NCBI RefSeq assembly: GCF_003130255.1
Contig: NZ_NRCN01000001.1
Span: 1,234,501 to 1,298,500, forward strand
Source of the DNA: Aggregatibacter kilianii
GTDB lineage: Bacteria > Pseudomonadota > Gammaproteobacteria > Enterobacterales > Pasteurellaceae
DNA: 64,000 nt
Direction: 5' to 3'
How positions within the stretch are numbered: position 1 is the first letter of the stretch; every line of letters starts with the position of its first letter. Made by a program: the position numbers and the translations under genes. Of the stretch, positions 1-64,000 are shown piece by piece. Under the pieces are notes generated by a model. The model ran no database searches. It saw only the letters and a list, made by a program, of their open reading frames with translations, and was not told the DNA's origin.

Positions 1-953
1 TACGCTATTCGGTTTATTACTTGTTCGTTACGTGCTGAAGTAAAAAACGCATAAATATACTGCAATGTCGGTGTGCGAATATCATCCGTTTCAAACAGGA
101 TTTCATGTTTGGCGCGCGCGATTTTTCTGAAGTCCCCATGAGCAAAAAGTGCGGTTAGTTTTTCCAACGTTTTATTGTCCACGATTTTTTCCTCTTCCGC
201 CTCCAACACTAATACCGGCGTTTCCACCCGACGAATGATTTTCGGCAGATGTTTGATGGCATTTAAACATAAATGCACCCAACGGAATGTCGGTCCGCCC
301 AAACGAATGTTTGGATTGGCTAAATTCACTTCATTCATCCACTGCATTCGCGCGGCATCATGGCTGAGGTTATTTTCCTGTAGGTTAGCGGGTTTATATG
401 GTCCTTTGCCGAACACATAGCGTTCCCCTTGCCCCCACAACATCATCATGTTTAACAGAATTTCATCACGTACGGGCTGTTTTAACGGCACGCCAAAAAA
501 CGGTGCAGAAAACACCGCACGTTGAATCCTGTGGTCGAAATTTGCCAAATAATAGGTTGTGACTAAAGCACCCAAGGAATGCGCCAAAATATATTGGTTG
601 TGATACGGATAAAGTGCGGTCAGATTGTCGATAATTTCTGCCATATCTTCGGCATAAAAACGAAACTCATCTAAATGACCTTTTTCGCCGTCTTTCAATA
701 AATGTTGGGAATAACCTTGTCCGCGATGGTCAAAAATCAGTACGTCATAGCCTTGTTGATAAAAATCATAAGCCAATTCCGTCCATTTCAAAATATTTTC
801 CGCCCGACCATTCACCATGATCACCAACTTACGCGCTGTCGGATGATGGGTAAAATGACGGTATGCCAGTCGACAGCCGTTTTTCCCGTTGAGATATTGC
901 AACGGGTATTGGGCGGCGAATTGGTGTAATTGAGTGCTATTGAACGGTTGCAT
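1..953 (-). CDS. pldB: Lysophospholipase L2 (alpha/beta hydrolase), C-terminus cut by window edge
   Basis: The minus-strand frame from an ATG at 953 stays open to the left edge, so the C-terminus and stop lie outside the window. About 317 codons are present, close to the usual family length of 310-340. The protein has an alpha/beta hydrolase pattern: a strand followed by FDHRGQG near residue 75, a nucleophile elbow AHSLGA around residue 115, and a late ARHEI-like histidine region (read ARAKHEIL). Family role: hydrolysis of lysophospholipids at the inner membrane. The start overlaps the end of the upstream O-antigen-ligase-like gene by 17 bases, so the two are probably cotranscribed. Two uptake signals lie inside it (147-155 and 612-620). 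Confidence 0.85.
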   Translation of the reverse strand, partial: MQPFNSTQLHQFAAQYPLQYLNGKNGCRLAYRHFTHHPTARKLVIMVNGRAENILKWTELAYDFYQQGYDVLIFDHRGQGYSQHLLKDGEKGHLDEFRFYAEDMAEIIDNLTALYPYHNQYILAHSLGALVTTYYLANFDHRIQRAVFSAPFFGVPLKQPVRDEILLNMMMLWGQGERYVFGKGPYKPANLQENNLSHDAARMQWMNEVNLANPNIRLGGPTFRWVHLCLNAIKHLPKIIRRVETPVLVLEAEEEKIVDNKTLEKLTALFAHGDFRKIARAKHEILFETDDIRTPTLQYIYAFFTSARNEQVINRIA

Positions 954-2208
954 GCTTGGCTAAAAGTCGCTGTTGTTTGGTGAACGCATAAAATACGATA
1001 ACCAAGAAAAAATAGAAAATATTGCCGGAATTATGGCTGAAAAAGCCTTGGCTTAAGCCATAAAACATGACGGAAAGAATATGCACGACACCAAGTAAGC
1101 CTGCTAATTTCAGTTCTGCATTAGCGCTCTTTAGATCGCGCCAAAAGACACAAAACGGCACTAAAAAAACGCCGATTAACGCCAATAAACCCACTATGCC
1201 GCGTTTGGATAAATCGTCGAAATATTGGTTATGGGCGTGATTAAATATCGACGCATATTCGCTGATTAGGCCTTGCTCAAATTGTTGTTTACGCTTTTCC
1301 GATACGCCTTGTACACCCCAGCCAAGCAACGGTTTTTCTTGCGCCATTAACAAGGCGCTTTTCCACATATCAAATCGCGCACCAACGGAAGTGGAGCCGT
1401 CATTTTTTTGTAGATAAGCACTGATGTCATGTTCGGCGGCGGCAATACGTTCCGCAATGCGATTATTTGGCAACTGACTCACACCAAAACCGGCAATCAC
1501 TAAAATGCTGAATAAGCCGAGAAAAAATCGTTTTGAAAGATATTGGCGATAAGTCCACAGCATAAAGATGAGAATAAACGGCACACCAACCCAACCGCCG
1601 CGCGCTGTGGAGAGAATGCTGCCAAGAACGCCGCATAATGCTGCAAAGATGCAAAGTGCGGTCAGTTTTAATTGTGTTTTTTGAAAGAAATAAAACCCGA
1701 TAGCAAAACTAAACATCCCCAGTGACATCGAAATGTCGCCACCTTGAATATGCATAATTCGAGAACTAAATGCCATTTCGCTGTGCAATACGAGTTTGTC
1801 ATAGATGGCTGTGATGCCTGCAACAATAGCCCCCAAAGGAATTGCGTAAAGTACAGTGTTTAGGCGTGGTGGAATATGCAATAGCAATAGGAACATCGGA
1901 ATGAATAGCAATACACGACTTGGATTATCCAATTCTCGGATTTTTCCTTGGTGGACGACAAATGAGATAATGAAGGTTGCGAAGTAAAAAAGATAGCTGT
2001 AGATCAGCATCTTATCTTCTTTTGATAACGACCATTGCCACTTTTTTATGACGCCATAGATGCTATAACCAAGGCCTAACACAGCGAGTAACGTAGGCGC
2101 AATATTGTATCCGCCATTCATGTTTAACAGCGATAAAAAGAAAAAGCCGATAGCAAAATTTACTATTATGGATAACGTTTTTTGGTTGGGTAGTTGCATA
2201 ATAATCAT
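937..2208 (-). CDS. O-antigen ligase family membrane protein (Wzy_C/WaaL-like)
   Basis: A 423-residue polytopic membrane protein with about ten to twelve hydrophobic segments and one large soluble loop around residues 245-330. The loop begins after RGGWVG near residue 205, a motif typical of the Wzy_C domain shared by O-antigen ligases and polymerases. Family role: transfer of a polymer or sugar from undecaprenyl diphosphate to lipid A-core at the periplasmic face. The specific substrate cannot be read from sequence. The next ATG at 2199 is an alternative start; neither has a strong ribosome binding site. It follows fba after a terminator-like hairpin and overlaps pldB. It may equally be a polymerase or a protein glycan ligase. 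Confidence 0.75.
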   Translation of the reverse strand: MIIMQLPNQKTLSIIVNFAIGFFFLSLLNMNGGYNIAPTLLAVLGLGYSIYGVIKKWQWSLSKEDKMLIYSYLFYFATFIISFVVHQGKIRELDNPSRVLLFIPMFLLLLHIPPRLNTVLYAIPLGAIVAGITAIYDKLVLHSEMAFSSRIMHIQGGDISMSLGMFSFAIGFYFFQKTQLKLTALCIFAALCGVLGSILSTARGGWVGVPFILIFMLWTYRQYLSKRFFLGLFSILVIAGFGVSQLPNNRIAERIAAAEHDISAYLQKNDGSTSVGARFDMWKSALLMAQEKPLLGWGVQGVSEKRKQQFEQGLISEYASIFNHAHNQYFDDLSKRGIVGLLALIGVFLVPFCVFWRDLKSANAELKLAGLLGVVHILSVMFYGLSQGFFSHNSGNIFYFFLVIVFYAFTKQQRLLAKHATVQ

Positions 2209-2210
2209 CG

Positions 2211-2247
2211 TTAATAAAATAAAACCGCACTAAAAGTGAAGTGCGGT
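2211..2247 (-). terminator. Terminator of the pgk-fba unit made from an inverted uptake-signal pair
   Basis: ACCGCACT (2224-2231) and AGTGCGGT (2240-2247) form an 8-bp stem with an 8-base loop. Read on the minus strand the stem is followed by a T-rich run (TTTTATTTTATT). It lies directly downstream of fba and just upstream of the O-antigen-ligase-like gene. Confidence 0.6.
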
Positions 2248-2271
2248 CGTATTTTAATGTGTTTTGGTTAA

Positions 2272-3351
2272 TTATAAAACATCAACACAGTTTAAGTCTT
2301 CGAAAGATTGTTCTAAGCGTTTAGACATAGATTCTTCCATTTTGCGTAACCAAACGCGTGGATCGTAGTATTTTTTGTTTGGTGCGTCAGGACCTTCAGG
2401 GTTGCCTAATTGACCTTGCAAATACGCTTCGTTCGCTTTGTAGAAGCTTAAAATACCGTTCCAAGACGCCCATTGCGTGTCGGTATCGATGTTCATTTTG
2501 ATCGCACCGTAACCAATGGCTTCACGAATTTCTTCACGGGAAGAACCGGAACCACCGTGGAAGACGAAATTAATTGGTTTCGCCGGCAGATTGCGCTCTT
2601 TGGCCACGAATTCTTGACTTGCGCCTAAAATAGACGGTTTTAATTTCACATTACCCGGTTTGTACACGCCGTGTACGTTACCGAATGCTGCGGCAACGGT
2701 AAAGTTTGGACTAACCGGATGTAATTGGTCGTAAACATAAAGCACGTCGGACGGTTGGGTATAAAGACGGGATTCATCCACCTCGGAGTTATCCACGCCA
2801 TCTTCTTCACCACCGGTGATACCGATTTCGATTTCAAGAGTCATCCCAATTTTGTCCATACGGGCAAGGTATTCACGGCAGATTGCCATGTTTTCTTCCA
2901 TTGGCTCTTCGGAAAGATCGAGCATGTGGGAAGAGAATAATGGACGACCGGTTTCTGCGAAGTGTTTTTCACCGGCTTCAAGTAAGCCATCGATCCATGG
3001 AAGTAATTTTTTCGCTGCGTGGTCGGTGTGTAAAATCACCGGTACGCCGTATTCTTTGGCTAAAGCATGAACGTGTTTTGCACCTGCAATGGCACCTAAT
3101 ACGTCAGGACGGGCTCCGCTGGTCGGTTTAATGCCTTTACCTGCGTAGAATGCTGCACCACCGTTAGAAAATTGAATAATTACAGGCGCTTTTACACGTG
3201 CGGCCGTTTCTAAAACGGCATTAACGGAGTTGGAGCCAACGCAGTTCACGGCAGGAAGTGCAAAGCCGTGTTCTTTTGCGTATGCAAATACTTTTTGAAC
3301 ATCTTCGCCGGTAAGCACGCCCGGTTTGACGAGATCTAATAATTTAGCCAT
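2272..3351 (-). CDS. fba: Class II fructose-bisphosphate aldolase
   Basis: A 359-residue protein of the usual length for class IIa aldolases. It cleaves fructose 1,6-bisphosphate to dihydroxyacetone phosphate and glyceraldehyde 3-phosphate in cytoplasmic glycolysis and gluconeogenesis. The zinc-binding HTDHA motif sits at residues 108-112, and a phosphate-binding VFHGGSGSS segment lies near residue 264. AAAAGGA about 10 bases upstream of the ATG supports the start. It lies downstream of pgk on the same strand, the common gamma-proteobacterial order, with a 171-base gap that contains a short palindromic repeat. Confidence 0.97.
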   Translation of the reverse strand: MAKLLDLVKPGVLTGEDVQKVFAYAKEHGFALPAVNCVGSNSVNAVLETAARVKAPVIIQFSNGGAAFYAGKGIKPTSGARPDVLGAIAGAKHVHALAKEYGVPVILHTDHAAKKLLPWIDGLLEAGEKHFAETGRPLFSSHMLDLSEEPMEENMAICREYLARMDKIGMTLEIEIGITGGEEDGVDNSEVDESRLYTQPSDVLYVYDQLHPVSPNFTVAAAFGNVHGVYKPGNVKLKPSILGASQEFVAKERNLPAKPINFVFHGGSGSSREEIREAIGYGAIKMNIDTDTQWASWNGILSFYKANEAYLQGQLGNPEGPDAPNKKYYDPRVWLRKMEESMSKRLEQSFEDLNCVDVL

Positions 3352-3370
3352 TTTCGTTTTTTCCTTTTGT

Positions 3371-3392
3371 GTAGGGTGGGGGTTATCCCACC
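3371..3392. repeat. Short palindromic dispersed repeat, copy 1
   Basis: GTAGGGTGGG followed after a short loop by TCCCACC. The same pattern occurs twice more between groES and groEL (32690-32711 and, inverted, about 32733-32755). Here it sits in the pgk-fba spacer, just upstream of the fba ribosome binding site. Confidence 0.5.
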
Positions 3393-3522
3393 GTTTGAAG
3401 AATTTATCCAGAACTCTTTATTGCTAGTGCGCGTCTTTTTAACGCGTTCTAGTTGTTAACTTTTTTGGCGCGCATCGGGAGACACGCGCCATCGTTTATT
3501 ATCTTATGTAGGGAAAGTGCGG

Positions 3523-4686
3523 TTAGTTTTTCGCACGTTTCTCAAGAATTTCCACAGCTGGTAAGACTTTGCCTTCGACGAACTCTAAGAATGCACCGCC
3601 GCCGGTAGAAATATAAGAAATTTTATCTGCAATGCTGAACAAATCAATTGCTGCAAGGGTGTCACCGCCGCCTGCGATAGAGAAAGCATCGCTATCGGCA
3701 ATGGCGTGGGAAATGATTTCCGTACCTTTGCGGAAGTTCGGGAATTCAAACACACCCACCGGGCCGTTCCATAATACGGTTTTTGCATTTTTGATAATTT
3801 CTGCAAGTTGTTCTGCAGATTTATCGCCGATGTCGAAGATAGATTCATCATCTTTCACTTCAGTCACGGATTTTTCTGTTGCCGGTGCGGTTTCGGAGAA
3901 CTCGGTACCCACACGAACATCAACCGGTACAGGAATGTCGGTGCTTGCCGCTAATTCTTTGGCTACAGGGATTAAATCTGCTTCGTATAAGGATTTACCG
4001 ACGTTATGACCGGCTGCCGCAATGAAGGTGTTGGCGATACCGCCGCCCACGATAATTTGGTCGGCAATTTTGGAAAGAGAGTTTAATACTTCTAATTTGG
4101 TTGAAACTTTAGAACCACCCACGATAGCCACCATTGGGCGGGCAGGTTCTTTTAATGCTTTACCCAGCGCATCAAGTTCTGCTGCAAGTAATGGACCTGC
4201 ACAAGCAACCGGTGCAAATTCTGCTACGCCGTAAGTAGAGGCTTGCGCGCGGTGTGCGGTACCGAATGCGTCCATAATGAATACATCACAAAGTGCGGCG
4301 TATTTTTTTGATAATTCAGGATCGTTTTTCTTCTCACCTTTGTTCACACGAACGTTTTCTAATACAACGATTTCACCGGCTTTCACATCAACGCCATTGA
4401 GGTAATCACGCTCTAAACGTACCGGTACATCAAGGTGTTCGTTTAAGTAATCAACGACAGGTTGTAAGGAATCTTCAGGTTTAAATTCACCTTCGGTCGG
4501 ACGACCTAAGTGGGAGGTTACCATCACTTTTGCACCTTTTTCCAAGGCTAATTTTAAGGTTGGGATGGTGGCACGAATACGTGCATCAGAAGTGACTTTG
4601 CCGTCTTTTACCGGCACATTAAGATCGGCACGGATGAAAACACGTTTTCCGCTTAAATCTAGATCGGTCATTTTGATTACTGACAT
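3523..4686 (-). CDS. pgk: Phosphoglycerate kinase
   Basis: A 387-residue protein of full family length. It transfers phosphate from 1,3-bisphosphoglycerate to ADP in cytoplasmic glycolysis. Visible signatures are RADLNVPV near residue 19 (substrate binding), the SHLGRP segment near residue 58, GGSKVSTK near residue 190 and the nucleotide-binding GGGDTLAA near residue 342. The start has AGAGGTAAATT immediately upstream. The stop codon region overlaps an uptake signal at 3515-3523. It is upstream of fba on the same strand. Confidence 0.97.
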
Positions 4687-4812
4687 AATTTACCTCTTTT
4701 GTATGATTAAAATGAAAAATTAAATACTGAAGTGATTATACCTGAAACTGAGTAGTCTGTAACCTGAATAATATTCATTAGGCAAACGATTTCCCCCTTG
4801 AGTTCCAAAGAA

Positions 4813-5508
4813 CTAATATCCTGTTCGACTGCTCGGACAATCCATCACCTGCCAATCCAAATCGTAACAAATAAACAATTCATTACGCGCCGCGCCAAGA
4901 TACGCATTTTTGAGCTGTGGGTTATTGCTTTTCACCCATTTAAACAGCTCGTTACGACTTAATTCATAGTTCGGTAGCTTCAAAGTGCGGTATAAATTTT
5001 TGATTTTTTCAAAGTAATCTTTGGCATTATCAAAGATACAGGCGCCGTGTTTTTCCCATTCGCCTTGTAACAAACTGGCGCTTGGCATTTCCGGCAAATA
5101 ACGTTCGATGAGTTCTTGCGGTAATTTTGGTAAATCGCCTTGGCAAAAACGCGGATGCTCGTTGACACGTCTGGCTTGTTTGTTTTGTGACCATAAACCG
5201 TGTACGATCCAACCGAATTGTTGTGTTAAACCACATTGGTATTGCAGTGAATTCGGCAACTCGTTGCCATATTGTTTACGTTGACGATCGCAAAACGCCG
5301 GCGACCAAGAAAGAACCAGTGTGTAATAGTCGGTTTGCGCGTTTTTATTTTGGCCGATGGGGTCATTTTTCATAATGTAGTCGTAATCCCGATCGACAAC
5401 GACACCAACCGCTTGTTTCTGCTGGGAAAAATAATACCAGCCGGCGAGTAAAAACATTAAAAAAGCCACCACAAAAAAAGACAGTAGCAACATACGTTTT
5501 TCGTTCAT
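4813..5508 (-). CDS. Ribonuclease T2 family protein (RNase I-like)
   Basis: A 231-residue protein with a hydrophobic N-terminal segment at residues 7-27, either a signal peptide or a membrane anchor. Both conserved T2 active-site motifs are present: HGLWSQ at 103-108 and EWEKHGAC at 150-157, with their catalytic histidines. Family role: nonspecific endoribonuclease in the periplasm, yielding 3'-phosphate products through a cyclic intermediate. Several cysteines (residues 73, 92, 122, 157 and the C-terminal region) could form disulfides. It is divergent from yfhL, 67 bases away. The C-terminus is short compared with E. coli RNase I. Confidence 0.85.
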   Translation of the reverse strand: MNEKRMLLLSFFVVAFLMFLLAGWYYFSQQKQAVGVVVDRDYDYIMKNDPIGQNKNAQTDYYTLVLSWSPAFCDRQRKQYGNELPNSLQYQCGLTQQFGWIVHGLWSQNKQARRVNEHPRFCQGDLPKLPQELIERYLPEMPSASLLQGEWEKHGACIFDNAKDYFEKIKNLYRTLKLPNYELSRNELFKWVKSNNPQLKNAYLGAARNELFICYDLDWQVMDCPSSRTGY

Positions 5509-5530
5509 AAAATTCCTTTAATTTTGTTAG

Positions 5531-5836
<306 letters not shown>

Positions 5837-5896
5837 TTCACCAAAAGTGCGGTGAAAAAACAGGGCGTTTTTACTACGCCCGATAAGTTATGTTTT

Positions 5897-6964
5897 TTAT
5901 TTAAAATGCCACTTCGCCAGCAAAACTCCCGCATTTACCGCCACATTTAAGTTGCTTTTCAATGGGTTGGCAAAGGATAGGCGCACTTGCTCATCTTCTT
6001 TATTTACCAAGTCTTCCGTTGAACCTTCACTTAGCACAAAAACCGTTTTATTTTTTAACCGCACTTTATCCAATGATGTGCCGTTTTTACCGGTAGCAAT
6101 ATGCACGATTTGATAATCGGCCGCGCGTAATGCGGCTAAGGCATGACGCGTATCTGCAGTTTCCAACACGCGGATATATTCCGCACCGCCTTCCGCGACG
6201 CGTAATGTAATTGGCGAGTTAAGACTTTCAGGGGTTTCCGTGATGATATGCTTCACGCCGAAAAATGCGCAAGTGCGTAAAATGCCGCCGATATTTTGTG
6301 CATTGTTGACACCGTCCAGCAGCACCAAACAGTCCTCCGAATGTGGCACATCCAAATAGCCTTGCAACGTAAACGGATGGGATTTTTTCACCAACATACA
6401 AATGCCGCCGTGATGTTCGGTGCCGCTGACCTTGGTAAGCTCTTCACTATCAACGATGTGATACACCTTTTTATTCGCAGCTAAATAGCTACAAATGTCG
6501 CCGATTTTATGCGCCATTTGCACTGTCGCCCATAGGCGCACAATACTGCCGGGGCGTTGTTCAAATAAGGCTAAACAAGCATTCTCGCCATATACTTTCA
6601 TTTCTTCGGCCCGATTTTTCTTGATTTTTTCAGGCGCTCTTGGCGATAGTGGACCGGTTTTTTTCTCTTTGATTTTTTCGTCAAATTGGCTACTTTTCAC
6701 CATCACTTTTACGCGGCCCTCGGTGTCACCGGCTTTTTTCAGCGTACTTTCATAAACACGCGGTGTTTTTTCAGCGTATTCACGTTTATCTTTAGTTTTG
6801 TCGGCACGACGTTTGTCTTGCTTGAATGGTTGGCGCGCAGCTTGTTCTTCACGATTAAAGTGCGGTCGATTTTTGTCGCGTTTTTGGCGGTCGTCACCGA
6901 CGCTACGTTCAGAAAAAGACTTTTGGGCTGATTTGAAAGTGGGTTTTGTTGAATTTTGATTCAT
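5897..6964 (-). CDS. TrmH/SpoU-family RNA 2'-O-methyltransferase (YfiF-like)
   Basis: A 355-residue protein. Residues 1-115 are highly basic and low in complexity (many K, R, E), as in YfiF. Then comes an SpoU substrate-binding domain beginning near VYGENACLAL (about residue 123), and a SPOUT methylase domain with NNAQNIGGILRT near 220, VLSEGSTED near 312 and LNVAVNAGVLLA near 338, the three conserved SpoU motifs. It is expected to methylate a ribose in tRNA or rRNA using SAM; the target is not readable. It is convergent with yfhL. Confidence 0.85.
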   Translation of the reverse strand: MNQNSTKPTFKSAQKSFSERSVGDDRQKRDKNRPHFNREEQAARQPFKQDKRRADKTKDKREYAEKTPRVYESTLKKAGDTEGRVKVMVKSSQFDEKIKEKKTGPLSPRAPEKIKKNRAEEMKVYGENACLALFEQRPGSIVRLWATVQMAHKIGDICSYLAANKKVYHIVDSEELTKVSGTEHHGGICMLVKKSHPFTLQGYLDVPHSEDCLVLLDGVNNAQNIGGILRTCAFFGVKHIITETPESLNSPITLRVAEGGAEYIRVLETADTRHALAALRAADYQIVHIATGKNGTSLDKVRLKNKTVFVLSEGSTEDLVNKEDEQVRLSFANPLKSNLNVAVNAGVLLAKWHFK

Positions 6965-7158
6965 AATTGGGTTGCCGATAGCAGGGTGAATGGGAATGAA
7001 ATGAACGAAGTTTGCTCATTTTTGCAATAAAATTGTGAGCATTATAACGAAAATCAGCCTTTTTTCTACCAAGTTGGGGGATAAATATTGTAAACTATCG
7101 CACTAATTAAGCTGATTAAGCGTTCTTACTCATTGAGTATTTTATAGAGAACAGATTT

Positions 7159-8526
7159 ATGTTTACAGATAAAACAAAACGCGCGAAAAAGCGTCTTGAA
7201 AGCCTGCCGTGTTTGCCGTTGGCCGCCGAACAAGTAGAATTTATTTATGGCCCGGCAGCGTTTAAACGTGAGATTATTCAACTTATCCGAGAAGCGAAAA
7301 CCCGAATTATTGTTACCGCACTTTACTGGCAAAATGATGAGGCAGGACAGGAAATTCTGGATGAAATTTATCGCGCTAAACAAGATAAACCTGAACTTGA
7401 GGTTAAAATTTTAATTGATTGGCACCGCGCTCAGCGGAATTTATTGGGTGCCGAGAAGAGTGCCACCAATGCCGATTGGTATTGCGAAGAACGCCAAAAA
7501 TATCAACTTGCCGATGACCCGAATATGTTTTTCGGCGTGCCGATTAACACCCGCGAAGTATTCGGTGTGTTACACATCAAAGGTTTTGTGTTTGATAACA
7601 CCGTGCTTTATAGTGGCGCTAGTATTAATAACGTGTATTTACAACAAAATGAAAAATACCGTTACGATCGTTACCAAAAAATCACTAACGCCGTATTAGC
7701 CGACACTATGGTGAATTTTATTCGCCGTTATTTGTTGGATTCCGATGTCGTGCTGCCATTAGATAATGTAAACCGTCCGAAAACTAAAGAAATTCGCCAA
7801 AGTATTCGTCATTTCCGTAAAAATCTCTCTGTTTACGGCCAGTACAAACTGCCAAGTGCGGTCGATTTTTGCAGTGAATTAACGGTAACGCCGTTATTCG
7901 GTTTGGGGGGTGCGGGCAATATTTTGAATTGTACGATTGAAGATTTATTCCAATTGGTGGAAGATAAACTCACCATTTGCACGCCGTATTTCAATTTCCC
8001 GCATACGTTGCAACAAAAAATCCGTTATTTATTACGCAAAGGCAAAAAAATAGAAATCATTGTGGGCGATAAAGTGGCCAATGATTTCTATATTCCGCCG
8101 GAGCAACCGTTCAAAATGGCGGGGGCTTTGCCATATCTATATGAAAGCAATTTACGCCGTTTTAGTAAAAAATTTGAACGTGAAGTTGCTGAAGGGCAAT
8201 TGATTATTCGTTTATGGAAAGACGGGGATAATACTTATCACCTGAAAGGCATTTGGGTGGATGATAACTATATTTTACTCACCGGTAATAACCTTAACCC
8301 ACGTGCATGGCGGTTAGATGCAGAAAATGGCTTGTTCATTCATGACCCACAACATCAATTGCGCCCGCAAGTGTTAAAAGAACTGGAACACATCCGTCAA
8401 CACACTACAGCGTTAAAACACTACAGTGAACTGGAAGAAATGGATCAATATCCGGCACCGGTACAAAAGCTACTGAAAAAATTTGCCCGTGTTAAAGCGG
8501 ATAAATTAGTGAAGATGATTTTGTAG
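7159..8526 (+). CDS. pssA: CDP-diacylglycerol-serine O-phosphatidyltransferase
   Basis: A 455-residue enzyme of the phospholipase D superfamily, the gamma-proteobacterial type of phosphatidylserine synthase. It condenses CDP-diacylglycerol with serine on the way to phosphatidylethanolamine, peripherally at the inner membrane. Two HxKxxxxD catalytic motifs are present: HIKGFVFD at residues 139-146 and HLKGIWVD around 355. Length matches E. coli PssA (451). AGAGAA lies about 8 bases before the ATG. It carries internal uptake signals near 7316 and 7854 and ends before a shared hairpin terminator facing the aryl polyene operon. Confidence 0.96.
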   Translation: MFTDKTKRAKKRLESLPCLPLAAEQVEFIYGPAAFKREIIQLIREAKTRIIVTALYWQNDEAGQEILDEIYRAKQDKPELEVKILIDWHRAQRNLLGAEKSATNADWYCEERQKYQLADDPNMFFGVPINTREVFGVLHIKGFVFDNTVLYSGASINNVYLQQNEKYRYDRYQKITNAVLADTMVNFIRRYLLDSDVVLPLDNVNRPKTKEIRQSIRHFRKNLSVYGQYKLPSAVDFCSELTVTPLFGLGGAGNILNCTIEDLFQLVEDKLTICTPYFNFPHTLQQKIRYLLRKGKKIEIIVGDKVANDFYIPPEQPFKMAGALPYLYESNLRRFSKKFEREVAEGQLIIRLWKDGDNTYHLKGIWVDDNYILLTGNNLNPRAWRLDAENGLFIHDPQHQLRPQVLKELEHIRQHTTALKHYSELEEMDQYPAPVQKLLKKFARVKADKLVKMIL

Positions 8527-8561
8527 AAAGTGCGGTGGTTTTTTCAAACGTTTTTACGCAT

Positions 8562-8592
8562 AAAAAATGCAGCCTGATCGCTGCATTTTTTT
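8562..8592. terminator. Bidirectional hairpin between pssA and the aryl polyene operon
   Basis: AAAAAATGCAGC and GCTGCATTTTTTT form a strong stem with loop CTGATC. A or T runs on both sides allow it to terminate both convergent units. Confidence 0.8.
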
Positions 8593-8597
8593 ATGTA

Positions 8598-9842
8598 TTA
8601 ATCTTCCCAACGTTTAAAAATCAATGAGGTATTGACGCCGCCGAAGGCAAAATTATTATTCATGACATACTGGGTTTGAATGTGACGACCATCACCACAG
8701 ATATAATCCAACTTTCCACAACGTTTATCAATATTATCTAAATTTAAGGTTGGTGCGAACCAGCCGTCACGCATCATTTCAATAGCAAACCAAGATTCTA
8801 ACGCACCGCACGCGCCTAGTGTATGACCTAAATAGCTTTTTTGCGAGCTTAACGGTACATGGCCGAAGACGGCTTCGGTTGCCTGGGTTTCGGCAATATC
8901 ACCTTGTTCGGTCGCGGTGCCGTGACCATCCACATAACCGATTTGGTTTGGTGATAACCCGGCGTCTTTTAACGCTAATTCCATACAGCGTTGCATCGTG
9001 TCTTTTTGCGGGCGGGTGACGTGAGCCCCATCGCTGTTGGCGCCGTAGCCCACGATTTCTGCAATGATCTTCACGCCGCGGGCAAGGGCATGTTCTAATT
9101 CTTCTAATACAAAAATACCCGCACCTTCACCGATCACCAAACCGTCACGATCTTTGTCGTATGGCCGAGGAGTTTGGCTTGGGTTGGCATTATTACGGCT
9201 GGCGGCATAGAGAGAATCGAATACATACACTTCCGACGGGCAAAATTCTTCGGCACCGCCGGCCAGCATCATCGGAATTAAACCGTGTTTGATGGATTCA
9301 TAAGCATAACCAATGCCTTGGCTACCGGATGAACAAGCACTTGACGTGGGGATAATACGCCCGGTTAAACCAAAGAAAATACCAATATTGGCGGCAGTTG
9401 TGTGGGGCATCATGCGCACATAGGTGTTGGCATTGAAACCGTCGGATTTTCCGGTCATTAATAACTCGGCGGCATCTCTGACGTCATTGGTAGACCCGGT
9501 AGAGGATCCACAAGCAACGCCCATTCTGCCGTCTTTTAAATAAGCCTGAATTTCACCCTTTTCATCCAACAAATTGGCATCTGCTAAGGCGCGCTCGGCG
9601 GCTTCGACTGCGAATTGAGAGACGCGCCCTAGGCTACGTAATTGTTTGCGATTCCAGTGTTTAGGCGGATGATAGCCATGAATTTCCGCGCCCAAATTGG
9701 CCCCCAACTCAGGGTAACGTTCTGCCCATTCGGTTTTTGCCTGTACCGCATTTTGCTTGCGTTGGAAGGCGGCTTTCACTTCCGACCATTCTTTACCGAA
9801 GGCGGTAATCGCGCCAATACCTGTGATCACGACTCGTTTCAT
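8598..9842 (-). CDS. Aryl polyene beta-ketoacyl-ACP synthase (FabF-like, ApeR/ApeO type)
   Basis: A 414-residue ketosynthase with the full Cys-His-His set: TSSACSSG with Cys170, HGTAT near 311 and GHTLGA near 346. It catalyses decarboxylative Claisen condensation of acyl and malonyl groups on a carrier protein. It is the last gene of the operon, 64 bases after the ketoreductase gene. In aryl polyene clusters, several ketosynthases cooperate in starter extension and chain elongation. By its terminal place and its full-length FabF form this one is likely the ApeR-type enzyme, but the assignment among ApeO, ApeC and ApeR is inferred. Confidence 0.85.
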   Translation of the reverse strand: MKRVVITGIGAITAFGKEWSEVKAAFQRKQNAVQAKTEWAERYPELGANLGAEIHGYHPPKHWNRKQLRSLGRVSQFAVEAAERALADANLLDEKGEIQAYLKDGRMGVACGSSTGSTNDVRDAAELLMTGKSDGFNANTYVRMMPHTTAANIGIFFGLTGRIIPTSSACSSGSQGIGYAYESIKHGLIPMMLAGGAEEFCPSEVYVFDSLYAASRNNANPSQTPRPYDKDRDGLVIGEGAGIFVLEELEHALARGVKIIAEIVGYGANSDGAHVTRPQKDTMQRCMELALKDAGLSPNQIGYVDGHGTATEQGDIAETQATEAVFGHVPLSSQKSYLGHTLGACGALESWFAIEMMRDGWFAPTLNLDNIDKRCGKLDYICGDGRHIQTQYVMNNNFAFGGVNTSLIFKRWED

Positions 9843-9906
9843 ATTTGATTCTCTTGGTTTGCTTAGTGATAGCGTAATTGCTTGCGCTTACACGATAAAA
9901 ATATCC

Positions 9907-10635
9907 TTAACACAGCCCGCCATTGACCGCAATCACTTGGCGGGTAATGTAGCCGGCTTTTTCGTCCATTAGGAAATTAACGGCGTGTGCGACTTCTTCC
10001 GGATCGCCCATACGGCCTGCCGGGATCATTTTTAAGATTTCTTCAATCGGTACATTTTCATCCAAAATATCCGTATCAATTAAACCCGGCGCTACGCAGT
10101 TTACGGTGATTTTACGTTTGGCTAATTCCACCGCTAAGGCTTTTGCCGCGCCGATTAATCCTGCTTTGGAAGCACTATAATTCACTTGCCCACGATTACC
10201 GATTAAGCCGGATACAGAAGTCATGCACACAATGCGCCCCGCTTTGCGACGGCGGATCATCGGCATCATAATCGGGTGAAGCACATTATAAAATCCGTCT
10301 AAATTGGTGCGTAATACCTGATCCCAATCCTCGTCGGTCAGTGCCGGAAAGGCGTTGTCGCGGGTTAATCCGGCATTTAATACAACCCCATAATAAGCAC
10401 CGTTTGTTTCGACATCTGCGGTTAAGATGTCAGCCACCTCGGCGCGGTTGCTGATGTCAAATTGTAATACGCGGGCTTGTTGTCCCAGTTCGCGCACGGT
10501 TTGTGCCACCAATTCGGCTTCGTCAACGCGACTACGGCAATGTACCACAATGTCAAAGCCTGATTGTGCCAAACGCAGGGCAATGGCTTTGCCGATGCCT
10601 CTGTTGGATCCTGTAATTAAAACGGTTTCACTCAT
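9907..10635 (-). CDS. Aryl polyene 3-oxoacyl-ACP reductase (FabG-like, ApeQ type)
   Basis: A 242-residue short-chain dehydrogenase. The NADP-binding GSNRGIGKA motif lies at residues 8-16 and the catalytic YSASK at about residue 152, with the preceding Ser in MTSVSG near 139. It reduces the 3-keto group after each condensation, the first step to the conjugated double bonds. It sits between a dehydratase gene (45 bases upstream, with an uptake signal in the gap) and the terminal ketosynthase gene. The chromosome would also need a separate fabG for fatty acids; this copy belongs to the pigment operon by context. Confidence 0.88.
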   Translation of the reverse strand: MSETVLITGSNRGIGKAIALRLAQSGFDIVVHCRSRVDEAELVAQTVRELGQQARVLQFDISNRAEVADILTADVETNGAYYGVVLNAGLTRDNAFPALTDEDWDQVLRTNLDGFYNVLHPIMMPMIRRRKAGRIVCMTSVSGLIGNRGQVNYSASKAGLIGAAKALAVELAKRKITVNCVAPGLIDTDILDENVPIEEILKMIPAGRMGDPEEVAHAVNFLMDEKAGYITRQVIAVNGGLC

Positions 10636-10680
10636 TTTTTGTTCCTGAATTTCAAAGTGCGGTGGTTTTTTTCAATGAAT

Positions 10681-11124
10681 TTAAACTTGTGGTCTAAAGA
10701 CATTGAGTGCGCCTTCCACAATCACTTGTTGATTGGCTTGGTCAATCAGTTGGCAATCAAATACCCCGAACCCGGTGGAATCTTCAATGGAGAGCTTTAT
10801 TTGAATGCATAACTTGCTGCCCACGGCAATATCGGTTTGATGAATGCTAAGTTTGCGGGAGCCAATCCAATATCCCAAACTAATCGGTTTGTCGGCACGA
10901 ACGCATTTACAACCGGCCCAAGCGGCAACCCCTTGCGCCATGATTTCAGCGCCTAAAAATGCGGGTAATTTGTTTTCTTTTAACAAGATATTGTCGTCAC
11001 GAATTTCGGCTTCCGCCACCAGAAAGTCATCGCCGAAATCAACGACGCGATCCAATAAAATCATTTTTCCGGTATGGGGAACCAACGGGGTGATGTCGGT
11101 GATTGGGCACGTTAAATCAATCAT
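10681..11124 (-). CDS. ApeP-family hotdog dehydratase
   Basis: A 147-residue hotdog-fold protein resembling FabZ/FabA. PHTGKMILLDRV near residue 16 holds the conserved histidine, and AEIMAQGVAAW near 60 holds the acidic position of the central helix. It should dehydrate 3-hydroxyacyl-ACP during polyene assembly. ApeP-type proteins are known to pair with ApeI-type partners; here the ApeI-like domain is fused to an AMP ligase at 20948-22624. It overlaps the upstream ketosynthase gene by 8 bases, indicating coupled translation. Confidence 0.8.
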   Translation of the reverse strand: MIDLTCPITDITPLVPHTGKMILLDRVVDFGDDFLVAEAEIRDDNILLKENKLPAFLGAEIMAQGVAAWAGCKCVRADKPISLGYWIGSRKLSIHQTDIAVGSKLCIQIKLSIEDSTGFGVFDCQLIDQANQQVIVEGALNVFRPQV

Positions 11125-12340
11125 CTCGTTCTCCTAAAATCAACACGGTGTTGTTGCCGCCGAAAGCAAAGGAACTGCTAGCGCCAATGCGTGGTGTGGT
11201 TTGCCAACGGCTTTGGGCATCGGTGATGTTGATCAAAGGTAGGGCGTCATCCCGTTGTTGATCCCACAATTGCGCCGGCAACTTGCCGTTAGGGTTTAAC
11301 TTGCGATCGATGGTGCCCCATAAAATGGCGGCTTCGACTGCTCCTGCCGCACCAAGTGTGTGGCCGGTATAAGGTTTGGTGGTCGTACAAGGCGTATTAT
11401 CACCAAATACTTGATGTACCGCGAGACTTTCCATTTGGTCATTATGTACCGTGCCGGTCCCGTGTAAATTAATCCAACCGATTTGTGCAGCACTTAATCG
11501 GGCGGAGTTTAATGCGTCTTGGAAAGCCGCAATGGCGCCTTTACCTTCAGGATGTGGCGAGGACATATGATAAGCGTCACTGCTGGCACCGTAGCCCAAG
11601 AGGGCGATATTGTCATCCGTTAATTTGTCACGGCTCATGATAAAGACCGCGGCGCCTTCGCCTAAATTAATGCCGTCGCGATTGGCAGAAAGCGGATTCG
11701 AGCGTTTGTCGGACAATACGGATAATGCCCCGAAGCCACTGATGGTGAGTGGTGAAAGTGCATCAACACCACCACAAATCACGGCATCGCATAACTCAGC
11801 GTTTAATAGGCGTGCCGCGCTGATTAAGGCTTTGGCGCCAGAGGTGCAAGCAGTGGAAATGCCGTATGTTAAACCTTGTAAGCCATATTGATAGGCGACA
11901 AAATCGGCCGGAGCGGAAAAATATTGCTGTTGCTGTTTGAATGGCGCGCCTTTCCAGTCTTGATGTCCAACGGCGTACTGAAACACCGGGATATTTTCAT
12001 CTACGCCGGTGGTGGATGTGCCGATAACCACGGCAATGCGTTGACGACCAAAGCGTGCGATTGCCTGTTCAATTTGCGGTTCAATTTGTGCCAAACAATG
12101 CCAAAGCAGTTGATTATTACGGCTGGCGTGCAGGCTTGGCAAATCTTGTGGGAACGGGCGTAATGTTGTGTTTACCTCGCCGAATACGCGTTGTTTGCCC
12201 GCCATGTGATAATGGGTGAAAGCCTGATCGGAAGGCGCGAGCGGTGAAGCCTCAGCTGCCAATAAATGCTGAATATGCCGTTCAATGCCTTCTCCTAAAC
12301 TGCTGAGAATGGCCGGTTTGGTTAAATAAAGTGTGGTCAT
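11117..12340 (-). CDS. Aryl polyene beta-ketoacyl-ACP synthase (second copy)
   Basis: A 407-residue ketosynthase when started at the ATG at 12340. That ATG follows AAAGGGAAAA and lies 8 bases after the preceding stop; an in-frame extension to 12373 would overlap the lipoprotein gene. Active-site residues are present: STACTSG with Cys165, HGTGT near 296 and GHTLGAAGA near 330. It is shorter in the N-terminus and divergent from the terminal ketosynthase of this operon, as expected for a distinct ApeO/ApeC-type subunit. It overlaps the ApeP-type gene by 8 bases. Confidence 0.83.
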   Translation of the reverse strand: MTTLYLTKPAILSSLGEGIERHIQHLLAAEASPLAPSDQAFTHYHMAGKQRVFGEVNTTLRPFPQDLPSLHASRNNQLLWHCLAQIEPQIEQAIARFGRQRIAVVIGTSTTGVDENIPVFQYAVGHQDWKGAPFKQQQQYFSAPADFVAYQYGLQGLTYGISTACTSGAKALISAARLLNAELCDAVICGGVDALSPLTISGFGALSVLSDKRSNPLSANRDGINLGEGAAVFIMSRDKLTDDNIALLGYGASSDAYHMSSPHPEGKGAIAAFQDALNSARLSAAQIGWINLHGTGTVHNDQMESLAVHQVFGDNTPCTTTKPYTGHTLGAAGAVEAAILWGTIDRKLNPNGKLPAQLWDQQRDDALPLINITDAQSRWQTTPRIGASSSFAFGGNNTVLILGERDD

Positions 12341-12348
12341 TTTTCCCT

Positions 12349-12831
12349 TTAATTTAATTCTTCGATTCGCCAATGGCTTTGATCGGCTAAGTCAATTTCA
12401 ATCGTGTTAGATAATTGTCTGATCTGCCAGACTTTCTTATTTTGAATAAAATAATCGGCGCCATTTGCCACGGGATTAATTGCGCTAAATGTAAATAGTG
12501 CATGGTTTGGGTTTAACGCCGTGGATAGCGCAGAAAAAAGCAGTTTGGCTTGTTGGTTGGGCATGACAAAACCGTCATTTTGCCATCCTTGCGTAGTTAA
12601 AATCACCCGCGCCAAAGGCGCACCAAGAGGATCCGTTTGTACCCAACGCCACTGTTGCGGTTCTGTTTGTAAGGTTAATAGGCTGGCTTGTTGGAGTTGA
12701 TGTTGGGCATTTAATTGTTCCACTTTAAACACCCGAATGTTTTGTTGCTGTGGCGGCAAGTGTTTGACCGTCGGCAACGATGTGCAGGCAGTAAGCACTA
12801 AACAACACAACAGCAAGACATATTTCATCAT
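12349..12831 (-). CDS. DUF3261-type outer membrane lipoprotein of the aryl polyene operon
   Basis: A 160-residue protein with a lipoprotein signal peptide: a hydrophobic core, then LTAC with lipidated Cys16. The rest is beta-rich (VKVEQLNAQ, RWVQTDPLGAPLAR), consistent with DUF3261. It lies between the flavoprotein and ketosynthase genes, the usual place in APE clusters. Together with the LolA-like protein and MMPL exporter of this operon it probably helps move the lipid-linked polyene to the outer membrane. That role is inferred from context. Confidence 0.75.
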   Translation of the reverse strand: MMKYVLLLCCLVLTACTSLPTVKHLPPQQQNIRVFKVEQLNAQHQLQQASLLTLQTEPQQWRWVQTDPLGAPLARVILTTQGWQNDGFVMPNQQAKLLFSALSTALNPNHALFTFSAINPVANGADYFIQNKKVWQIRQLSNTIEIDLADQSHWRIEELN

Positions 12832-12844
12832 CAGAGCCTAACCT

Positions 12845-14080
12845 TTAATCTTGGGTAGCGATGCCACAAATTTCTGCCAGCGCGTTTAAGCGGGGTGTGG
12901 ATTTCGCCACAAATGGATTTTCCGTATCCCACGCATAGCCCGCCAAAATAGACGACAGCATTTGACGAATTTTAGGTTCCGGATTACGTGCATAAATCAC
13001 ATCTTGGAAAGAATTGTCATACCAACCGTTTACATAAGTGCGGAAGGCGTTCACGCCAACCATTAACGGTTCGCTAAATTCTGTTTGCCAATCCACCGTT
13101 TCGCCTTTGAGTTGGCGTGGAATAATACGCGACGCCAAACGGGCCGAATGTAAGGCGATGGTCACGCCGGAGGAAAATACCGGGTCAAGGAATTCGGCGG
13201 CGTTGCCCAACAAGGCAAAATGTTTGCCATATAACGCTTTTACGTTTGCGGAATAACCTTGAATCTGACGATATGGGAAATCATTTTCCCAATTGGCGTT
13301 AGCCAAAATGCGTTTTAACATCGGGCATTCCAACGCGAATTTTTTCAATATGGTTTCATTGTCGCCATCTAGGGTTTCCGGCAAACCCACCACACCGATA
13401 GAGCAACGGTTGTCGGCAAATGGAATCAACCATAACCACACATCACGGTGTGTCAGGTGTGTCGTGATCAGAATCTTATTTCGGTCAAAGTCAGGAGCAT
13501 TGATATTGTCATCAATATGTGTGAAACGGGCGACACGGGTAGGCAGACTGGACGGTGTTTCTAAGTCCAATAAACGCGGCAATACGCGGCCATAACCACT
13601 GGCGTCCAATACAAAGCGGGCGGATAAATGATACTCTTCACCGTCTTCGCCACGGGTTTTTAATACGGCGGTTTCCCCCGAATTATCTAAACTGAGCACT
13701 TCATGGCCGAAACGGACTTCTACGCCTTTTTTGGCTGTTTCATCAATTAAAATTTTATCAAAAATACCGCGACGAACTTGGTAAGTCGTGCCCGGACCGG
13801 CAGTGAATTTATCGGTGAAATCAAAATAAGTGTAACGATTGCCCCAAGTGAAGGCGGCACCGTTTTTAAATTGGAAGGTTTTCTCGGCATTGACGGCGTC
13901 AACCAAGTCCGCTTCCGCTAAAATATCCATGCAATAAGGCAACAGGCTTTCGCCGATGACAAAACGCGGGAAATGTTGTTTTTCTAATACACAAACCTTG
14001 ACGCCTTGTTTATGCAATAAGGAGGCGGCGACGGAACCTGCTGGCCCTGCCCCAATAATCACAACATCAAATTGATTCAT
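12845..14080 (-). CDS. FAD-dependent oxidoreductase with flavin-halogenase motif
   Basis: A 411-residue flavoprotein. The FAD-binding GAGPAGS motif is at residues 10-16 and GNAAEFLDPVFSSG lies near 285-300. WLWLIP at residues 215-220 fits the W-x-W-x-I-P signature of flavin-dependent halogenases. K72, in FKNGAAFTWG, lies where those enzymes carry their catalytic lysine (about 70-80); that alignment is my inference. The start overlaps the exporter stop by 4 bases (ATGA). Members in APE operons are commonly labelled tryptophan-7-halogenase-like, but no halogenated product follows from sequence alone. Hydroxylation or dehydrogenation are equally possible. Confidence 0.75.
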   Translation of the reverse strand: MNQFDVVIIGAGPAGSVAASLLHKQGVKVCVLEKQHFPRFVIGESLLPYCMDILAEADLVDAVNAEKTFQFKNGAAFTWGNRYTYFDFTDKFTAGPGTTYQVRRGIFDKILIDETAKKGVEVRFGHEVLSLDNSGETAVLKTRGEDGEEYHLSARFVLDASGYGRVLPRLLDLETPSSLPTRVARFTHIDDNINAPDFDRNKILITTHLTHRDVWLWLIPFADNRCSIGVVGLPETLDGDNETILKKFALECPMLKRILANANWENDFPYRQIQGYSANVKALYGKHFALLGNAAEFLDPVFSSGVTIALHSARLASRIIPRQLKGETVDWQTEFSEPLMVGVNAFRTYVNGWYDNSFQDVIYARNPEPKIRQMLSSILAGYAWDTENPFVAKSTPRLNALAEICGIATQD

Positions 14081-16362
14081 TTTGATTCTCCATGACGTAG
14101 CATTTTAAAAGTTATAATTACGCTGAATAACACGCCAATACTCACACTTAACCCGAATGAGGCCACCGCAGGTGTTGAACTTAAGCCTAATAAGACAAAA
14201 GAAATGAGCGTGGTGGTTGCCGCCAATAATACCGCAATGTACTTACCGTATAAAGGCTCATTTGCGGTTTGCATATAGGCGGTGTAATCAATGCCGATGG
14301 CGGAAACCAACAACAGACCGAACATGGTAAATAAGCTGATTGGCCAACCAAACCAACCGAACATCGCCACCGTTGTTACAATGGCGCATAAAGGGGGTAA
14401 CAACATTTTTAAGGTATTTTTGGTGCCGAAGAAACGCCATAACAAGAGCCCGGCAAACATGAACGACAGCACTTTTAACCAAGCCGCCTGATCTCGGGTG
14501 GCTTGGAAGGCCTGATTCAAATGCGCCCGTTTATCCTGCCAGAAAATATCCTGTTGATTGGCAAAATGCGCTAAGGATTGGATTGCTGAGCCACTTACCT
14601 GCACCACACCGGCCACTTTGCCGTTCATATTACCTAAATACAGCGTTTGCCATGCTTGACCGACTTGTGTTTGTAATACTGTGGAGAGTTGTAACGGTGA
14701 GGCATGGGTTAGGTCGGTGAGTGCCGTTTGAATACGCTCCGGTGGCACGCCGATGTCCTCTAAAATCGCATAATCTTGCGGCTTTAAATTTGTGTTAAGT
14801 GCTTGCAGGAATTGCGTTTGTTGCATTGGTGACATAATCCATTGGGACAAGGCTCGATAGGGGATTTTTTGTTCTACTAATTTTTGCGTGAGCGCGTCTT
14901 CTTTGGCTAATAATTCATCATCATTATCGGCGATTACCAAGAAGTAACGATTACCCAAATCAATCCCGGTTAAGTCTCCGATTTGTTTGGCTTCGTTAAG
15001 CATGCTTTGCTGCATGGAAACCCATTCTCGAATATCGTCCTGCCACTTAGATTGATACAAACCGCCGACAATGAATAATAGTAATAACGCCAGTGGCAAC
15101 GGTCCGATTTCCTGCTGTAAAAACGCGTCGAAAAATGACCGCACTTTAGGGCGTGACGTTAGCGGTTTGGCTTGGTAACGACGAAAGCGCGACGGTAGAA
15201 ATAATAGGGTCGCCAACATGGCCGCGATCAGGGCAATAGCGGAGAAAAGTGCGGTCTGTTTTAACACCGGAAGTGCGGTAAAGCCGAGCAGACCATAGCC
15301 CAAGAGCGTCACAAATAGGCTAATCAGAAAAGTAAAACGTAATTTCTTCATCGCCTGAACGCCATTCCACTGCAGGTTTGAAAGGGAAGAGGAGAGCCAG
15401 TGTAGCGGAAAATCAATGAGTACACCGATTAAACTGGTGCCGATGACGATGGTTAAAATATGAATTTGCCCAAAGGTCAGCACCGTTGCGGTGACACCGC
15501 TTAGCATCCCTGCCACAATCGGCAGAAAGAGCCATAATACGCGTAGCGTTCGGAAGGTTGTCAGCAGCAATAATAAGGTTAGGCTGACGCCGAGCAGGCT
15601 CATTAAGGTGCTTTCCTGTTCGGCTTTCATTTTGGCTTGAGCGGCAAACAGGGCGGCCCCGGTGGCTAGCATTTGCCCGCCGTTCGCGTCAACTTGCTTA
15701 CGATTTTCCGTTAAAAGTGCGGTCAGTTTTAACGATGGATTGATCAAACTGCCCTGTGCCAATACGCCACGTAGCAAAACCCATGTTTTCTCTTTTTCGA
15801 CAATATACAGCATGCCGTTTTCCGCATTCCATTGAACCCGGCTTTGGGATTGCGCCTGCGCTAACACAAATCGGCCGAAGCCCAACCAGTCTTGTTCTAA
15901 AGACAGTAAATTGGTTTGAGCAAACGGGTTGGTAATTTGTTCGGCATAGTGCTGAAAATAGGCTTGTGGATTATTCAGTAATTGCTGACGAATTGCTTGC
16001 GGTAAGGTGGCAAAGCGTAATTGTTTGATTTCTTCACGCAACGTTGTCAGATTCGGTTGCATTTTGTCGTTCACTTGCGTGAACAAGCCGCTTTGCTGCC
16101 ATTGTTGTGCGATGTTCTCATTAAGTTGAAACGCAGTTTGCGGATCTTGATGGCCAATAAGTACGATAACTTGTTGATTAAGCAATGCTTCTTGATGTTG
16201 ATCCGCTTGGATTTGTAAGTCTGTCCAACCTTGTTCTTGCGGTAACAGCGCGCGCAGGTCAGTTTGTAACCAATCGCCTTTCTTGACCAAATAGCCCAGC
16301 GTCACCAAGGTGGCGATTAAAAATAGGGCGTATAAACAGGAAAGTGCGGTGGTTTTTTTCAT
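14077..16362 (-). CDS. MMPL/RND-type exporter of the aryl polyene operon
   Basis: A 761-residue inner membrane protein. It has one N-terminal membrane helix (residues 9-27), a large periplasmic domain, about five helices around 250-390, a second periplasmic domain, and five C-terminal helices. This is the duplicated RND layout of the MMPL group. It likely pumps or flips the polyene lipid. It begins 6 bases after the LolA-like gene and overlaps the flavoprotein gene by 4 bases. Five uptake signals fall between 15138 and 16350, an unusually dense run. Confidence 0.85.
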   Translation of the reverse strand: MKKTTALSCLYALFLIATLVTLGYLVKKGDWLQTDLRALLPQEQGWTDLQIQADQHQEALLNQQVIVLIGHQDPQTAFQLNENIAQQWQQSGLFTQVNDKMQPNLTTLREEIKQLRFATLPQAIRQQLLNNPQAYFQHYAEQITNPFAQTNLLSLEQDWLGFGRFVLAQAQSQSRVQWNAENGMLYIVEKEKTWVLLRGVLAQGSLINPSLKLTALLTENRKQVDANGGQMLATGAALFAAQAKMKAEQESTLMSLLGVSLTLLLLLTTFRTLRVLWLFLPIVAGMLSGVTATVLTFGQIHILTIVIGTSLIGVLIDFPLHWLSSSLSNLQWNGVQAMKKLRFTFLISLFVTLLGYGLLGFTALPVLKQTALFSAIALIAAMLATLLFLPSRFRRYQAKPLTSRPKVRSFFDAFLQQEIGPLPLALLLLFIVGGLYQSKWQDDIREWVSMQQSMLNEAKQIGDLTGIDLGNRYFLVIADNDDELLAKEDALTQKLVEQKIPYRALSQWIMSPMQQTQFLQALNTNLKPQDYAILEDIGVPPERIQTALTDLTHASPLQLSTVLQTQVGQAWQTLYLGNMNGKVAGVVQVSGSAIQSLAHFANQQDIFWQDKRAHLNQAFQATRDQAAWLKVLSFMFAGLLLWRFFGTKNTLKMLLPPLCAIVTTVAMFGWFGWPISLFTMFGLLLVSAIGIDYTAYMQTANEPLYGKYIAVLLAATTTLISFVLLGLSSTPAVASFGLSVSIGVLFSVIITFKMLRHGESK

Positions 16363-16368
16363 CGTTTT

Positions 16369-16953
16369 TTATTCAAGGGCAGATTGTGCCATGGCGGACA
16401 AGGGTTGATTTTGTTGAATGTGGTCAAACTGAATGTGGGTTTTATCCCCCTGTTTTTCGTTTAACACAATGGTTTTCACGACATTATCGCCTTGAATTTG
16501 AATGTTAGTAAAAATCTGTTTCATTAATAGCGAACTTGGCGTTAAGGTTAAATGCCAATGTTGTGCGTTACCGCCGAGTGTCACATCAAATTGTGATTTT
16601 AGCCCCGAAATGTCACCTGACAACAAGCCTAAAAACAGCGAAATTTGTTCCGCTTGTCCCATTTTTCCATTGGCGACCCATTGTTTTCCGTCCCATTGCA
16701 TAATGCCGTCTTTTTTCACCCGTAATTGATTGGCAAAAGGTTTTTCCATTTGCCATAACAAGCCTTTTTGTGCCAAAAGCGTGAACTTGCCTTGGGTAGT
16801 AATAGGCTTGGTTAAGGATTTCAGAAAGCGTTGTTGGGTAAAATCGCCTTGCACGTTTTTAGGCGTTTGCAACAACGTGATCAATTCACCTTCGGAAAAG
16901 GCAAAGGTGAGTGGGCTAAGCAAGAACAAAACAAGAAGTAAGGCTTTACGCAT
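16369..16953 (-). CDS. LolA-like periplasmic lipid carrier
   Basis: A 194-residue protein when started at ATG 16953. This start gives a clean signal peptide (MRKALLLVLFLL, cleavage after about residue 19) and an 8-base overlap with the thioesterase stop. A longer frame to 17115 would bury the signal. The mature part reads GDFTQQRFLKSL, a LolA-like N-terminus, and should form a half-barrel that carries a hydrophobic ligand. In APE operons such proteins are thought to ferry the polyene lipid across the periplasm between the MMPL exporter and the DUF3261 lipoprotein. Confidence 0.82.
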   Translation of the reverse strand: MRKALLLVLFLLSPLTFAFSEGELITLLQTPKNVQGDFTQQRFLKSLTKPITTQGKFTLLAQKGLLWQMEKPFANQLRVKKDGIMQWDGKQWVANGKMGQAEQISLFLGLLSGDISGLKSQFDVTLGGNAQHWHLTLTPSSLLMKQIFTNIQIQGDNVVKTIVLNEKQGDKTHIQFDHIQQNQPLSAMAQSALE

Positions 16954-17395
16954 GGCTTTTCTCCGCTTGAAAACTCGGGTGATTTTCCACCGCACTTCGC
17001 CAGCAAGGCGGAGTTTGCAGTTGCATTTCGCCGCTTTTAATTTCCACAGCCACTTGAGTGGTACTACCGCTGGTGAGTTTTTGTTTGGTTGCCAGATCAC
17101 GAATAACATAATCAATACGAATACAACTTTCGTATTCTACCAAGAACAATTCTACGCGGATTTTCTGACGGAAAATGGTTGGTTTGACATACTTCAAATT
17201 TAACTGCACAACCGGCCAACCGTAGCCTTTTTCTTTCATCACATCATAGGTGTAATGAATTTCGTCTAAAAATGCACAGCGTGCCATTTCCAAGTATTTC
17301 ACGTAATGTCCATGCCACATGATATTCATAGAATCCACGTCAAAAAACTGGATTTCATAGTCGGAAGCGTGGTGGCAATAAATGTGTTTTTTCAT
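16946..17395 (-). CDS. YbgC-like 4HBT thioesterase of the aryl polyene operon
   Basis: A 149-residue hotdog protein started at ATG 17395, which overlaps the preceding stop as ATGA. Six further in-frame codons upstream are unlikely to be used. The FDVDSMNIMWHGHY segment near residues 18-31 contains the Asp and WHGHY of the YbgC/4-hydroxybenzoyl-CoA thioesterase family. It probably releases or edits acyl chains from the carrier proteins, as ApeK-type thioesterases do. Its partner genes are acyltransferase upstream and LolA-like downstream. Confidence 0.8.
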   Translation of the reverse strand: MKKHIYCHHASDYEIQFFDVDSMNIMWHGHYVKYLEMARCAFLDEIHYTYDVMKEKGYGWPVVQLNLKYVKPTIFRQKIRVELFLVEYESCIRIDYVIRDLATKQKLTSGSTTQVAVEIKSGEMQLQTPPCWRSAVENHPSFQAEKSHA

Positions 17396-18318
17396 TTTGA
17401 ATCGTCTTCCCAAAAATCGTAAAAGTTAAACCAATAAAGCGGATTTTCTTCACATTCTTTCGCCAGTAAATCCGCATAGCGTTGCATGGCCGCTTCAATA
17501 TTTTCTGCGCGTTGCTTGCCACAGCCTTCAATCGGGGCAGAAAAATGCCGCAATTTTAAGTGGTAATCGCCCCGTTTTTTTAAGCAAAACACCGTATTAA
17601 TCGGGGTTTTTAGTATGCTTGCCATTAGCCATGCCCCTTGCGGAAATTCTGCTTTTTCTCCTAAAAAATGAATCTTTTGGGTTTTGTCGCCGCGCACCGG
17701 AATGCGATCCGCCGCGATGGCAATCCATTCTCCCCGTTCGATACGGTCATGTAATTCCAGCATTTTTTGCGCATCTAAATCTTCCACCTGAATTAATGGT
17801 AATGAGGTAGCACCGGCTTTTTCCAAGGTTTCATTAAAGGCTTGTGCGTGGCGGTTATGTACCAAAATGTTTAATCGAAAATTACCGTGATGTCCACTGT
17901 CCACCAGGGCACGACAAATTTCAATATTACCAAAATGAGAACACACTAAAATCTGACCGCGGCCTTGGGAACGAATGGCTTGATAGACATTGTCCGTATC
18001 ATCCAATACGAGATCAGGGTAACGAATTTTTTTCTGCCACACGGCAAAACGGTCGGTAATTGCCTCACCAAACGCCAAAAAATGCCGAAACAAGGCATAA
18101 CGCGGCAATTTTATGTGTGGAAAAGTTCGTTGTAAGCGTTGTTGGTAGCGGGCAATATTTCGGCGCGCTTTCCTTGAGGTGAGAAAAAAATAACTCACCA
18201 CAATAAACGTGATAAGACGAATTAACCACAGAGGACAATACTGCACGATTAAACGGGTTAAATTGAGGAAAAATTTACTGCCCCGTTCATGTTGTTGAGC
18301 CCAATGTTGTGAAGTCAT
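17392..18318 (-). CDS. LpxL/HtrB-like acyltransferase
   Basis: A 308-residue protein with an N-terminal membrane helix (residues 30-50). The acyltransferase motif HFGNIE (Hx4E, near residue 128) and a GDKTQKIHFLGE region near 205 match the lipid A late acyltransferase family. In APE clusters this domain usually sits beside or is fused to a family 2 glycosyltransferase; here they are two genes overlapping by 4 bases. It may attach the polyene acid or a fatty acid to the glycolipid anchor. The actual acyl donor is not known from sequence. Confidence 0.8.
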   Translation of the reverse strand: MTSQHWAQQHERGSKFFLNLTRLIVQYCPLWLIRLITFIVVSYFFLTSRKARRNIARYQQRLQRTFPHIKLPRYALFRHFLAFGEAITDRFAVWQKKIRYPDLVLDDTDNVYQAIRSQGRGQILVCSHFGNIEICRALVDSGHHGNFRLNILVHNRHAQAFNETLEKAGATSLPLIQVEDLDAQKMLELHDRIERGEWIAIAADRIPVRGDKTQKIHFLGEKAEFPQGAWLMASILKTPINTVFCLKKRGDYHLKLRHFSAPIEGCGKQRAENIEAAMQRYADLLAKECEENPLYWFNFYDFWEDDSK

Positions 18319-19037
18319 ACTTTACGTCCCGTCAATACCCTTGCCAACATACCGAAAAAGAGGCGGGTATGCATTTTGCTGATCGCCCAATTGTCGGCGA
18401 AACCGCGAAAATGCGACACACCGTCCAGTGTATAACGTACCGGTGTTGGCACCCAAACCAAAGGAATTTGGTGCCAGTGGGATTTCACTAAAATATCAAT
18501 ATCAAATTCCATGCGATTGCCTAATGTTTCCTGTTGCATTAATAGCAACATTGCTGCTAACGGATATAAGCGGAATCCACACATTCCATCTTTGATGTCG
18601 GTGGAAAGGGTGTGAATAGCGTTCCAAAAATCGGTGATTTTGCGTCCGTATAAGCGGGCTTTCGGGGCGTCTTCGCCATAAATAGGGTTGCCACAAATAA
18701 GTGCGGTCGGATTTTTTTGCATTTCCAGTAACATTTGTTGAATATCGGGCAGATGATGTTGCCCGTCAGCATCTACTTGAATAGCGTGCGTGAACCCCAT
18801 GTTGAAGGCCTGGGTAAAGCCCACTTTCATAGCTGCGCCCTTGCCGCTATTTTGCGGGCAATAATGTACGATAACTTTCGGTGGATTTTCTAATTTTTTT
18901 AACACGGCCACATGTTCGGCAGAAGAGCCGTCATCTACAATCAGCACCGGTAACTCTAGTGCAAGCAATTGTTCTACCACATTGCCGATAGTATCCGAAT
19001 GGTTGTAATGAGGAATAATGGCGATGACCTGATTCAT
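18315..19037 (-). CDS. Family 2 glycosyltransferase of the aryl polyene operon
   Basis: A 240-residue GT-A-type protein. IIPHYNHSDTI near the N-terminus binds the nucleotide sugar, VDDGSS lies at about residues 35-40, and VDADGQHH near 92 supplies the DxD metal motif. A C-terminal amphipathic stretch suggests membrane association. It overlaps the AMP ligase stop by 4 bases and the acyltransferase start by 4 bases. It likely glycosylates the lipid anchor that carries the polyene; the sugar is unknown. Confidence 0.82.
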   Translation of the reverse strand: MNQVIAIIPHYNHSDTIGNVVEQLLALELPVLIVDDGSSAEHVAVLKKLENPPKVIVHYCPQNSGKGAAMKVGFTQAFNMGFTHAIQVDADGQHHLPDIQQMLLEMQKNPTALICGNPIYGEDAPKARLYGRKITDFWNAIHTLSTDIKDGMCGFRLYPLAAMLLLMQQETLGNRMEFDIDILVKSHWHQIPLVWVPTPVRYTLDGVSHFRGFADNWAISKMHTRLFFGMLARVLTGRKV

Positions 19038-20374
19038 GCGAAATGTTCCTCTTTTTGCATTAAAAAGACCTGCTCAAAATCCCGTTTGCCGATTTTCGAT
19101 TGGCTGTTGCGTGGCAGTTCGTCGGTAAAGCGCCAGAAGCGCGGCAAAGCGGAATGTTCTTGGCTTTGCATAAGAAAATGACGCAAGCGGTTGACCAATT
19201 CATTGCGTCCTAATGTCTTATAGGCCTGAATACCTTCGGTATTTAATGCCGCCCAAGCCGCAGGCCGGGCGTGTTTGGGATGTTGTGCCACATAGCAATC
19301 CGCCAACCAAGGATGTCGCAGTAAATCTTGTTCGATTTTAACCAGTGAAATGCGTTTGTCGCCAAATTTTACAATGCGATCAATACGTCCCAGTAAATTG
19401 AATTTGCCGTTTACCAATTCGGCGGCATCAGCAGTTTGTTCTCGTTGGTTTAACCATGCGGATTCCACCCATAATGCGCCTTCTTCGTTCAATCCCACCT
19501 GTGTGAGCGGCGTTGGTTGCCATAAACCATCATCTGCACGAAAGGCAATCGCGCCGGTTTCCGTGCTGCCATAACATTCGATGACGTGGGTTTGTAATTG
19601 TTTACGCATGGCATTGCCAACATCAACAGGCAAGACGCCACCGGAAGAAATAATTCCGGCAAAAGGACATTGGGCTAATTTGGGCGCGTTTAAATTTAAT
19701 CGGGTTAATAAGGCCGGGCTGCTGATCCACACCACTGAGGGCGCAGAGAGACTTTCTTCAATTAAATGTTCCGGGTAGGGTAATTGTCTGCGGGCAATGG
19801 TCCAGCCCATGGTCAACGGCAGCATAATGCGATAAGACAACCCATAATGATGTTGCGCAGAAACACTGGACACTAAGTGAATGTGATTGCCGGCGGAAAA
19901 AGGGAGTGATTGGCGGATAGCGTCCGCTTCAAGCCACATTTGCGCCGCGGTTTTTACCAAGATTTTGGGCTGTCCACTGCTGCCTGAGGTTTTTAACCAT
20001 ATTTCCGTTTGCGCATGGCAAGCAAAGTGCGGTGGATTTTCAGGATGTTTTTGCGTGACGCCATAGTGCGCAAATTGGGGATCATCAAACAGAAAATCGG
20101 CATTTTCTGCGATCCATTGCTGATTTTCTTCCAGTAAATTCGGCGGTAACAAAATGCGCACGCCGGCATGAAAACAGGCCAACATGGTGCAGGCGAACAG
20201 TGCGGCATCTTCAAACCAAAATGCCACCGTGCGGACATTATCTTGTCTTAACTGTGCCGCAATTTGCCATGCGCGGGCAATGAAATCCTGCCATTGCCAA
20301 TCGGGATGACGCGCGATGAGCGTTGTTGTTTCTCTTAGCTTGTGCATAGAATCATTCATGGGTTTATCCATCAT
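19034..20374 (-). CDS. AMP-dependent acyl/aryl-ACP ligase (ApeH-like, stand-alone copy)
   Basis: A 446-residue adenylate-forming enzyme. It has the phosphate loop SGSSGQPK near residue 130, YGSTETG near 285, GRIDRIVKFGDK near 345 and the C-terminal SQSKIGK near 425 with the catalytic lysine. It should activate an aryl acid such as 4-hydroxybenzoate and load it on a carrier protein. It is clearly paralogous to the N-terminal 450 residues of the gene at 20948-22624 but lacks the dehydratase tail. It starts 3 bases after the small membrane protein gene and overlaps the glycosyltransferase gene by 4 bases. Confidence 0.83.
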   Translation of the reverse strand: MMDKPMNDSMHKLRETTTLIARHPDWQWQDFIARAWQIAAQLRQDNVRTVAFWFEDAALFACTMLACFHAGVRILLPPNLLEENQQWIAENADFLFDDPQFAHYGVTQKHPENPPHFACHAQTEIWLKTSGSSGQPKILVKTAAQMWLEADAIRQSLPFSAGNHIHLVSSVSAQHHYGLSYRIMLPLTMGWTIARRQLPYPEHLIEESLSAPSVVWISSPALLTRLNLNAPKLAQCPFAGIISSGGVLPVDVGNAMRKQLQTHVIECYGSTETGAIAFRADDGLWQPTPLTQVGLNEEGALWVESAWLNQREQTADAAELVNGKFNLLGRIDRIVKFGDKRISLVKIEQDLLRHPWLADCYVAQHPKHARPAAWAALNTEGIQAYKTLGRNELVNRLRHFLMQSQEHSALPRFWRFTDELPRNSQSKIGKRDFEQVFLMQKEEHFA

Positions 20375-20376
20375 GT

Positions 20377-20922
20377 TTATTCATAATGTTGCTTAACTTT
20401 TTGACGAACCAACCACTCGCCTGCCATGACGACACCGATAACGCAATAAGAAATCACACCGGTGTAGAGTGCCCAAAAATCGTAGAATTTCAGCCAAATA
20501 GCGGCACCGGTAATGAGAATGTTGACAATAAATACGCCACACCAAAGTTGGGTTACTTTGCGCGTGTAACGCACGCCGGCTTCATTTAAATCCGGTGTCT
20601 GTAAGCGGGCGAGGCGTTCCACCACGGTTTGTTCGCTCCATAAACTGCTACCGAACAAAGAAAGCATTAAACCGTTAATAATGATTGGATACCAAAACAT
20701 GGTTTCAATGGAGCGGGTGAATGCTACCACCGCTAAAATCAATGCTATTGACCACGCAAAATAACGTTGCCCTTGTTGTTGAAAACAGCCTTTGACCGCC
20801 CAAAGCACGGCCATGATCCAAGGCAAATGAAACAACATTTGTTGATTGTTCGCAAACAGCCAAATAATGGGATAGGCAATGCCGGTTAAGGTTAATAAGA
20901 GATTGATGAACACTTTAATCAT
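20377..20922 (-). CDS. COG4648-like membrane protein of the aryl polyene operon
   Basis: A 181-residue protein with four or five membrane helices (about residues 5-25, 33-48, 55-75, 120-145 and 150-170). Small membrane proteins of this kind are constant members of APE operons (ApeG type), but no biochemical role is established that I know of. It separates the two AMP ligase paralogues: 25 bases after the fusion gene and 3 bases before the stand-alone one. Confidence 0.7.
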   Translation of the reverse strand: MIKVFINLLLTLTGIAYPIIWLFANNQQMLFHLPWIMAVLWAVKGCFQQQGQRYFAWSIALILAVVAFTRSIETMFWYPIIINGLMLSLFGSSLWSEQTVVERLARLQTPDLNEAGVRYTRKVTQLWCGVFIVNILITGAAIWLKFYDFWALYTGVISYCVIGVVMAGEWLVRQKVKQHYE

Positions 20923-20947
20923 GGTCTTTCACCGGCAGTATTGAAGA

Positions 20948-22624
20948 TTATTTGAACGATTGAACAGCGTTTAAAATAGCCACGCCGCTACAACAAATTT
21001 CACCTTCCACTTTGAGTTGGAACGTCACTTTATCCCCTTGTCCGTTAAGCGTTAAGCTTAGTTCAAACTCATCATTCGGACGTAAAAATTTCTGGAATTT
21101 GAGTTTATCAATACGACAAAATCCCACATCTTGCGCTAAAAATTCACTGATTTTTTCGTTAATCCATTGCAATTCAATGACCCCCGGGACTAACGGGAAA
21201 TTTGCAAAATGATCTTTAAGGTAAATCAAATCTAATGGCACTTTGCCTGTGGCGTGATAATGATGTTCATTTTGTTGTTGTGTAAACCAAATAGGATCGC
21301 GTTGCGGCTCAAGGCAAGTGCGGTTAAATTCTAACTTATTTATTTTAGATTGGCTGTTGCGCGGTAATTTGTCGGTAAAACGCCAAAAACGTGGAATGGC
21401 CGTCTTGTCTTGGGTTGCCGATAAGTGCGTTTTCAGCTGTTCCACCAAATAACGTCGTCCATGTCCTCGCAAAGCGTCGATACCTTGAGCTGTTAATCCC
21501 ACCCACGCGGCCAAACGGGCTTGTTCGGGGTGTTGGGCGATATAGCAATCATCCACCCACGGATGTTGCATTAATTTACCTTCAATGCCGGCCAACGATG
21601 TACGTTTGTCGCCGATTTTTACGATGCGGTCACTGCGTCCGAGCAGGCGAAAACCGCCATCGGTGAATTCCACCACGTCTGCTGTTTGTTCACGATGGGA
21701 AAGCCATGCCCCTTCAATCCATAAGGCACCATGTTCGTTACTGCCTAATTGGCTGTTTGGTAGGGTTTGCCATAAATGGATATTGTCACGAATGGCGATT
21801 GGGCCGGTCTCCGTACTGCCGTAAATTTCAATAATCGGTTGTTGTAACAGCTTACGCATTTGTTCGGAGATCTCTTCCGGCAAAGCACCGCCGGAGGAAA
21901 TTACGCCCGCAAGGCTTTTGGGCATTGTTGTGTTAAACCAATCAATCCGGGTCAACATGGCGGGGCTACTGACCACCACAACCTGTTTGGCCTTTTGCGC
22001 TTCGGCGATGATACATTCCGGATAAAACTGTTGCTTGCGACCGATTTGCCAACCGTTGACCAAAGACATCATGATGTGCACGGTTAAGCCGTAAATATGC
22101 TGAATGCTAACGGTGCTAAGGGCGGTAATATCATTACTGGCGCGTAAAGGAAGGGCAATAGCAAGCGCTTCGGCGCCAAGCCACATTTGTTCGGCAGTTT
22201 TGATAATGGTCTTAGCTTCGCCGGTGCTACCGGAGGTTTTTAACCAAATTTCCGTTTGATTGGTATAATCAAAGAGCGGTCGATTTTGCGGATGTTTTTG
22301 CACCTCTTGTTGTGCACCGAAATGCTCGAAATCTTCGGCGGAAGGTTGGTTTATTTCACTGTCCGTGAGCCAAAGATCGGCATTACTATTCACCCATTCT
22401 ACACTTTCTGAGGTGAAATTCGGCGGGAAGAGCACTCGAACGTTGGCATTCCAAGCCCCTAACAGGGTACAGGCCAATTTGGCTCCGTCTTCCAGCCAAA
22501 CGGCAATGGCACGAACTTGGCGTTGTTGTAGTTCGGCAGAAATTTGGCGGGCTTTTTGTTCAAAATCCACATAACGCCATTGCGGATCATGGGCAATTAA
22601 ACTATTGGCGGTATATTTAGACAT
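20948..22624 (-). CDS. Fused AMP ligase and ApeI-like dehydratase
   Basis: A 558-residue protein made of two domains. Residues 1-440 form an AMP ligase: SGSTGEAK near 130, YGSTETG near 286, GRSDRIVKIGDK near 345 and SQSKINK near 425. From about residue 455 a hotdog dehydratase follows, with HFANFPLVPG near 475 holding the conserved histidine. This matches the small ApeI proteins that are usually separate and partner ApeP. It starts inside the carrier-protein stop (TAATG). The fusion may hand the loaded starter directly to the carrier or dehydration step; that is inference. Confidence 0.83.
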   Translation of the reverse strand: MSKYTANSLIAHDPQWRYVDFEQKARQISAELQQRQVRAIAVWLEDGAKLACTLLGAWNANVRVLFPPNFTSESVEWVNSNADLWLTDSEINQPSAEDFEHFGAQQEVQKHPQNRPLFDYTNQTEIWLKTSGSTGEAKTIIKTAEQMWLGAEALAIALPLRASNDITALSTVSIQHIYGLTVHIMMSLVNGWQIGRKQQFYPECIIAEAQKAKQVVVVSSPAMLTRIDWFNTTMPKSLAGVISSGGALPEEISEQMRKLLQQPIIEIYGSTETGPIAIRDNIHLWQTLPNSQLGSNEHGALWIEGAWLSHREQTADVVEFTDGGFRLLGRSDRIVKIGDKRTSLAGIEGKLMQHPWVDDCYIAQHPEQARLAAWVGLTAQGIDALRGHGRRYLVEQLKTHLSATQDKTAIPRFWRFTDKLPRNSQSKINKLEFNRTCLEPQRDPIWFTQQQNEHHYHATGKVPLDLIYLKDHFANFPLVPGVIELQWINEKISEFLAQDVGFCRIDKLKFQKFLRPNDEFELSLTLNGQGDKVTFQLKVEGEICCSGVAILNAVQSFK

Positions 22625-22875
22625 TATTGTGTGTTTTGACTCATTTTCAGCACGGCTTTCACCACATCATCCACCGTTCGAACATTGCGGAAATCTTCCG
22701 CCTGTAACTTGTGACCTGTTTTGCGTTTGATGTGATCGATAAGATCGATAGCATCAATACTATCAATTTCCAATTCTTCGTACAGATTAGTTTCCGGCTT
22801 AATTCTTTCCGGTTCGATTTCAAATAAAGACGCCAACGCGTCGCTGAGGAGATCGCGGATTTCTTGTTCGGTCAT
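22624..22875 (-). CDS. Acyl carrier protein 2 (ApeF-like)
   Basis: An 83-residue acidic carrier protein. Ser39 in EIDSIDAI is the phosphopantetheine attachment site. It is encoded one base after the other carrier protein gene and overlaps the ligase start as TAATG. Two carrier proteins side by side are typical for aryl polyene clusters, one thought to hold starter or growing chain. Confidence 0.88.
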   Translation of the reverse strand: MTEQEIRDLLSDALASLFEIEPERIKPETNLYEELEIDSIDAIDLIDHIKRKTGHKLQAEDFRNVRTVDDVVKAVLKMSQNTQ

Positions 22876-22876
22876 A

Positions 22877-23140
22877 TTATGCCTCGCCTTTTTGCGCTCG
22901 AATAAATTTGGCTAAGGAGGTGACGCTTTCAAAATGATCGCGCAATTGGGTTTGTTCACTATCTAATTGCAAACCAAAGGTTTTTTGTACGGCCAGACCA
23001 AGCTCGAGAGCATCAACGGAGTCCAAACCTAAGCCATCGTCACCAAAAAGTGCGGTGTCATTTTCAATATCTTCAACACTGATGTCTTCTAACGCAAGGC
23101 TGTCAATGATTAATTGTTTAAGTTGTTGTTCCAGTTCCAT
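22877..23140 (-). CDS. Acyl carrier protein 1 (ApeE-like)
   Basis: An 87-residue acidic carrier protein with phosphopantetheine site Ser41 in GLDSVDALEL. Its sequence differs clearly from the second carrier protein (LGLDS versus LEIDS), so the two likely have separate tasks. The gene follows the acyltransferase with one base between stop and start, and carries an uptake signal near 23047. Confidence 0.88.
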   Translation of the reverse strand: MELEQQLKQLIIDSLALEDISVEDIENDTALFGDDGLGLDSVDALELGLAVQKTFGLQLDSEQTQLRDHFESVTSLAKFIRAQKGEA

Positions 23141-23141
23141 T

Positions 23142-23906
23142 TTAGTTGTCCTTTGTATGTGTATTAAAATAATCTTCCAAGTATTTGGTTAATCTGCGTG
23201 AAGCCATTGGGATAGATTGTTCTTGTAGCCAATCTTGCGGATGAATGTCTTCACCGACGATGAGTTCATATTGAATGCGCGTTTTCGGGATTTTATACCA
23301 TGGGTGCCCTTTCTTTAAACTGAGCGGATTCATGCGAATAATGACCGGAGTAATTACACGGGCACTACGTAACCCAATGGATACCGCGCCACGGTTTAAT
23401 TTCACCACACCGTCCCAACCGGTACGGGTACCTTCGGCAAATAATAATAAAGCTTGTTCTTTCAGCACCTCGTCACTTTGCTCCAGTAATTCTACCGATT
23501 CCGTATTCGGTAAAAAACCGCATGCCAAAATTTGATTGCGCATGGTAGGGTTGTTGAGCAAATCTTTTTTCACAATGCAATTCAGGCTTGGACTTTGACC
23601 TAAAATTAATACTACATCCAACAAAGACGGGTGGTTCGGTAAAATTAATTGGCCCGGTCTGCCGAGTTTCTCAAAACCTTTATAACTGACTTCCAACACG
23701 CCGCCAAAAGACAGATAACGAATAAAATAATACCAAATTCGACCGACAAAACGGCGTACTTTCAATTGGGTTTGTAGGCTATTGGTTTGGTGATGGCGTG
23801 CATAAGGATATAACACCAACTGCAATAATGTACCGGCAACGCCCCAAAATAAAAAACCAATGGCTGTGCTCAAAAAACGGCGCAACCAATTTAGTTTTTC
23901 TGCCAT
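23142..23906 (-). CDS. PlsC-like acyltransferase of the aryl polyene operon
   Basis: A 254-residue membrane-associated acyltransferase started at ATG 23906, which has GGAGGA about 9 bases upstream. A TTG two codons earlier is less likely. NHPSLLD near residue 93 is the Hx4D catalytic motif, and FAEGTRTG near 158 is the second PlsC block. An N-terminal membrane helix spans about residues 10-30. It overlaps the preceding ketosynthase-like gene by 16 bases. It probably acylates a lipid precursor of the polyene anchor. Confidence 0.8.
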   Translation of the reverse strand: MAEKLNWLRRFLSTAIGFLFWGVAGTLLQLVLYPYARHHQTNSLQTQLKVRRFVGRIWYYFIRYLSFGGVLEVSYKGFEKLGRPGQLILPNHPSLLDVVLILGQSPSLNCIVKKDLLNNPTMRNQILACGFLPNTESVELLEQSDEVLKEQALLLFAEGTRTGWDGVVKLNRGAVSIGLRSARVITPVIIRMNPLSLKKGHPWYKIPKTRIQYELIVGEDIHPQDWLQEQSIPMASRRLTKYLEDYFNTHTKDN

Positions 23907-24634
23907 GACCAAGATCCTCCGGTACTATTTGGCGTGCACCATTTAGTCTGGTTGAGATACTGATTTTTTACCCATTCTAATGCCGTATCAACAACAGCTT
24001 CACCTTCCGGCGGTTGGGCACAAAAACTGAGTTGATATTGCTTGCCGGCTTCAATAACCAGTGCTAAGGCATAACTGAACGGCTGACGTACTACGGGTTG
24101 CACATCATAACCCTGTTCTAAGGGCGATTCGGCAACGACGACCAACACGCGTTCGGCACCTTCTTTGAGTAATAAATAGGCTTCCAGTAATGCGATTTCC
24201 AAATTATCTTTATTGGCCATTAATGCGGTGGTTTCCGCCGTGACCTTACGCAATTCCGACCATTGCCCGATTAACGCATTATGCACCGATAAGCTGAAGG
24301 ATGTCGGAGAAACATCGCCTTCCGTCAAAAGCGAATACCATAAGCTAAAATTACGATTAATCTCACTATTTGCCGAGGCATAAACCACCGGTAAATTGGA
24401 TTGTTCATCAACCAGTGTCCAAGCGGCTTCAAAAATCAAACGGGCAGAATCACTTAAACGACGACGTTTAAGTGGCGGTAAAAATTCAAGTTTGGGCGCA
24501 AAATCAGCGAAATTTGTACAGTTTTGTTGCCAATGTGAATAGCCTAATTTCCAATCATGCTCACTTAATGTTTTATTACAAACGATATTCCAACAGCTGA
24601 TATTAAATGAAAATTGACAAATAGTTTGAGTCAT
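23891..24634 (-). CDS. Ketosynthase-like chain-length-factor domain protein (PF13723 type)
   Basis: A 247-residue protein resembling only the N-terminal half of a ketosynthase. It includes a YASANSEI segment near residue 85 and SLSVHNALIGQ near 112, but no active-site cysteine in the expected place. Such proteins are the Ketoacyl-synt_2 or chain-length-factor-like members of APE clusters. It may shape or stabilise a ketosynthase complex. It follows the damaged lipoprotein gene by 6 bases. Confidence 0.72.
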   Translation of the reverse strand: MTQTICQFSFNISCWNIVCNKTLSEHDWKLGYSHWQQNCTNFADFAPKLEFLPPLKRRRLSDSARLIFEAAWTLVDEQSNLPVVYASANSEINRNFSLWYSLLTEGDVSPTSFSLSVHNALIGQWSELRKVTAETTALMANKDNLEIALLEAYLLLKEGAERVLVVVAESPLEQGYDVQPVVRQPFSYALALVIEAGKQYQLSFCAQPPEGEAVVDTALEWVKNQYLNQTKWCTPNSTGGSWSWQKN

Positions 24635-24640
24635 TATGAA

Positions 24641-25056
24641 TTATTGAAATAATTGATTAATCATTAAATCCGTTTGGCCTTGTAAACCAACCTGATCAAC
24701 GCGATCTTTTTCATCACCACGACGTTTGTAAGATAAGAAACCTAAAGATTGCTTACTTGCGGCATCACGCAAATCCAATTTTGCTCTGGCGATAATTTGA
24801 CTATTCCCTTTGACCGTAAAAAATAAAATACGCTCACAAGTTCCTTTATCTTTTACTAATTGTGCGGAAATATTTTTATTTTTGAGACTTTGGGTTAAAG
24901 CTTCAATGAAATTATCCGGCGCGCTGTATGTGTTGCCTTTCAAGCAAAGGTGTTTGATATTGTAGCCGTTTCCTACCGGTCTAAGATCTGAAACGCCGGA
25001 AGAGCAACCGACTAAGCTAAATGCAGCAATGCAGAGGGGTAAATATAATTTTTCAT
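24641..25056 (-). pseudogene. Frameshifted lipoprotein gene at the head of the aryl polyene operon
   Basis: An ATG at 25056 has AGGAATCCA upstream, but its frame stops after 14 codons. One frame over, the sequence reads LYLPLCIAAF, then a lipobox LVGC, then SSGVSDLRPVG and on without stop to 24641. The two frames join if the run of five A (minus strand) at 25049-25053 had six, giving M-K-K-L-Y and a normal lipoprotein signal. The open part alone (100 codons from TTG 24943) has no signal peptide. Either the gene is inactivated, or the run is phase-variable, or the base is a sequencing error. Family unknown to me; the body looks like a small periplasmic lipoprotein. Confidence 0.7.
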
Positions 25057-25192
25057 TGGATTCCTGAAATTAGGCTAAAAAATAAAATGATAAATATACG
25101 AAATTTGCCCAATTTTACCTATGCTCCTATATGAAAGCAATTACCGAGCCATAAGAAAAGCTATATGTTAATTGTAGATAAAAGAAAAGTGT

Positions 25193-25198
25193 TATACT
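25193..25198 (+). promoter_or_regulatory. Likely -10 box for the small lipoprotein gene
   Basis: GTTATACT contains TATACT, 42 bases before the ATG at 25241. No good -35 hexamer at 17 bases is seen; a TTGTAG lies 15 bases upstream. Confidence 0.4.
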
Positions 25199-25240
25199 TA
25201 GCCGGATTTTATTATCTTTTCACTATTAAAGGAGATGTTT

Positions 25241-25666
25241 ATGAAATTGATGACCAAATTCAGCGTTGCCGTAGCCTGTATCTTTATTGCCGCTTGTGCG
25301 CCGCGTGATACCGTTCACCACTTAGATATTCAAAGCGCATTAAATTCCCCTGAAGCGAGTGGCGTGGTGAACCCAAAAGTGAAACTTTATTTCGGGACAC
25401 CGGCACCGGGTAAAGTGATCATTGCTAACGCTGTGACCAATAAGAAAACCAACGCAGCCAACAAATCTGACGAAAAAGCTTGCCAACGCGCCTTCTTGTC
25501 TGCAGTGAAACAATTACAGGAAAAAGCTGAAGCCTCCGGTGCTACCAAAGTGGGGAATATCGTGAGTTATTACAAGAAAAATACCTTCAAAAGCACTAGC
25601 CAATATGAATGCCATGCCGGGCATCTTATCGGTGGCGTAGCATTAAAAGGCGACATTGTTAAATAA
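25241..25666 (+). CDS. Small lipoprotein of unknown function
   Basis: A 141-residue lipoprotein. The ATG at 25241 is chosen because GGAG lies 6 bases upstream; another ATG at 25235 touches that site. The signal ends with IAAC (Cys19). The mature part has two further cysteines (in EKACQRAF and YECHAG) that could form a disulfide, and a Gly-rich end (GHLIGGVAL). It stands alone, divergent from the aryl polyene operon. I do not recognise a function. Confidence 0.8.
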   Translation: MKLMTKFSVAVACIFIAACAPRDTVHHLDIQSALNSPEASGVVNPKVKLYFGTPAPGKVIIANAVTNKKTNAANKSDEKACQRAFLSAVKQLQEKAEASGATKVGNIVSYYKKNTFKSTSQYECHAGHLIGGVALKGDIVK

Positions 25667-25683
25667 ACCGATTTTTAATAACA

Positions 25684-25707
25684 AAGGCATAGTTTCAACT
25701 ATGCCTT
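25684..25707. terminator. Hairpin between the lipoprotein gene and yigB
   Basis: AAGGCATAGT and ACTATGCCTT form a 10-bp stem with loop TTCA. The forward side lacks a T run, so termination strength is uncertain. An uptake signal follows at about 25734. Confidence 0.5.
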
Positions 25708-25743
25708 CTCTGCTAAAAAACATTTTTAAAATCGACCGCACTT

Positions 25744-26457
25744 TTAAGCGTATAACGCTAATAACCCTACCAAATCCGTCATTTCTATTGTGGGTAAAAT
25801 ACGCGCCTCATTAAATTGATAAATGGATTTTCCGCTTGAATTTAACCATACCGATTGACAACCGGCCTGCATGGCGCCTTGAACATCGGTGATAAGGTTA
25901 TCGCCAACATGCAAAATCTGATGCGTCGGAATATTAAAATAACGGGCAGTTTGGCTGAATAAATCAGCGTGGGGCTTGGCTCGTCCATGTTCGCCGCCAC
26001 GGAGAATGACATCGAAATGATCGAGCCCGATACGCGTCGGATCCACATTGCCGTTGGTAATGGCAACTAATTGATAACGTTGTTTAAGCCGTTTCAGAAT
26101 CTCAAGACTTTGTGTCGGTACGGTTATTTGATGACGCCAATGTAAAAAATATTTCATTGCCAGCGAAGAAATATCGGAAATTTCCACCGCACTTTTTTGC
26201 CGCGTAGCCAATAGCGCCTGTAAACTTTGCGTTCGCCACAAAGTCACATCTTCCTGTAACAACGGATCTTGCTTTGCGGTATGTTGTTTCCAAACGCACC
26301 ATGATTCTTGATCAAAATCCGTTATGCCGCCATGAGTCTGCACAAACCGTATAAATTCGGCTTCTGCGTTGGCAATCACTTGTGTGTTGTCATATAGCGT
26401 GTCGTCGAGATCAAAACTCATCACCTGAAAGGGCATTAAAGTGCGGTAGAAAATCAT
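25744..26457 (-). CDS. yigB: HAD-family phosphatase YigB
   Basis: A 237-residue haloacid dehalogenase-type hydrolase. SFDLDDTLYDN at residues 14-24 contains the nucleophile Asp and the DxD pair, TNGN near 136 is motif II, and HVGDNLITDVQGA near 185 is motif IV. YigB of E. coli dephosphorylates FMN and other small phosphates. It follows xerC by 11 bases in a dapF-xerC-yigB order that matches E. coli. The start MIFYRTLM aligns with E. coli YigB, and the codons for YRTL are an uptake signal. Confidence 0.9.
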   Translation of the reverse strand: MIFYRTLMPFQVMSFDLDDTLYDNTQVIANAEAEFIRFVQTHGGITDFDQESWCVWKQHTAKQDPLLQEDVTLWRTQSLQALLATRQKSAVEISDISSLAMKYFLHWRHQITVPTQSLEILKRLKQRYQLVAITNGNVDPTRIGLDHFDVILRGGEHGRAKPHADLFSQTARYFNIPTHQILHVGDNLITDVQGAMQAGCQSVWLNSSGKSIYQFNEARILPTIEMTDLVGLLALYA

Positions 26458-26468
26458 GGCGTTTTTCC

Positions 26469-27356
26469 TTATTTTTTACGTTTTGCTCGTGGGTGGGCAG
26501 AGTCATAAACTTCCGCCAAATGTTGGAAATTCAGGTGGGTATAAATTTGCGTGGTGGACAGATTGCTATGACCTAATAATTCTTGCACTGCACGCAAATC
26601 GGAGCTGGCTTCCAACATATGAGTGGCAAAAGAATGGCGCAGTTTATGCGGGTTCAAATGGCTATTTAATCCTTGCCGAATGCCCCAGGTTTCCAAGCGC
26701 ATTTGAATAGCACGATGTGACATACGATTACCTAACTGGCTGACAAATAGCGCCTCATCTTTCGGATTAAATAATAACCGCACTTTGAGCCATTGTTGAA
26801 TGGCGTGGGAGGCGTAACGTCCCAGCGGTACCACCCGTTCTTTGTTGCCTTTACCAATCACCCGTACTTCACGCACACGGATGTTAATGCTGTTGAGGTT
26901 CAGCCCTTGTAATTCCGATAAACGCAAGCCTGAGCTATACAGTAATTCAATGATGGCACGATCGCGAATATCGATGGGCTCTTTGCTGTCGTTGGCAAGT
27001 AGCTGTTGCACTTGCTCGGTGTCAATATTTTTCGGTAAATGCTTGGCTTGTTTCGGCGCGGAAATACCGGTGGCCGGGTTGACTTTCAGTTCTCCAAGTT
27101 GCACCAAATAACTTAAAAACCGTCGTAATGCAGACAGGCGTAGCGCCAAACTTTTTTCATGTAAGCCGTCTTTGTGGCTTTGCGCTATGACAAAACGTAC
27201 TACACTTGGTGTGACTTGTTGCCATTGTTGAATGCCGGCATGCTGTAAAATTTCGACAACACGTACCAACTGACGCTGATAGTTGCTCAACGTATGCGGG
27301 CTGACTTGGCGTTCAATTTTCAGATAAGTCCAATATTTTTGTAGTGCGTTTTGCAT
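26469..27356 (-). CDS. xerC: Tyrosine recombinase XerC
   Basis: A 295-residue site-specific recombinase. It has an N-terminal SAM-like core-binding domain (residues 5-90) and a catalytic domain with Arg in SSGLRLSEL near 146, HKLRH near 238, and [14 protein letters not shown] near 263 holding the last His and the nucleophile Tyr. With XerD it resolves chromosome dimers at dif. The gene is in the housekeeping dapF-xerC-yigB operon, so it does not mark an integrated element. Confidence 0.96.
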
Positions 27357-27365
27357 GGCGAAGTC

Positions 27366-28190
27366 TTACAAATAAATCACACCGTCGTAAACGTGAGTGG
27401 CGCTGCCCGTCATGTAAAGCGGATGACCTTCGCCTTGCCATTCAATGGTTAAACTACCGCCGGGCAAATCGACCTGTACTTCGTTGTCCAATACGCCTTG
27501 CATAATGCCTACCGCGACAGCCGCACAAGCACCGCTACCGCAAGCTTGGGTTTCACCTGCGCCGCGCTCATACACACGTAACTTAATATGTTTGCGGTTT
27601 ACTACTTGCATAAATCCTGCATTGACCCGTTCCGGGAAGCGTTTGTGGTTTTCCAATAAGGGGCCGAGCTGTTCCACATTGGCGATCTGAATGTCTTCCA
27701 CCTGTACCACGCAATGCGGATTGCCCATAGACACTGCGCCACACAACACAGTTTGCACCGTCGTGCGCAAAATATAATTTTTCTCGAATTTATTGGCGAT
27801 AAATGGAATTTTGTTCGGCTCCCAAACGGGTTCGCCCATATTCACCCGCACATTGCCATCCTCTTTTACGCTAAGTACCATCTTGCCTTTTTGCGTGCTC
27901 ACGGCGATGTCTTTTTTATTGGTTAAGCCTTTTAATGTGACAAAACGGGCAAAGCAACGCGCGCCGTTACCGCATTGCGCCACTTCGCTACCGTCCGCAT
28001 TAAAAATACGATAATGAAAATCCAGTTCGGGATCATAAGGCGGTTCCACCACCAACAGCTGATCAAAACCAATACCACGATGACGATCTGCCAAGCGTTT
28101 GATGGTTTCTGTGGGAAAATAAACATTCTGCGTGACCGCATCCACCACCATAAAATCATTGCCCAGCCCGTGCATTTTGGAAAATTGCAT
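27366..28190 (-). CDS. dapF: Diaminopimelate epimerase
   Basis: A 274-residue enzyme of full length. The two catalytic cysteines are in CGNGARC near residue 73 and QACGSGACA near 217. It converts LL- to meso-diaminopimelate for lysine and peptidoglycan. It starts the dapF-xerC-yigB operon, 9 bases ahead of xerC. An asd gene lies divergently 228 bases away, so two steps of the same pathway flank this spacer. Confidence 0.97.
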
Positions 28191-28418
28191 AGTTGTCCTT
28201 AGTTAATGAATTTGGTTGAATTATAACACATAAGGTGTCATTTTCGTGTGGTCCATTCATGTGGTCGGCAGACGGTATTTAAAAAAAGTGCGGTCGATTT
28301 TTCAATTATTTTTAAAAATGAAAAAAATATCGGAAAAACACTTGCTTTTGGGCGCGATCTCTTGCTATTAATTAAATCCTCACATTTCTCAAATCATATC
28401 TAGTTAAAGGACACACTT

Positions 28419-29528
28419 ATGAAAAACGTTGGTTTTATCGGTTGGCGCGGAATGGTGGGTTCCGTTTTAATGGAACGTATGCAGCAAGAAAATGATTTTG
28501 CGAACATCAATCCGGTTTTCTTTACCACTTCTCAAGCAGGTCAGGCGGCGCCGACATTTGCCGGCAAAGACGCAGGCACGTTGAAAGACGCGTTTGATAT
28601 TAACGAGTTGAAGAAGTTAGACATTATTGTCACTTGCCAAGGCGGTGATTACACCAACGAAGTGTATCCAAAATTAAAAGCGGCCGGTTGGGATGGCTAT
28701 TGGGTGGATGCAGCGTCTGCATTACGTATGGAAAAAGACGCCATCATCGTATTAGACCCGGTAAACCAACACGTGATTAGCGAAGGCTTGAAAAACGGCG
28801 TGAAAACCTATGTGGGCGGTAACTGTACGGTGAGTTTGATGTTAATGGCGTTAGGCGGCCTATTTAAACAGGATTTAGTGGAATGGATTTCCGTGGCGAC
28901 TTACCAAGCTGCGAGTGGTGCAGGCGCTAAAAATATGCGTGAGTTGTTGGTACAAATGGGCGAGCTGAATGGGGAAGTCAAAGAGTTATTGGCACAACCG
29001 CATTCTTCCATTTTAGACATTGAACGCGCCGTTACGGCAAAAATGCGTGACAGCGATTTCCCAATTGATAACTTCGGTGCACCATTGGCCGGCAGCTTGA
29101 TTCCGTGGATTGATAAACTTTGGGAAAACGGACAAACCAAAGAAGAGTGGAAAGGTTACGCAGAAACCAACAAAATTCTTGGCTTAAGCGACAACCCGAT
29201 TCCGGTAGACGGCTTATGTGTACGTATCGGTGCTTTACGTTGCCACAGCCAAGCCTTCACTATTAAATTAAAACGTGATATTCCGTTAGCGGAAATCGAG
29301 CAAATTTTAGCGTCTCACAACGAATGGGTGAAAGTGATTCCGAACGACAAAGAAACCACATTGCGTGAGTTAACGCCAACCAAAGTTACCGGCACATTAA
29401 GCGTTCCGGTCGGCCGTTTACGTAAGCTCAATATGGGACCTGAGTATGTAGCGGCGTTTACCGTGGGTGACCAACTGTTATGGGGCGCTGCAGAACCGAT
29501 TCGCCGTATTTTGGTGCAGTTGGTTTAG
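28419..29528 (+). CDS. asd: Aspartate-semialdehyde dehydrogenase
   Basis: A 369-residue enzyme of the gamma-proteobacterial type. The NADP-binding GWRGMVGSV is at residues 8-16, the active-site Cys lies in GGNCTVSL near 135, and RVGA-like residues near 267 ([12 protein letters not shown]) hold the catalytic His. It reduces aspartyl phosphate to the semialdehyde for lysine, threonine and methionine. AAAGGA precedes the ATG. A hairpin terminator follows. Confidence 0.97.
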
Positions 29529-29552
29529 GCATATTGATGACATAAAAATACC

Positions 29553-29582
29553 AAGGGCTGTTTCAAACAGCCCTTATTTTTT
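29553..29582 (+). terminator. Rho-independent terminator of asd
   Basis: AAGGGCTG and CAGCCCTT form a stem around TTTCAAA, followed by ATTTTTTC. Confidence 0.85.
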
Positions 29583-29736
29583 CTCATAGCGTTAAAAAAG
29601 AAAACTCTTGAAAAGAATTACTCATAAATCACTCACATGATGTAATTACCCTGTTAGGAAGAGCAAGTTAACGTTCAAAAAACGTTGTTTTTTCTGACCG
29701 CACTTTAATGAAAAATCTGCTAAGAATGATGTTTAA

Positions 29737-29813
<77 letters not shown>

Positions 29814-29846
29814 GTTGTAAAAGGAATATTAAAGAAGTAAATAGAG

Positions 29847-29923
29847 TGGTCGGCGAGATAGGATTTGAACCTACGACCCACTGGTCCCAAACCAGTTGCG
29901 CTACCAAGCTGCGCTACTCGCCG
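29847..29923 (-). tRNA. tRNA-Pro (anticodon UGG)
   Basis: A 77-base cloverleaf with encoded CCA. The anticodon loop TTTGGGA gives UGG. T arm is GGTTCAAATCC. It is the promoter-proximal member of a two-tRNA unit. Confidence 0.95.
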
Positions 29924-30043
29924 AAAAAGATGTGTAGCATTATAGTTTTCTTTCATGTTCAGTCAATAGTTTTTTTTATTTTACCATTAATCGTCTAAAT
30001 TTATCGCAATTCGGCTTACATAAAATATGGTTTTCTGACAAAA

Positions 30044-30059
30044 TAGCAAACGTTTGTAT
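30044..30059. promoter_or_regulatory. PurR-like operator before folD
   Basis: TAGCAAACGTTTGTAT contains the intact PurR core GCAAACGTTTG. It ends 21 bases before the folD ATG. A second PurR-like box lies before deoD. Confidence 0.6.
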
Positions 30060-30080
30060 TTTTTCTCATCGGAGACGCTA

Positions 30081-30938
30081 ATGACCGCGCAAATTATTTC
30101 AGGAACTCAGTTATCCAATCAAATAAAGTCCAATGTCGCTCAACAAATTTCACATTATGTCGAACGAGGGAAACGAGCGCCGGGATTGGCGGTGATTCTG
30201 GTGGGCGCCGATCCTGCCTCGCAAGTGTATGTTGCTAGTAAACGTAAAAGTTGTACTGAAATCGGCATCACGTCAAAATCTTACGACTTGCCGGAAACTA
30301 CCACAGAGCAGGCATTGTTGGAACTTATTGAGGAATTGAATCAAGATAATACGGTCGATGGTATCTTGGTGCAATTACCGTTACCAAAGCATATCGATAG
30401 CACCAAAGTGATTGAAAAAATTTCACCGGAAAAAGATGTGGACGGTTTTCATCCTTATAATGTAGGGCGTTTGTGTCAACGCATTCCGACGTTGCGTGCC
30501 TGTACCCCTTACGGTGTGATGAAATTATTGGAAACCACCGGTATTTCTTTCTATGGCAAGCATGCCGTCATTGTTGGTGCATCCAATATCGTCGGTCGTC
30601 CAATGGCGCTCGAATTACTGTTGGCCGGTTGTACCGTCACGGTGACACACCGTTTCACCGAGGATTTAGCAAGTCATATTCGTCAGGCAGATATTTTAGT
30701 CGTTGCTGTGGGCAAGCCAAAATTTATTAAGGGTGAATGGATTAAAGAAGGTGCAGTTGTTGTCGATGTGGGCATTAACCGCATTGATGGCAAATTGGTT
30801 GGTGATGTGGAATTTGAGATTGCAGCCGAGCGTGCAGCTTATATTACGCCGGTTCCAGGTGGCGTTGGCCCGATGACGGTGGCAATGTTGATGCAAAATA
30901 CCCTTTCCGCTTATGAAAAGCATGAAAATTTAGTGTAA
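30081..30938 (+). CDS. folD: Methylenetetrahydrofolate dehydrogenase/cyclohydrolase
   Basis: A 285-residue bifunctional enzyme started at ATG 30081, with GGAGACGCTA upstream. Nine further codons upstream are in frame but carry no ribosome site. YVASKRKSC near residue 50 holds the catalytic Tyr-x3-Lys pair, VQLPLPKH near 100 and [10 protein letters not shown] near 260 are family signatures. It interconverts methylene-, methenyl- and formyl-tetrahydrofolate for purine and thymidylate synthesis. A PurR-like box just upstream fits that role. Confidence 0.96.
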
Positions 30939-30975
30939 AAGTGCGGTTATAAAAAATAACGTTTTTTAGACTTAC

Positions 30976-31012
30976 AAAAAAAGCCCTTGATTTGACTCAA
31001 GGGCTTTTTTTC
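30976..31012. terminator. Bidirectional terminator between folD and groEL
   Basis: AAGCCCTTGA and TCAAGGGCTT form a strong stem with A and T runs on either side, suitable for both convergent units. Confidence 0.85.
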
Positions 31013-31025
31013 GACAAGGGAAGAA

Positions 31026-32756
<1,731 letters not shown>

Positions 32757-32791
32757 TTAGTTCAAAGTGCGGTCAGATTTTCGTGCGTTTT

Positions 32792-33085
32792 TTATTCTTC
32801 AACAATCGCCAAAATATCGCCTTCGGAAATGATGAGCACTTCCTCACCATCGATTTTTTCTGTTTTTACGCCATAGCCATCGTTGAAAATTACGGTGTCG
32901 CCGACTTTAACGTGCATTGGATGAACGGAGCCGTTTTCTAAAATGCGTCCTTGGCCTACCGCTAATACTTTCGCGCGGGTGGATTTGGTTGCGGCGGAGC
33001 CTGTCAATACGATACCGCCGGCAGAGCGGGTTTCTACATCTTCACGTTTTAAAATGACTTTGTCGTGTAATGGACGAATCTTCAT
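32792..33085 (-). CDS. groES: 10 kDa co-chaperonin GroES
   Basis: A 97-residue co-chaperonin. It has the mobile loop region [15 protein letters not shown] near residues 16-30 that contacts GroEL, and the closing IVEE end. It caps the GroEL ring. It is transcribed from a clear heat-shock promoter at 33129-33156, with AGAGGAAATTTCAG before the ATG. Confidence 0.98.
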
Positions 33086-33128
33086 CTGAAATTTCCTCTA
33101 TTTTTAGTTAATTAAAAAAGTTTTTCTT

Positions 33129-33156
33129 ATATGGGAATCATTTTTCGGCTTTCAAG
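33129..33156 (-). promoter_or_regulatory. Sigma-32 heat-shock promoter of groES-groEL
   Basis: On the minus strand CTTGAAA is followed after 13 bases by TCCCATAT. This matches the sigma-32 consensus CTTGAAA-N13-CCCCATnT with one mismatch. It starts 44 bases upstream of the groES ATG. No CIRCE element is seen. Confidence 0.8.
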
Positions 33157-33168
33157 GGAGTGTCGAAA

Positions 33169-33651
33169 TTATTTTAACCGTTTATGCTCATCGACTTCTT
33201 TTTCAAATTCCGCGTCAATAATGTCATCATCTTTGCCGTGATAGCTGTGCTGGTTATAAAAAGTGCGGTCAGTTTTGAACATGTTTTGGCGAAACAACAT
33301 GATTTTGTTGCTAAAGAATCTTTTGAGAAGTTGACTGCCTAATGGACTTAACAGAATGCAGGCTAGAATGTCAGTGACAAATCCCGGGATAACAAACAAC
33401 ACGCCGGCAATGAACCATATGGCGGATTTAAAAAGTGTTTCAGTGGGAATTTCGCCTTGGGCCAATTGTTTTCGGGTGTTAGTTAACATGAACCAACCGC
33501 GTGCACGAATTAACACAATACCTAGCATGGAGGAACCAATTAATAATAAAATCAGCATGATAATCCCAAGTTGACTACCAACCCAAACCAATAGACTGAG
33601 TTCTACGTAAATAAACAAAAAGGCGGCGAAGATAAAAATAATAAACGGCAT
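33169..33651 (-). CDS. fxsA: FxsA family membrane protein
   Basis: A 160-residue inner membrane protein with hydrophobic segments at about residues 3-20, 25-48, 72-92 and 95-110, and a charged cytoplasmic tail rich in Asp, Glu and Lys. The ARGWFMLTN segment near 50 and GVLFVIPGFVTDILA near 78 are typical. In E. coli FxsA lessens phage T7 exclusion by F plasmid; its normal role is unclear. It ends 12 bases upstream of the groES heat-shock promoter on the same strand, as in other gamma-proteobacteria where fxsA is close to groE and aspA. Confidence 0.88.
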   Translation of the reverse strand: MPFIIFIFAAFLFIYVELSLLVWVGSQLGIIMLILLLIGSSMLGIVLIRARGWFMLTNTRKQLAQGEIPTETLFKSAIWFIAGVLFVIPGFVTDILACILLSPLGSQLLKRFFSNKIMLFRQNMFKTDRTFYNQHSYHGKDDDIIDAEFEKEVDEHKRLK

Positions 33652-33790
33652 AATGGCTCCTTGCCTAATGAGTTAAAGGTGGATCTTACCTACTTTATTT
33701 TGTGGCGCAATCATTATTCATAAATACATCTTTCAGGTTAAAAAAACTAATCTGAAAAATAAAAATAAGTCGTAAATAGGCATAAAAATC

Positions 33791-33806
33791 TGTGACTTAG
33801 ATCAAT
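33791..33806. promoter_or_regulatory. CRP-like site before aspA
   Basis: TGTGA-CTTAGA-TCAAT matches TGTGA-N6-TCACA at 8 of 10 positions. It is centred about 79 bases upstream of the aspA ATG, fitting the catabolite control known for aspA. Confidence 0.45.
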
Positions 33807-33877
33807 TAAATTTTGGTCTAATTTTCTATAATCTAAATGTTTCAAAGCAACGTGTTATGTATAAAAGGAGAGCCCAA

Positions 33878-35296
33878 ATGACACAATATAGAAAAGAAGT
33901 GGATTTATTAGGTGAACGTGAAGTTCCTGCAGATGCTTACTGGGGTATTCATACATTAAGAGCGGTAGAAAATTTTAACATTTCGAATGTCACCATTTCT
34001 GATGTACCGGAATTTATTCGTGGTATGGTGATGGTGAAAAAAGCAGCAGCATTGGCGAATGGTGAACTAGGCGCCATTCCACAAAATATTGCAGAAGCAA
34101 TTGTAAAAGCTTGTGATGAAGTGTTGGTGAACGGCAAATGTTTGGATCAATTCCCATCTGATATTTACCAAGGCGGTGCAGGCACTTCCGTCAATATGAA
34201 CACCAATGAAGTGATTGCCAACTTAGCGTTAGAGATTTTAGGTCACAAAAAAGGCGAATATAAGTACCTTGACCCGATGGATCATGTGAACGCCAGCCAA
34301 TCGACCAATGATGCCTATCCTACCGGTTTCCATATCGCTGTGTACAACAGCGTGCTCAAACTTCTCGAAAAAGTCGCTTATTTACAACAAGGTTTTGAAA
34401 ATAAAGCGAAAGAATTCGAGAAAGTCTTGAAAATGGGTCGTACCCAATTACAAGATGCGGTGCCGATGACCGTTGGTCAAGAATTCAAAGCATTTGCGGT
34501 GTTAATGGCTGAAGAAGTGAAACACTTAAAAGCGGCAGCGGCACACTTGCTTGAAGTGAACATGGGCGCGACCGCAATCGGTACCGGTTTAAATACTCCG
34601 CAAGGTTATGTGCCTTCTATTGTGAAACATTTATCCGATGTTACCGGATTACATTGCACCGGCTCAGAGAACTTAATTGAAGCAACCTCAGACTGCGGTG
34701 ATTATGTTTCCGTGCATGGCGCGTTAAAACGTACTGCGGTGAAATTGTCAAAAATCTGTAACGACTTACGTTTACTGTCTTCCGGTCCTCGTGCAGGCAT
34801 TAAAGAAATCAACTTGCCTGAATTACAAGCCGGTTCCTCCATCATGCCGGCAAAAGTGAACCCGGTTGTGCCGGAAGTGGTTAACCAAGTGTGCTTCAAA
34901 GTGATTGGTAACGACACCACCGTCACCTTCGCTTCGGAAGCAGGTCAATTACAATTAAACGTAATGGAGCCGGTGATTGTACAAGCTATGTTTGAATCCA
35001 TTGAGATTTTAGGCAACGCATGTGTGAACTTACGCGATAAATGTGTTGATGGCATCACTGTCAACAAAGAAACCTGTGAAAACTACGTTTACAACTCTAT
35101 CGGTATCGTGACTTACTTGAACCCATTCATCGGCCACCACAACGGTGACTTAGTGGGTAAAATCTGTGCGCAAACCGGTAAAGGTGTGCGTGAAGTGGTC
35201 TTGGAAAAAGGCTTGTTAACCAAAGAACAGTTGGATGACATCCTTTCCGTAGAAAACTTGATGAATCCGACTTACAAAGCTAAGTTAAATAAGTGA
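33878..35296 (+). CDS. aspA: Aspartate ammonia-lyase
   Basis: A 472-residue enzyme started at ATG 33878, which has AAAGGAG with 7-base spacing; an ATG seven codons upstream lies before that site. [11 protein letters not shown] near residue 317 is the fumarase/aspartase signature loop with the catalytic Ser. It deaminates aspartate to fumarate, feeding fumarate respiration under low oxygen. The location next to fxsA and groE matches other gamma-proteobacteria. Confidence 0.96.
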
Positions 35297-35353
35297 ATTT
35301 AGTGAACAAATCGCCAAATAAATAGTCGAAGAGGTAACTTGTTTATTTAGGTT

Positions 35354-35393
35354 AAAATCAGCGTCTTAAGGGATTAGGGCGCTGATTTTTTAT
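35354..35393 (+). terminator. Terminator of aspA
   Basis: AAAATCAGCG and CGCTGATTTT form a 10-bp stem with a 16-base loop, followed by TTATTTG. Confidence 0.75.
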
Positions 35394-35486
35394 TTGTTGC
35401 TTTTTAATAGGCGTGGGTCGGGCTAGAATAAGCGCTAAATTTTTCCAAGGAACATTTTACTAAGGAATTTGGAATAGGAAGAAGAG

Positions 35487-36530
35487 ATGATGAAAAATGT
35501 ATTGGTTATTCGTAATGATAAATTGGGTGATTTTATGTTGGCGTGGCCATCGTTCGCCATGCTCAAAGCCTCCGATCCATCGCTAAAACTGACCGCACTT
35601 GTGCCTGCCTACACGGCAGATATCGCCCGTGCCTGTCCTTATTTGGATAATGTCATTATTGACGCGCCAAAAGATGATAAGGCCGCATTTCAGCGTGTCG
35701 TAAACGAGATCAAAGCACAGCAGTTTGACGCTATGATCAGCTTTTTTTCCAATACACATAACGCTAAATTAGCGTGGAAATGCCGTATTCCTTATCGCTT
35801 GGCGCCGGCCACCAAATGGGTGCAATTTTTTTATAATCATCGTTTAACGCAACGCCGCTCCCAATCCGCCAAGCCGGAATTTGAATATAACTTGGATTTG
35901 GCCCGTGCGTTTTTACGCGATCACAAGATCCCTGTGGTTGAACCGCACACACCGTATTTTTCCTTTGAGCAAAGTGCGGTGGATTTTCAGCGTGAATTTT
36001 TGTGCGACCAACTCAAGATCGATACCTCGAAAAAATGGATTTTTCTACACAGCGGTTCTGGCGGCTCCGCCAATAATTTATCGCTTACGCAATACGCTCA
36101 ATTAATCCAAGGTCTCTTGCGCCATTTGGATGTCTATGTGATTTTAACCGCCGGTCCAAATGAAAGTGAAAAAGCCCGTGAATTGGCAGGACTGGTGCAG
36201 GATCCTCGGGTGGTGATTTATGACAAAAATAATGGGTTGGTGGATTTTGCGCTTTCTTTAGCCTGTGCCGATTTATTTATCGCCGGTTCAACCGGACCGT
36301 TGCACTTAAGTGGCGCGTTAAACGTGCCGACCATCGGATTTTACCCAAGTCGTCGTTCTGCCACCCCTTTGCGTTGGCAGCCGATTAATGATGCCGATAA
36401 GCATTTAGCGTTCTGTCCGCCTAATGATAAAGCCAGTCAAACGGATTTGAGTCAAATTAGGATTGATGAAAAGTTAGATGAAGTTATTCGCTTTATCGCG
36501 AAAGTGTGGAATGCGGTTGATAAAAAATAG
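35487..36530 (+). CDS. Family 9 glycosyltransferase (heptosyltransferase-like)
   Basis: A 347-residue GT-B protein. IRNDKLGDFMLAWP at about residues 8-21 is the heptosyltransferase N-terminal pattern with the catalytic Asp region. LHSGSGGSANNLS near 191 and AGSTGPLHLSGAL near 272 form the nucleotide-sugar site. It should add heptose to LPS inner core in the cytoplasm; which linkage cannot be read. Two adjacent ATG codons are possible starts. Its 3' end overlaps the convergent YczE-type gene by 57 bases. Confidence 0.82.
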   Translation: MMKNVLVIRNDKLGDFMLAWPSFAMLKASDPSLKLTALVPAYTADIARACPYLDNVIIDAPKDDKAAFQRVVNEIKAQQFDAMISFFSNTHNAKLAWKCRIPYRLAPATKWVQFFYNHRLTQRRSQSAKPEFEYNLDLARAFLRDHKIPVVEPHTPYFSFEQSAVDFQREFLCDQLKIDTSKKWIFLHSGSGGSANNLSLTQYAQLIQGLLRHLDVYVILTAGPNESEKARELAGLVQDPRVVIYDKNNGLVDFALSLACADLFIAGSTGPLHLSGALNVPTIGFYPSRRSATPLRWQPINDADKHLAFCPPNDKASQTDLSQIRIDEKLDEVIRFIAKVWNAVDKK

Positions 36531-37139
36531 CGTATATTGCACTACCCAGCCAATGCCGAAGGCAAACATGAGCGTGCCGATGCCTAATACGCCGCCAAGT
36601 AGGAAACCGAATACACAGACCAACACTTCAATAGACGTGCGAACGATGCCGATTTTCCAATGAAAATGTTGGCATAAGCCGACCATTAAGCCGTCACGCG
36701 GGCCGGGGCCTTGATGGCAGGTTAAATAAAAGGCGGTGCCGATGCCGAACAATAAAATGCCGACAATAGCATAAGCAAAACGGGCATAAAGTGCGGTCGG
36801 TTTTTGCAGTAAATAGGTGGTTAACCCCAAGAAGAAGGCGATCACGAAAATATTCATTACCGTTGCCAACCCAGGTTTGAGCCTTAATGGAAACCACGCC
36901 AACATGACAATCATGCTGATGATCCAAGAGGCCCAACCTACGCTGAATTGGCCTTGTGTTGCCACCCCTTGGGACAACACCGTCCAAGGTGCAGAGCCTA
37001 AATCCGACAACAATAACAACCCCTCGCCGAATCCAATGACCGTCAAGGAGCATAGCAAAACGCTGAGCGATTTGAATTCAATCGACCATAGCGATTTGGC
37101 GGCCCAAGTGGTGTGTGGAAAAACGTGAGGTTTTTTCAT
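36474..37139 (-). CDS. YczE/YitT-type membrane protein
   Basis: A roughly 221-residue membrane protein with five helices. SLGSAPW-like DLGSAPWTVLSQG after the first helix and a CHQGPGPRDGLMVG segment near the fourth are hallmarks of the YczE family. Its function is unknown; a transporter role is often guessed. An in-frame ATG at 37205 would add 22 residues; neither start has a good ribosome site, and 37139 keeps the first helix near the N-terminus. It is convergent with, and overlaps, the heptosyltransferase-like gene. Confidence 0.72.
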   Translation of the reverse strand: MKKPHVFPHTTWAAKSLWSIEFKSLSVLLCSLTVIGFGEGLLLLSDLGSAPWTVLSQGVATQGQFSVGWASWIISMIVMLAWFPLRLKPGLATVMNIFVIAFFLGLTTYLLQKPTALYARFAYAIVGILLFGIGTAFYLTCHQGPGPRDGLMVGLCQHFHWKIGIVRTSIEVLVCVFGFLLGGVLGIGTLMFAFGIGWVVQYTLFFINRIPHFRDKANNFI

Positions 37140-37242
37140 GTAATGCGTAACCTGTGAGAATGGAATTTGTGTCAAATGGAGGGCATTATCCCAATCTTTC
37201 ACCATTCTGTCTAAATAATTCTCTATTATTGAGGCCTAATTT

Positions 37243-37258
37243 TGTGACGGAGATCACG
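37243..37258. promoter_or_regulatory. CRP-like site before yjjI
   Basis: TGTGA-CGGAGA-TCACG matches the CRP palindrome at 9 of 10 positions. It is centred about 100 bases upstream of the yjjI ATG and also lies upstream of the divergent membrane protein gene. Confidence 0.65.
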
Positions 37259-37350
37259 TTATCTTCCCCGTAGAATTGAGTTTCACTCCATAAGTTTTTA
37301 CAATGACCGCTCAATAGATAATTTTCTTTTATATATTCAGGAGCTGCCGT

Positions 37351-38892
37351 ATGCAATCAACGATTCAAGATATTCTAGCTACTGTGAAATCTGATGCGTT
37401 GACTTGCCAACAGAAACTGATGATTTTAGGCAACATTGCCGAGCGTTTGATTGACCCACGCGAATTACTAGATTACACCGATGAAGAATGGCAATACATC
37501 GAAAATCAAATGATTTGCGACTTGAACGAGGGTTATGCCATTTATCGTCCACGTTATATTTTGCCGGATTACGATGTTTATATTAAAAACGGTTGCCAGT
37601 TTCTTGATTTGCCGGCACCGAAAGACTTGGATGAGGCATTGGACGGTTTATTGATTTTATATTCCCATGTCCCTTCCATTACGACTTATCCGGTGTATAT
37701 CGGTCGCCTTGATGTGTTGTTGGATCCTTTTATTACCGATGAACAACAAGATTATGTCAAAATCAAACGCTTTTTGAATCACATTGATAAAACCATTCCT
37801 GATTCCTTCTGCCATGCCAATATTGGGCCTTATGACACCAAGGCCGGTCGTCTGATTTTACAAGCGGTAATCGAGTTAGAAAACCCGACACCGAATATGA
37901 CCATTCGTTACGACAAAAAGAAAACGTCAAGCGCATTTGCCGAATTGGCGGCGAAAGCCTGCTTATTGGTTTCCAAACCCTCTTTCGCCAATGATGCGTA
38001 TTATATTTCCGACTTGGGCGAACAATATGGTATTGCCAGTTGCTATAACGCATTGCCTGAATGTGGTGGTGCTTACACCTTAACCCGCTTGCGTTTAGGC
38101 ACGATTGCCCGCGCCTGCCAAAGCACTGACGAAATGGTGAATCATTTATTACCGAAAGTGGCGAAATTGGCGCTTTCCACCATGGACAAACGACATAAAT
38201 TTTTAGTGGAAGAAAGCAACTTCTTTAATACGGATTTTTTGGTGAAAGAAGGTTTTATTAAAGCTGATAATTTCACTAGCATGATTGCCATTGTTGGGTT
38301 GGCGGATGCAACCAATCATTTGTTACAACAAGAAGGCATTCAAGAAACTTTCGGGCAAAGTGCGCGCGGAGAGGAAATTGCCACGGCGATTATGGATAAG
38401 TTGCAGGAAATTAATGACGCGCATCAAGGATTATATGTGGCGCGTACCAATAATCGTTATTTACTACATGCACAAGTCGGTGCCAGCAATCACGCGGAAG
38501 ATCGCCAAAATACACCGGCACATCGCATTCGGGTTGGCGAAGAGCCGACCTTGTTAGCGCATTTGAAACAATCGGCGCCATATCATAAATATTTCCCGTC
38601 CGGCACCGGCGATTTGTTCGCTTTTGACCAAACTTATACTGAACACTTAGATGCTGTGGTGGACATTATTGATGGTGCTTTTGCATTAGGCTATCGCTAT
38701 ATCACTACTTATTTGAAAAATACCGATTTAATCCGCGTCACCGGTTATTTGGTGAAGAAAAGCGAAGTGGAGCGTTTCCGCAAAGGCGAAGCGGTGTTGC
38801 GAGATACTACATGGTACGGTTCCGGTACGGATGATTGTGCCAAGGTGTTTGATCGCCAATTGCGCGATGAGCAGGATGTGAAGGCGGCTTAG
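37351..38892 (+). CDS. yjjI: YjjI family glycyl radical enzyme
   Basis: A 513-residue member of the YjjI (DUF3029) glycyl radical group. The C-terminal RVTGY near residue 477 is the glycyl radical motif, and cysteines such as the one in YGIASCYNALPECGG near 230 may serve in thiyl chemistry. The substrate is unknown. It is followed 22 bases later by its activase yjjW. Presence of nupC and deoD downstream echoes the yjjI-yjjW-deo arrangement in E. coli and hints at a link with deoxynucleoside breakdown. AGGAG precedes the ATG. Confidence 0.88.
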   Translation: MQSTIQDILATVKSDALTCQQKLMILGNIAERLIDPRELLDYTDEEWQYIENQMICDLNEGYAIYRPRYILPDYDVYIKNGCQFLDLPAPKDLDEALDGLLILYSHVPSITTYPVYIGRLDVLLDPFITDEQQDYVKIKRFLNHIDKTIPDSFCHANIGPYDTKAGRLILQAVIELENPTPNMTIRYDKKKTSSAFAELAAKACLLVSKPSFANDAYYISDLGEQYGIASCYNALPECGGAYTLTRLRLGTIARACQSTDEMVNHLLPKVAKLALSTMDKRHKFLVEESNFFNTDFLVKEGFIKADNFTSMIAIVGLADATNHLLQQEGIQETFGQSARGEEIATAIMDKLQEINDAHQGLYVARTNNRYLLHAQVGASNHAEDRQNTPAHRIRVGEEPTLLAHLKQSAPYHKYFPSGTGDLFAFDQTYTEHLDAVVDIIDGAFALGYRYITTYLKNTDLIRVTGYLVKKSEVERFRKGEAVLRDTTWYGSGTDDCAKVFDRQLRDEQDVKAA

Positions 38893-38914
38893 CACTTAAA
38901 AAACGTTGTAAAAA

Positions 38915-39703
38915 ATGACCGCACTTTCGCAGATTTTTGTTCCTCTACATCGCATTATTCCTTTTTCCAACGTGGAAGGGCAGGGAAATCGAACAAGCAT
39001 TTTTCTGCAAGGTTGTAAGTTGAATTGCTTGTATTGCCATAATCCGGAAACCATTGCGCGTTATACGCAAGAAAGCAAAGATGTGAGCTTGCAGTATTTA
39101 TATGAACAGGTGATGAGTGCCGTGCCGTTTATTCGCGGTGTGACCTTTTCTGGCGGTGAACCCACCATTCATCATCGCAAGTTGGTGCCATTATTTGTTG
39201 CATTGCGTGAGCAAGGGTTAACCTGTTATTTGGATAGTAGCGGTTTTTTTGAATTCGATAAAATCAAACCGTTGATTGAGGTGACGGATAAGTTTTTGTT
39301 CGATTTAAAAGGCGAAGGAATAGGTTTGCAATCCTTGTGTTTTGATCGGCAAAATCGTACAGGAAAAGTGCCTACGCAATTGATTCCTTTACGACAACAA
39401 ATTAAGACGGAAAACTTACAGCGCAATTTAAACAATTTGCAACGCTTGTTGGATTTGGATAAAGTGGAGGAAGTGCGGTTAGTTTTTGTGAAGGATTTTT
39501 TCAACGCAGAACTACTGGTTCGATGCGTAGCCGAACTTCTCAAGTCTCATCCGCGGGTGTTGTTTAAGATCATTCGCATGCATAACAAAGGCGCGCGTGA
39601 TAAGGAGGGACTAGCCCCTTTTATTCCGACGATTGAAGAAACGGATAAATTAGCAGATTATGGCAGACGTTGCGGTATTCAAAACATGGTAACGATTTAT
39701 TAG
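38915..39703 (+). CDS. yjjW: YjjW glycyl radical enzyme activase
   Basis: A 262-residue radical SAM protein. CKLNCLYC at about residues 33-40 supplies the CxxxCxxC cluster ligands, and TFSGGEP near 77 is the SAM-binding GGE motif. It should install the glycyl radical on YjjI using SAM and a 4Fe-4S cluster under anaerobic conditions. It lacks the extra ferredoxin-like cysteine cluster found in some activases. Its start codon sits within an uptake signal (ATGACCGCACTT). Confidence 0.9.
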   Translation: MTALSQIFVPLHRIIPFSNVEGQGNRTSIFLQGCKLNCLYCHNPETIARYTQESKDVSLQYLYEQVMSAVPFIRGVTFSGGEPTIHHRKLVPLFVALREQGLTCYLDSSGFFEFDKIKPLIEVTDKFLFDLKGEGIGLQSLCFDRQNRTGKVPTQLIPLRQQIKTENLQRNLNNLQRLLDLDKVEEVRLVFVKDFFNAELLVRCVAELLKSHPRVLFKIIRMHNKGARDKEGLAPFIPTIEETDKLADYGRRCGIQNMVTIY

Positions 39704-39799
39704 CTAATTGTGACATCACTAACGAAATTCATTCACGTTTTTTTGATGGAAAACAAGTAGAATAGACAGACTTTTAATTCACTTACTTTTGAGGTTCTT

Positions 39800-41050
39800 A
39801 TGGACATTTTAATTAGCATTATCGGGATTTTCGTGCTGTTAGGGATTGCCCTTTTATTCTCTAACAACCGCAGAGCGATAAACTTTCGTACCGTGTTCGG
39901 TGCATTGACCATTCAAATTGCGATCGGCGCTTTCGTGCTTTATGTACCGGCAGGCCGCACAGCTTTACAGGCAGCTTCCGATTTTGTCGGTAAGATTATC
40001 AGTTTTGGTAACGAAGGGATTAGTTTCGTGTTCGGCGGTTTAACGGATCCAAGCCAAAGTTTCGGTTTTATCTTCGCTATCAAAGTATTACCTGTCATCA
40101 TCTTCTTCTCTGCGTTAATTTCCTTGCTTTACTACATCGGTGTGATGCAAGTGATAATCAAGCTGATCGGCGGTGGATTACAAAAATTATTAGGTACGTC
40201 AAAAGCGGAGTCCATGTCTGCTGCTGCGAATATTTTCGTTGGGCAAACTGAAGCACCGTTAATCGTAAAACCGTTTATCGGTCGTATGACACAATCCGAA
40301 TTATTTGCCGTAATGGTCGGTGGCGTAGCCTCTATCGCAGGTTCCGTAATGGCCGGTTATGCAGGTATGGGGGTTCCATTGCCTTATTTAATCGCGGCAT
40401 CTTTCATGGCAGCTCCGGGTGGTTTGTTATTCGCTAAAATCATGTTCCCACAAACGGAAAAACCGGATGACTCTTTAAAAGAAAGTACAGATGTTGAAAA
40501 ACCGTCTAACGCCATTGAAGCATTGGCAAATGGTGCGCGTGACGGTATGCACTTGGCAATGAACGTGGGTGCGATGTTAATTGCCTTCGTTTCTGTGATT
40601 GCGTTAATCAACTGGATTTTAAGTAGCTTTGGTACACCTTTCGGGCAGCCGGATCTCACTTTACAAGTAATTTTAGGTTGGATTTTTAAACCGTTGGCAT
40701 ACTTAATCGGGATTCCTTGGGAAGAGTCTGCCATTGCCGGTCAAATGATTGGTTTGAAATTGGCGGTGAATGAATTCGTTGGTTATTTGGAATTCGCCAA
40801 ATATTTGCAACCTGATACTACTATGGTATTAAGTGAGAAAAGCAAAGCAATTATCACTTTCGCCCTTTGTGGTTTTGCTAACTTCAGTTCCATTGCTATC
40901 TTAATCGGTGGATTGGGCGGTATGGCACCGAATCGCCGTAGTGATGTTGCCCGCTTAGGGTTAAAAGCGGTAGTTGCCGGTTCATTATCCAACTTAATGA
41001 GTGCAACGATTGCCGGTTTATTTATCGGTTTAAGTGGTGCCGTGTTATAA
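39800..41050 (+). CDS. nupC: NupC-type nucleoside permease
   Basis: A 416-residue concentrative nucleoside transporter with about eight to ten membrane helices. [14 protein letters not shown] near residue 150 is the CNT substrate-site signature, and [10 protein letters not shown] near 355 the second conserved block. It imports nucleosides by proton or sodium symport. It is followed after 115 bases by deoD, so uptake and phosphorolysis are adjacent. TTTTGAGG lies 6 bases before the ATG. Confidence 0.93.
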
Positions 41051-41123
41051 AGTGCGGTATGATTTCGCCATGTTTTTTTATGATGACACCACGACCTGTT
41101 CGTGGTGTTGTCGTTTCTAAGCA

Positions 41124-41139
41124 ACGGAAACGTTTGCTT
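41124..41139. promoter_or_regulatory. PurR-like operator before deoD
   Basis: ACGGAAACGTTTGCTT agrees with the PurR consensus ACGCAAACGTTTnCGT at all but two positions. It ends 26 bases upstream of the deoD ATG. Confidence 0.6.
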
Positions 41140-41165
41140 CACCATGTCAATAAGAGGAAAAGACT

Positions 41166-41885
41166 ATGACTCCACATATTAATGCGCCAGCCGGTGCATT
41201 TGCCGATGCCGTATTAATGCCGGGCGATCCGCTTCGTGCTAAATATATTGCGGAAACTTTTTTGGAAAACGTGCAGGAAGTGACTAACGTACGCAATATG
41301 TTAGGTTTCACCGGCACTTATAAAGGTCGTCGTATTTCCGTGATGGCACACGGTATGGGGATTCCGTCCTGCTCTATCTATGCTAAAGAGTTAATCACCG
41401 AATACGGCGTCAAAAAAATGATTCGCATCGGTTCTTGCGGTGCTGTGCGAATGGATGTGAAATTGCGTGATGTGGTTATCGGTGCGGGTGCTTGTACCGA
41501 TTCCAAAGTCAACCGTATTCGTTTTAAAGATAACGACTTTGCGGCTATAGCCGATTTTGGTTTAACCTATGCGGCAGTGCAAGCAGCAAAAGAGTTGGGT
41601 GTAAAAGTACGCGTTGGTAATTTATTCTCCGCCGATTTATTCTATACCCCGGACGTAACAATGTTCGATGTCATGGAAAAATACGGCATTCTTGGCGTGG
41701 AAATGGAAGCTGCCGGGATTTATGGTGTTGCAGCGGAATATGGCGTACGTGCATTAACCATTTGCACCGTATCCGATCACATTCGCACCCATGAACTAAC
41801 TACCGCAGAAGAACGTCAGTTAACCTTTAACGAAATGATCAAAGTGGCTTTAGAAGCTGTTTTAATTGATGATAAGGCTGAGTAA
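41166..41885 (+). CDS. deoD: Purine-nucleoside phosphorylase (DeoD type)
   Basis: A 239-residue hexameric-type phosphorylase. [13 protein letters not shown] near residue 18 binds phosphate, IRIGSCGAV near 87 is the family core, and [10 protein letters not shown] near 178 binds the ribose. It cleaves purine (deoxy)ribonucleosides to base and sugar 1-phosphate. A PurR-like box upstream and nupC as neighbour suit purine salvage. A strong hairpin terminator follows. Confidence 0.96.
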
Positions 41886-41933
41886 TGTTAGCGCATAGTT
41901 ATTTTTAACGTAAAAAGTACAGTTAAAAATATT

Positions 41934-41978
41934 AGCAAATACAAAGGATATTTTTTTACTTTGTATTTGCTTTTTTTA
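41934..41978 (+). terminator. Terminator of deoD
   Basis: AGCAAATACAAAG and CTTTGTATTTGCT pair over 13 bp around an AT-rich loop, followed by a run of T. Confidence 0.85.
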
Positions 41979-42127
41979 TAAGAAAAGTAAAAAATATAAC
42001 ATTCAAAATCTTTTTAAGAACTATTTTAAAAAGTAGATAAATAATTGTTGAACTAAGTTTTTGGTTATTTGTCTGACAGTCAATTTTTAGAATAATTTAA
42101 TATTTATAATAACCAATGGAACACAAA

Positions 42128-44554
42128 ATGAAGAACTCACCTTATCTGTTCAAGATAGCATTTATGAGTGGTATTTCGCTTTCCACAATACCACTAACAT
42201 ACGCCAACCAAACTCCAATTGATGTCGAACGTGAAAAAATTATTATTTTTTCCAGACAGAGCGAAGCTGAATTAAAACAAGCCATTCCGAAATTAGAGAC
42301 CTTATTTCAACGCACCAAAGATTTAAAAGTTCGCGATGATTTAATCGCCCTTTATCTCCGTAGCAATCAATCAGCACAGGCGCTAAGCGTATGTAAGGAT
42401 TGTGTTCCAAGCCAATTTTCCGAAAGTGAATTGGAGAATCTTGGTAAAGCTGCCCGGAATGAAAAACAATTCCAACGCTCTTTTGAATTGTACTCTCAAT
42501 TAAACCGCAAATATCCGAAAAACCCGAATGGTTTATTAGGTTCTGCTTTGGTGGCTACTGAATTAAAAAATTATGCCATCGCAAAAGATGCGCTTATTCG
42601 TTATAAAAAACGTTTTGGGACAGATGCGGGATATCTTGATGCACAAAGCTATTTATTGGATTTTACTGAATCCGATATGGTGAAATTAGGACGTTGGCAA
42701 AAAGAATTGGAAAAAAATCCGAAAAATACCACTCTTGCTACGAATTTATATCGTTTAGCATCCAGATATAACATGCATCCGTTGCAAGAAAAATTACAAC
42801 GTGATTATCCGGATTTATTCGGCCAAAAAGATCAACTTTGGTTTGAGCATGATAAAGCGGTTTCTTCTGCCAAGAATGCGGCAGGCGAGCGGGAATATTT
42901 AAAAAAATCATTTGCAGAATTGACCGCACTTTTACAAAAAATTGAGCCGGCACATCCGCTTTATCAACAAACACAGCTTGACCGATTTGTGTTGGGTGTA
43001 CGACTTCATAAATTTGATGAAATTGAACGTGATTATAATACGTTAAAAGATTTACCAAACTCGCCGATTTATTTGCAGGAAGCCTTGGGGGATTATCGTT
43101 TGGCTCAAGGTTCGCCGCATCAAGCCTTAGCAACATACGAAGCGATTGTTCAACAATATACGGAAAAGAAGCAGCCGATTAGCGACGGATTGTTCTTGAA
43201 AATGTCTTTAGCTGCCAGTGACGCAGGAAAGTTTGCTTTAGCCCAACAATATTTGGAAAAAGTGAAAGATACGCCTTACGTGAATGACTATACACGTACT
43301 TCTCGCGTGGTAAATCCATCTTACGATGAGCGTTATTTTGGCTTGGCACGTTTAGCGTTATGGCGTGGCAATACTCGGTTGGCACAAGCATTAGTGGATG
43401 CGCGGGCATTGGATAAAACGCCCGGCGATCCTTGGGTATTATTGCAAAAAGCCGATTTAGAACGTGGCCGTCATAATTTTGATGATGCCAAAATCTGGGC
43501 GCACAAAGCCGAGGTTTTCTTCCCTGGGGACGAGGATAAGAAATTTGTGCGTTATTCGTTAATTGAAACGGCACTAAGACAAAATGACTTACCAACGGCC
43601 ACACGCTTAATTAATGAGATGAGTAACAAAGAAAAGGAAGAGGCTCAATCATTGATTGAACGCTATGATTTGGCACATAGCGGTCGCATTGTCGGCAATA
43701 TTAACTTGCAACACCGTACGTCTGCACCAATCAAACAACACAATGAATTTTTGCAAAATTATGCGATTTACACACCAAAAACTAACAATGGACATGATGT
43801 GTATGTACGTTATTTAGAAACCCATTCACCGGTGGGGCGTAGTGACTTGAATGCACAATTTGTTGGCGTTGGTTCCGAGCTGAATTTCTATCCTTTTAAT
43901 ATGAATCTTGAGGTAGGGCAAGGCATTAAGCTAAACAAACGAACTTATGTCACATCTGATTTAAGTTATGAATTAAACCAACGTTGGAAATTTAACTTAA
44001 GTGGCCACCTAAATGGTAGCCAAGTGCCTGTGAGAGCAGCGGCGCAGAATGTGTATACCAAAGGCGGCGGACTGTCCTCCACATATACCTATTCCGATTG
44101 GTTCATTTTAGGCGCCGGCGCTTATTTCTCTGATTTTAGCGATGGTAACTTAAGACGCGATGCGAATTTATGGTTGAATACCCAAACCTTTAAACACGAT
44201 CGTTGGACGCTGACCAATAATTTCCGTGTGGATTACATGAAAAACAAAACCATTGCATCGGCTGATTATTATAATCCGTCTAAAGCAGTGGGGTATGAGG
44301 CCGGCGCAGATCTTGCGTATTATCAACCATGGGATCACAAAATCATCCTAACACATCATTTAAAAGGCTCTTTGGGGGCTTATAAACAACAAACCCAAGA
44401 TCGTGCCAAAACATGGTCAATTGCTTATGGACATGAGTGGCGAATTGCGAAGAAATACAGCCTTTCTTATGAGATCGGGCGTAAAAAGAATATTTATGAC
44501 GGTAACCCCGAATTTAATAACTTCGGCAATTTAGCCTTTTCACTGTATTACTAA
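42128..44554 (+). CDS. pgaA: PNAG outer membrane export porin PgaA
   Basis: An 808-residue protein started at ATG 42128, which gives a signal peptide (cleavage after TYA near residue 22); an ATG four codons earlier is possible. Residues about 30-500 form TPR-like helical repeats, and the last 300 residues a beta-barrel rich in alternating aromatic and polar residues, ending LAFSLYY with an outer-membrane C-terminal signature. It exports partly deacetylated poly-beta-1,6-N-acetylglucosamine. First gene of pgaABCD. Confidence 0.94.
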   Translation: MKNSPYLFKIAFMSGISLSTIPLTYANQTPIDVEREKIIIFSRQSEAELKQAIPKLETLFQRTKDLKVRDDLIALYLRSNQSAQALSVCKDCVPSQFSESELENLGKAARNEKQFQRSFELYSQLNRKYPKNPNGLLGSALVATELKNYAIAKDALIRYKKRFGTDAGYLDAQSYLLDFTESDMVKLGRWQKELEKNPKNTTLATNLYRLASRYNMHPLQEKLQRDYPDLFGQKDQLWFEHDKAVSSAKNAAGEREYLKKSFAELTALLQKIEPAHPLYQQTQLDRFVLGVRLHKFDEIERDYNTLKDLPNSPIYLQEALGDYRLAQGSPHQALATYEAIVQQYTEKKQPISDGLFLKMSLAASDAGKFALAQQYLEKVKDTPYVNDYTRTSRVVNPSYDERYFGLARLALWRGNTRLAQALVDARALDKTPGDPWVLLQKADLERGRHNFDDAKIWAHKAEVFFPGDEDKKFVRYSLIETALRQNDLPTATRLINEMSNKEKEEAQSLIERYDLAHSGRIVGNINLQHRTSAPIKQHNEFLQNYAIYTPKTNNGHDVYVRYLETHSPVGRSDLNAQFVGVGSELNFYPFNMNLEVGQGIKLNKRTYVTSDLSYELNQRWKFNLSGHLNGSQVPVRAAAQNVYTKGGGLSSTYTYSDWFILGAGAYFSDFSDGNLRRDANLWLNTQTFKHDRWTLTNNFRVDYMKNKTIASADYYNPSKAVGYEAGADLAYYQPWDHKIILTHHLKGSLGAYKQQTQDRAKTWSIAYGHEWRIAKKYSLSYEIGRKKNIYDGNPEFNNFGNLAFSLYY

Positions 44555-44569
44555 TTTTCGGTGGGATTC

Positions 44570-46468
44570 ATGAAAATTTTACAAAAATTAACACAATTTA
44601 TTATTTTTACATTAGTTTTTTTAACCGGAACGGTGTTTGCGCAAGATCGTTACGCTGTGTTGGCCTATCATTCAGTAGTAGATGATACGGCGTCAAAAGA
44701 AGAAAAATATTATTTCCCGCAAACTATTTCCACAAATTTGTTAATTAGTCATTTTAATTGGTTGAAAGATAACGGTTATAACGTGGTAAGTTGGCAGCAA
44801 ATTATTGACGCGGAAAATGGCAAAGGTACTTTGCCGGATCATGCCGTATTGCTCTCTTTTGATGATGGTTATGCCACCATGTATAACGTGATTTACCCGA
44901 TCTTAAAAGCCTATAACTATCCTGCCGTATTTGCACCGGTTTCCAGCTGGTTAAATACACCGGTAACGAAGAAAATTCCTTATGCAAATACGTATCTTCC
45001 TCGTAGCGTTTTTGTGACTTGGGAACAAGTGAGTGAAATGGAAAAAAGCGGTTTAGTGGAAATTGCTTCACATACTCATGACTCCCATCATGGGGTGCGC
45101 GCTAATCCTGCAGGTAGTCAACTTCCGGCAGTTATTTCTCCGGAATATAAAAATAATAAATATGAGACTAAGGCTGAATACCGAAATCGTTTAGTACGTG
45201 ATTTCACGCTTTCTTCTCAAAGCATTCAACGTGAAGTCGGCAAGAAACCACGCATTATGGTTTGGCCCTATGGTCAGTTTAACAATACTGCAGTCGACGT
45301 TGCTCGCGAAGTCGGCATGAGCCATCACTTTTCGTTAGGTGAAAAACTGATTAACAAAGTGGGCGATAAATATATCGGGCGTTTGTTAATTGACACGGAA
45401 ACTGGCTTTTCGACTATTAAACATTATCTTGACGGTGTGAGTGATGAAGTAAAAATGCCACGTGTTGTGCATATTAAGTTAGATGACATTTACAACGTCG
45501 ATAAAAAACAGCAAGCCAAAAATTTAGACGTCTTAATTGAACGGATTTACCGCTACGGCATTACGACCGTTTATTTGCAAGCCTATTCCGATGCTGATGG
45601 CGATGGCGTAGCAGATGCGTTGTATTTCCCAAATAGCTATTTGCCGATTAGAGACGATATTTTCAGTCAAATTTCATGGCAATTAAGAACTCGCGCTGAA
45701 GTTAAGGTATATGCTTGGATGCCGATATTGGCGTTTGATTTGCGAAATAGCGTAAAAGATGCCGAGTATATGGTGAATAGCCGCACTAATCAACCACGAC
45801 TTTCTCCTTATAGCCGTAAGAATATTGAAATGATTAAGTCTATTTATAACGACTTATCGTTCCACGCCAAATTTGATGGCATTTTATTCAGTGATGATGC
45901 CTTCCTTAGTGATTTTGAAGGCATGTCGAGTCACGGTAATCAAAGTGCGGTTAATTTTGCAACTAAACAGAAAACCGATGATTTAATTAAGGTAACTGAT
46001 CAGTTGGTGGAAGGGGTAAAACCGTATTTCTTGTTTGGTACAAATGCCTTAAGAACTGCGCGTAATATATATGCCTCGGTGATTACTGAGCCGAAAGCAG
46101 AGGCGTTGTTCGCACAAAATCTTAGCGTCTTATCCAAACACTATGACACGACGGTCATTATGGCGATGCCTTACACGGAACATGAACAAGATATTTCCGA
46201 GAGAGAAGCAAAAGCATGGTTTGAAACCTTGATTAATAATGTGAAAGCACAAGTACCATTGGATAAAGTACTCTTTGAGTTCCAAACTGTGAATGGGCAC
46301 ACACAAAAAGCAATTCCGGAAAGTGAGTTAATTAGTTGGATTCAGTTATTACAGAAACACAACATTTATAGTTATGGCTATTATCCGGATAACTTCTTGA
46401 AAGATCAGCCAAGCATTCAACAAATGCGTCCTTATATGTCGGTTAATACCAAAGCAGGTAAACCCTAA
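44570..46468 (+). CDS. pgaB: PNAG N-deacetylase PgaB
   Basis: A 632-residue two-domain enzyme started at ATG 44570 with GGTGGGA upstream; a GTG at 44561 is less likely. The N-terminal polysaccharide deacetylase domain has SFDDGY with metal-binding Asp98-Asp99 and SHTHDSHH near 167. The C-terminal domain (from about 295) is the glycoside hydrolase-like part found in PgaB. It removes some acetyl groups so PgaA can export the polymer. The signal peptide ends FAQDR with no cysteine, so it lacks the lipobox of E. coli PgaB. Confidence 0.93.
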   Translation: MKILQKLTQFIIFTLVFLTGTVFAQDRYAVLAYHSVVDDTASKEEKYYFPQTISTNLLISHFNWLKDNGYNVVSWQQIIDAENGKGTLPDHAVLLSFDDGYATMYNVIYPILKAYNYPAVFAPVSSWLNTPVTKKIPYANTYLPRSVFVTWEQVSEMEKSGLVEIASHTHDSHHGVRANPAGSQLPAVISPEYKNNKYETKAEYRNRLVRDFTLSSQSIQREVGKKPRIMVWPYGQFNNTAVDVAREVGMSHHFSLGEKLINKVGDKYIGRLLIDTETGFSTIKHYLDGVSDEVKMPRVVHIKLDDIYNVDKKQQAKNLDVLIERIYRYGITTVYLQAYSDADGDGVADALYFPNSYLPIRDDIFSQISWQLRTRAEVKVYAWMPILAFDLRNSVKDAEYMVNSRTNQPRLSPYSRKNIEMIKSIYNDLSFHAKFDGILFSDDAFLSDFEGMSSHGNQSAVNFATKQKTDDLIKVTDQLVEGVKPYFLFGTNALRTARNIYASVITEPKAEALFAQNLSVLSKHYDTTVIMAMPYTEHEQDISEREAKAWFETLINNVKAQVPLDKVLFEFQTVNGHTQKAIPESELISWIQLLQKHNIYSYGYYPDNFLKDQPSIQQMRPYMSVNTKAGKP

Positions 46469-46477
46469 GGATAGATA

Positions 46478-47713
46478 ATGAGCGTATTTGACACATTAAG
46501 TATATTTGTTTTCATGTACCCGGCCGGTATGGCAGTTTATTGGTTTATGGCCGGTGCTTGTTATTACCTATTAAAGGAAGGCAAGCTAAATGAACCGATT
46601 TCCCGCTATATGCCTGAACATGATGTGCCGATGATCAGTCTTATGGTGCCTTGTTATAACGAAGGTGACAACTTAGATGAATCGATCCCACACTTGTTAC
46701 AACTGAGATATCCGAACTACGAGCTAATTTTTATTAATGACGGTAGTAAAGATAACACCGGTGAAATCATTGACCGATGGGCGGCGAAAGAAAAGAAAAT
46801 CACTGCATTACACCAAGAAAATCAGGGCAAAGCGAGTGCGTTAAACCATGGTTTAACCATTGCCAAGGGGAAATACGTTGCCTGTATTGACGGGGATGCT
46901 GTGTTGGATTACTACGCATTGGATTACATGGTGCAAGCCTTAGAGAAAGATCCAAAATATGCTGCGACTACGGGCAATCCGCGTGTGCGTAATCGTAGTA
47001 CGATCCTTGGACGCTTACAGGTGTCCGAATTTAGTTCCATCATTGGTTTAATTAAACGCGCGCAAGGTTTAATGGGAACCATCTTCACCGTTTCCGGCGT
47101 CTGTTGCTTATTCCGTAAAGATGTTATGGAAGAAATCGGCGGGTGGAGTACCAACATGATCACTGAGGACATTGATATCAGTTGGAAAATCCAGATTGCG
47201 GGTTACAACATCATGTACGAACCGCGTGCACTTTGTTGGGTGTTAATGCCGGAAAGCATGAAAGGGTTATACAAACAACGCTTACGTTGGGCGCAAGGTG
47301 GGGCTGAAACTATCATTAAATATTTCCCGAAAATTTGGCATTGGAAAAATCGCCGCTTATGGCCCATGTATATTGAATACTTTGTCACGGCTATCTGGGC
47401 AGTGCTTTGGGTATTATTTGCGATCTTTACTTTGGGACAAAAATTTATTTTCGGCATTGACATTCAAAACATGAGACTGTTTGAAACTAACATTTCAATT
47501 ATGTTTTTTGCTTTCTTTTTACAATGTATTTTAAGTTTATATATCGACTCAAGATATGAAAGGGACCTGTTGCGTTATGGGCTATCCTGTATTTGGTATC
47601 CTTACGTTTATTGGCTATTAAATACGGTGACATTGTTGGTAGGTATTCCGAAGGCAATTTTTAGAAATAAATCTAAATTTGCCGTATGGACAAGCCCGGA
47701 CAGAGGAGTATAG
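46478..47713 (+). CDS. pgaC: PNAG synthase catalytic subunit PgaC
   Basis: A 411-residue family 2 processive glycosyltransferase with an N-terminal helix and three or four C-terminal helices. Motifs in order: VPCYNEGDN near 55, CIDGDAVLD near 139 (DxD-type), TEDIDISW near 226 and QRLRWAQGG near 265 (QxxRW). It polymerises UDP-GlcNAc at the inner membrane with PgaD. It follows pgaB by 9 bases. Confidence 0.95.
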   Translation: MSVFDTLSIFVFMYPAGMAVYWFMAGACYYLLKEGKLNEPISRYMPEHDVPMISLMVPCYNEGDNLDESIPHLLQLRYPNYELIFINDGSKDNTGEIIDRWAAKEKKITALHQENQGKASALNHGLTIAKGKYVACIDGDAVLDYYALDYMVQALEKDPKYAATTGNPRVRNRSTILGRLQVSEFSSIIGLIKRAQGLMGTIFTVSGVCCLFRKDVMEEIGGWSTNMITEDIDISWKIQIAGYNIMYEPRALCWVLMPESMKGLYKQRLRWAQGGAETIIKYFPKIWHWKNRRLWPMYIEYFVTAIWAVLWVLFAIFTLGQKFIFGIDIQNMRLFETNISIMFFAFFLQCILSLYIDSRYERDLLRYGLSCIWYPYVYWLLNTVTLLVGIPKAIFRNKSKFAVWTSPDRGV

Positions 47714-47715
47714 AT

Positions 47716-48009
47716 ATGTCTTCGTCAGATGAATTACAAAAATCCATGGTGATTGATAAAAGTAATCACCTCTCCTTTAAAATGCTTGCCAAAAACTTTA
47801 TTTTGGATCTGCTGACTTGGGGATTATGGATATACAGTATTGCGTTTATTATCAAGTATGCAAAAGGTATTTTTACCCGTCCGATCTTAGAGGAATTTTT
47901 TTTCCACGACGTGGTTGGCCTTATGTTCCTCGCCGCCATTGTACTTGTGGTGGCCACATTTTTCTGGTCGATAATTTCTAAGGGAAGACGTCAGAAAGAG
48001 AGAAAATAA
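47716..48009 (+). CDS. pgaD: PNAG synthase accessory subunit PgaD
   Basis: A 97-residue protein started at ATG 47716 with AGAGGAG upstream; the ATG at 47686 lies inside pgaC and has no ribosome site. It has two membrane helices (about residues 28-48 and 63-85) and a basic C-terminus (SKGRRQKERK). It supports PgaC activity and in E. coli is a site of c-di-GMP control; conservation of that control here is unknown. It is shorter than E. coli PgaD. Confidence 0.88.
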   Translation: MSSSDELQKSMVIDKSNHLSFKMLAKNFILDLLTWGLWIYSIAFIIKYAKGIFTRPILEEFFFHDVVGLMFLAAIVLVVATFFWSIISKGRRQKERK

Positions 48010-48013
48010 AAAC

Positions 48014-48063
48014 AAAAAAGTGCGGTTAAAAAAATAATTAAATTTTTAACCGCACTTTTGTTA
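48014..48063. terminator. Bidirectional terminator from an uptake-signal pair after pgaD
   Basis: A perfect 17-bp inverted repeat (48016-48032 with 48043-48059) is built on AAGTGCGGTT/AACCGCACTT, with a 10-base AT loop. It lies between convergent pgaD and the TonB receptor gene. Confidence 0.85.
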
Positions 48064-48076
48064 TTAATTTCTAAAA

Positions 48077-50137
48077 TCAGAAGCTATATTTCAAGTTAGA
48101 GAAATATACACGCCCTTCTTCCGGATAACCCGCCTGATAGTAATAGTTTTTATCAAACAGATTAGACACTCCTGCCTCCACACTGAATTGTTTCGTTACA
48201 TCATAGATCACTTTTGCATTGGTGACACCAAAGGCGGAAAGTTTGACTAATTCGGCTTTTTTGCCGATGCCATCGGTGCTATAACGACCATGTTCCGCTT
48301 CTTGGCTGACATAGAGGGATAGGTTTGGCATGACTTTCCAATCCACATAAGCAAAGAATTTATGTTTTGGAATATTGCGAATGCTGTAGTTTGTGTTCAT
48401 TTTGTTTTTCGCACGAGTGTAGGTGTAATTCGCACCGAACGTTAAGTTATCTGTCGCAAAAATAGTCGCCGCAAGTTCTACGCCTTTAAAGACTTCTTTG
48501 CCATAGTTGACATTTTTTTCCATACCGTTTTTTTGTTTCACCGGTTCAATGGCATCTTTGACTTCAGAATAGAATAAAGCACCATCTAATCGTAGCCAAT
48601 CACCAAAAGTTCGCATATAACTGGTTTCATAGTGATATGCCGCTTCAGGGCCTAGGTATGGATTCGGTTCGGTAGAGCCAAATCGACGTGAATAACGATC
48701 TTTCATGGTTGGGAAACGCGTTTTTTTAGCGAAACCAAGGGTGAATTCGTCATTTTGATCGAAACTATGTACTAATTTGAGTTGGTAGTTGAACGCATTT
48801 TTATTACCAACATTAAATGGGCAAAGCGCATTGGTGGTGCCTAGGCTCTCACATCGATTTTCACTTTCATAACTTTCCGCACGTTTTGCTTCACGGTGAT
48901 CAAAACTGACACCTGTAATCAGTTTGGTTTGCTCCGAGAAGGTATGCGTGTTTTCTAATCCGAAGCTGTATGTTCTGTCTTTGCTTGTTTCAACCGGATC
49001 AAAGCGATTGTATTTAGGATATTCGGTGTGACCACGATGCACATCGAATTTTGCAATAGAGGAGAATTTAATCAGATCTTTTTCGGTTAAATTACCGCCT
49101 AATTCAATGCCTACACCATAAGAATAATCTCTGTAATAGCTGTCTCCATTTTTAATGGATTTTCTGGGTCTAATGTTTAATGTTTGTGTGCTAAATGTCG
49201 CATCGTCAAAGCTAGAAAGTTTATTTTTAAATGTGTCGTAGAACACTTTTGTATTCAGATACAAGTTGTGGGAATCAAATTGCGTATGGGATAAGAAATA
49301 AATGCTGTCTTTATTCCATTCCGGCCAACGCCAGTAACGATCTTGGGAATTTTTATTTGCACCGGAATATAAGGGTTGCTGTTTATTGCCTTTTTGGGTG
49401 GAAAGTACCAATGCATATTCATCGGTCGTATTTGGGGTAAATGCCATTTTTAAGCTGAGTTTTTTATCCCGTTGTACCGAGTTTTCCGCACGGCCGCCAT
49501 CATCGCCTTTGGGATTGATTTGATGATAATGTTTAGAAAGCTGTAAACCTTGTTTTTCTACAAAAGAGCCACTTAATTGTGCGTAGAAATATTCTTGTTT
49601 TGTGCCTAAGTTAAAATAAGTTTGGTTTGTACCGGTATCACCGCTGCGACCATGAGCGAAACCGTAACCGATTGTGCCTTCAAAGAGTTGAGTTGGTTTC
49701 TGGGTAATCAGGTTTACCGCACCGCCCAACGTATTGGCACCATATAAGACGGAACTTGCGCCTTTGGAAATATCCATGCGGGACAAATCAAAGGTAGTAA
49801 AACGACCGATGTCCATATTGCCGTCATAAGGCACATACACCGGAACACCGTCGATAAAGATTGGTACACGGCGGGCATCAAAACCACGTACTAACAAATT
49901 ATGTTCACTGCGCGCCCCGCTACGTTCTAAAAATACGCCCGGTGTGGTTTTCGCCACATCAGAAACGCGAATTTGGTTGTTTTTTTGTAAGTCCGTCTGA
50001 TTAATACGGGTGGTGCTTAAATCCGTCGATTTATCGGCAATCACCTCAATTTGCCCAAGCGTAAAAACCTCTTCGGCATACGCGGTTGTGCAAGCCATGG
50101 CAATGGCAATGGCAGTGCAAAGTAATGTTTTTTTCAT
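48077..50137 (-). CDS. TonB-dependent outer membrane receptor
   Basis: A 686-residue receptor. It has a signal peptide (cleavage after AYA, residue 21), a possible TonB box in FTLGQIEVIA, a plug domain (about 35-150: VSDVAKTTPGV, LLVRGFDARRVPIFIDGVP, GASSVLYGANTLGGAVN) and a 22-strand barrel ending LKYSF. The ligand cannot be read from sequence. It is cotranscribed behind a small membrane protein (1-base gap, AAAAGGA ribosome site) and divergent from an ABC importer with which it shares two ModE-like boxes. That argues for an oxyanion or metal complex, possibly molybdate or tungstate, rather than Fur-controlled iron. Confidence 0.9.
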   Translation of the reverse strand: MKKTLLCTAIAIAMACTTAYAEEVFTLGQIEVIADKSTDLSTTRINQTDLQKNNQIRVSDVAKTTPGVFLERSGARSEHNLLVRGFDARRVPIFIDGVPVYVPYDGNMDIGRFTTFDLSRMDISKGASSVLYGANTLGGAVNLITQKPTQLFEGTIGYGFAHGRSGDTGTNQTYFNLGTKQEYFYAQLSGSFVEKQGLQLSKHYHQINPKGDDGGRAENSVQRDKKLSLKMAFTPNTTDEYALVLSTQKGNKQQPLYSGANKNSQDRYWRWPEWNKDSIYFLSHTQFDSHNLYLNTKVFYDTFKNKLSSFDDATFSTQTLNIRPRKSIKNGDSYYRDYSYGVGIELGGNLTEKDLIKFSSIAKFDVHRGHTEYPKYNRFDPVETSKDRTYSFGLENTHTFSEQTKLITGVSFDHREAKRAESYESENRCESLGTTNALCPFNVGNKNAFNYQLKLVHSFDQNDEFTLGFAKKTRFPTMKDRYSRRFGSTEPNPYLGPEAAYHYETSYMRTFGDWLRLDGALFYSEVKDAIEPVKQKNGMEKNVNYGKEVFKGVELAATIFATDNLTFGANYTYTRAKNKMNTNYSIRNIPKHKFFAYVDWKVMPNLSLYVSQEAEHGRYSTDGIGKKAELVKLSAFGVTNAKVIYDVTKQFSVEAGVSNLFDKNYYYQAGYPEEGRVYFSNLKYSF

Positions 50138-50138
50138 C

Positions 50139-50636
50139 TTAATGTCCTTTTAAGTTTAGATTCGATAGGGGTGGCGTAAAGCGAAGTTTCAGCGCAATCG
50201 TAGCGGCAGCAAAAATCTTCTCGTCGTTATGCGGAAAATTTTGCCGCAAAGTGCGGTGAATATTTTTTACGTTTATTTTCCCTGCCACCAATTCTTGTTG
50301 TAGCGTGGCTAAATTCAGGTTTAATTGCTCGGCAATTTGCACAATGGAAAAATGCTCAAAGGTCATGATCAGACGATCTAAATTGCAATAACTCGGATAG
50401 CGATTGCGTAGCACCAAATCGGCAAATTGTGTATTGATTTTCACCAGTTTATTTTTACGGTTTAGCATGTGTAATAACAAACCGGCAACCAGCAATAGGG
50501 CAAAGCTAATATGAACGTTAAGTAATGAGTCTATCGGCCAACCCCAAAGTAGCCCCACGCCACTTATCACCACACACAGCAAACTGATAATTAGCACGCA
50601 CAACAGCAAAAATTTGTAAATAACCTCAAACTTCAT
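50139..50636 (-). CDS. Membrane protein of unknown function in the receptor operon
   Basis: A 165-residue protein with two membrane helices (about residues 8-32 and 40-60). A histidine lies at each end of the second helix (VHISF and LLHML, 15 residues apart), a spacing seen in haem-binding helices, though that is only suggestive. The soluble C-terminal half reads FSIVQIAEQLNLNLATLQQEL, like a helix-turn-helix. I do not recognise the family. It is the first gene of the unit and sits next to the TonB receptor gene. Confidence 0.65.
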   Translation of the reverse strand: MKFEVIYKFLLLCVLIISLLCVVISGVGLLWGWPIDSLLNVHISFALLLVAGLLLHMLNRKNKLVKINTQFADLVLRNRYPSYCNLDRLIMTFEHFSIVQIAEQLNLNLATLQQELVAGKINVKNIHRTLRQNFPHNDEKIFAAATIALKLRFTPPLSNLNLKGH

Positions 50637-50670
50637 GATCTTTATCCAATAGAGTTAAGGGAAAATATAA

Positions 50671-50694
50671 CGATATATATTGATAGCTATAGCG
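50671..50694. promoter_or_regulatory. ModE-like operator 1
   Basis: CGATATA, 10 bases, then TATAGCG gives a 24-bp imperfect palindrome. The layout CGnTATA-N10-TATAnCG equals that of E. coli modA's operator (CGTTATA...CATAACG, same 24-bp span) as I remember it. It lies 35 bases upstream of the 165-residue membrane protein gene. Confidence 0.55.
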
Positions 50695-50715
50695 TAATTA
50701 TTCTAGCAAATTTCA

Positions 50716-50739
50716 GGTTATATATTCAAAAATATATCG
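50716..50739. promoter_or_regulatory. ModE-like operator 2
   Basis: GGTTATA, 10 bases, then TATATCG has the same 24-bp geometry as the first box with one mismatch. It includes the perfect dyad ATATATT-CAAA-AATATAT (50720-50737). It lies 57 bases upstream of the binding-protein gene start. Confidence 0.5.
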
Positions 50740-50795
50740 GGTTTTAGTAGAATTCAAAACGTTATTTTTTATGACCGCACTTTTAAGGATTGATG

Positions 50796-51800
50796 ATGAA
50801 AAAATGGTTTGGGTTATTTCTTGCTCTCTTTTTTGCTCATTCTGTGTTGGCAGAAAATACGCCTACGATATTTTGGGCGGGAGAGCTTCCGCCTGTGCAA
50901 AAGATTGACAAAGTCTTAAGCGCGGGTAATCCGAGTGACGTGTTATTGCTATCGGTCGCGCCACAGAAAATGGTGGGACTGGCAGGCTTTAACATGGCAT
51001 CGCAAGGTGGCAAGTTATTTCCTGCTGAACAACAAGCGTTGCCGACAATAGGCAAAATTGCCGGCAAGGGTAGCACGCTTTCTGCGGAAAAAATCGTGGC
51101 GTTGCAGCCGAATTTGATTATTGATGTGGGGAATGTCACGCCGAATTATATTGACCAAGCTAAGCGTATTTTTGCCCAGACCGGCGTACCTTATCTATTA
51201 TTAGACGGCAGACTTTCTACCACGCCAAATACCTTGCGTGAATTGGGAAAATGGTTGGGCGTGGAACAATTAACGGAACAGCAAGCACAATATGCGGAAG
51301 AAACCTTAAAAAGTGCGGTCGATTTTTCCGCTGTTTTACAACAAACTGCTTACTTGGCGCGCAGCGCCGATGGCTTACAAACCGGGCAAAAAGGGTCTAT
51401 TCATACTGAAGCCATGGAGTTGGTGGGGTTGCGGAATGTAGTGGAAGGGGAATACAAAGGCTTAACGCAAGTGTCTATGGAGCAGTTGTTGCTTTGGAAT
51501 CCCGACATCATTCTGACGCAATACGCCGAATTTTTCCAAACCATCAAAAATAATCCGCAATGGAGCCAATTAAGTGCGGTGAAAAATCAGCGCGTTTTTT
51601 TCATTCCTAACCAGCCGTTCGGTTGGCTCGATTCACCGCCAAGTTTGAATCGCTTGCTTGGCGTGCGTTGGTTACAACATTTGCTAAGCAACAAGCCGAT
51701 GGCAGACTTCGCGCCGGAAGTGCAGCGTTTTTATAAATTGTTCTACCACATTGATTTGACAACAGCACAGGCAGAACAACTGCTGAAACAAGGACAATAA
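50796..51800 (+). CDS. Periplasmic binding protein of a BtuF/FepB/MolA-type ABC importer
   Basis: A 334-residue cluster A-type solute-binding protein. The ATG at 50796 is chosen for its AAGGA at 6 bases; other ATG/TTG codons lie just upstream. The signal peptide ends SVLA near residue 20. The two lobes are joined by a long helix around residue 150-180, and GWLDSPPSLNRLLGVRW near 280 is a conserved block of the family. It delivers a chelated metal, cobalamin or oxyanion to the permease. Substrate unproven; ModE-like boxes upstream suggest molybdate or tungstate. Confidence 0.85.
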   Translation: MKKWFGLFLALFFAHSVLAENTPTIFWAGELPPVQKIDKVLSAGNPSDVLLLSVAPQKMVGLAGFNMASQGGKLFPAEQQALPTIGKIAGKGSTLSAEKIVALQPNLIIDVGNVTPNYIDQAKRIFAQTGVPYLLLDGRLSTTPNTLRELGKWLGVEQLTEQQAQYAEETLKSAVDFSAVLQQTAYLARSADGLQTGQKGSIHTEAMELVGLRNVVEGEYKGLTQVSMEQLLLWNPDIILTQYAEFFQTIKNNPQWSQLSAVKNQRVFFIPNQPFGWLDSPPSLNRLLGVRWLQHLLSNKPMADFAPEVQRFYKLFYHIDLTTAQAEQLLKQGQ

Positions 51801-52813
51801 TGCAACAATTTATCCAACGTTCCCCACGAATTTTCTTTTTGCTACTGATTGCACTGTTAATCGGCAGTATTTTGTTTGCCTTGAATGTGGGTAAATTTCC
51901 CATTTCACCAAGCCAATTATGGCAAACAGTAGTCTGTTCATGGGATTCGCAATGTAACGCCGATTCACCGATTCACACCGTGTTATGGCAAATTCGTTCT
52001 CCGCGCATTGTGGTGGCATGTTTAGTGGGGGCGGCGTTGGCTTGTGCGGGGGCAACCTATCAAGGCATGTTTAAAAATCCATTAGTTTCACCGGATATTT
52101 TGGGTGTATCTGCGGGAGCAGGATTGGGCGCATCCTTAGCGATTTTTTACAGTTTGCCGATGTTTTACATTCAGCTTTTTGCTTTTCTTGGTGGTATTTC
52201 TGCGGTCTTTTGTGTCTCGCTCATTGCTTCTCGCAGTAAAGATCAAGACCCGATTTTGGTTTTAGTCCTTGCCGGCATTGCCATTGGCTCTTTGCTTGGT
52301 GCGGGCATTTCATTATTAAAAATCCTCGCCGATCCGTTTACTCAACTGCCTTCCATCACGTTTTGGTTGCTCGGCAGTTTAACCGCCATCACACCGAAAG
52401 ATGTGCTGCAACTGGCACCGATTTTAATGCTTGGCATGGCACCGTTATTTTTATTGCGTTGGCGTTTAAATTTGCTTTCGTTGGAAGAGGAAGAGGCGCG
52501 CAGTTTAGGTGTGCCGATTAAAGCTACCCGTTACATTTTGATTATTTTCACCACCATTTGCACCGCAAGTGCGGTGTCGATTACAGGCATTATCGGTTGG
52601 GTCGGATTGCTCGTGCCACACATTGCCCGCTTGTTGGTGGGGGCGAATTTTATTTTGCTGTTGCCAACCTCTTTGTTGCTTGGTGCAAGTTTTCTGTTAT
52701 TAACGGACACCTTGGCTCGTACCATTGCCGGCATTGAACTGCCTCTTGGTATTCTCACTTCTGCGTGTGGCGCGCCGTTCTTTCTTTATTTGTTATTGCG
52801 GGGCAGACGATGA
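51800..52813 (+). CDS. FecCD-family ABC permease
   Basis: A 337-residue permease with ten predicted helices. ACAGATYQGMFKNPLVSPDILG near residue 80 (read in two parts) is the FecCD N-terminal signature, and SITGIIGWVGLLVPHIAR near 260 is the coupling-helix region. It overlaps the binding-protein stop as TAATG and the ATPase start as ATGA, so the three genes form one tight operon. Two copies would make the membrane channel. Confidence 0.93.
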   Translation: MQQFIQRSPRIFFLLLIALLIGSILFALNVGKFPISPSQLWQTVVCSWDSQCNADSPIHTVLWQIRSPRIVVACLVGAALACAGATYQGMFKNPLVSPDILGVSAGAGLGASLAIFYSLPMFYIQLFAFLGGISAVFCVSLIASRSKDQDPILVLVLAGIAIGSLLGAGISLLKILADPFTQLPSITFWLLGSLTAITPKDVLQLAPILMLGMAPLFLLRWRLNLLSLEEEEARSLGVPIKATRYILIIFTTICTASAVSITGIIGWVGLLVPHIARLLVGANFILLLPTSLLLGASFLLLTDTLARTIAGIELPLGILTSACGAPFFLYLLLRGRR

Positions 52814-53559
52814 ATTTGATCGAAACCCATGATTTAGCCATTGGTTACGGCAACAACGTTTTAATAAATAACATCAATTTCTGTCTAAAGGAAAAACAAA
52901 TTTGTTGTTTATTGGGGGCTAATGGGGCAGGAAAGAGTACCTTTTTGAAAACCTTGCTTGGTTTGCAACCGGCATTACAAGGCGAAGTTTATTGGCAACA
53001 AGAGCCGCTTTCTGCTTATACACCGGCGGAATTGGCGCGCAATATTGCCTATGTGCCACAAGCGCACCAACATTTGTTCCCGTTTTTAGTGCAGGACATG
53101 GTGTTGATGGGGCGCTCAGCCTTTTTGAAGTGGTATCAAACGCCAAAAGCGGAAGATAAAGAATTGGCACTGTCAGCGCTTGCCGATTTACAAATCGAAC
53201 ATCTTGCCAATCGTTATTATCCTGAATTGAGCGGGGGAGAGAAACAACTTGTGCTCATTGCTCGTGCTATTGCACAGCAAGCCAAATTGTTGGTGATGGA
53301 TGAGCCTACCGCAAGCCTCGATTTTGGCAACCAAATTCGTGTGTTGGAAAAAATCAAACAGCTGCAAGTGCAAAATATCGCCTTGCTCATTACTACCCAT
53401 AATCCACAACAGGCCATGTATTTGGCAGAAAATATTTTATTGCTTGATCAAGAATATGGTTTCCAACAGGACTCGCAGGAACGGCTATTGACCCTAGAAA
53501 ACTTAGCCAAAATCTACCGCACTTCTGTGCCACAATTGGCTCAGCATTTGAATTTTTAA
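52810..53559 (+). CDS. ABC importer ATPase
   Basis: A 249-residue ATPase started at ATG 52810, overlapping the permease stop by 4 bases. An in-frame upstream extension lies inside the permease gene. Walker A is GANGAGKST near residue 37, the Q-loop lies in YVPQAHQ near 83, the signature is LSGGEKQ near 139, Walker B is LLVMDEPTA near 160 and the switch His is in TTHN near 197. It powers the FecCD permease encoded next to it. Confidence 0.94.
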   Translation: MNLIETHDLAIGYGNNVLINNINFCLKEKQICCLLGANGAGKSTFLKTLLGLQPALQGEVYWQQEPLSAYTPAELARNIAYVPQAHQHLFPFLVQDMVLMGRSAFLKWYQTPKAEDKELALSALADLQIEHLANRYYPELSGGEKQLVLIARAIAQQAKLLVMDEPTASLDFGNQIRVLEKIKQLQVQNIALLITTHNPQQAMYLAENILLLDQEYGFQQDSQERLLTLENLAKIYRTSVPQLAQHLNF

Positions 53560-53583
53560 GGGCGGTTCTTTTGACCGCCCTTT
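53558..53583. terminator. Hairpin between the ABC operon and the uhpC-like gene
   Basis: AAGGGCGGT and ACCGCCCTT form a 9-bp stem that overlaps the ATPase stop codon. The following T run is short (TTTAT). Confidence 0.6.
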
Positions 53584-53591
53584 ATCCTAAT

Positions 53592-54917
53592 TTATCCTTT
53601 CAATTTATTCTTACGACGTTGTAAGAAATAGACTAAGACCAATAATAACGCACAGCCTAAAGAGACGATAAATAAGCTACCGAAGAAACCGTTCCAGTGG
53701 AAGGATTGAATAATCCATGCCAACGGCGCACCGGCCGCGGCTGCACCGATATAGGCAAATAAGCTCACAAACCCGGTGGAGGAACCGGAAGCATATTTGT
53801 GGGAGTTTTCAGCGGCTGCCATCGCAATTAGGAATTGCGGTCCGAAAATAAAGAAACCCATTAAGAAGAACAGACCATTGATAATAATAGGATTATCGCT
53901 TGGGACAAACCACAAGGCGAGAGACACGGAGATAATACCTAACACATAAATAATGTTCATTTGAGTACGGTTGCCTTGGAAAAACTTATCGGAGCCCCAA
54001 CCGGCAAATAATGCACCCAAGAAACCGCCCACTTCAAAGAAGCTAACTGCCACATTGGCTTTTAATAAATCATAGCCGTGGGTTTCGGTTAAATATAAAT
54101 TACCCCAGTCGTTAATGCCCGTACGGATAATGTAAATAAAGCACCAAGAGAACGCAAGCGCCCAAATTATGCCGTTTTTGAACACATAGGTTTTCAAAAT
54201 TTCCCAGCTTGATAAGCCAACGCCTTCGCTTTCGTGCTCTTTTTCGGCAATGTCGTTACGCCATTCGCCAACAGTCGGTAAGCCCATGGAAGCAGGACGG
54301 TCGCGCAACAGGAAGCACAGGGCGAAACCGACCACACAGGCGATGATTCCCGGCACGATCATACCGTAGCGCCAACCCCAATAGAGCGTTATTGCACCGG
54401 CGAGCAACGGAATCAACGCACCGCCGAGGTTGTGTGAGGTGTTCCAAATCGCCCACCATAGGCCCCGCTCATTGCGTGAATACCATGTGTTTAGAATCTT
54501 AGAACAAGGTGGCCACCCCCAGCCTTGGAAGAAGGCATTAATCATCCAAAGGGTAATGAACACAAACACCGAGGAACTCAAACCGAATAGGATATTCACC
54601 ACACCGGTCATCATCAAACCGATCCCCATAAAGTAGCGCGGGTTTGAGCGGTCGCCTAATACGCCCGATAAGAATTTAGAAACACCGTAAGTCAAATAAA
54701 ACGCCGTGCCCATGATCCCGATGTCGGATTTTTGCAACCCCAAATCCGTCAACATCGCCGGCATCACGAAGTTAAAACTCTTTCGCGTAAAATAAAATAT
54801 CGCATAACCGATGTAACTGGTAATCATCAGGTGCATACGCCAATAACGATATGTTTTGTCAATTTCCTCTTTGCTTTTCGTTACCGGTAAATCCGGTGGG
54901 ATACTAAAAATGCCCAT
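53592..54917 (-). CDS. uhpC: UhpC-like sugar-phosphate MFS transporter or sensor
   Basis: A 441-residue, 12-helix protein of the organophosphate:phosphate antiporter family, started at ATG 54917 with AGAGGAG upstream; a longer in-frame N-terminus lacks such a site. GYAIFYFTRKSFN near residue 40, FFQGWGWPPCSKIL near 128 and INDWGNLYLTET near 268 agree closely with E. coli UhpC from memory. In E. coli UhpC senses glucose 6-phosphate with UhpBA, but no uhpA or uhpB lies in this window. The chlamydial UhpC-like protein transports, so a direct transport role is plausible. Confidence 0.82.
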   Translation of the reverse strand: MGIFSIPPDLPVTKSKEEIDKTYRYWRMHLMITSYIGYAIFYFTRKSFNFVMPAMLTDLGLQKSDIGIMGTAFYLTYGVSKFLSGVLGDRSNPRYFMGIGLMMTGVVNILFGLSSSVFVFITLWMINAFFQGWGWPPCSKILNTWYSRNERGLWWAIWNTSHNLGGALIPLLAGAITLYWGWRYGMIVPGIIACVVGFALCFLLRDRPASMGLPTVGEWRNDIAEKEHESEGVGLSSWEILKTYVFKNGIIWALAFSWCFIYIIRTGINDWGNLYLTETHGYDLLKANVAVSFFEVGGFLGALFAGWGSDKFFQGNRTQMNIIYVLGIISVSLALWFVPSDNPIIINGLFFLMGFFIFGPQFLIAMAAAENSHKYASGSSTGFVSLFAYIGAAAAGAPLAWIIQSFHWNGFFGSLFIVSLGCALLLVLVYFLQRRKNKLKG

Positions 54918-55121
54918 TGTTTTCTCCTCTCTTCTATGATTTAAGTAACAAAATCGATTTTGCGAGTATAGTGCAAAATAAATACAAAAAAGGTGACATA
55001 GCTCAACAAACACCTAGAAAGCGGTATTATTTGCAGATGAATAAGTTGTTTATATGCATTTATTGAGATTTTGCTATAGTTAACCTATTCATGCTGGCAG
55101 ATAATGAGTTAAGGAGACACA

Positions 55122-55754
55122 ATGGACTTACATAACATTCGTGAAGAATATCGCAAGAAAGTGCTTTCCCAACAGGAATGCAACGTTAATCCTATCATAC
55201 AATTTGAACATTGGCTGGATGACGCCATCAAAGCGCAGGTTAACGAACCTACCGGCATGAACCTTGCCACCATCAACGAAAACGGGCGACCGAGCAGTCG
55301 CATGGTGTTATTAAAAGAAGTAAACGCGCAAGGTTTTGTATTTTTTACCAACTATCACAGCCGCAAGGGACTGGCTATTGAACAACATCCTTTTGTCGCC
55401 TTAACCTTCTTCTGGCCGGAATTGGAACGCTCCGTGCGCATTGAAGGCAAGGCGGAAAAAATCCCTGCCGAACAATCCGATGCCTACTTCGCCAGTCGGC
55501 CATACACCAGTCGCATCGGCGCTTGGGCAAGTGAACAAAGTGCGGTCATTTCCGGCTACAAATCGTTAATCGCCAAAGCCGCACTTATCGCCGCCCAACA
55601 TCCGCTCAACGTCCCCCGCCCACCTCACTGGGGCGGCTACCTCGTCACCCCCGACCGCATCGAATTCTGGCAAGGCAGACCCAGCCGCCTACATGACAGA
55701 ATTTGTTATTTGTTAGAAAACGGGGAATGGAAGAAAGTGAGACTGTCACCGTAG
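55122..55754 (+). CDS. pdxH: Pyridoxamine 5'-phosphate oxidase
   Basis: A 210-residue FMN enzyme. [12 protein letters not shown] near residue 60 and [10 protein letters not shown] near 77 bind FMN, and the C-terminal [11 protein letters not shown] near 188 is the family signature with the substrate-binding Arg and His. It oxidises pyridoxine and pyridoxamine phosphates to pyridoxal phosphate. AAGGAGACACA precedes the ATG. An uptake-signal hairpin follows the gene. Confidence 0.96.
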
Positions 55755-55771
55755 AAACGCTAGAAAAAATG

Positions 55772-55801
55772 ACCGCACTTTTGAGGGAAAGTGCGGTGAG
55801 A
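55772..55801 (+). terminator. Terminator of pdxH from an uptake-signal pair
   Basis: ACCGCACTTT and AAAGTGCGGT pair over 10 bp around TGAGGG, followed after GAGA by a run of five T. Confidence 0.6.
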
Positions 55802-55865
55802 TTTTTGGGTGAAGTATTAATGTCGTTGATCGCGCCACTGCCTAGGCTAGTATTTATACCAAGAG

Positions 55866-57314
55866 CTAATCATATTTTTCTAAAGATATAGTCCAATGAG
55901 GGTTAAATTCATTGGTTTTATCAATATCAATTTCGTAACCATAAATATCATTTTCAAAGCTGTATAAGCTACCGTAGTTTTGTTCAAAATATATTTTATA
56001 GCGTATATTATTAGTTGTTTTTGTTGCAATTAAGGAAACAATCCAGTTATTTTTGAGAAACTCTTGATTTGCACCTAATGTTACTTCTATATGTTCGCTT
56101 TGAACGATAAATGCACAAAAACAACATCCACTCCATAGATTATCTGGATACTCTACAGTTCCTAGTTTTCCATAAATCATTTGAGAAAAATCCGTATCAA
56201 CTAAATTTGCACATGTTACATCTGCTTCAACTAAGCTATCCATTGACATTATGCATTCTTGGAAATTCGCCTCTCTTAACGATGCTCCCCAGAAATTTAC
56301 ATTATCCAATTCTAGTTTATTAAATATAAAGTGATCTAAGTTTGCTGCTTGCAGTTTTAAGCCTGATAGATTTAATTTTTCACCATTATTTTTTCTTAAG
56401 AATAAACATTTTAACTTATTTTTATCTAGACCGATGAGATTAAAATCCATGCCGGCTAAACATAATTCATTTGTACTATTGATATGTTTAATTAAATTAT
56501 CTCCACCATCTGATAGTAATACATAGGTTATAGCAATACCTAGGTTACTATGTCCATTTTCTTTTAACTTATTCAATATTTCTTTAAAACGGATTTTATC
56601 TCTATTAGTATCTTGGTTAAGTTGAAAGTAGTGGCTTTCAATTCCTATACTATAAAGTTCTTTTATAAGTTTTTGTTGTAGTGCTAACCAAGATGAAATT
56701 AATAGATTAAAAGCAGGTAGCCTAAAATCAACGCCTCTTTCTCCTCTATAAAATGGCAGTAAGTTATAAATTGCTGCTATTTGCAATCCTACCGCTCCCT
56801 CTTGTTTACTATGTGTTGTTAATAATAAATTTTGAGGCTCGGTATATTCTAGAGTTTTTTCAGTTTCTTTTTCTGAACTAGATAAAGATGATTTTTCTTT
56901 TATAATAACTTTACTTTCAATCAGATGACTTCCACTGATCCATTCTGCAAGTTTTTGGAACTCTTTAAGATTTGTGTCTTTTCTAGCATTTTCTATCTGA
57001 TGGGACGAATTTTTATCCCTAAAGTACCAAATTATAAAAGCGATAGGAGATGAGATAACTAATGTAAACAGCGTCCAGAAACCACTTGAGCTTATGAGTT
57101 TATCTTCATCTAATTGAAGTAGTGATATAAATCCTTTTACATTTAGCAGGATAATTAATGAGATACAGGATGTTAGCAAAACTTTTACTGCATTATTAGT
57201 TTTTTTACAGAAGTATTTTATATCTGAGGACAGAGTTAATAACCATTGCTTTAATTTAGTGAGTTCAAGTTTGTATTTATCTAAGAGTCTTTTTATATAA
57301 CTTTTACTATTCAT
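55866..57314 (-). CDS. Membrane protein with pentapeptide repeats, accessory
   Basis: A 482-residue protein of unknown function. Two membrane helices lie at about residues 43-65 and 78-98, followed by a charged linker (DKNSSHQIENARKD), a helical cytoplasmic part, and a run of pentapeptide repeats at about 320-390 (LSGLKLQAANL, DNVNFWGASLREANFQ, ADVTCANLVDTDF). The coding sequence is strikingly AT-rich beside its neighbours and has no uptake signal, which suggests acquisition from outside. Similar two-helix pentapeptide proteins occur as accessory genes in other gamma-proteobacteria. Confidence 0.7.
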   Translation of the reverse strand: MNSKSYIKRLLDKYKLELTKLKQWLLTLSSDIKYFCKKTNNAVKVLLTSCISLIILLNVKGFISLLQLDEDKLISSSGFWTLFTLVISSPIAFIIWYFRDKNSSHQIENARKDTNLKEFQKLAEWISGSHLIESKVIIKEKSSLSSSEKETEKTLEYTEPQNLLLTTHSKQEGAVGLQIAAIYNLLPFYRGERGVDFRLPAFNLLISSWLALQQKLIKELYSIGIESHYFQLNQDTNRDKIRFKEILNKLKENGHSNLGIAITYVLLSDGGDNLIKHINSTNELCLAGMDFNLIGLDKNKLKCLFLRKNNGEKLNLSGLKLQAANLDHFIFNKLELDNVNFWGASLREANFQECIMSMDSLVEADVTCANLVDTDFSQMIYGKLGTVEYPDNLWSGCCFCAFIVQSEHIEVTLGANQEFLKNNWIVSLIATKTTNNIRYKIYFEQNYGSLYSFENDIYGYEIDIDKTNEFNPHWTISLEKYD

Positions 57315-57359
57315 AGTTTTTCCTTAAGTTTATTTATGTAAATCATTATAGTTAGTAAG

Positions 57360-58676
57360 TCACTTACTCATATTAGGATTATCATGAATAATATTTACTC
57401 CATACAACGGTACATTCACCACCCAATCCTGTTCCTTATAATCCGCCATGGAAAACCGTAAGGCGCGTTTCGGTTGAAATTGATCCACATAGACTTTTAA
57501 ACTCTTCGCTTTCAAATTTTCTTCGGCTTTGACTTCGATTGGGGTGACGTCTTGTCCTTGTTGTAGCACAAAATCCACTTCTGCAGTGCCTTTTTCCGTG
57601 GCCCAGTAGAATACGGGATTATTTTGTAGCACTAAGAGTTGTTGCAGAATATATTGCTCTGTGAGGGCACCTTTGAATTCGGTGAATAGGCGGTTGCCTT
57701 CCAATAACACGGTTGGATCTAAGTAGCTTTGCGCTGCGAGTAAGCCCACATCCAAGCTGAATAATTTGAAGGCGTTGTCTTGGTAGGCAGTGAGCGGTAA
57801 ATGTGGTTTTTTAATGCGTGGCACGGCGTGTACCAAACCGCTGTCTTTCAGCCATTGCAGAGCAATTTCATAATCCTTGCTACGCGCGCCTTTTTGCAGT
57901 TGGGAATAGACGAATTTTTTATTTTCTTTCGCCAGTTGTTCCGGAATGTTGTTCCACAGTGCACGTACCCGTTGCACAGTTTGGCCATCACGAATATGTT
58001 TGGAAATGTCCTGTTCGTATGCCATTAATAAATTACGCTGTACTTGGCGTACATCATTTAGATTTTGCGTTTCCACAAAGGTTTTCACTGCCTCCGGCAT
58101 ACCGCCCACGAAATAATACTGGCGCAGTAAATCTATGTAAGTGGATTTCATTGCGTTGATTAACGCCCAATCCCGCATTTCCAGTAATTGCACGAGATCC
58201 TGTTTTCCCATAGCAAGTAAAAACTCGCGGAAATCCATAGGATAAATGGGCATAAAATCCACTTTCCCCACAGGGAAGGAAGCTTGATGATGGAGAGAGA
58301 CTCCAAGCAATGAGCCGGCAGCAACAATATAAAAGTGTGGTGCGTTTTCATAAAAATATTTGAGGGAGGAAAGCGCTTGTGGAACTTCTTGGACTTCATC
58401 AAAAATGATCAGCGTGTTTTCTGCCTGAATATCTACTCCACTTTCGATTTTTAAGCCGAGGATGAGACGGTCGATATTGTAGTCGCCTTCGAATAGCGTT
58501 TTCATGCGTGGATTATTATCGAAGTTGATATAAGCAACTTGGTCAAAGGCGTGCTCACCGAAATGCTTCATTACCCAAGTTTTACCTACTTGCCGTGCGC
58601 CTTGAATAATTAATGGTTTGCGATTTGGCTTAGTTTTCCATTGCTGCAATAAATCTAAAATATAGCGTTTCATCAT
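57360..58676 (-). CDS. AAA ATPase with DUF4143 domain
   Basis: A roughly 438-residue protein. The ATG at 58676 or 58673 is preferred because GGGAGG lies just upstream; the in-frame ATG at 58688 overlaps that site region. GARQVGKT near residue 26 is Walker A, TLIIFDEVQ near 90 Walker B. The C-terminal half (EQYILQQLL, then ATEKGTAEVDFVL and PIEVKAEE) is the DUF4143 part with a nuclease-like D-E-K arrangement. This family is widespread and poorly understood. It lies 45 bases upstream of the pentapeptide gene on the same strand. Confidence 0.82.
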   Translation of the reverse strand: MMKRYILDLLQQWKTKPNRKPLIIQGARQVGKTWVMKHFGEHAFDQVAYINFDNNPRMKTLFEGDYNIDRLILGLKIESGVDIQAENTLIIFDEVQEVPQALSSLKYFYENAPHFYIVAAGSLLGVSLHHQASFPVGKVDFMPIYPMDFREFLLAMGKQDLVQLLEMRDWALINAMKSTYIDLLRQYYFVGGMPEAVKTFVETQNLNDVRQVQRNLLMAYEQDISKHIRDGQTVQRVRALWNNIPEQLAKENKKFVYSQLQKGARSKDYEIALQWLKDSGLVHAVPRIKKPHLPLTAYQDNAFKLFSLDVGLLAAQSYLDPTVLLEGNRLFTEFKGALTEQYILQQLLVLQNNPVFYWATEKGTAEVDFVLQQGQDVTPIEVKAEENLKAKSLKVYVDQFQPKRALRFSMADYKEQDWVVNVPLYGVNIIHDNPNMSK

Positions 58677-58822
58677 TGATCCTCCCATTCAATTTCTCGT
58701 TATTCTAACGTAGCCTTTACATTTTTTCTAAGGAAAAAATGTGCAACTAACACACTTTTTCCAACGAAAAAATGTCATTTCGCCACACTTTTTATAAGGA
58801 AAGTAAAAATACACAAAAAAAT

Positions 58823-58849
58823 AACCGCACTTGGAGTGGAAGTGCGGTC
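58823..58849. terminator. Uptake-signal inverted pair after the nanY-like gene
   Basis: AACCGCACTT and AAGTGCGGTC pair around GGAGTGG. The surrounding 256-base spacer (58689-58944) also holds short hairpins such as AAATCAC/GTGATTT near 58904-58920 and several ACACTTTTT stretches, but no gene. Confidence 0.5.
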
Positions 58850-58944
58850 ACTAAAAAGTGTGTTTTTAATGTCAGCCATGTTGACAACCCTAGCAGGGTA
58901 AGAAAATCACAAGGTGATTTAAACGTATTTTTGTTGTTCTAAAA

Positions 58945-60048
58945 TTAGTTCAGAATTTCGGATAAGGCCACCTTTCTGTTTTCATAACGGGAGCGGGTGC
59001 AGGCATCTGCTGTAGCGATGGCGGCACGGGCGGCTTCACCGGTGAGTAATTTTTCAAATTCTTTGGTTGGTTTCATACCGTGCATAATGTCGTTGAGGTA
59101 TTTCATTTCTTTTTTCATGATGGAGCTCAACCACATTGGCGTGCGTTTGCCCGGTTTGCCGTATTGAATGGCGCCGTCCATTTCCGTGCTGTTATAAATG
59201 CGGGTACGGTCGTCGTCTTCTTCTTGGCTTTCGTGAATGAGGAAATAGGTGTCTTTGCCATCGACACGCAGTGTGCCTTTAGTGTTGTACATATCAAGTT
59301 TGATGGCGCCTTTTTCTCCTTGAATAAGCACATAATGCTCGCCCCAACGGAAGGCAGAACCCCATTCTAAAACGGCGAAACGATTGTCATCAAATTCCAT
59401 ATTGACGAAGATCATGTCATCTTCATCGCCAAATTTTTCCCCTTTATGGGCGACGTTAGCCGCTGTCATGGTAACGGTTTTTGGCATGCCCCCCATAATG
59501 AACTGCACGCAATCCAATTCATGAATGTGATGGTATAAATGACCGCCGGATTTTTCACGAATTTTTTTCCATGAAATGGTTGGTTGTTCTTCTTCCCAAC
59601 CGTTACGTGCAGTGTGGCAATAAAGCACTTTACCGATAACGCCTTGGTTGATCAGTTCTTTGGCATGATGAACACCATTAAAGAAATTCATCACATGGCC
59701 TGCCATAAACGTCACGCCGTTTTCTTCACAGGCGCGCACCATTTCGTCGCAATCTTGGTAGCTTAAAGCAATCGGTTTTTCGCAGAAAACATGTTTTTTG
59801 TTTTTTGCGGCGAGTAAAACGGGTTCTTTATGTAAATAATTCGGGGTGGCGACGATAACACAATCAACATCAGGTGAACTGACCAATTCTTCTAATGATG
59901 TTGCCGCAACACAATTTAATTCTTTTGCAATGGTTGCGCCATTTTCAGGGTCAAACACCATAGTGATTCGCGCATCTTCCTGTTCATTCATGAAACGGGC
60001 CAATTCTGCGCCAAAATATCCTACACCAACAACGCCATACTTAATCAT
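58945..60048 (-). CDS. nanY: NanY-like 2,7-anhydro-N-acetylneuraminate hydratase (Gfo/Idh/MocA)
   Basis: A 367-residue NAD-dependent protein. GVGYFGAELARF at residues 6-17 is the Rossmann motif, HVFCEKPIAL near 90-99 holds the conserved EKP lysine, and GGHLYHHIHELD near 170 the C-terminal histidines. It agrees along its length with E. coli YjhC (NanY) as I remember it. NanY hydrates 2,7-anhydro-Neu5Ac to Neu5Ac through NAD-dependent keto chemistry. A second family member lies 14 bases upstream, and a NanX-like transporter is divergent, which supports the assignment. Last gene of its operon. Confidence 0.8.
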   Translation of the reverse strand: MIKYGVVGVGYFGAELARFMNEQEDARITMVFDPENGATIAKELNCVAATSLEELVSSPDVDCVIVATPNYLHKEPVLLAAKNKKHVFCEKPIALSYQDCDEMVRACEENGVTFMAGHVMNFFNGVHHAKELINQGVIGKVLYCHTARNGWEEEQPTISWKKIREKSGGHLYHHIHELDCVQFIMGGMPKTVTMTAANVAHKGEKFGDEDDMIFVNMEFDDNRFAVLEWGSAFRWGEHYVLIQGEKGAIKLDMYNTKGTLRVDGKDTYFLIHESQEEDDDRTRIYNSTEMDGAIQYGKPGKRTPMWLSSIMKKEMKYLNDIMHGMKPTKEFEKLLTGEAARAAIATADACTRSRYENRKVALSEILN

Positions 60049-60062
60049 GATAGACTCCTTGT

Positions 60063-61133
60063 TTAGTTTGTAAGTGAAACTTGTTTTTCTACGATCATGG
60101 AATGTTTAGCGGCTTCCGCCACTTGGATGGCTTCCGCTAAACAGGTGCTTAACGGGCTGATTTGTCCTTTTGTTAAGTGTGCCACGATGCTTACTGCTTC
60201 AATTTCGGCGGCGCGACTAAGCCATAACGGGCAGAGGGTATGTGTCGCGTTATACTGCTGAATGCCTTTCGCACTTTCCCTTAAGGATAAATCAGGCTCG
60301 AATTCTTCATATAAATCAAAATGTTCAATGGTTTCATTGAGGTAATTAAAAATAACGGTGGAGGTAAAGAAGTTTACTTCAATGACGCCTTTTTCCCCAT
60401 GAATTTGAATGCCCCATTGATGTAAGCGATAGGCCGTGCCCATTTCCAGTGAGCCGAGAATACCGTTTTTAAAACGAAGCAATAATTGAATGACATCTCG
60501 GCTATCCGGCGTGTCTTGGTGCGCCCGATTAGCCGATTGAGCATAAACCGCTTCGATGTCGCCCAATAACCAACACAATAAATCCAATTCGTGAATTTGG
60601 TGGACGAGCTCACCTCCGGTTAAATTGGCATCCAGTTTCCACCATTCTTTATTCGGGACATTGTCAATCCAACGCTGTCTCATGGCGCGAACAACGGTAA
60701 TCTTGCCGAGTTTTTGTTGTGCTAATGCGTCTTTTACTTTTAATAATCCGGGTAATGTGCGTAATAAATGGCCAACAAAAATGTGCTTATTTTTTTCTTG
60801 GGCCAAATGTAATAGTTGTTGGCAGTGCGAGGCGCTTAAGGCAAATGGTGTTTCGATAAAAATATGGCAATTTGCATTAAGGCAAAGTACAGCAGGAGCA
60901 TAATGCGCATAATTCGGGGTGGCGATAATCACCAGATCAGGCTGACAAGCGGCAAGCATTTCTTCTACGCTCAGGAATGTTGTGCCGCCATATTGTTCGG
61001 CTATGGATTGCGCTAAAGTCGGGTTAATGTCTGTTGTCGCAATTAATTTTGCATTGGCTTTATGAAATGCTGCGGCTAATTGCGTACCAAAAAAACCACA
61101 ACCGATAAGGGCGATATTTAAACCGTTACTCAT
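60063..61133 (-). CDS. Second Gfo/Idh/MocA protein, NanY-like paralogue lacking EKP lysine
   Basis: A 356-residue protein started at ATG 61133 with GGAGGAAAAC upstream, overlapping the regulator stop by 8 bases. GCGFFGTQLAAAF near residue 10 is the Rossmann motif. Where the family has EKP it reads IETPFALS, so the conserved lysine is replaced by threonine. GGELVHQIHELD near 168 keeps the histidine pair. It shares length and layout with its neighbour (58945-60048). It may be a partner subunit, act on a different anhydro or epimeric sugar, or have lost redox activity. Confidence 0.8.
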   Translation of the reverse strand: MSNGLNIALIGCGFFGTQLAAAFHKANAKLIATTDINPTLAQSIAEQYGGTTFLSVEEMLAACQPDLVIIATPNYAHYAPAVLCLNANCHIFIETPFALSASHCQQLLHLAQEKNKHIFVGHLLRTLPGLLKVKDALAQQKLGKITVVRAMRQRWIDNVPNKEWWKLDANLTGGELVHQIHELDLLCWLLGDIEAVYAQSANRAHQDTPDSRDVIQLLLRFKNGILGSLEMGTAYRLHQWGIQIHGEKGVIEVNFFTSTVIFNYLNETIEHFDLYEEFEPDLSLRESAKGIQQYNATHTLCPLWLSRAAEIEAVSIVAHLTKGQISPLSTCLAEAIQVAEAAKHSMIVEKQVSLTN

Positions 61134-61833
61134 GTTTTCCTCCTTGTGCCAAACGCTGTCTAATTCCTTGAAAATATTGCAATATTGCCTGTTGCATACG
61201 CACCAAATCATGGGCTTCAATGGCATCAACTAATTCTCGGTGTTGCATTGCCAGTTTTTCCGGGGTTAAAACCAGCGGCGGAAGTCCTTTTTCAACTTGT
61301 TGATAAATCTCACAAAAGGCATCCAAATATTGAATTAATAACGGATTATTTAGCGGTTCATAAATTTGCAAATGGATGCGATATTCTTCTTTCGGGGAAA
61401 ATTTTTGTTCCCGAGCGTTTTTCTCCATGTTGGCTACATGCTTTTGCAAAAGTGCGGTCTGTTCCGGCGTTATTTTTGCCAACACCATCGGCGCAAAGCC
61501 ATATTCCAGAATTTCCCGAATATCTAAAATATTGAACAGTTGATTTAAGTCATTATGCAAATTTAATTGTGTGTGAAAGCCCAATCCTCTGATCATCGGA
61601 ATTAAAGAGGGTTCGCTAACGAAAGTGCCGATGCCATGACGAATATCTAAAATGTGTAAGGCTTCAAGTGATTTAATCGCCTCGCGCAAACTTGAACGAC
61701 TGACACCAAGTTGATCAATCAATTCGTTTTCTGTCGGCATTAAGTCACCGGATTTTAGATTCTGCTTAATTATCAGCGTCTTAATCTTATCTTGTAAGAC
61801 AAGACTGGCTTCTTTCTTATTATTTCCTTTCAT
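61126..61833 (-). CDS. GntR/FadR-family regulator with FCD domain
   Basis: A 235-residue regulator. The winged helix at residues 25-75 includes TENELIDQLGVSRSSLREAIKSL, and the C-terminal FCD domain has metal- or ligand-binding residues including HLQIYEPLNN near 150 and MQHRELVDAIEAHD near 200. It is the first gene of the unit with two oxidoreductase genes and is divergent from the transporter gene, so it likely controls both in response to a sialic acid derivative. It is related in type to NanR, but no GGTATA repeats are seen nearby. Confidence 0.85.
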   Translation of the reverse strand: MKGNNKKEASLVLQDKIKTLIIKQNLKSGDLMPTENELIDQLGVSRSSLREAIKSLEALHILDIRHGIGTFVSEPSLIPMIRGLGFHTQLNLHNDLNQLFNILDIREILEYGFAPMVLAKITPEQTALLQKHVANMEKNAREQKFSPKEEYRIHLQIYEPLNNPLLIQYLDAFCEIYQQVEKGLPPLVLTPEKLAMQHRELVDAIEAHDLVRMQQAILQYFQGIRQRLAQGGKHE

Positions 61834-61854
61834 TTCTCACCTATTTTGTAAAAC

Positions 61855-61870
61855 TGTGATCAAGCTCTCA
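61855..61870. promoter_or_regulatory. CRP-like site on the gntR side
   Basis: TGTGA-TCAAGC-TCTCA matches the CRP palindrome at 9 of 10 positions, 22 bases before the regulator's ATG. Confidence 0.45.
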
Positions 61871-61947
61871 TTCTCTTTTGTTGACATAAGACATCATACA
61901 TCCTATCTTTTCTTATGCAAGCAGAAATTTGTTGTTATTTAAAATTC

Positions 61948-61963
61948 TGTGATCTGACACACA
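61948..61963. promoter_or_regulatory. CRP-like site on the transporter side
   Basis: TGTGA-TCTGAC-ACACA matches at 9 of 10 positions, 28 bases before the transporter's ATG. With the site at 61855 it suggests catabolite control of the whole locus. Confidence 0.5.
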
Positions 61964-61991
61964 AAATTTATAAATGCAAAAGGAGGTTGCT

Positions 61992-63218
61992 ATGGCAACG
62001 ACATTACCCTGGTATAAAGAAGTCAATCCAACCCAAAAGAAAGCATTGTTTGCCGCGTGGTTAGGTTATGTTTTTGATGGCTTCGATTACATGTTGATTA
62101 CCTATGTTCTGTTGGATATCCAAAGAGAATTTAGTATGACCACAACGGAAACCTCGACGTTACTTCTGGCGGCGTTTGTCGCCCGACCGCTTGGCGGTGC
62201 GTTATTCGGCAGTTTTGCCGATAAATATGGTCGTCGTTTAGCCATGATGGTCTCAATTATTGTGTATTCCGTTGGGACATTTCTCTGCGGGTTATCTTCC
62301 GGCTACATTTGGCTCTTTATTTTCCGAATGATTGTGGGCATGGGTATGGCGGGGGAGTACGCCTGTTCATCCTCTTACGCTATTGAAAGCTGGCCACAAC
62401 ACTTACGCACCAAAGCTAGCGCGTTTTTGGTCAGCGGATTTTCTATCGGTAATATTTTGGCCTCACAAGTGATTCCTTGGGTGGCGCAAAGTTATGGTTG
62501 GCGGGTGGCGTTCTTTATCGGTTTATTGCCGGTTGGGTTAGTGCTTTATGTACGTCGTCATGCTCCTGAAAGTGAAGAATGGGCACAAGCGAAAGCCGCC
62601 GGAAAAGTAAATAAAGTGCCACTCACAGATCTCTTCACTAAAAAGCAACTTCCTATTACGCTCATTATTTTCTTTGTCTGTTATTCCATTTTTTCCGTGA
62701 ACTGGCCGGTGGTGGGATTGTTGCCGCTTTATTTGAAAGAAAACGGCTATGCCGAAAATGTTCCATCACTCATGTTTTGGGCAGGCTTTGGTATTTTAAT
62801 TGGCACGCTGATTGCCGGATTTATTGGTGATAAATTAGGTGAGAAGAAAACCTTTATTTACAGTTTGTTACTCTCCCTGTTCTTCTTATTCCCGGTCTTT
62901 TATTTGCCGGAAAATAACGTATTGGCCCTTGGTGCGTTGCTTTTCTTCTTATTGGCGACCAATTTAGGTATTGCAGGGTTAGTGCCAAAATATATGTCAA
63001 AATTCTTCCCGACAGAAATGCGCAGTACGGGCATCGGATTTATTTATAACTTTGCCGCTATCGGCGGTGGTGTTGCGCCGGTGATTGCCGCTAAATTAAG
63101 TGAACGCTTCGGATTAGGTTCATCCTTGGTCTATGTCACCTTATTTTGGACTCTCGTATTAGTCGCTCTCGTTGGTTTAAGAATCCCGGAACGAATCCAA
63201 GCAAGAGTGCAAAAATAA
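61992..63218 (+). CDS. nanX: NanX-like MFS transporter for anhydro-sialic acid
   Basis: A 408-residue, 12-helix MFS protein of the sialate:proton symporter group, started at ATG 61992 with AAGGAGG at 5-6 bases. An ATG at 61974 precedes that site. The N-terminus (WYKEVNPTQKKALF, AAWLGYVFDGFD) closely follows E. coli YjhB (NanX) from memory, and ADKYGRRLAM near 80 is the MFS loop motif. GMGMAGEYACSSSYAIESWP near 125 is typical of the NanT/NanX group. It would import 2,7-anhydro-Neu5Ac for the divergent NanY-like enzyme. Confidence 0.78.
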   Translation: MATTLPWYKEVNPTQKKALFAAWLGYVFDGFDYMLITYVLLDIQREFSMTTTETSTLLLAAFVARPLGGALFGSFADKYGRRLAMMVSIIVYSVGTFLCGLSSGYIWLFIFRMIVGMGMAGEYACSSSYAIESWPQHLRTKASAFLVSGFSIGNILASQVIPWVAQSYGWRVAFFIGLLPVGLVLYVRRHAPESEEWAQAKAAGKVNKVPLTDLFTKKQLPITLIIFFVCYSIFSVNWPVVGLLPLYLKENGYAENVPSLMFWAGFGILIGTLIAGFIGDKLGEKKTFIYSLLLSLFFLFPVFYLPENNVLALGALLFFLLATNLGIAGLVPKYMSKFFPTEMRSTGIGFIYNFAAIGGGVAPVIAAKLSERFGLGSSLVYVTLFWTLVLVALVGLRIPERIQARVQK

Positions 63219-63221
63219 TCA

Positions 63222-63263
63222 AAAAAAAGACCGCACTTTGGGTTTAAAAGTGCGGTCGTTTTT
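63222..63263. terminator. Bidirectional terminator from an uptake-signal pair
   Basis: GACCGCACTTT and AAAGTGCGGTC pair over 11 bp with loop GGGTTTA, flanked by A and T runs, between the convergent transporter and phosphatase genes. Confidence 0.8.
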
Positions 63264-63274
63264 CATGTTAAATT

Positions 63275-64000
63275 TTACTTCCCAAACACCCGATTTAACA
63301 CCAATGCAATGCCGTCTTCGTTATTCGTGGCGGTGACTTCTTTTGCCACTTGTTTTATGGCATCGGGGGCGTTGCCCATAGCAACGCTAAGGCCTGCGTA
63401 TTGCAACATATCCAAGTCATTAAAATTGTCGCCGAAAGCGATGACTTGCTCGGCGCTAATGCCCAAATGCTGTTCCATAAATTGAATGGCTTTCGCTTTG
63501 GTGGCGGCAGGGTTCGTGATTTCCAAATATTCGTCTTTGGAACGGTGAATGCTTAAATGCGGCAGGGCTTGTTTCAGCATGGGTTCCACCGTTTGGATTT
63601 CTTCGGCGTTGCCCATGACTAATATTTTGTGTACTTCCGTGAGGTTGCCTTGTAGCAGTTCGGCGCTTAAGCCCGTGATCTCACTTTCTTGCTTGATCCA
63701 ATCATTGTTTACATCATTGCAAAACCAATCCAAACCGGCGTAGTAGCTGATGGAAAGGTGCGCAAAATCGGCTAAAAGTTCGTTGAGTTTTTGTAAGTCC
63801 TGCGGTGCCAAAATCACGCTATAAAGTGCGGTCAGATTTTTATCTAAAATTAACGCGCCGCTGTAACAAATCATGCCATGTTGCGAGCCAAGCTGTTCCG
63901 TGTAAGGCGTGATGGCATAAGGCGGGCGGGCGGAAACGGGGATAAACGGAATGCCTCGTTTTAATATGTTTTTAATCGCCTCTTCCGTTTTGGGTGTAAT
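63275..64000 (-). CDS. Cof-type HAD phosphatase, N-terminus cut by window edge
   Basis: The frame is open to the right edge, giving 241 codons; the N-terminal DxD nucleophile motif lies outside the window. VSARPP at the start of the visible part is the Cof motif II region, and GDNFNDLDMLQYAG followed by AMGNAPDAIK near the C-terminus are motif IV and the Cof end signature. These enzymes dephosphorylate sugar phosphates and nucleotides in the cytoplasm. Internal uptake signals occur, for example near 63825. Confidence 0.88.
   Translation of the reverse strand: MTPKTEEAIKNILKRGIPFIPVSARPPYAITPYTEQLGSQHGMICYSGALILDKNLTALYSVILAPQDLQKLNELLADFAHLSISYYAGLDWFCNDVNNDWIKQESEITGLSAELLQGNLTEVHKILVMGNAEEIQTVEPMLKQALPHLSIHRSKDEYLEITNPAATKAKAIQFMEQHLGISAEQVIAFGDNFNDLDMLQYAGLSVAMGNAPDAIKQVAKEVTATNNEDGIALVLNRVFGK

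Follow-up and report, generated by a model that had tools for sequence, protein, structure and literature searches.

Two ModE-type operators between a TonB-dependent receptor unit and a FecCD-type importer operon in Aggregatibacter kilianii, and a receptor clade likely linked to molybdenum

Between a TonB-dependent receptor unit and an ABC importer operon of Aggregatibacter kilianii, within the 64,000-nucleotide stretch of DNA analyzed here (hereafter, the window), lie two sites that follow the ModE operator pattern. The same genome carries a modE gene, the sites recur before relatives of the receptor both in the family Pasteurellaceae and in other phyla, and many of these relatives are linked to mod- or mol-like genes. 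Judging from sequence, we consider it probable that the two sites are ModE operators through which both divergent operons would be repressed at ample molybdate, and that the receptor and the FecCD-type importer likely make up one molybdenum (or tungsten) route across both membranes. More broadly, there is a ModE-linked clade of TonB receptors whose members likely import molybdenum or tungsten, perhaps in chelated form. We infer ModE binding at these sites, repression by ModE, and molybdenum as the substrate, with transport by the receptor deduced from shared control and from neighboring genes.

Two ModE-type sites in the divergent spacer

The spacer separating the divergent receptor unit and importer operon (50637-50792) is 156 bp long with 27% G+C (73% A+T). 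Operator 1 (50671-50694, CGATATATATTGATAGCTATAGCG) matches the pattern CGnTATA-N10-TATAnCG exactly and operator 2 (50716-50739, GGTTATATATTCAAAAATATATCG) matches it with one mismatch, their starts being spaced 45 bp apart; our re-scan thus confirmed the pair as originally predicted. In each, the CGnTATA half-sites are inverted with 10 bp between them, as in a ModE operator. The consensus for the E. coli operator is given as ATCGNTATATA-N6-TATATANCGAT (PMC545781), and the sites described here have the same half-sites, 24-bp core, and spacing. Like that consensus, the sites we gathered outside the genus favor the TATATA extension, which was mostly unselected for. Unlike the E. coli operators, which belong to modABC and molybdoenzyme genes, here two sites share one spacer between divergent TonB-receptor and FecCD-importer operons.

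Palindromes of this type might be chance products of an AT-rich promoter region or sites of another regulator, and some of the counts lean in that direction. The pattern with two or fewer mismatches is common in the genome (96 places versus 146 for the reversed pattern) and is mostly background outside the spacer, while the bare core TATA-N10-TATA is hardly enriched (52 versus 42 reversed) and is background on its own. Across the 64-kb window, three sites with two or fewer mismatches were seen versus 2.24 expected, i.e., such sites are not rare. Against this, neither an exact site nor two separate sites with at most one mismatch arose in 5000 dinucleotide shuffles of the spacer (0/5000 for each), and any single site with at most one mismatch arose in 13/5000. 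The concern that the motif might be just as frequent in AT-rich spacers was therefore not borne out, and a chance origin was rejected for the exact site and for the pair. Given also that the site is conserved over the family and in other phyla, and is absent at this stringency before other receptors of the genus (see below), we regard chance or another regulator as a very improbable source of the two sites.

Promoter-like sequences overlap both operators. The predicted receptor-unit promoter lies at 50700-50729 on the minus strand (TTGAAT-18-TAGAAT, with TG ahead of the second hexamer) and the predicted importer-operon promoter at 50725-50753 on the plus strand (TTCAAA-17-TAGAAT); both are consensus matches, and such matches are weak, with three in the spacer versus 1.8 expected by shuffling. 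If the minus-strand prediction is right, operator 1 covers its start region; operator 2 shares bases with the -35 hexamers predicted for both directions. In the mechanism that we propose, molybdate-loaded ModE would cover both promoters, and molybdenum shortage would open both operons so that the receptor and importer are made. Molybdenum (or tungsten) would then cross the outer membrane through the TonB receptor and the inner membrane through the FecCD-type ABC importer.

The best match of the spacer to the Fur consensus covers 11 of 19 positions, a score attained by 96% of 1000 shuffles, so the earlier statement that no convincing Fur box is present stands. Fur control of the spacer was accordingly rejected.

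Genes flanking the spacer

Domain matches agree with the described layout of a TonB receptor unit and an ABC importer around a short divergent spacer. The first gene of the receptor unit (50139-50636, minus strand) encodes a 165-aa membrane protein, and one base beyond it on the same strand is the gene for the TonB-dependent outer-membrane receptor (48077-50137), a 686-aa protein with Plug and beta-barrel domains (PF07715, 76 bits; PF00593, 108 bits), with matches to the TonB-transporter fold as well. The receptor belongs to the molybdenum-linked clade described below. Its N-terminal stretch EEVFTLGQIEV resembles a TonB box by eye. The predicted structure of the receptor is of moderate confidence (mean pLDDT 65.8, with 180 of 686 residues below 50), and the uncertainty of its loops rules out placement of a ligand site. 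Identity to the 50 solved chains listed is 13-19%. The Plug, the barrel, and, at the moderate confidence of the model, the overall fold are common to BtuB, CirA, FepA/PfeA, and OprC; unlike these, the window receptor is under a ModE-type site, has relatives linked to molybdate genes, and carries a residue signature of its own.

On the plus strand, the importer operon encodes a 334-aa periplasmic binding protein (Peripla_BP_2, 50796-51800), a FecCD-type permease (51800-52813), and an ABC ATPase (52810-53559, with the start set at an internal ATG). The permease has HI1471, the MolB of Haemophilus influenzae, as its best solved relative (structure 2nq2, 222.7 bits), but the permease of a second importer in this genome is equally close to HI1471 (223.4 bits). 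For the binding protein, the best solved match is 4pag; HI1472 (MolA) ranks third with 51.9 bits, and this match is confined to the C-terminal half (residues 176-318). The name MolBCA was not adopted outright for the importer, as the MolA match is partial and the second importer is equally close to HI1471. The system resembles H. influenzae MolBCA (HI1470-HI1472) in that its FecCD permease is nearest to HI1471 among solved structures, and molybdenum-dependent repression of molB is reported in H. influenzae (PMC4031551). It differs from MolBCA in its binding protein, which is alike only in part, and in the TonB receptor and 165-aa membrane protein encoded divergently from the importer. The same H. 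influenzae study describes MolBCA as low-affinity, its deletion being without effect on uptake at low molybdate (PMC4031551), which would argue against a scavenging role if the window importer behaves alike.

The 165-aa protein yielded no Pfam or NCBIfam family match and no PDB fold match at E 0.001, and its few named relatives are all from Pasteurellaceae. Residues H42, H56, and C84 are invariant in 16 aligned relatives, with H42 and H56 located 14 residues apart in the second long helix; from its sequence, the protein might bind heme or have a redox role.

The receptor gene looks mosaic, with 95% identity to its counterpart in one family genome (G020) versus 78% in another (G017). For the 165-aa protein the corresponding values are 77% and 97%, and for the binding protein they are 91% and 96%. 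Elsewhere in the window (42116-48009), four genes resemble the pgaABCD poly-N-acetylglucosamine operon, as judged by eye from their translations.

ModE and further sites in the genome

Absence of a ModE gene would have spoken against the original prediction, but the genome encodes one full-length ModE (131 bits to TIGR00637, above the cut-off) with TOBE domains. It aligns nearly end to end with E. coli ModE, its best solved relative (1b9m); the helix-turn-helix region is conserved and the DNA-binding part shares the motif SYKSAWD. The modE gene is divergent from modABC.

At most one mismatch to the pattern is found at four places in the 2.46-Mb genome: operators 1 and 2, a site 72 bp before a gene for a SAM-dependent methyltransferase, and a site between queE and a NIF3-family gene. 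Nine of the 52 bare cores fall in six spacers that are otherwise tied to molybdenum or to such importers, namely that of the window and those of the methyltransferase gene, moaA, a second mod operon, modE-modA, and a second FecCD-type importer. A profile built from 25 sites of Pasteurellaceae outside the genus, taken in both orientations, was also run against the genome, with 150 of 1349 candidates scored. Six places among these matched with E values of 0.03 to 4: the queE/NIF3 spacer (the top match), moaA, operator 2 (E 0.06), the second mod operon, and two adjacent places before another FecCD-type permease. Operator 1 and the methyltransferase site were absent from the matches among these 150 candidates.

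It had been suggested that a genome scan should place the motif before modABC and molybdoenzyme genes, and this was borne out in part. The set is mostly molybdenum-related, with moaA and the second modABCD operon among the matches. The best site in the modE-modA spacer of this genome has three mismatches, and the top match is unexplained. In 20 relatives, the closest match to the pattern within the 260 bp preceding modE has from one to five mismatches (two or fewer in 8/20), so that modABC was set aside as a weak positive control. The top match (C2:154551-154574, positions 5052-5075 of L020, CGTTATATATTAAATTGTATAATG) lies between queE and the NIF3-family gene and is without a known molybdenum link.

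These sites also bear on whether the system might serve tungstate rather than molybdate, with ModE answering to both oxyanions. The sequence offers nothing that separates the two metals, and H. influenzae MolA reportedly binds both molybdate and tungstate. On the other hand, sites of the same type elsewhere in the genome precede families named for molybdate: the second mod operon encodes ModA (TIGR01256), an ABC permease (TIGR01581), an ATPase, and ModD (TIGR01334), and the moaA leader has a two-mismatch ModE-type site (positions 4586-4609 of L023) upstream of a Moco riboswitch (4701-4847). These neighbors are still compatible with tungsten; we nevertheless hold a system for tungstate in place of molybdate to be quite improbable.

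The second FecCD operon, with the order permease-ATPase-binding protein, is on contig C1 (positions 4587-7499 of L263, minus strand), and its permease is 46% identical to the window permease. The two adjacent profile matches upstream of it (C1:178030 and C1:178056) are weak, with E values of 1 and 4. The methyltransferase gene (positions 4185-4985 of L019, minus strand) has its own one-mismatch site and in other genomes is frequently found in clusters with the importer. Of the 30 methyltransferase loci examined, 11 have a site with no more than one mismatch. This gene is also found in some genomes without a ModE above the cut-off (G006 and G050-G052). Just 3' of it in A. kilianii is a match to Aggregatibacter sRNA 54 (RF02899, positions 3972-4089 of L019, minus strand).

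Conservation in the Pasteurellaceae

ModE above the cut-off was found in 104 of 140 family genomes. The receptor (E at most 1e-60) was found in 26 of the 140, the binding protein in 32, and the 165-aa protein in 33, and all genomes with any of the three are among the 104 with ModE (0 of the 36 others). Uncorrected for kinship, the Fisher P values for co-occurrence with ModE are 1.7e-4 for the receptor, 1.7e-5 for the binding protein, and 1.1e-5 for the 165-aa protein. The 26 receptor matches include five broken genes, and one match (G029) is merely 33% identical. The five broken genes are disrupted by a stop, split, or shortened (G014, G015, G019, G108, and G133).

The site is conserved before these genes in ModE-bearing relatives, where it occupies a place comparable to that of operator 1. 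In the 220 bp upstream of the receptor unit, i.e., before the 165-aa gene or, in three genomes without it, before the receptor itself, a site is present in 24 of the 26 receptor genomes when two mismatches are allowed and in 17 when only one is. The two misses are G040, in which the contig end leaves about 140 bases searchable, and G087, in which ModE, receptor, and importer are all present but the best sites depart from the pattern at four positions before the receptor unit and at three before the importer. Upstream of the 165-aa gene, the counts are 23/33 with at most one mismatch and 32/33 with at most two. For the binding-protein gene they are 18/30 and 28/30 loci, in spacers that are partly the same as those of the receptor; the 30 loci come from the 32 genomes, with G063 (a fragment), G108, and G110 unused and one from outside the list (G061) used.

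The arrangement of the genes varies across the family, and the sites are found in the different arrangements. The receptor unit retains its site where the importer is not adjacent (L064, L065, L072, and L075), and the importer retains an exact site of its own where the stretch is without the receptor (L143 and L144). In ten genomes the 165-aa gene occurs without a receptor match. In five of these ten, all from one other genus (G057, G060, G062, G065, and G066), the 165-aa and methyltransferase genes have an exact site between them. In G042 the importer comes first, followed by the methyltransferase gene, the 165-aa gene, and the receptor.

Specificity against other TonB receptors

As a control within the genus, the 850 bp before the Plug domain were searched at 30 of 105 TonB-receptor places in nine genomes. 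A site with at most one mismatch precedes the window-type receptor in 7/7 cases and the other TonB receptors in 0/23. Two-mismatch sites precede 3 of the 23 other receptors. Two of these three receptors (L283 and L272) are located directly beside importer genes, so this system may include a second receptor; a further receptor gene next to importer genes, L280, has a ModE-like site with three mismatches.

The receptor was further compared with its relatives by residue. Out of 553 relatives found by a scan with a receptor alignment, the best 80 by likeness to the query were kept (15 from Pasteurellaceae and 65 others), and the window receptor plus the 73 of these 80 that passed a length filter were set against 12 of the 23 other genus receptors. 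The 74 receptors form one clade apart from the 12 controls (FastTree support 0.93), which is partly by construction, because the relatives were chosen by likeness to the query. Residues found in at least 95% of the 74 receptors and in none of the 12 controls include, among others, E78, P92, Y101, Y104, D105, R112, W271, W274, K363, H367, and K479. Those from Y101 to R112 are located in the plug, and their conservation across phyla hints at one common ligand.

Relatives beyond the family

The 65 relatives from outside the family are 35-50% identical to the window receptor and come from Campylobacter, beta-, gamma-, and deltaproteobacteria, Bacteroidota, and Verrucomicrobia, among others. Two loci (L169 and L185) were left out because of upstream DNA that was too short, leaving 14 family and 64 outside loci in which a 350-bp zone before the receptor was searched. 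Outside the family, and among these best 80 of 553 relatives, a site is found in 23/64 loci at a limit of one mismatch and in 40/64 at a limit of two, versus 0.075 and 0.775 expected for the same 64 from 40 sets of shuffles. Sites are 100 times denser before the receptor than in the remainder of the same 80 loci (34 in 29,115 bases versus 16 in 1,370,360). The reversed pattern was found at 7/64 outside loci with at most one mismatch, but it is no independent control, since genuine sites of the form CGCTATAT match the reversed pattern too; shuffles were therefore used instead. No site with at most two mismatches was found in the searched zone of 24/64 outside loci, including those of Campylobacter (L171) and a Desulfuromonadales-type group (L189, L193, and L197).

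The recurrence of the ModE pattern before the receptor's relatives in several phyla makes molybdenum, perhaps in complexed form, the likely cargo. Uptake of molybdate or tungstate through a TonB receptor had been raised in the original prediction as an unusual idea, and finding the same pairing in other phyla strengthens it, with molybdenum still a putative substrate.

Neighboring genes were searched by tblastn. In this set of the best 80 of 553 relatives, 35 of the 65 outside loci have a modE- or modAB-like gene in the flank, and when molAB-like or methyltransferase genes are added, the counts become 41/65 outside and 11/15 inside the family (52/80 in total). These counts cover loci of this receptor only. 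The molAB-like matches (31-48% identity) are weak evidence because FecCD-type importers are common, and they may be other FecCD-type importers. One of the 41 loci (L220) has a Mop protein, not ModE, with a molybdopterin oxidoreductase gene as neighbor. With the first query set, 15 of the 65 outside loci lack both a molybdenum gene and a site with one mismatch or none. At two Bacteroidota loci (L205 and L218), a ModE-like helix-turn-helix gene is directly before the receptor with an exact site between the two; the encoded proteins score 89 and 83 bits to TIGR00637, below the cut-off of 98.5, and are without the molybdate domain. Also in Bacteroidota, genes for a MauG-like di-heme enzyme (L205 and L191) and a small, secreted-looking PF00174 protein come after the receptor gene (neighbors at 11016-12640 in L205, 10974-12561 in L191, and 3788-4282 in L218). 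PF00174 is a molybdopterin-binding oxidoreductase domain, and this neighbor was not counted as a molybdenum gene.

The MauG-like genes adjoining the receptor are among the points in favor of a different cargo. ModE could control both operons while the receptor carries another compound, such as an iron chelate, heme, or a copper complex, that is needed according to molybdenum status. Iron complexes, heme, copper, or B12 are the cargo of the named relatives of such importers and receptors, and a study of Azotobacter reports three TonB receptor operons that are on only when molybdenum and vanadium are absent (PMC9542535). Several observations count against a cargo other than molybdenum. Some relatives sit directly with modE and the modABC oxyanion importer, as at L175, in which modE, modABC, and the receptor follow in succession with an exact site before the receptor, and modE- or modAB-like genes flank over half of the outside loci, as counted above. 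The window spacer is without a Fur box, and the residues conserved from phylum to phylum hint at a shared ligand. On balance, we find a non-molybdenum cargo under ModE control unlikely, though the least improbable of the alternatives considered, and we favor molybdenum (or tungsten) as the cargo of the receptor.

Discussion

Molybdate is generally taken to enter the periplasm through porins, and, to our knowledge, textbook schemes need no dedicated outer-membrane receptor for it. If molybdenum is indeed the cargo of the system described here, a chelate is somewhat more likely than bare molybdate, although this is a guess from the usual cargo of TonB receptors and FecCD-type importers, namely complexes too large or too scarce for porins. 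The catechol molybdophores of Azotobacter are a precedent for molybdenum chelates. A wider proposal, which we regard as plausible but put forward tentatively, is that the whole clade (Pasteurellaceae, Campylobacter, beta-, gamma-, and deltaproteobacteria, Bacteroidota, and Verrucomicrobia) would provide a dedicated, energized outer-membrane entry for molybdenum, in many members under ModE, with a molybdophore- or pterin-bound chelate and not free molybdate as the cargo.

No ModE- or molybdate-controlled TonB receptor was found in the literature surveyed, the coverage of work on ModE sites and on MolA being incomplete. The classes of regulator and transporter are known; their pairing is new, and the cargo class is likely new. 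A specific outer-membrane step for molybdate has been proposed in Pseudomonas, where ModA-IcmP is described as such a route (PMC8602904). In that respect it is like the system proposed here, but the IcmP of that description is a metalloproteinase of the outer membrane acting together with secreted ModA, and it is not presented as a TonB receptor controlled by ModE (PMC8602904).

If our reading is correct, ModE would become a candidate for a factor already invoked in H. influenzae. According to Rice and co-workers, molB expression falls 10-fold and modB expression 7-fold with molybdate, and the authors invoke an unknown factor in the molybdate repression of the mol operon (PMC4031551). Molybdenum would also gain a TonB-dependent route of its own, as iron, B12, and copper have, and the form in which bacteria take up molybdenum would become testable with one receptor and one binding protein.
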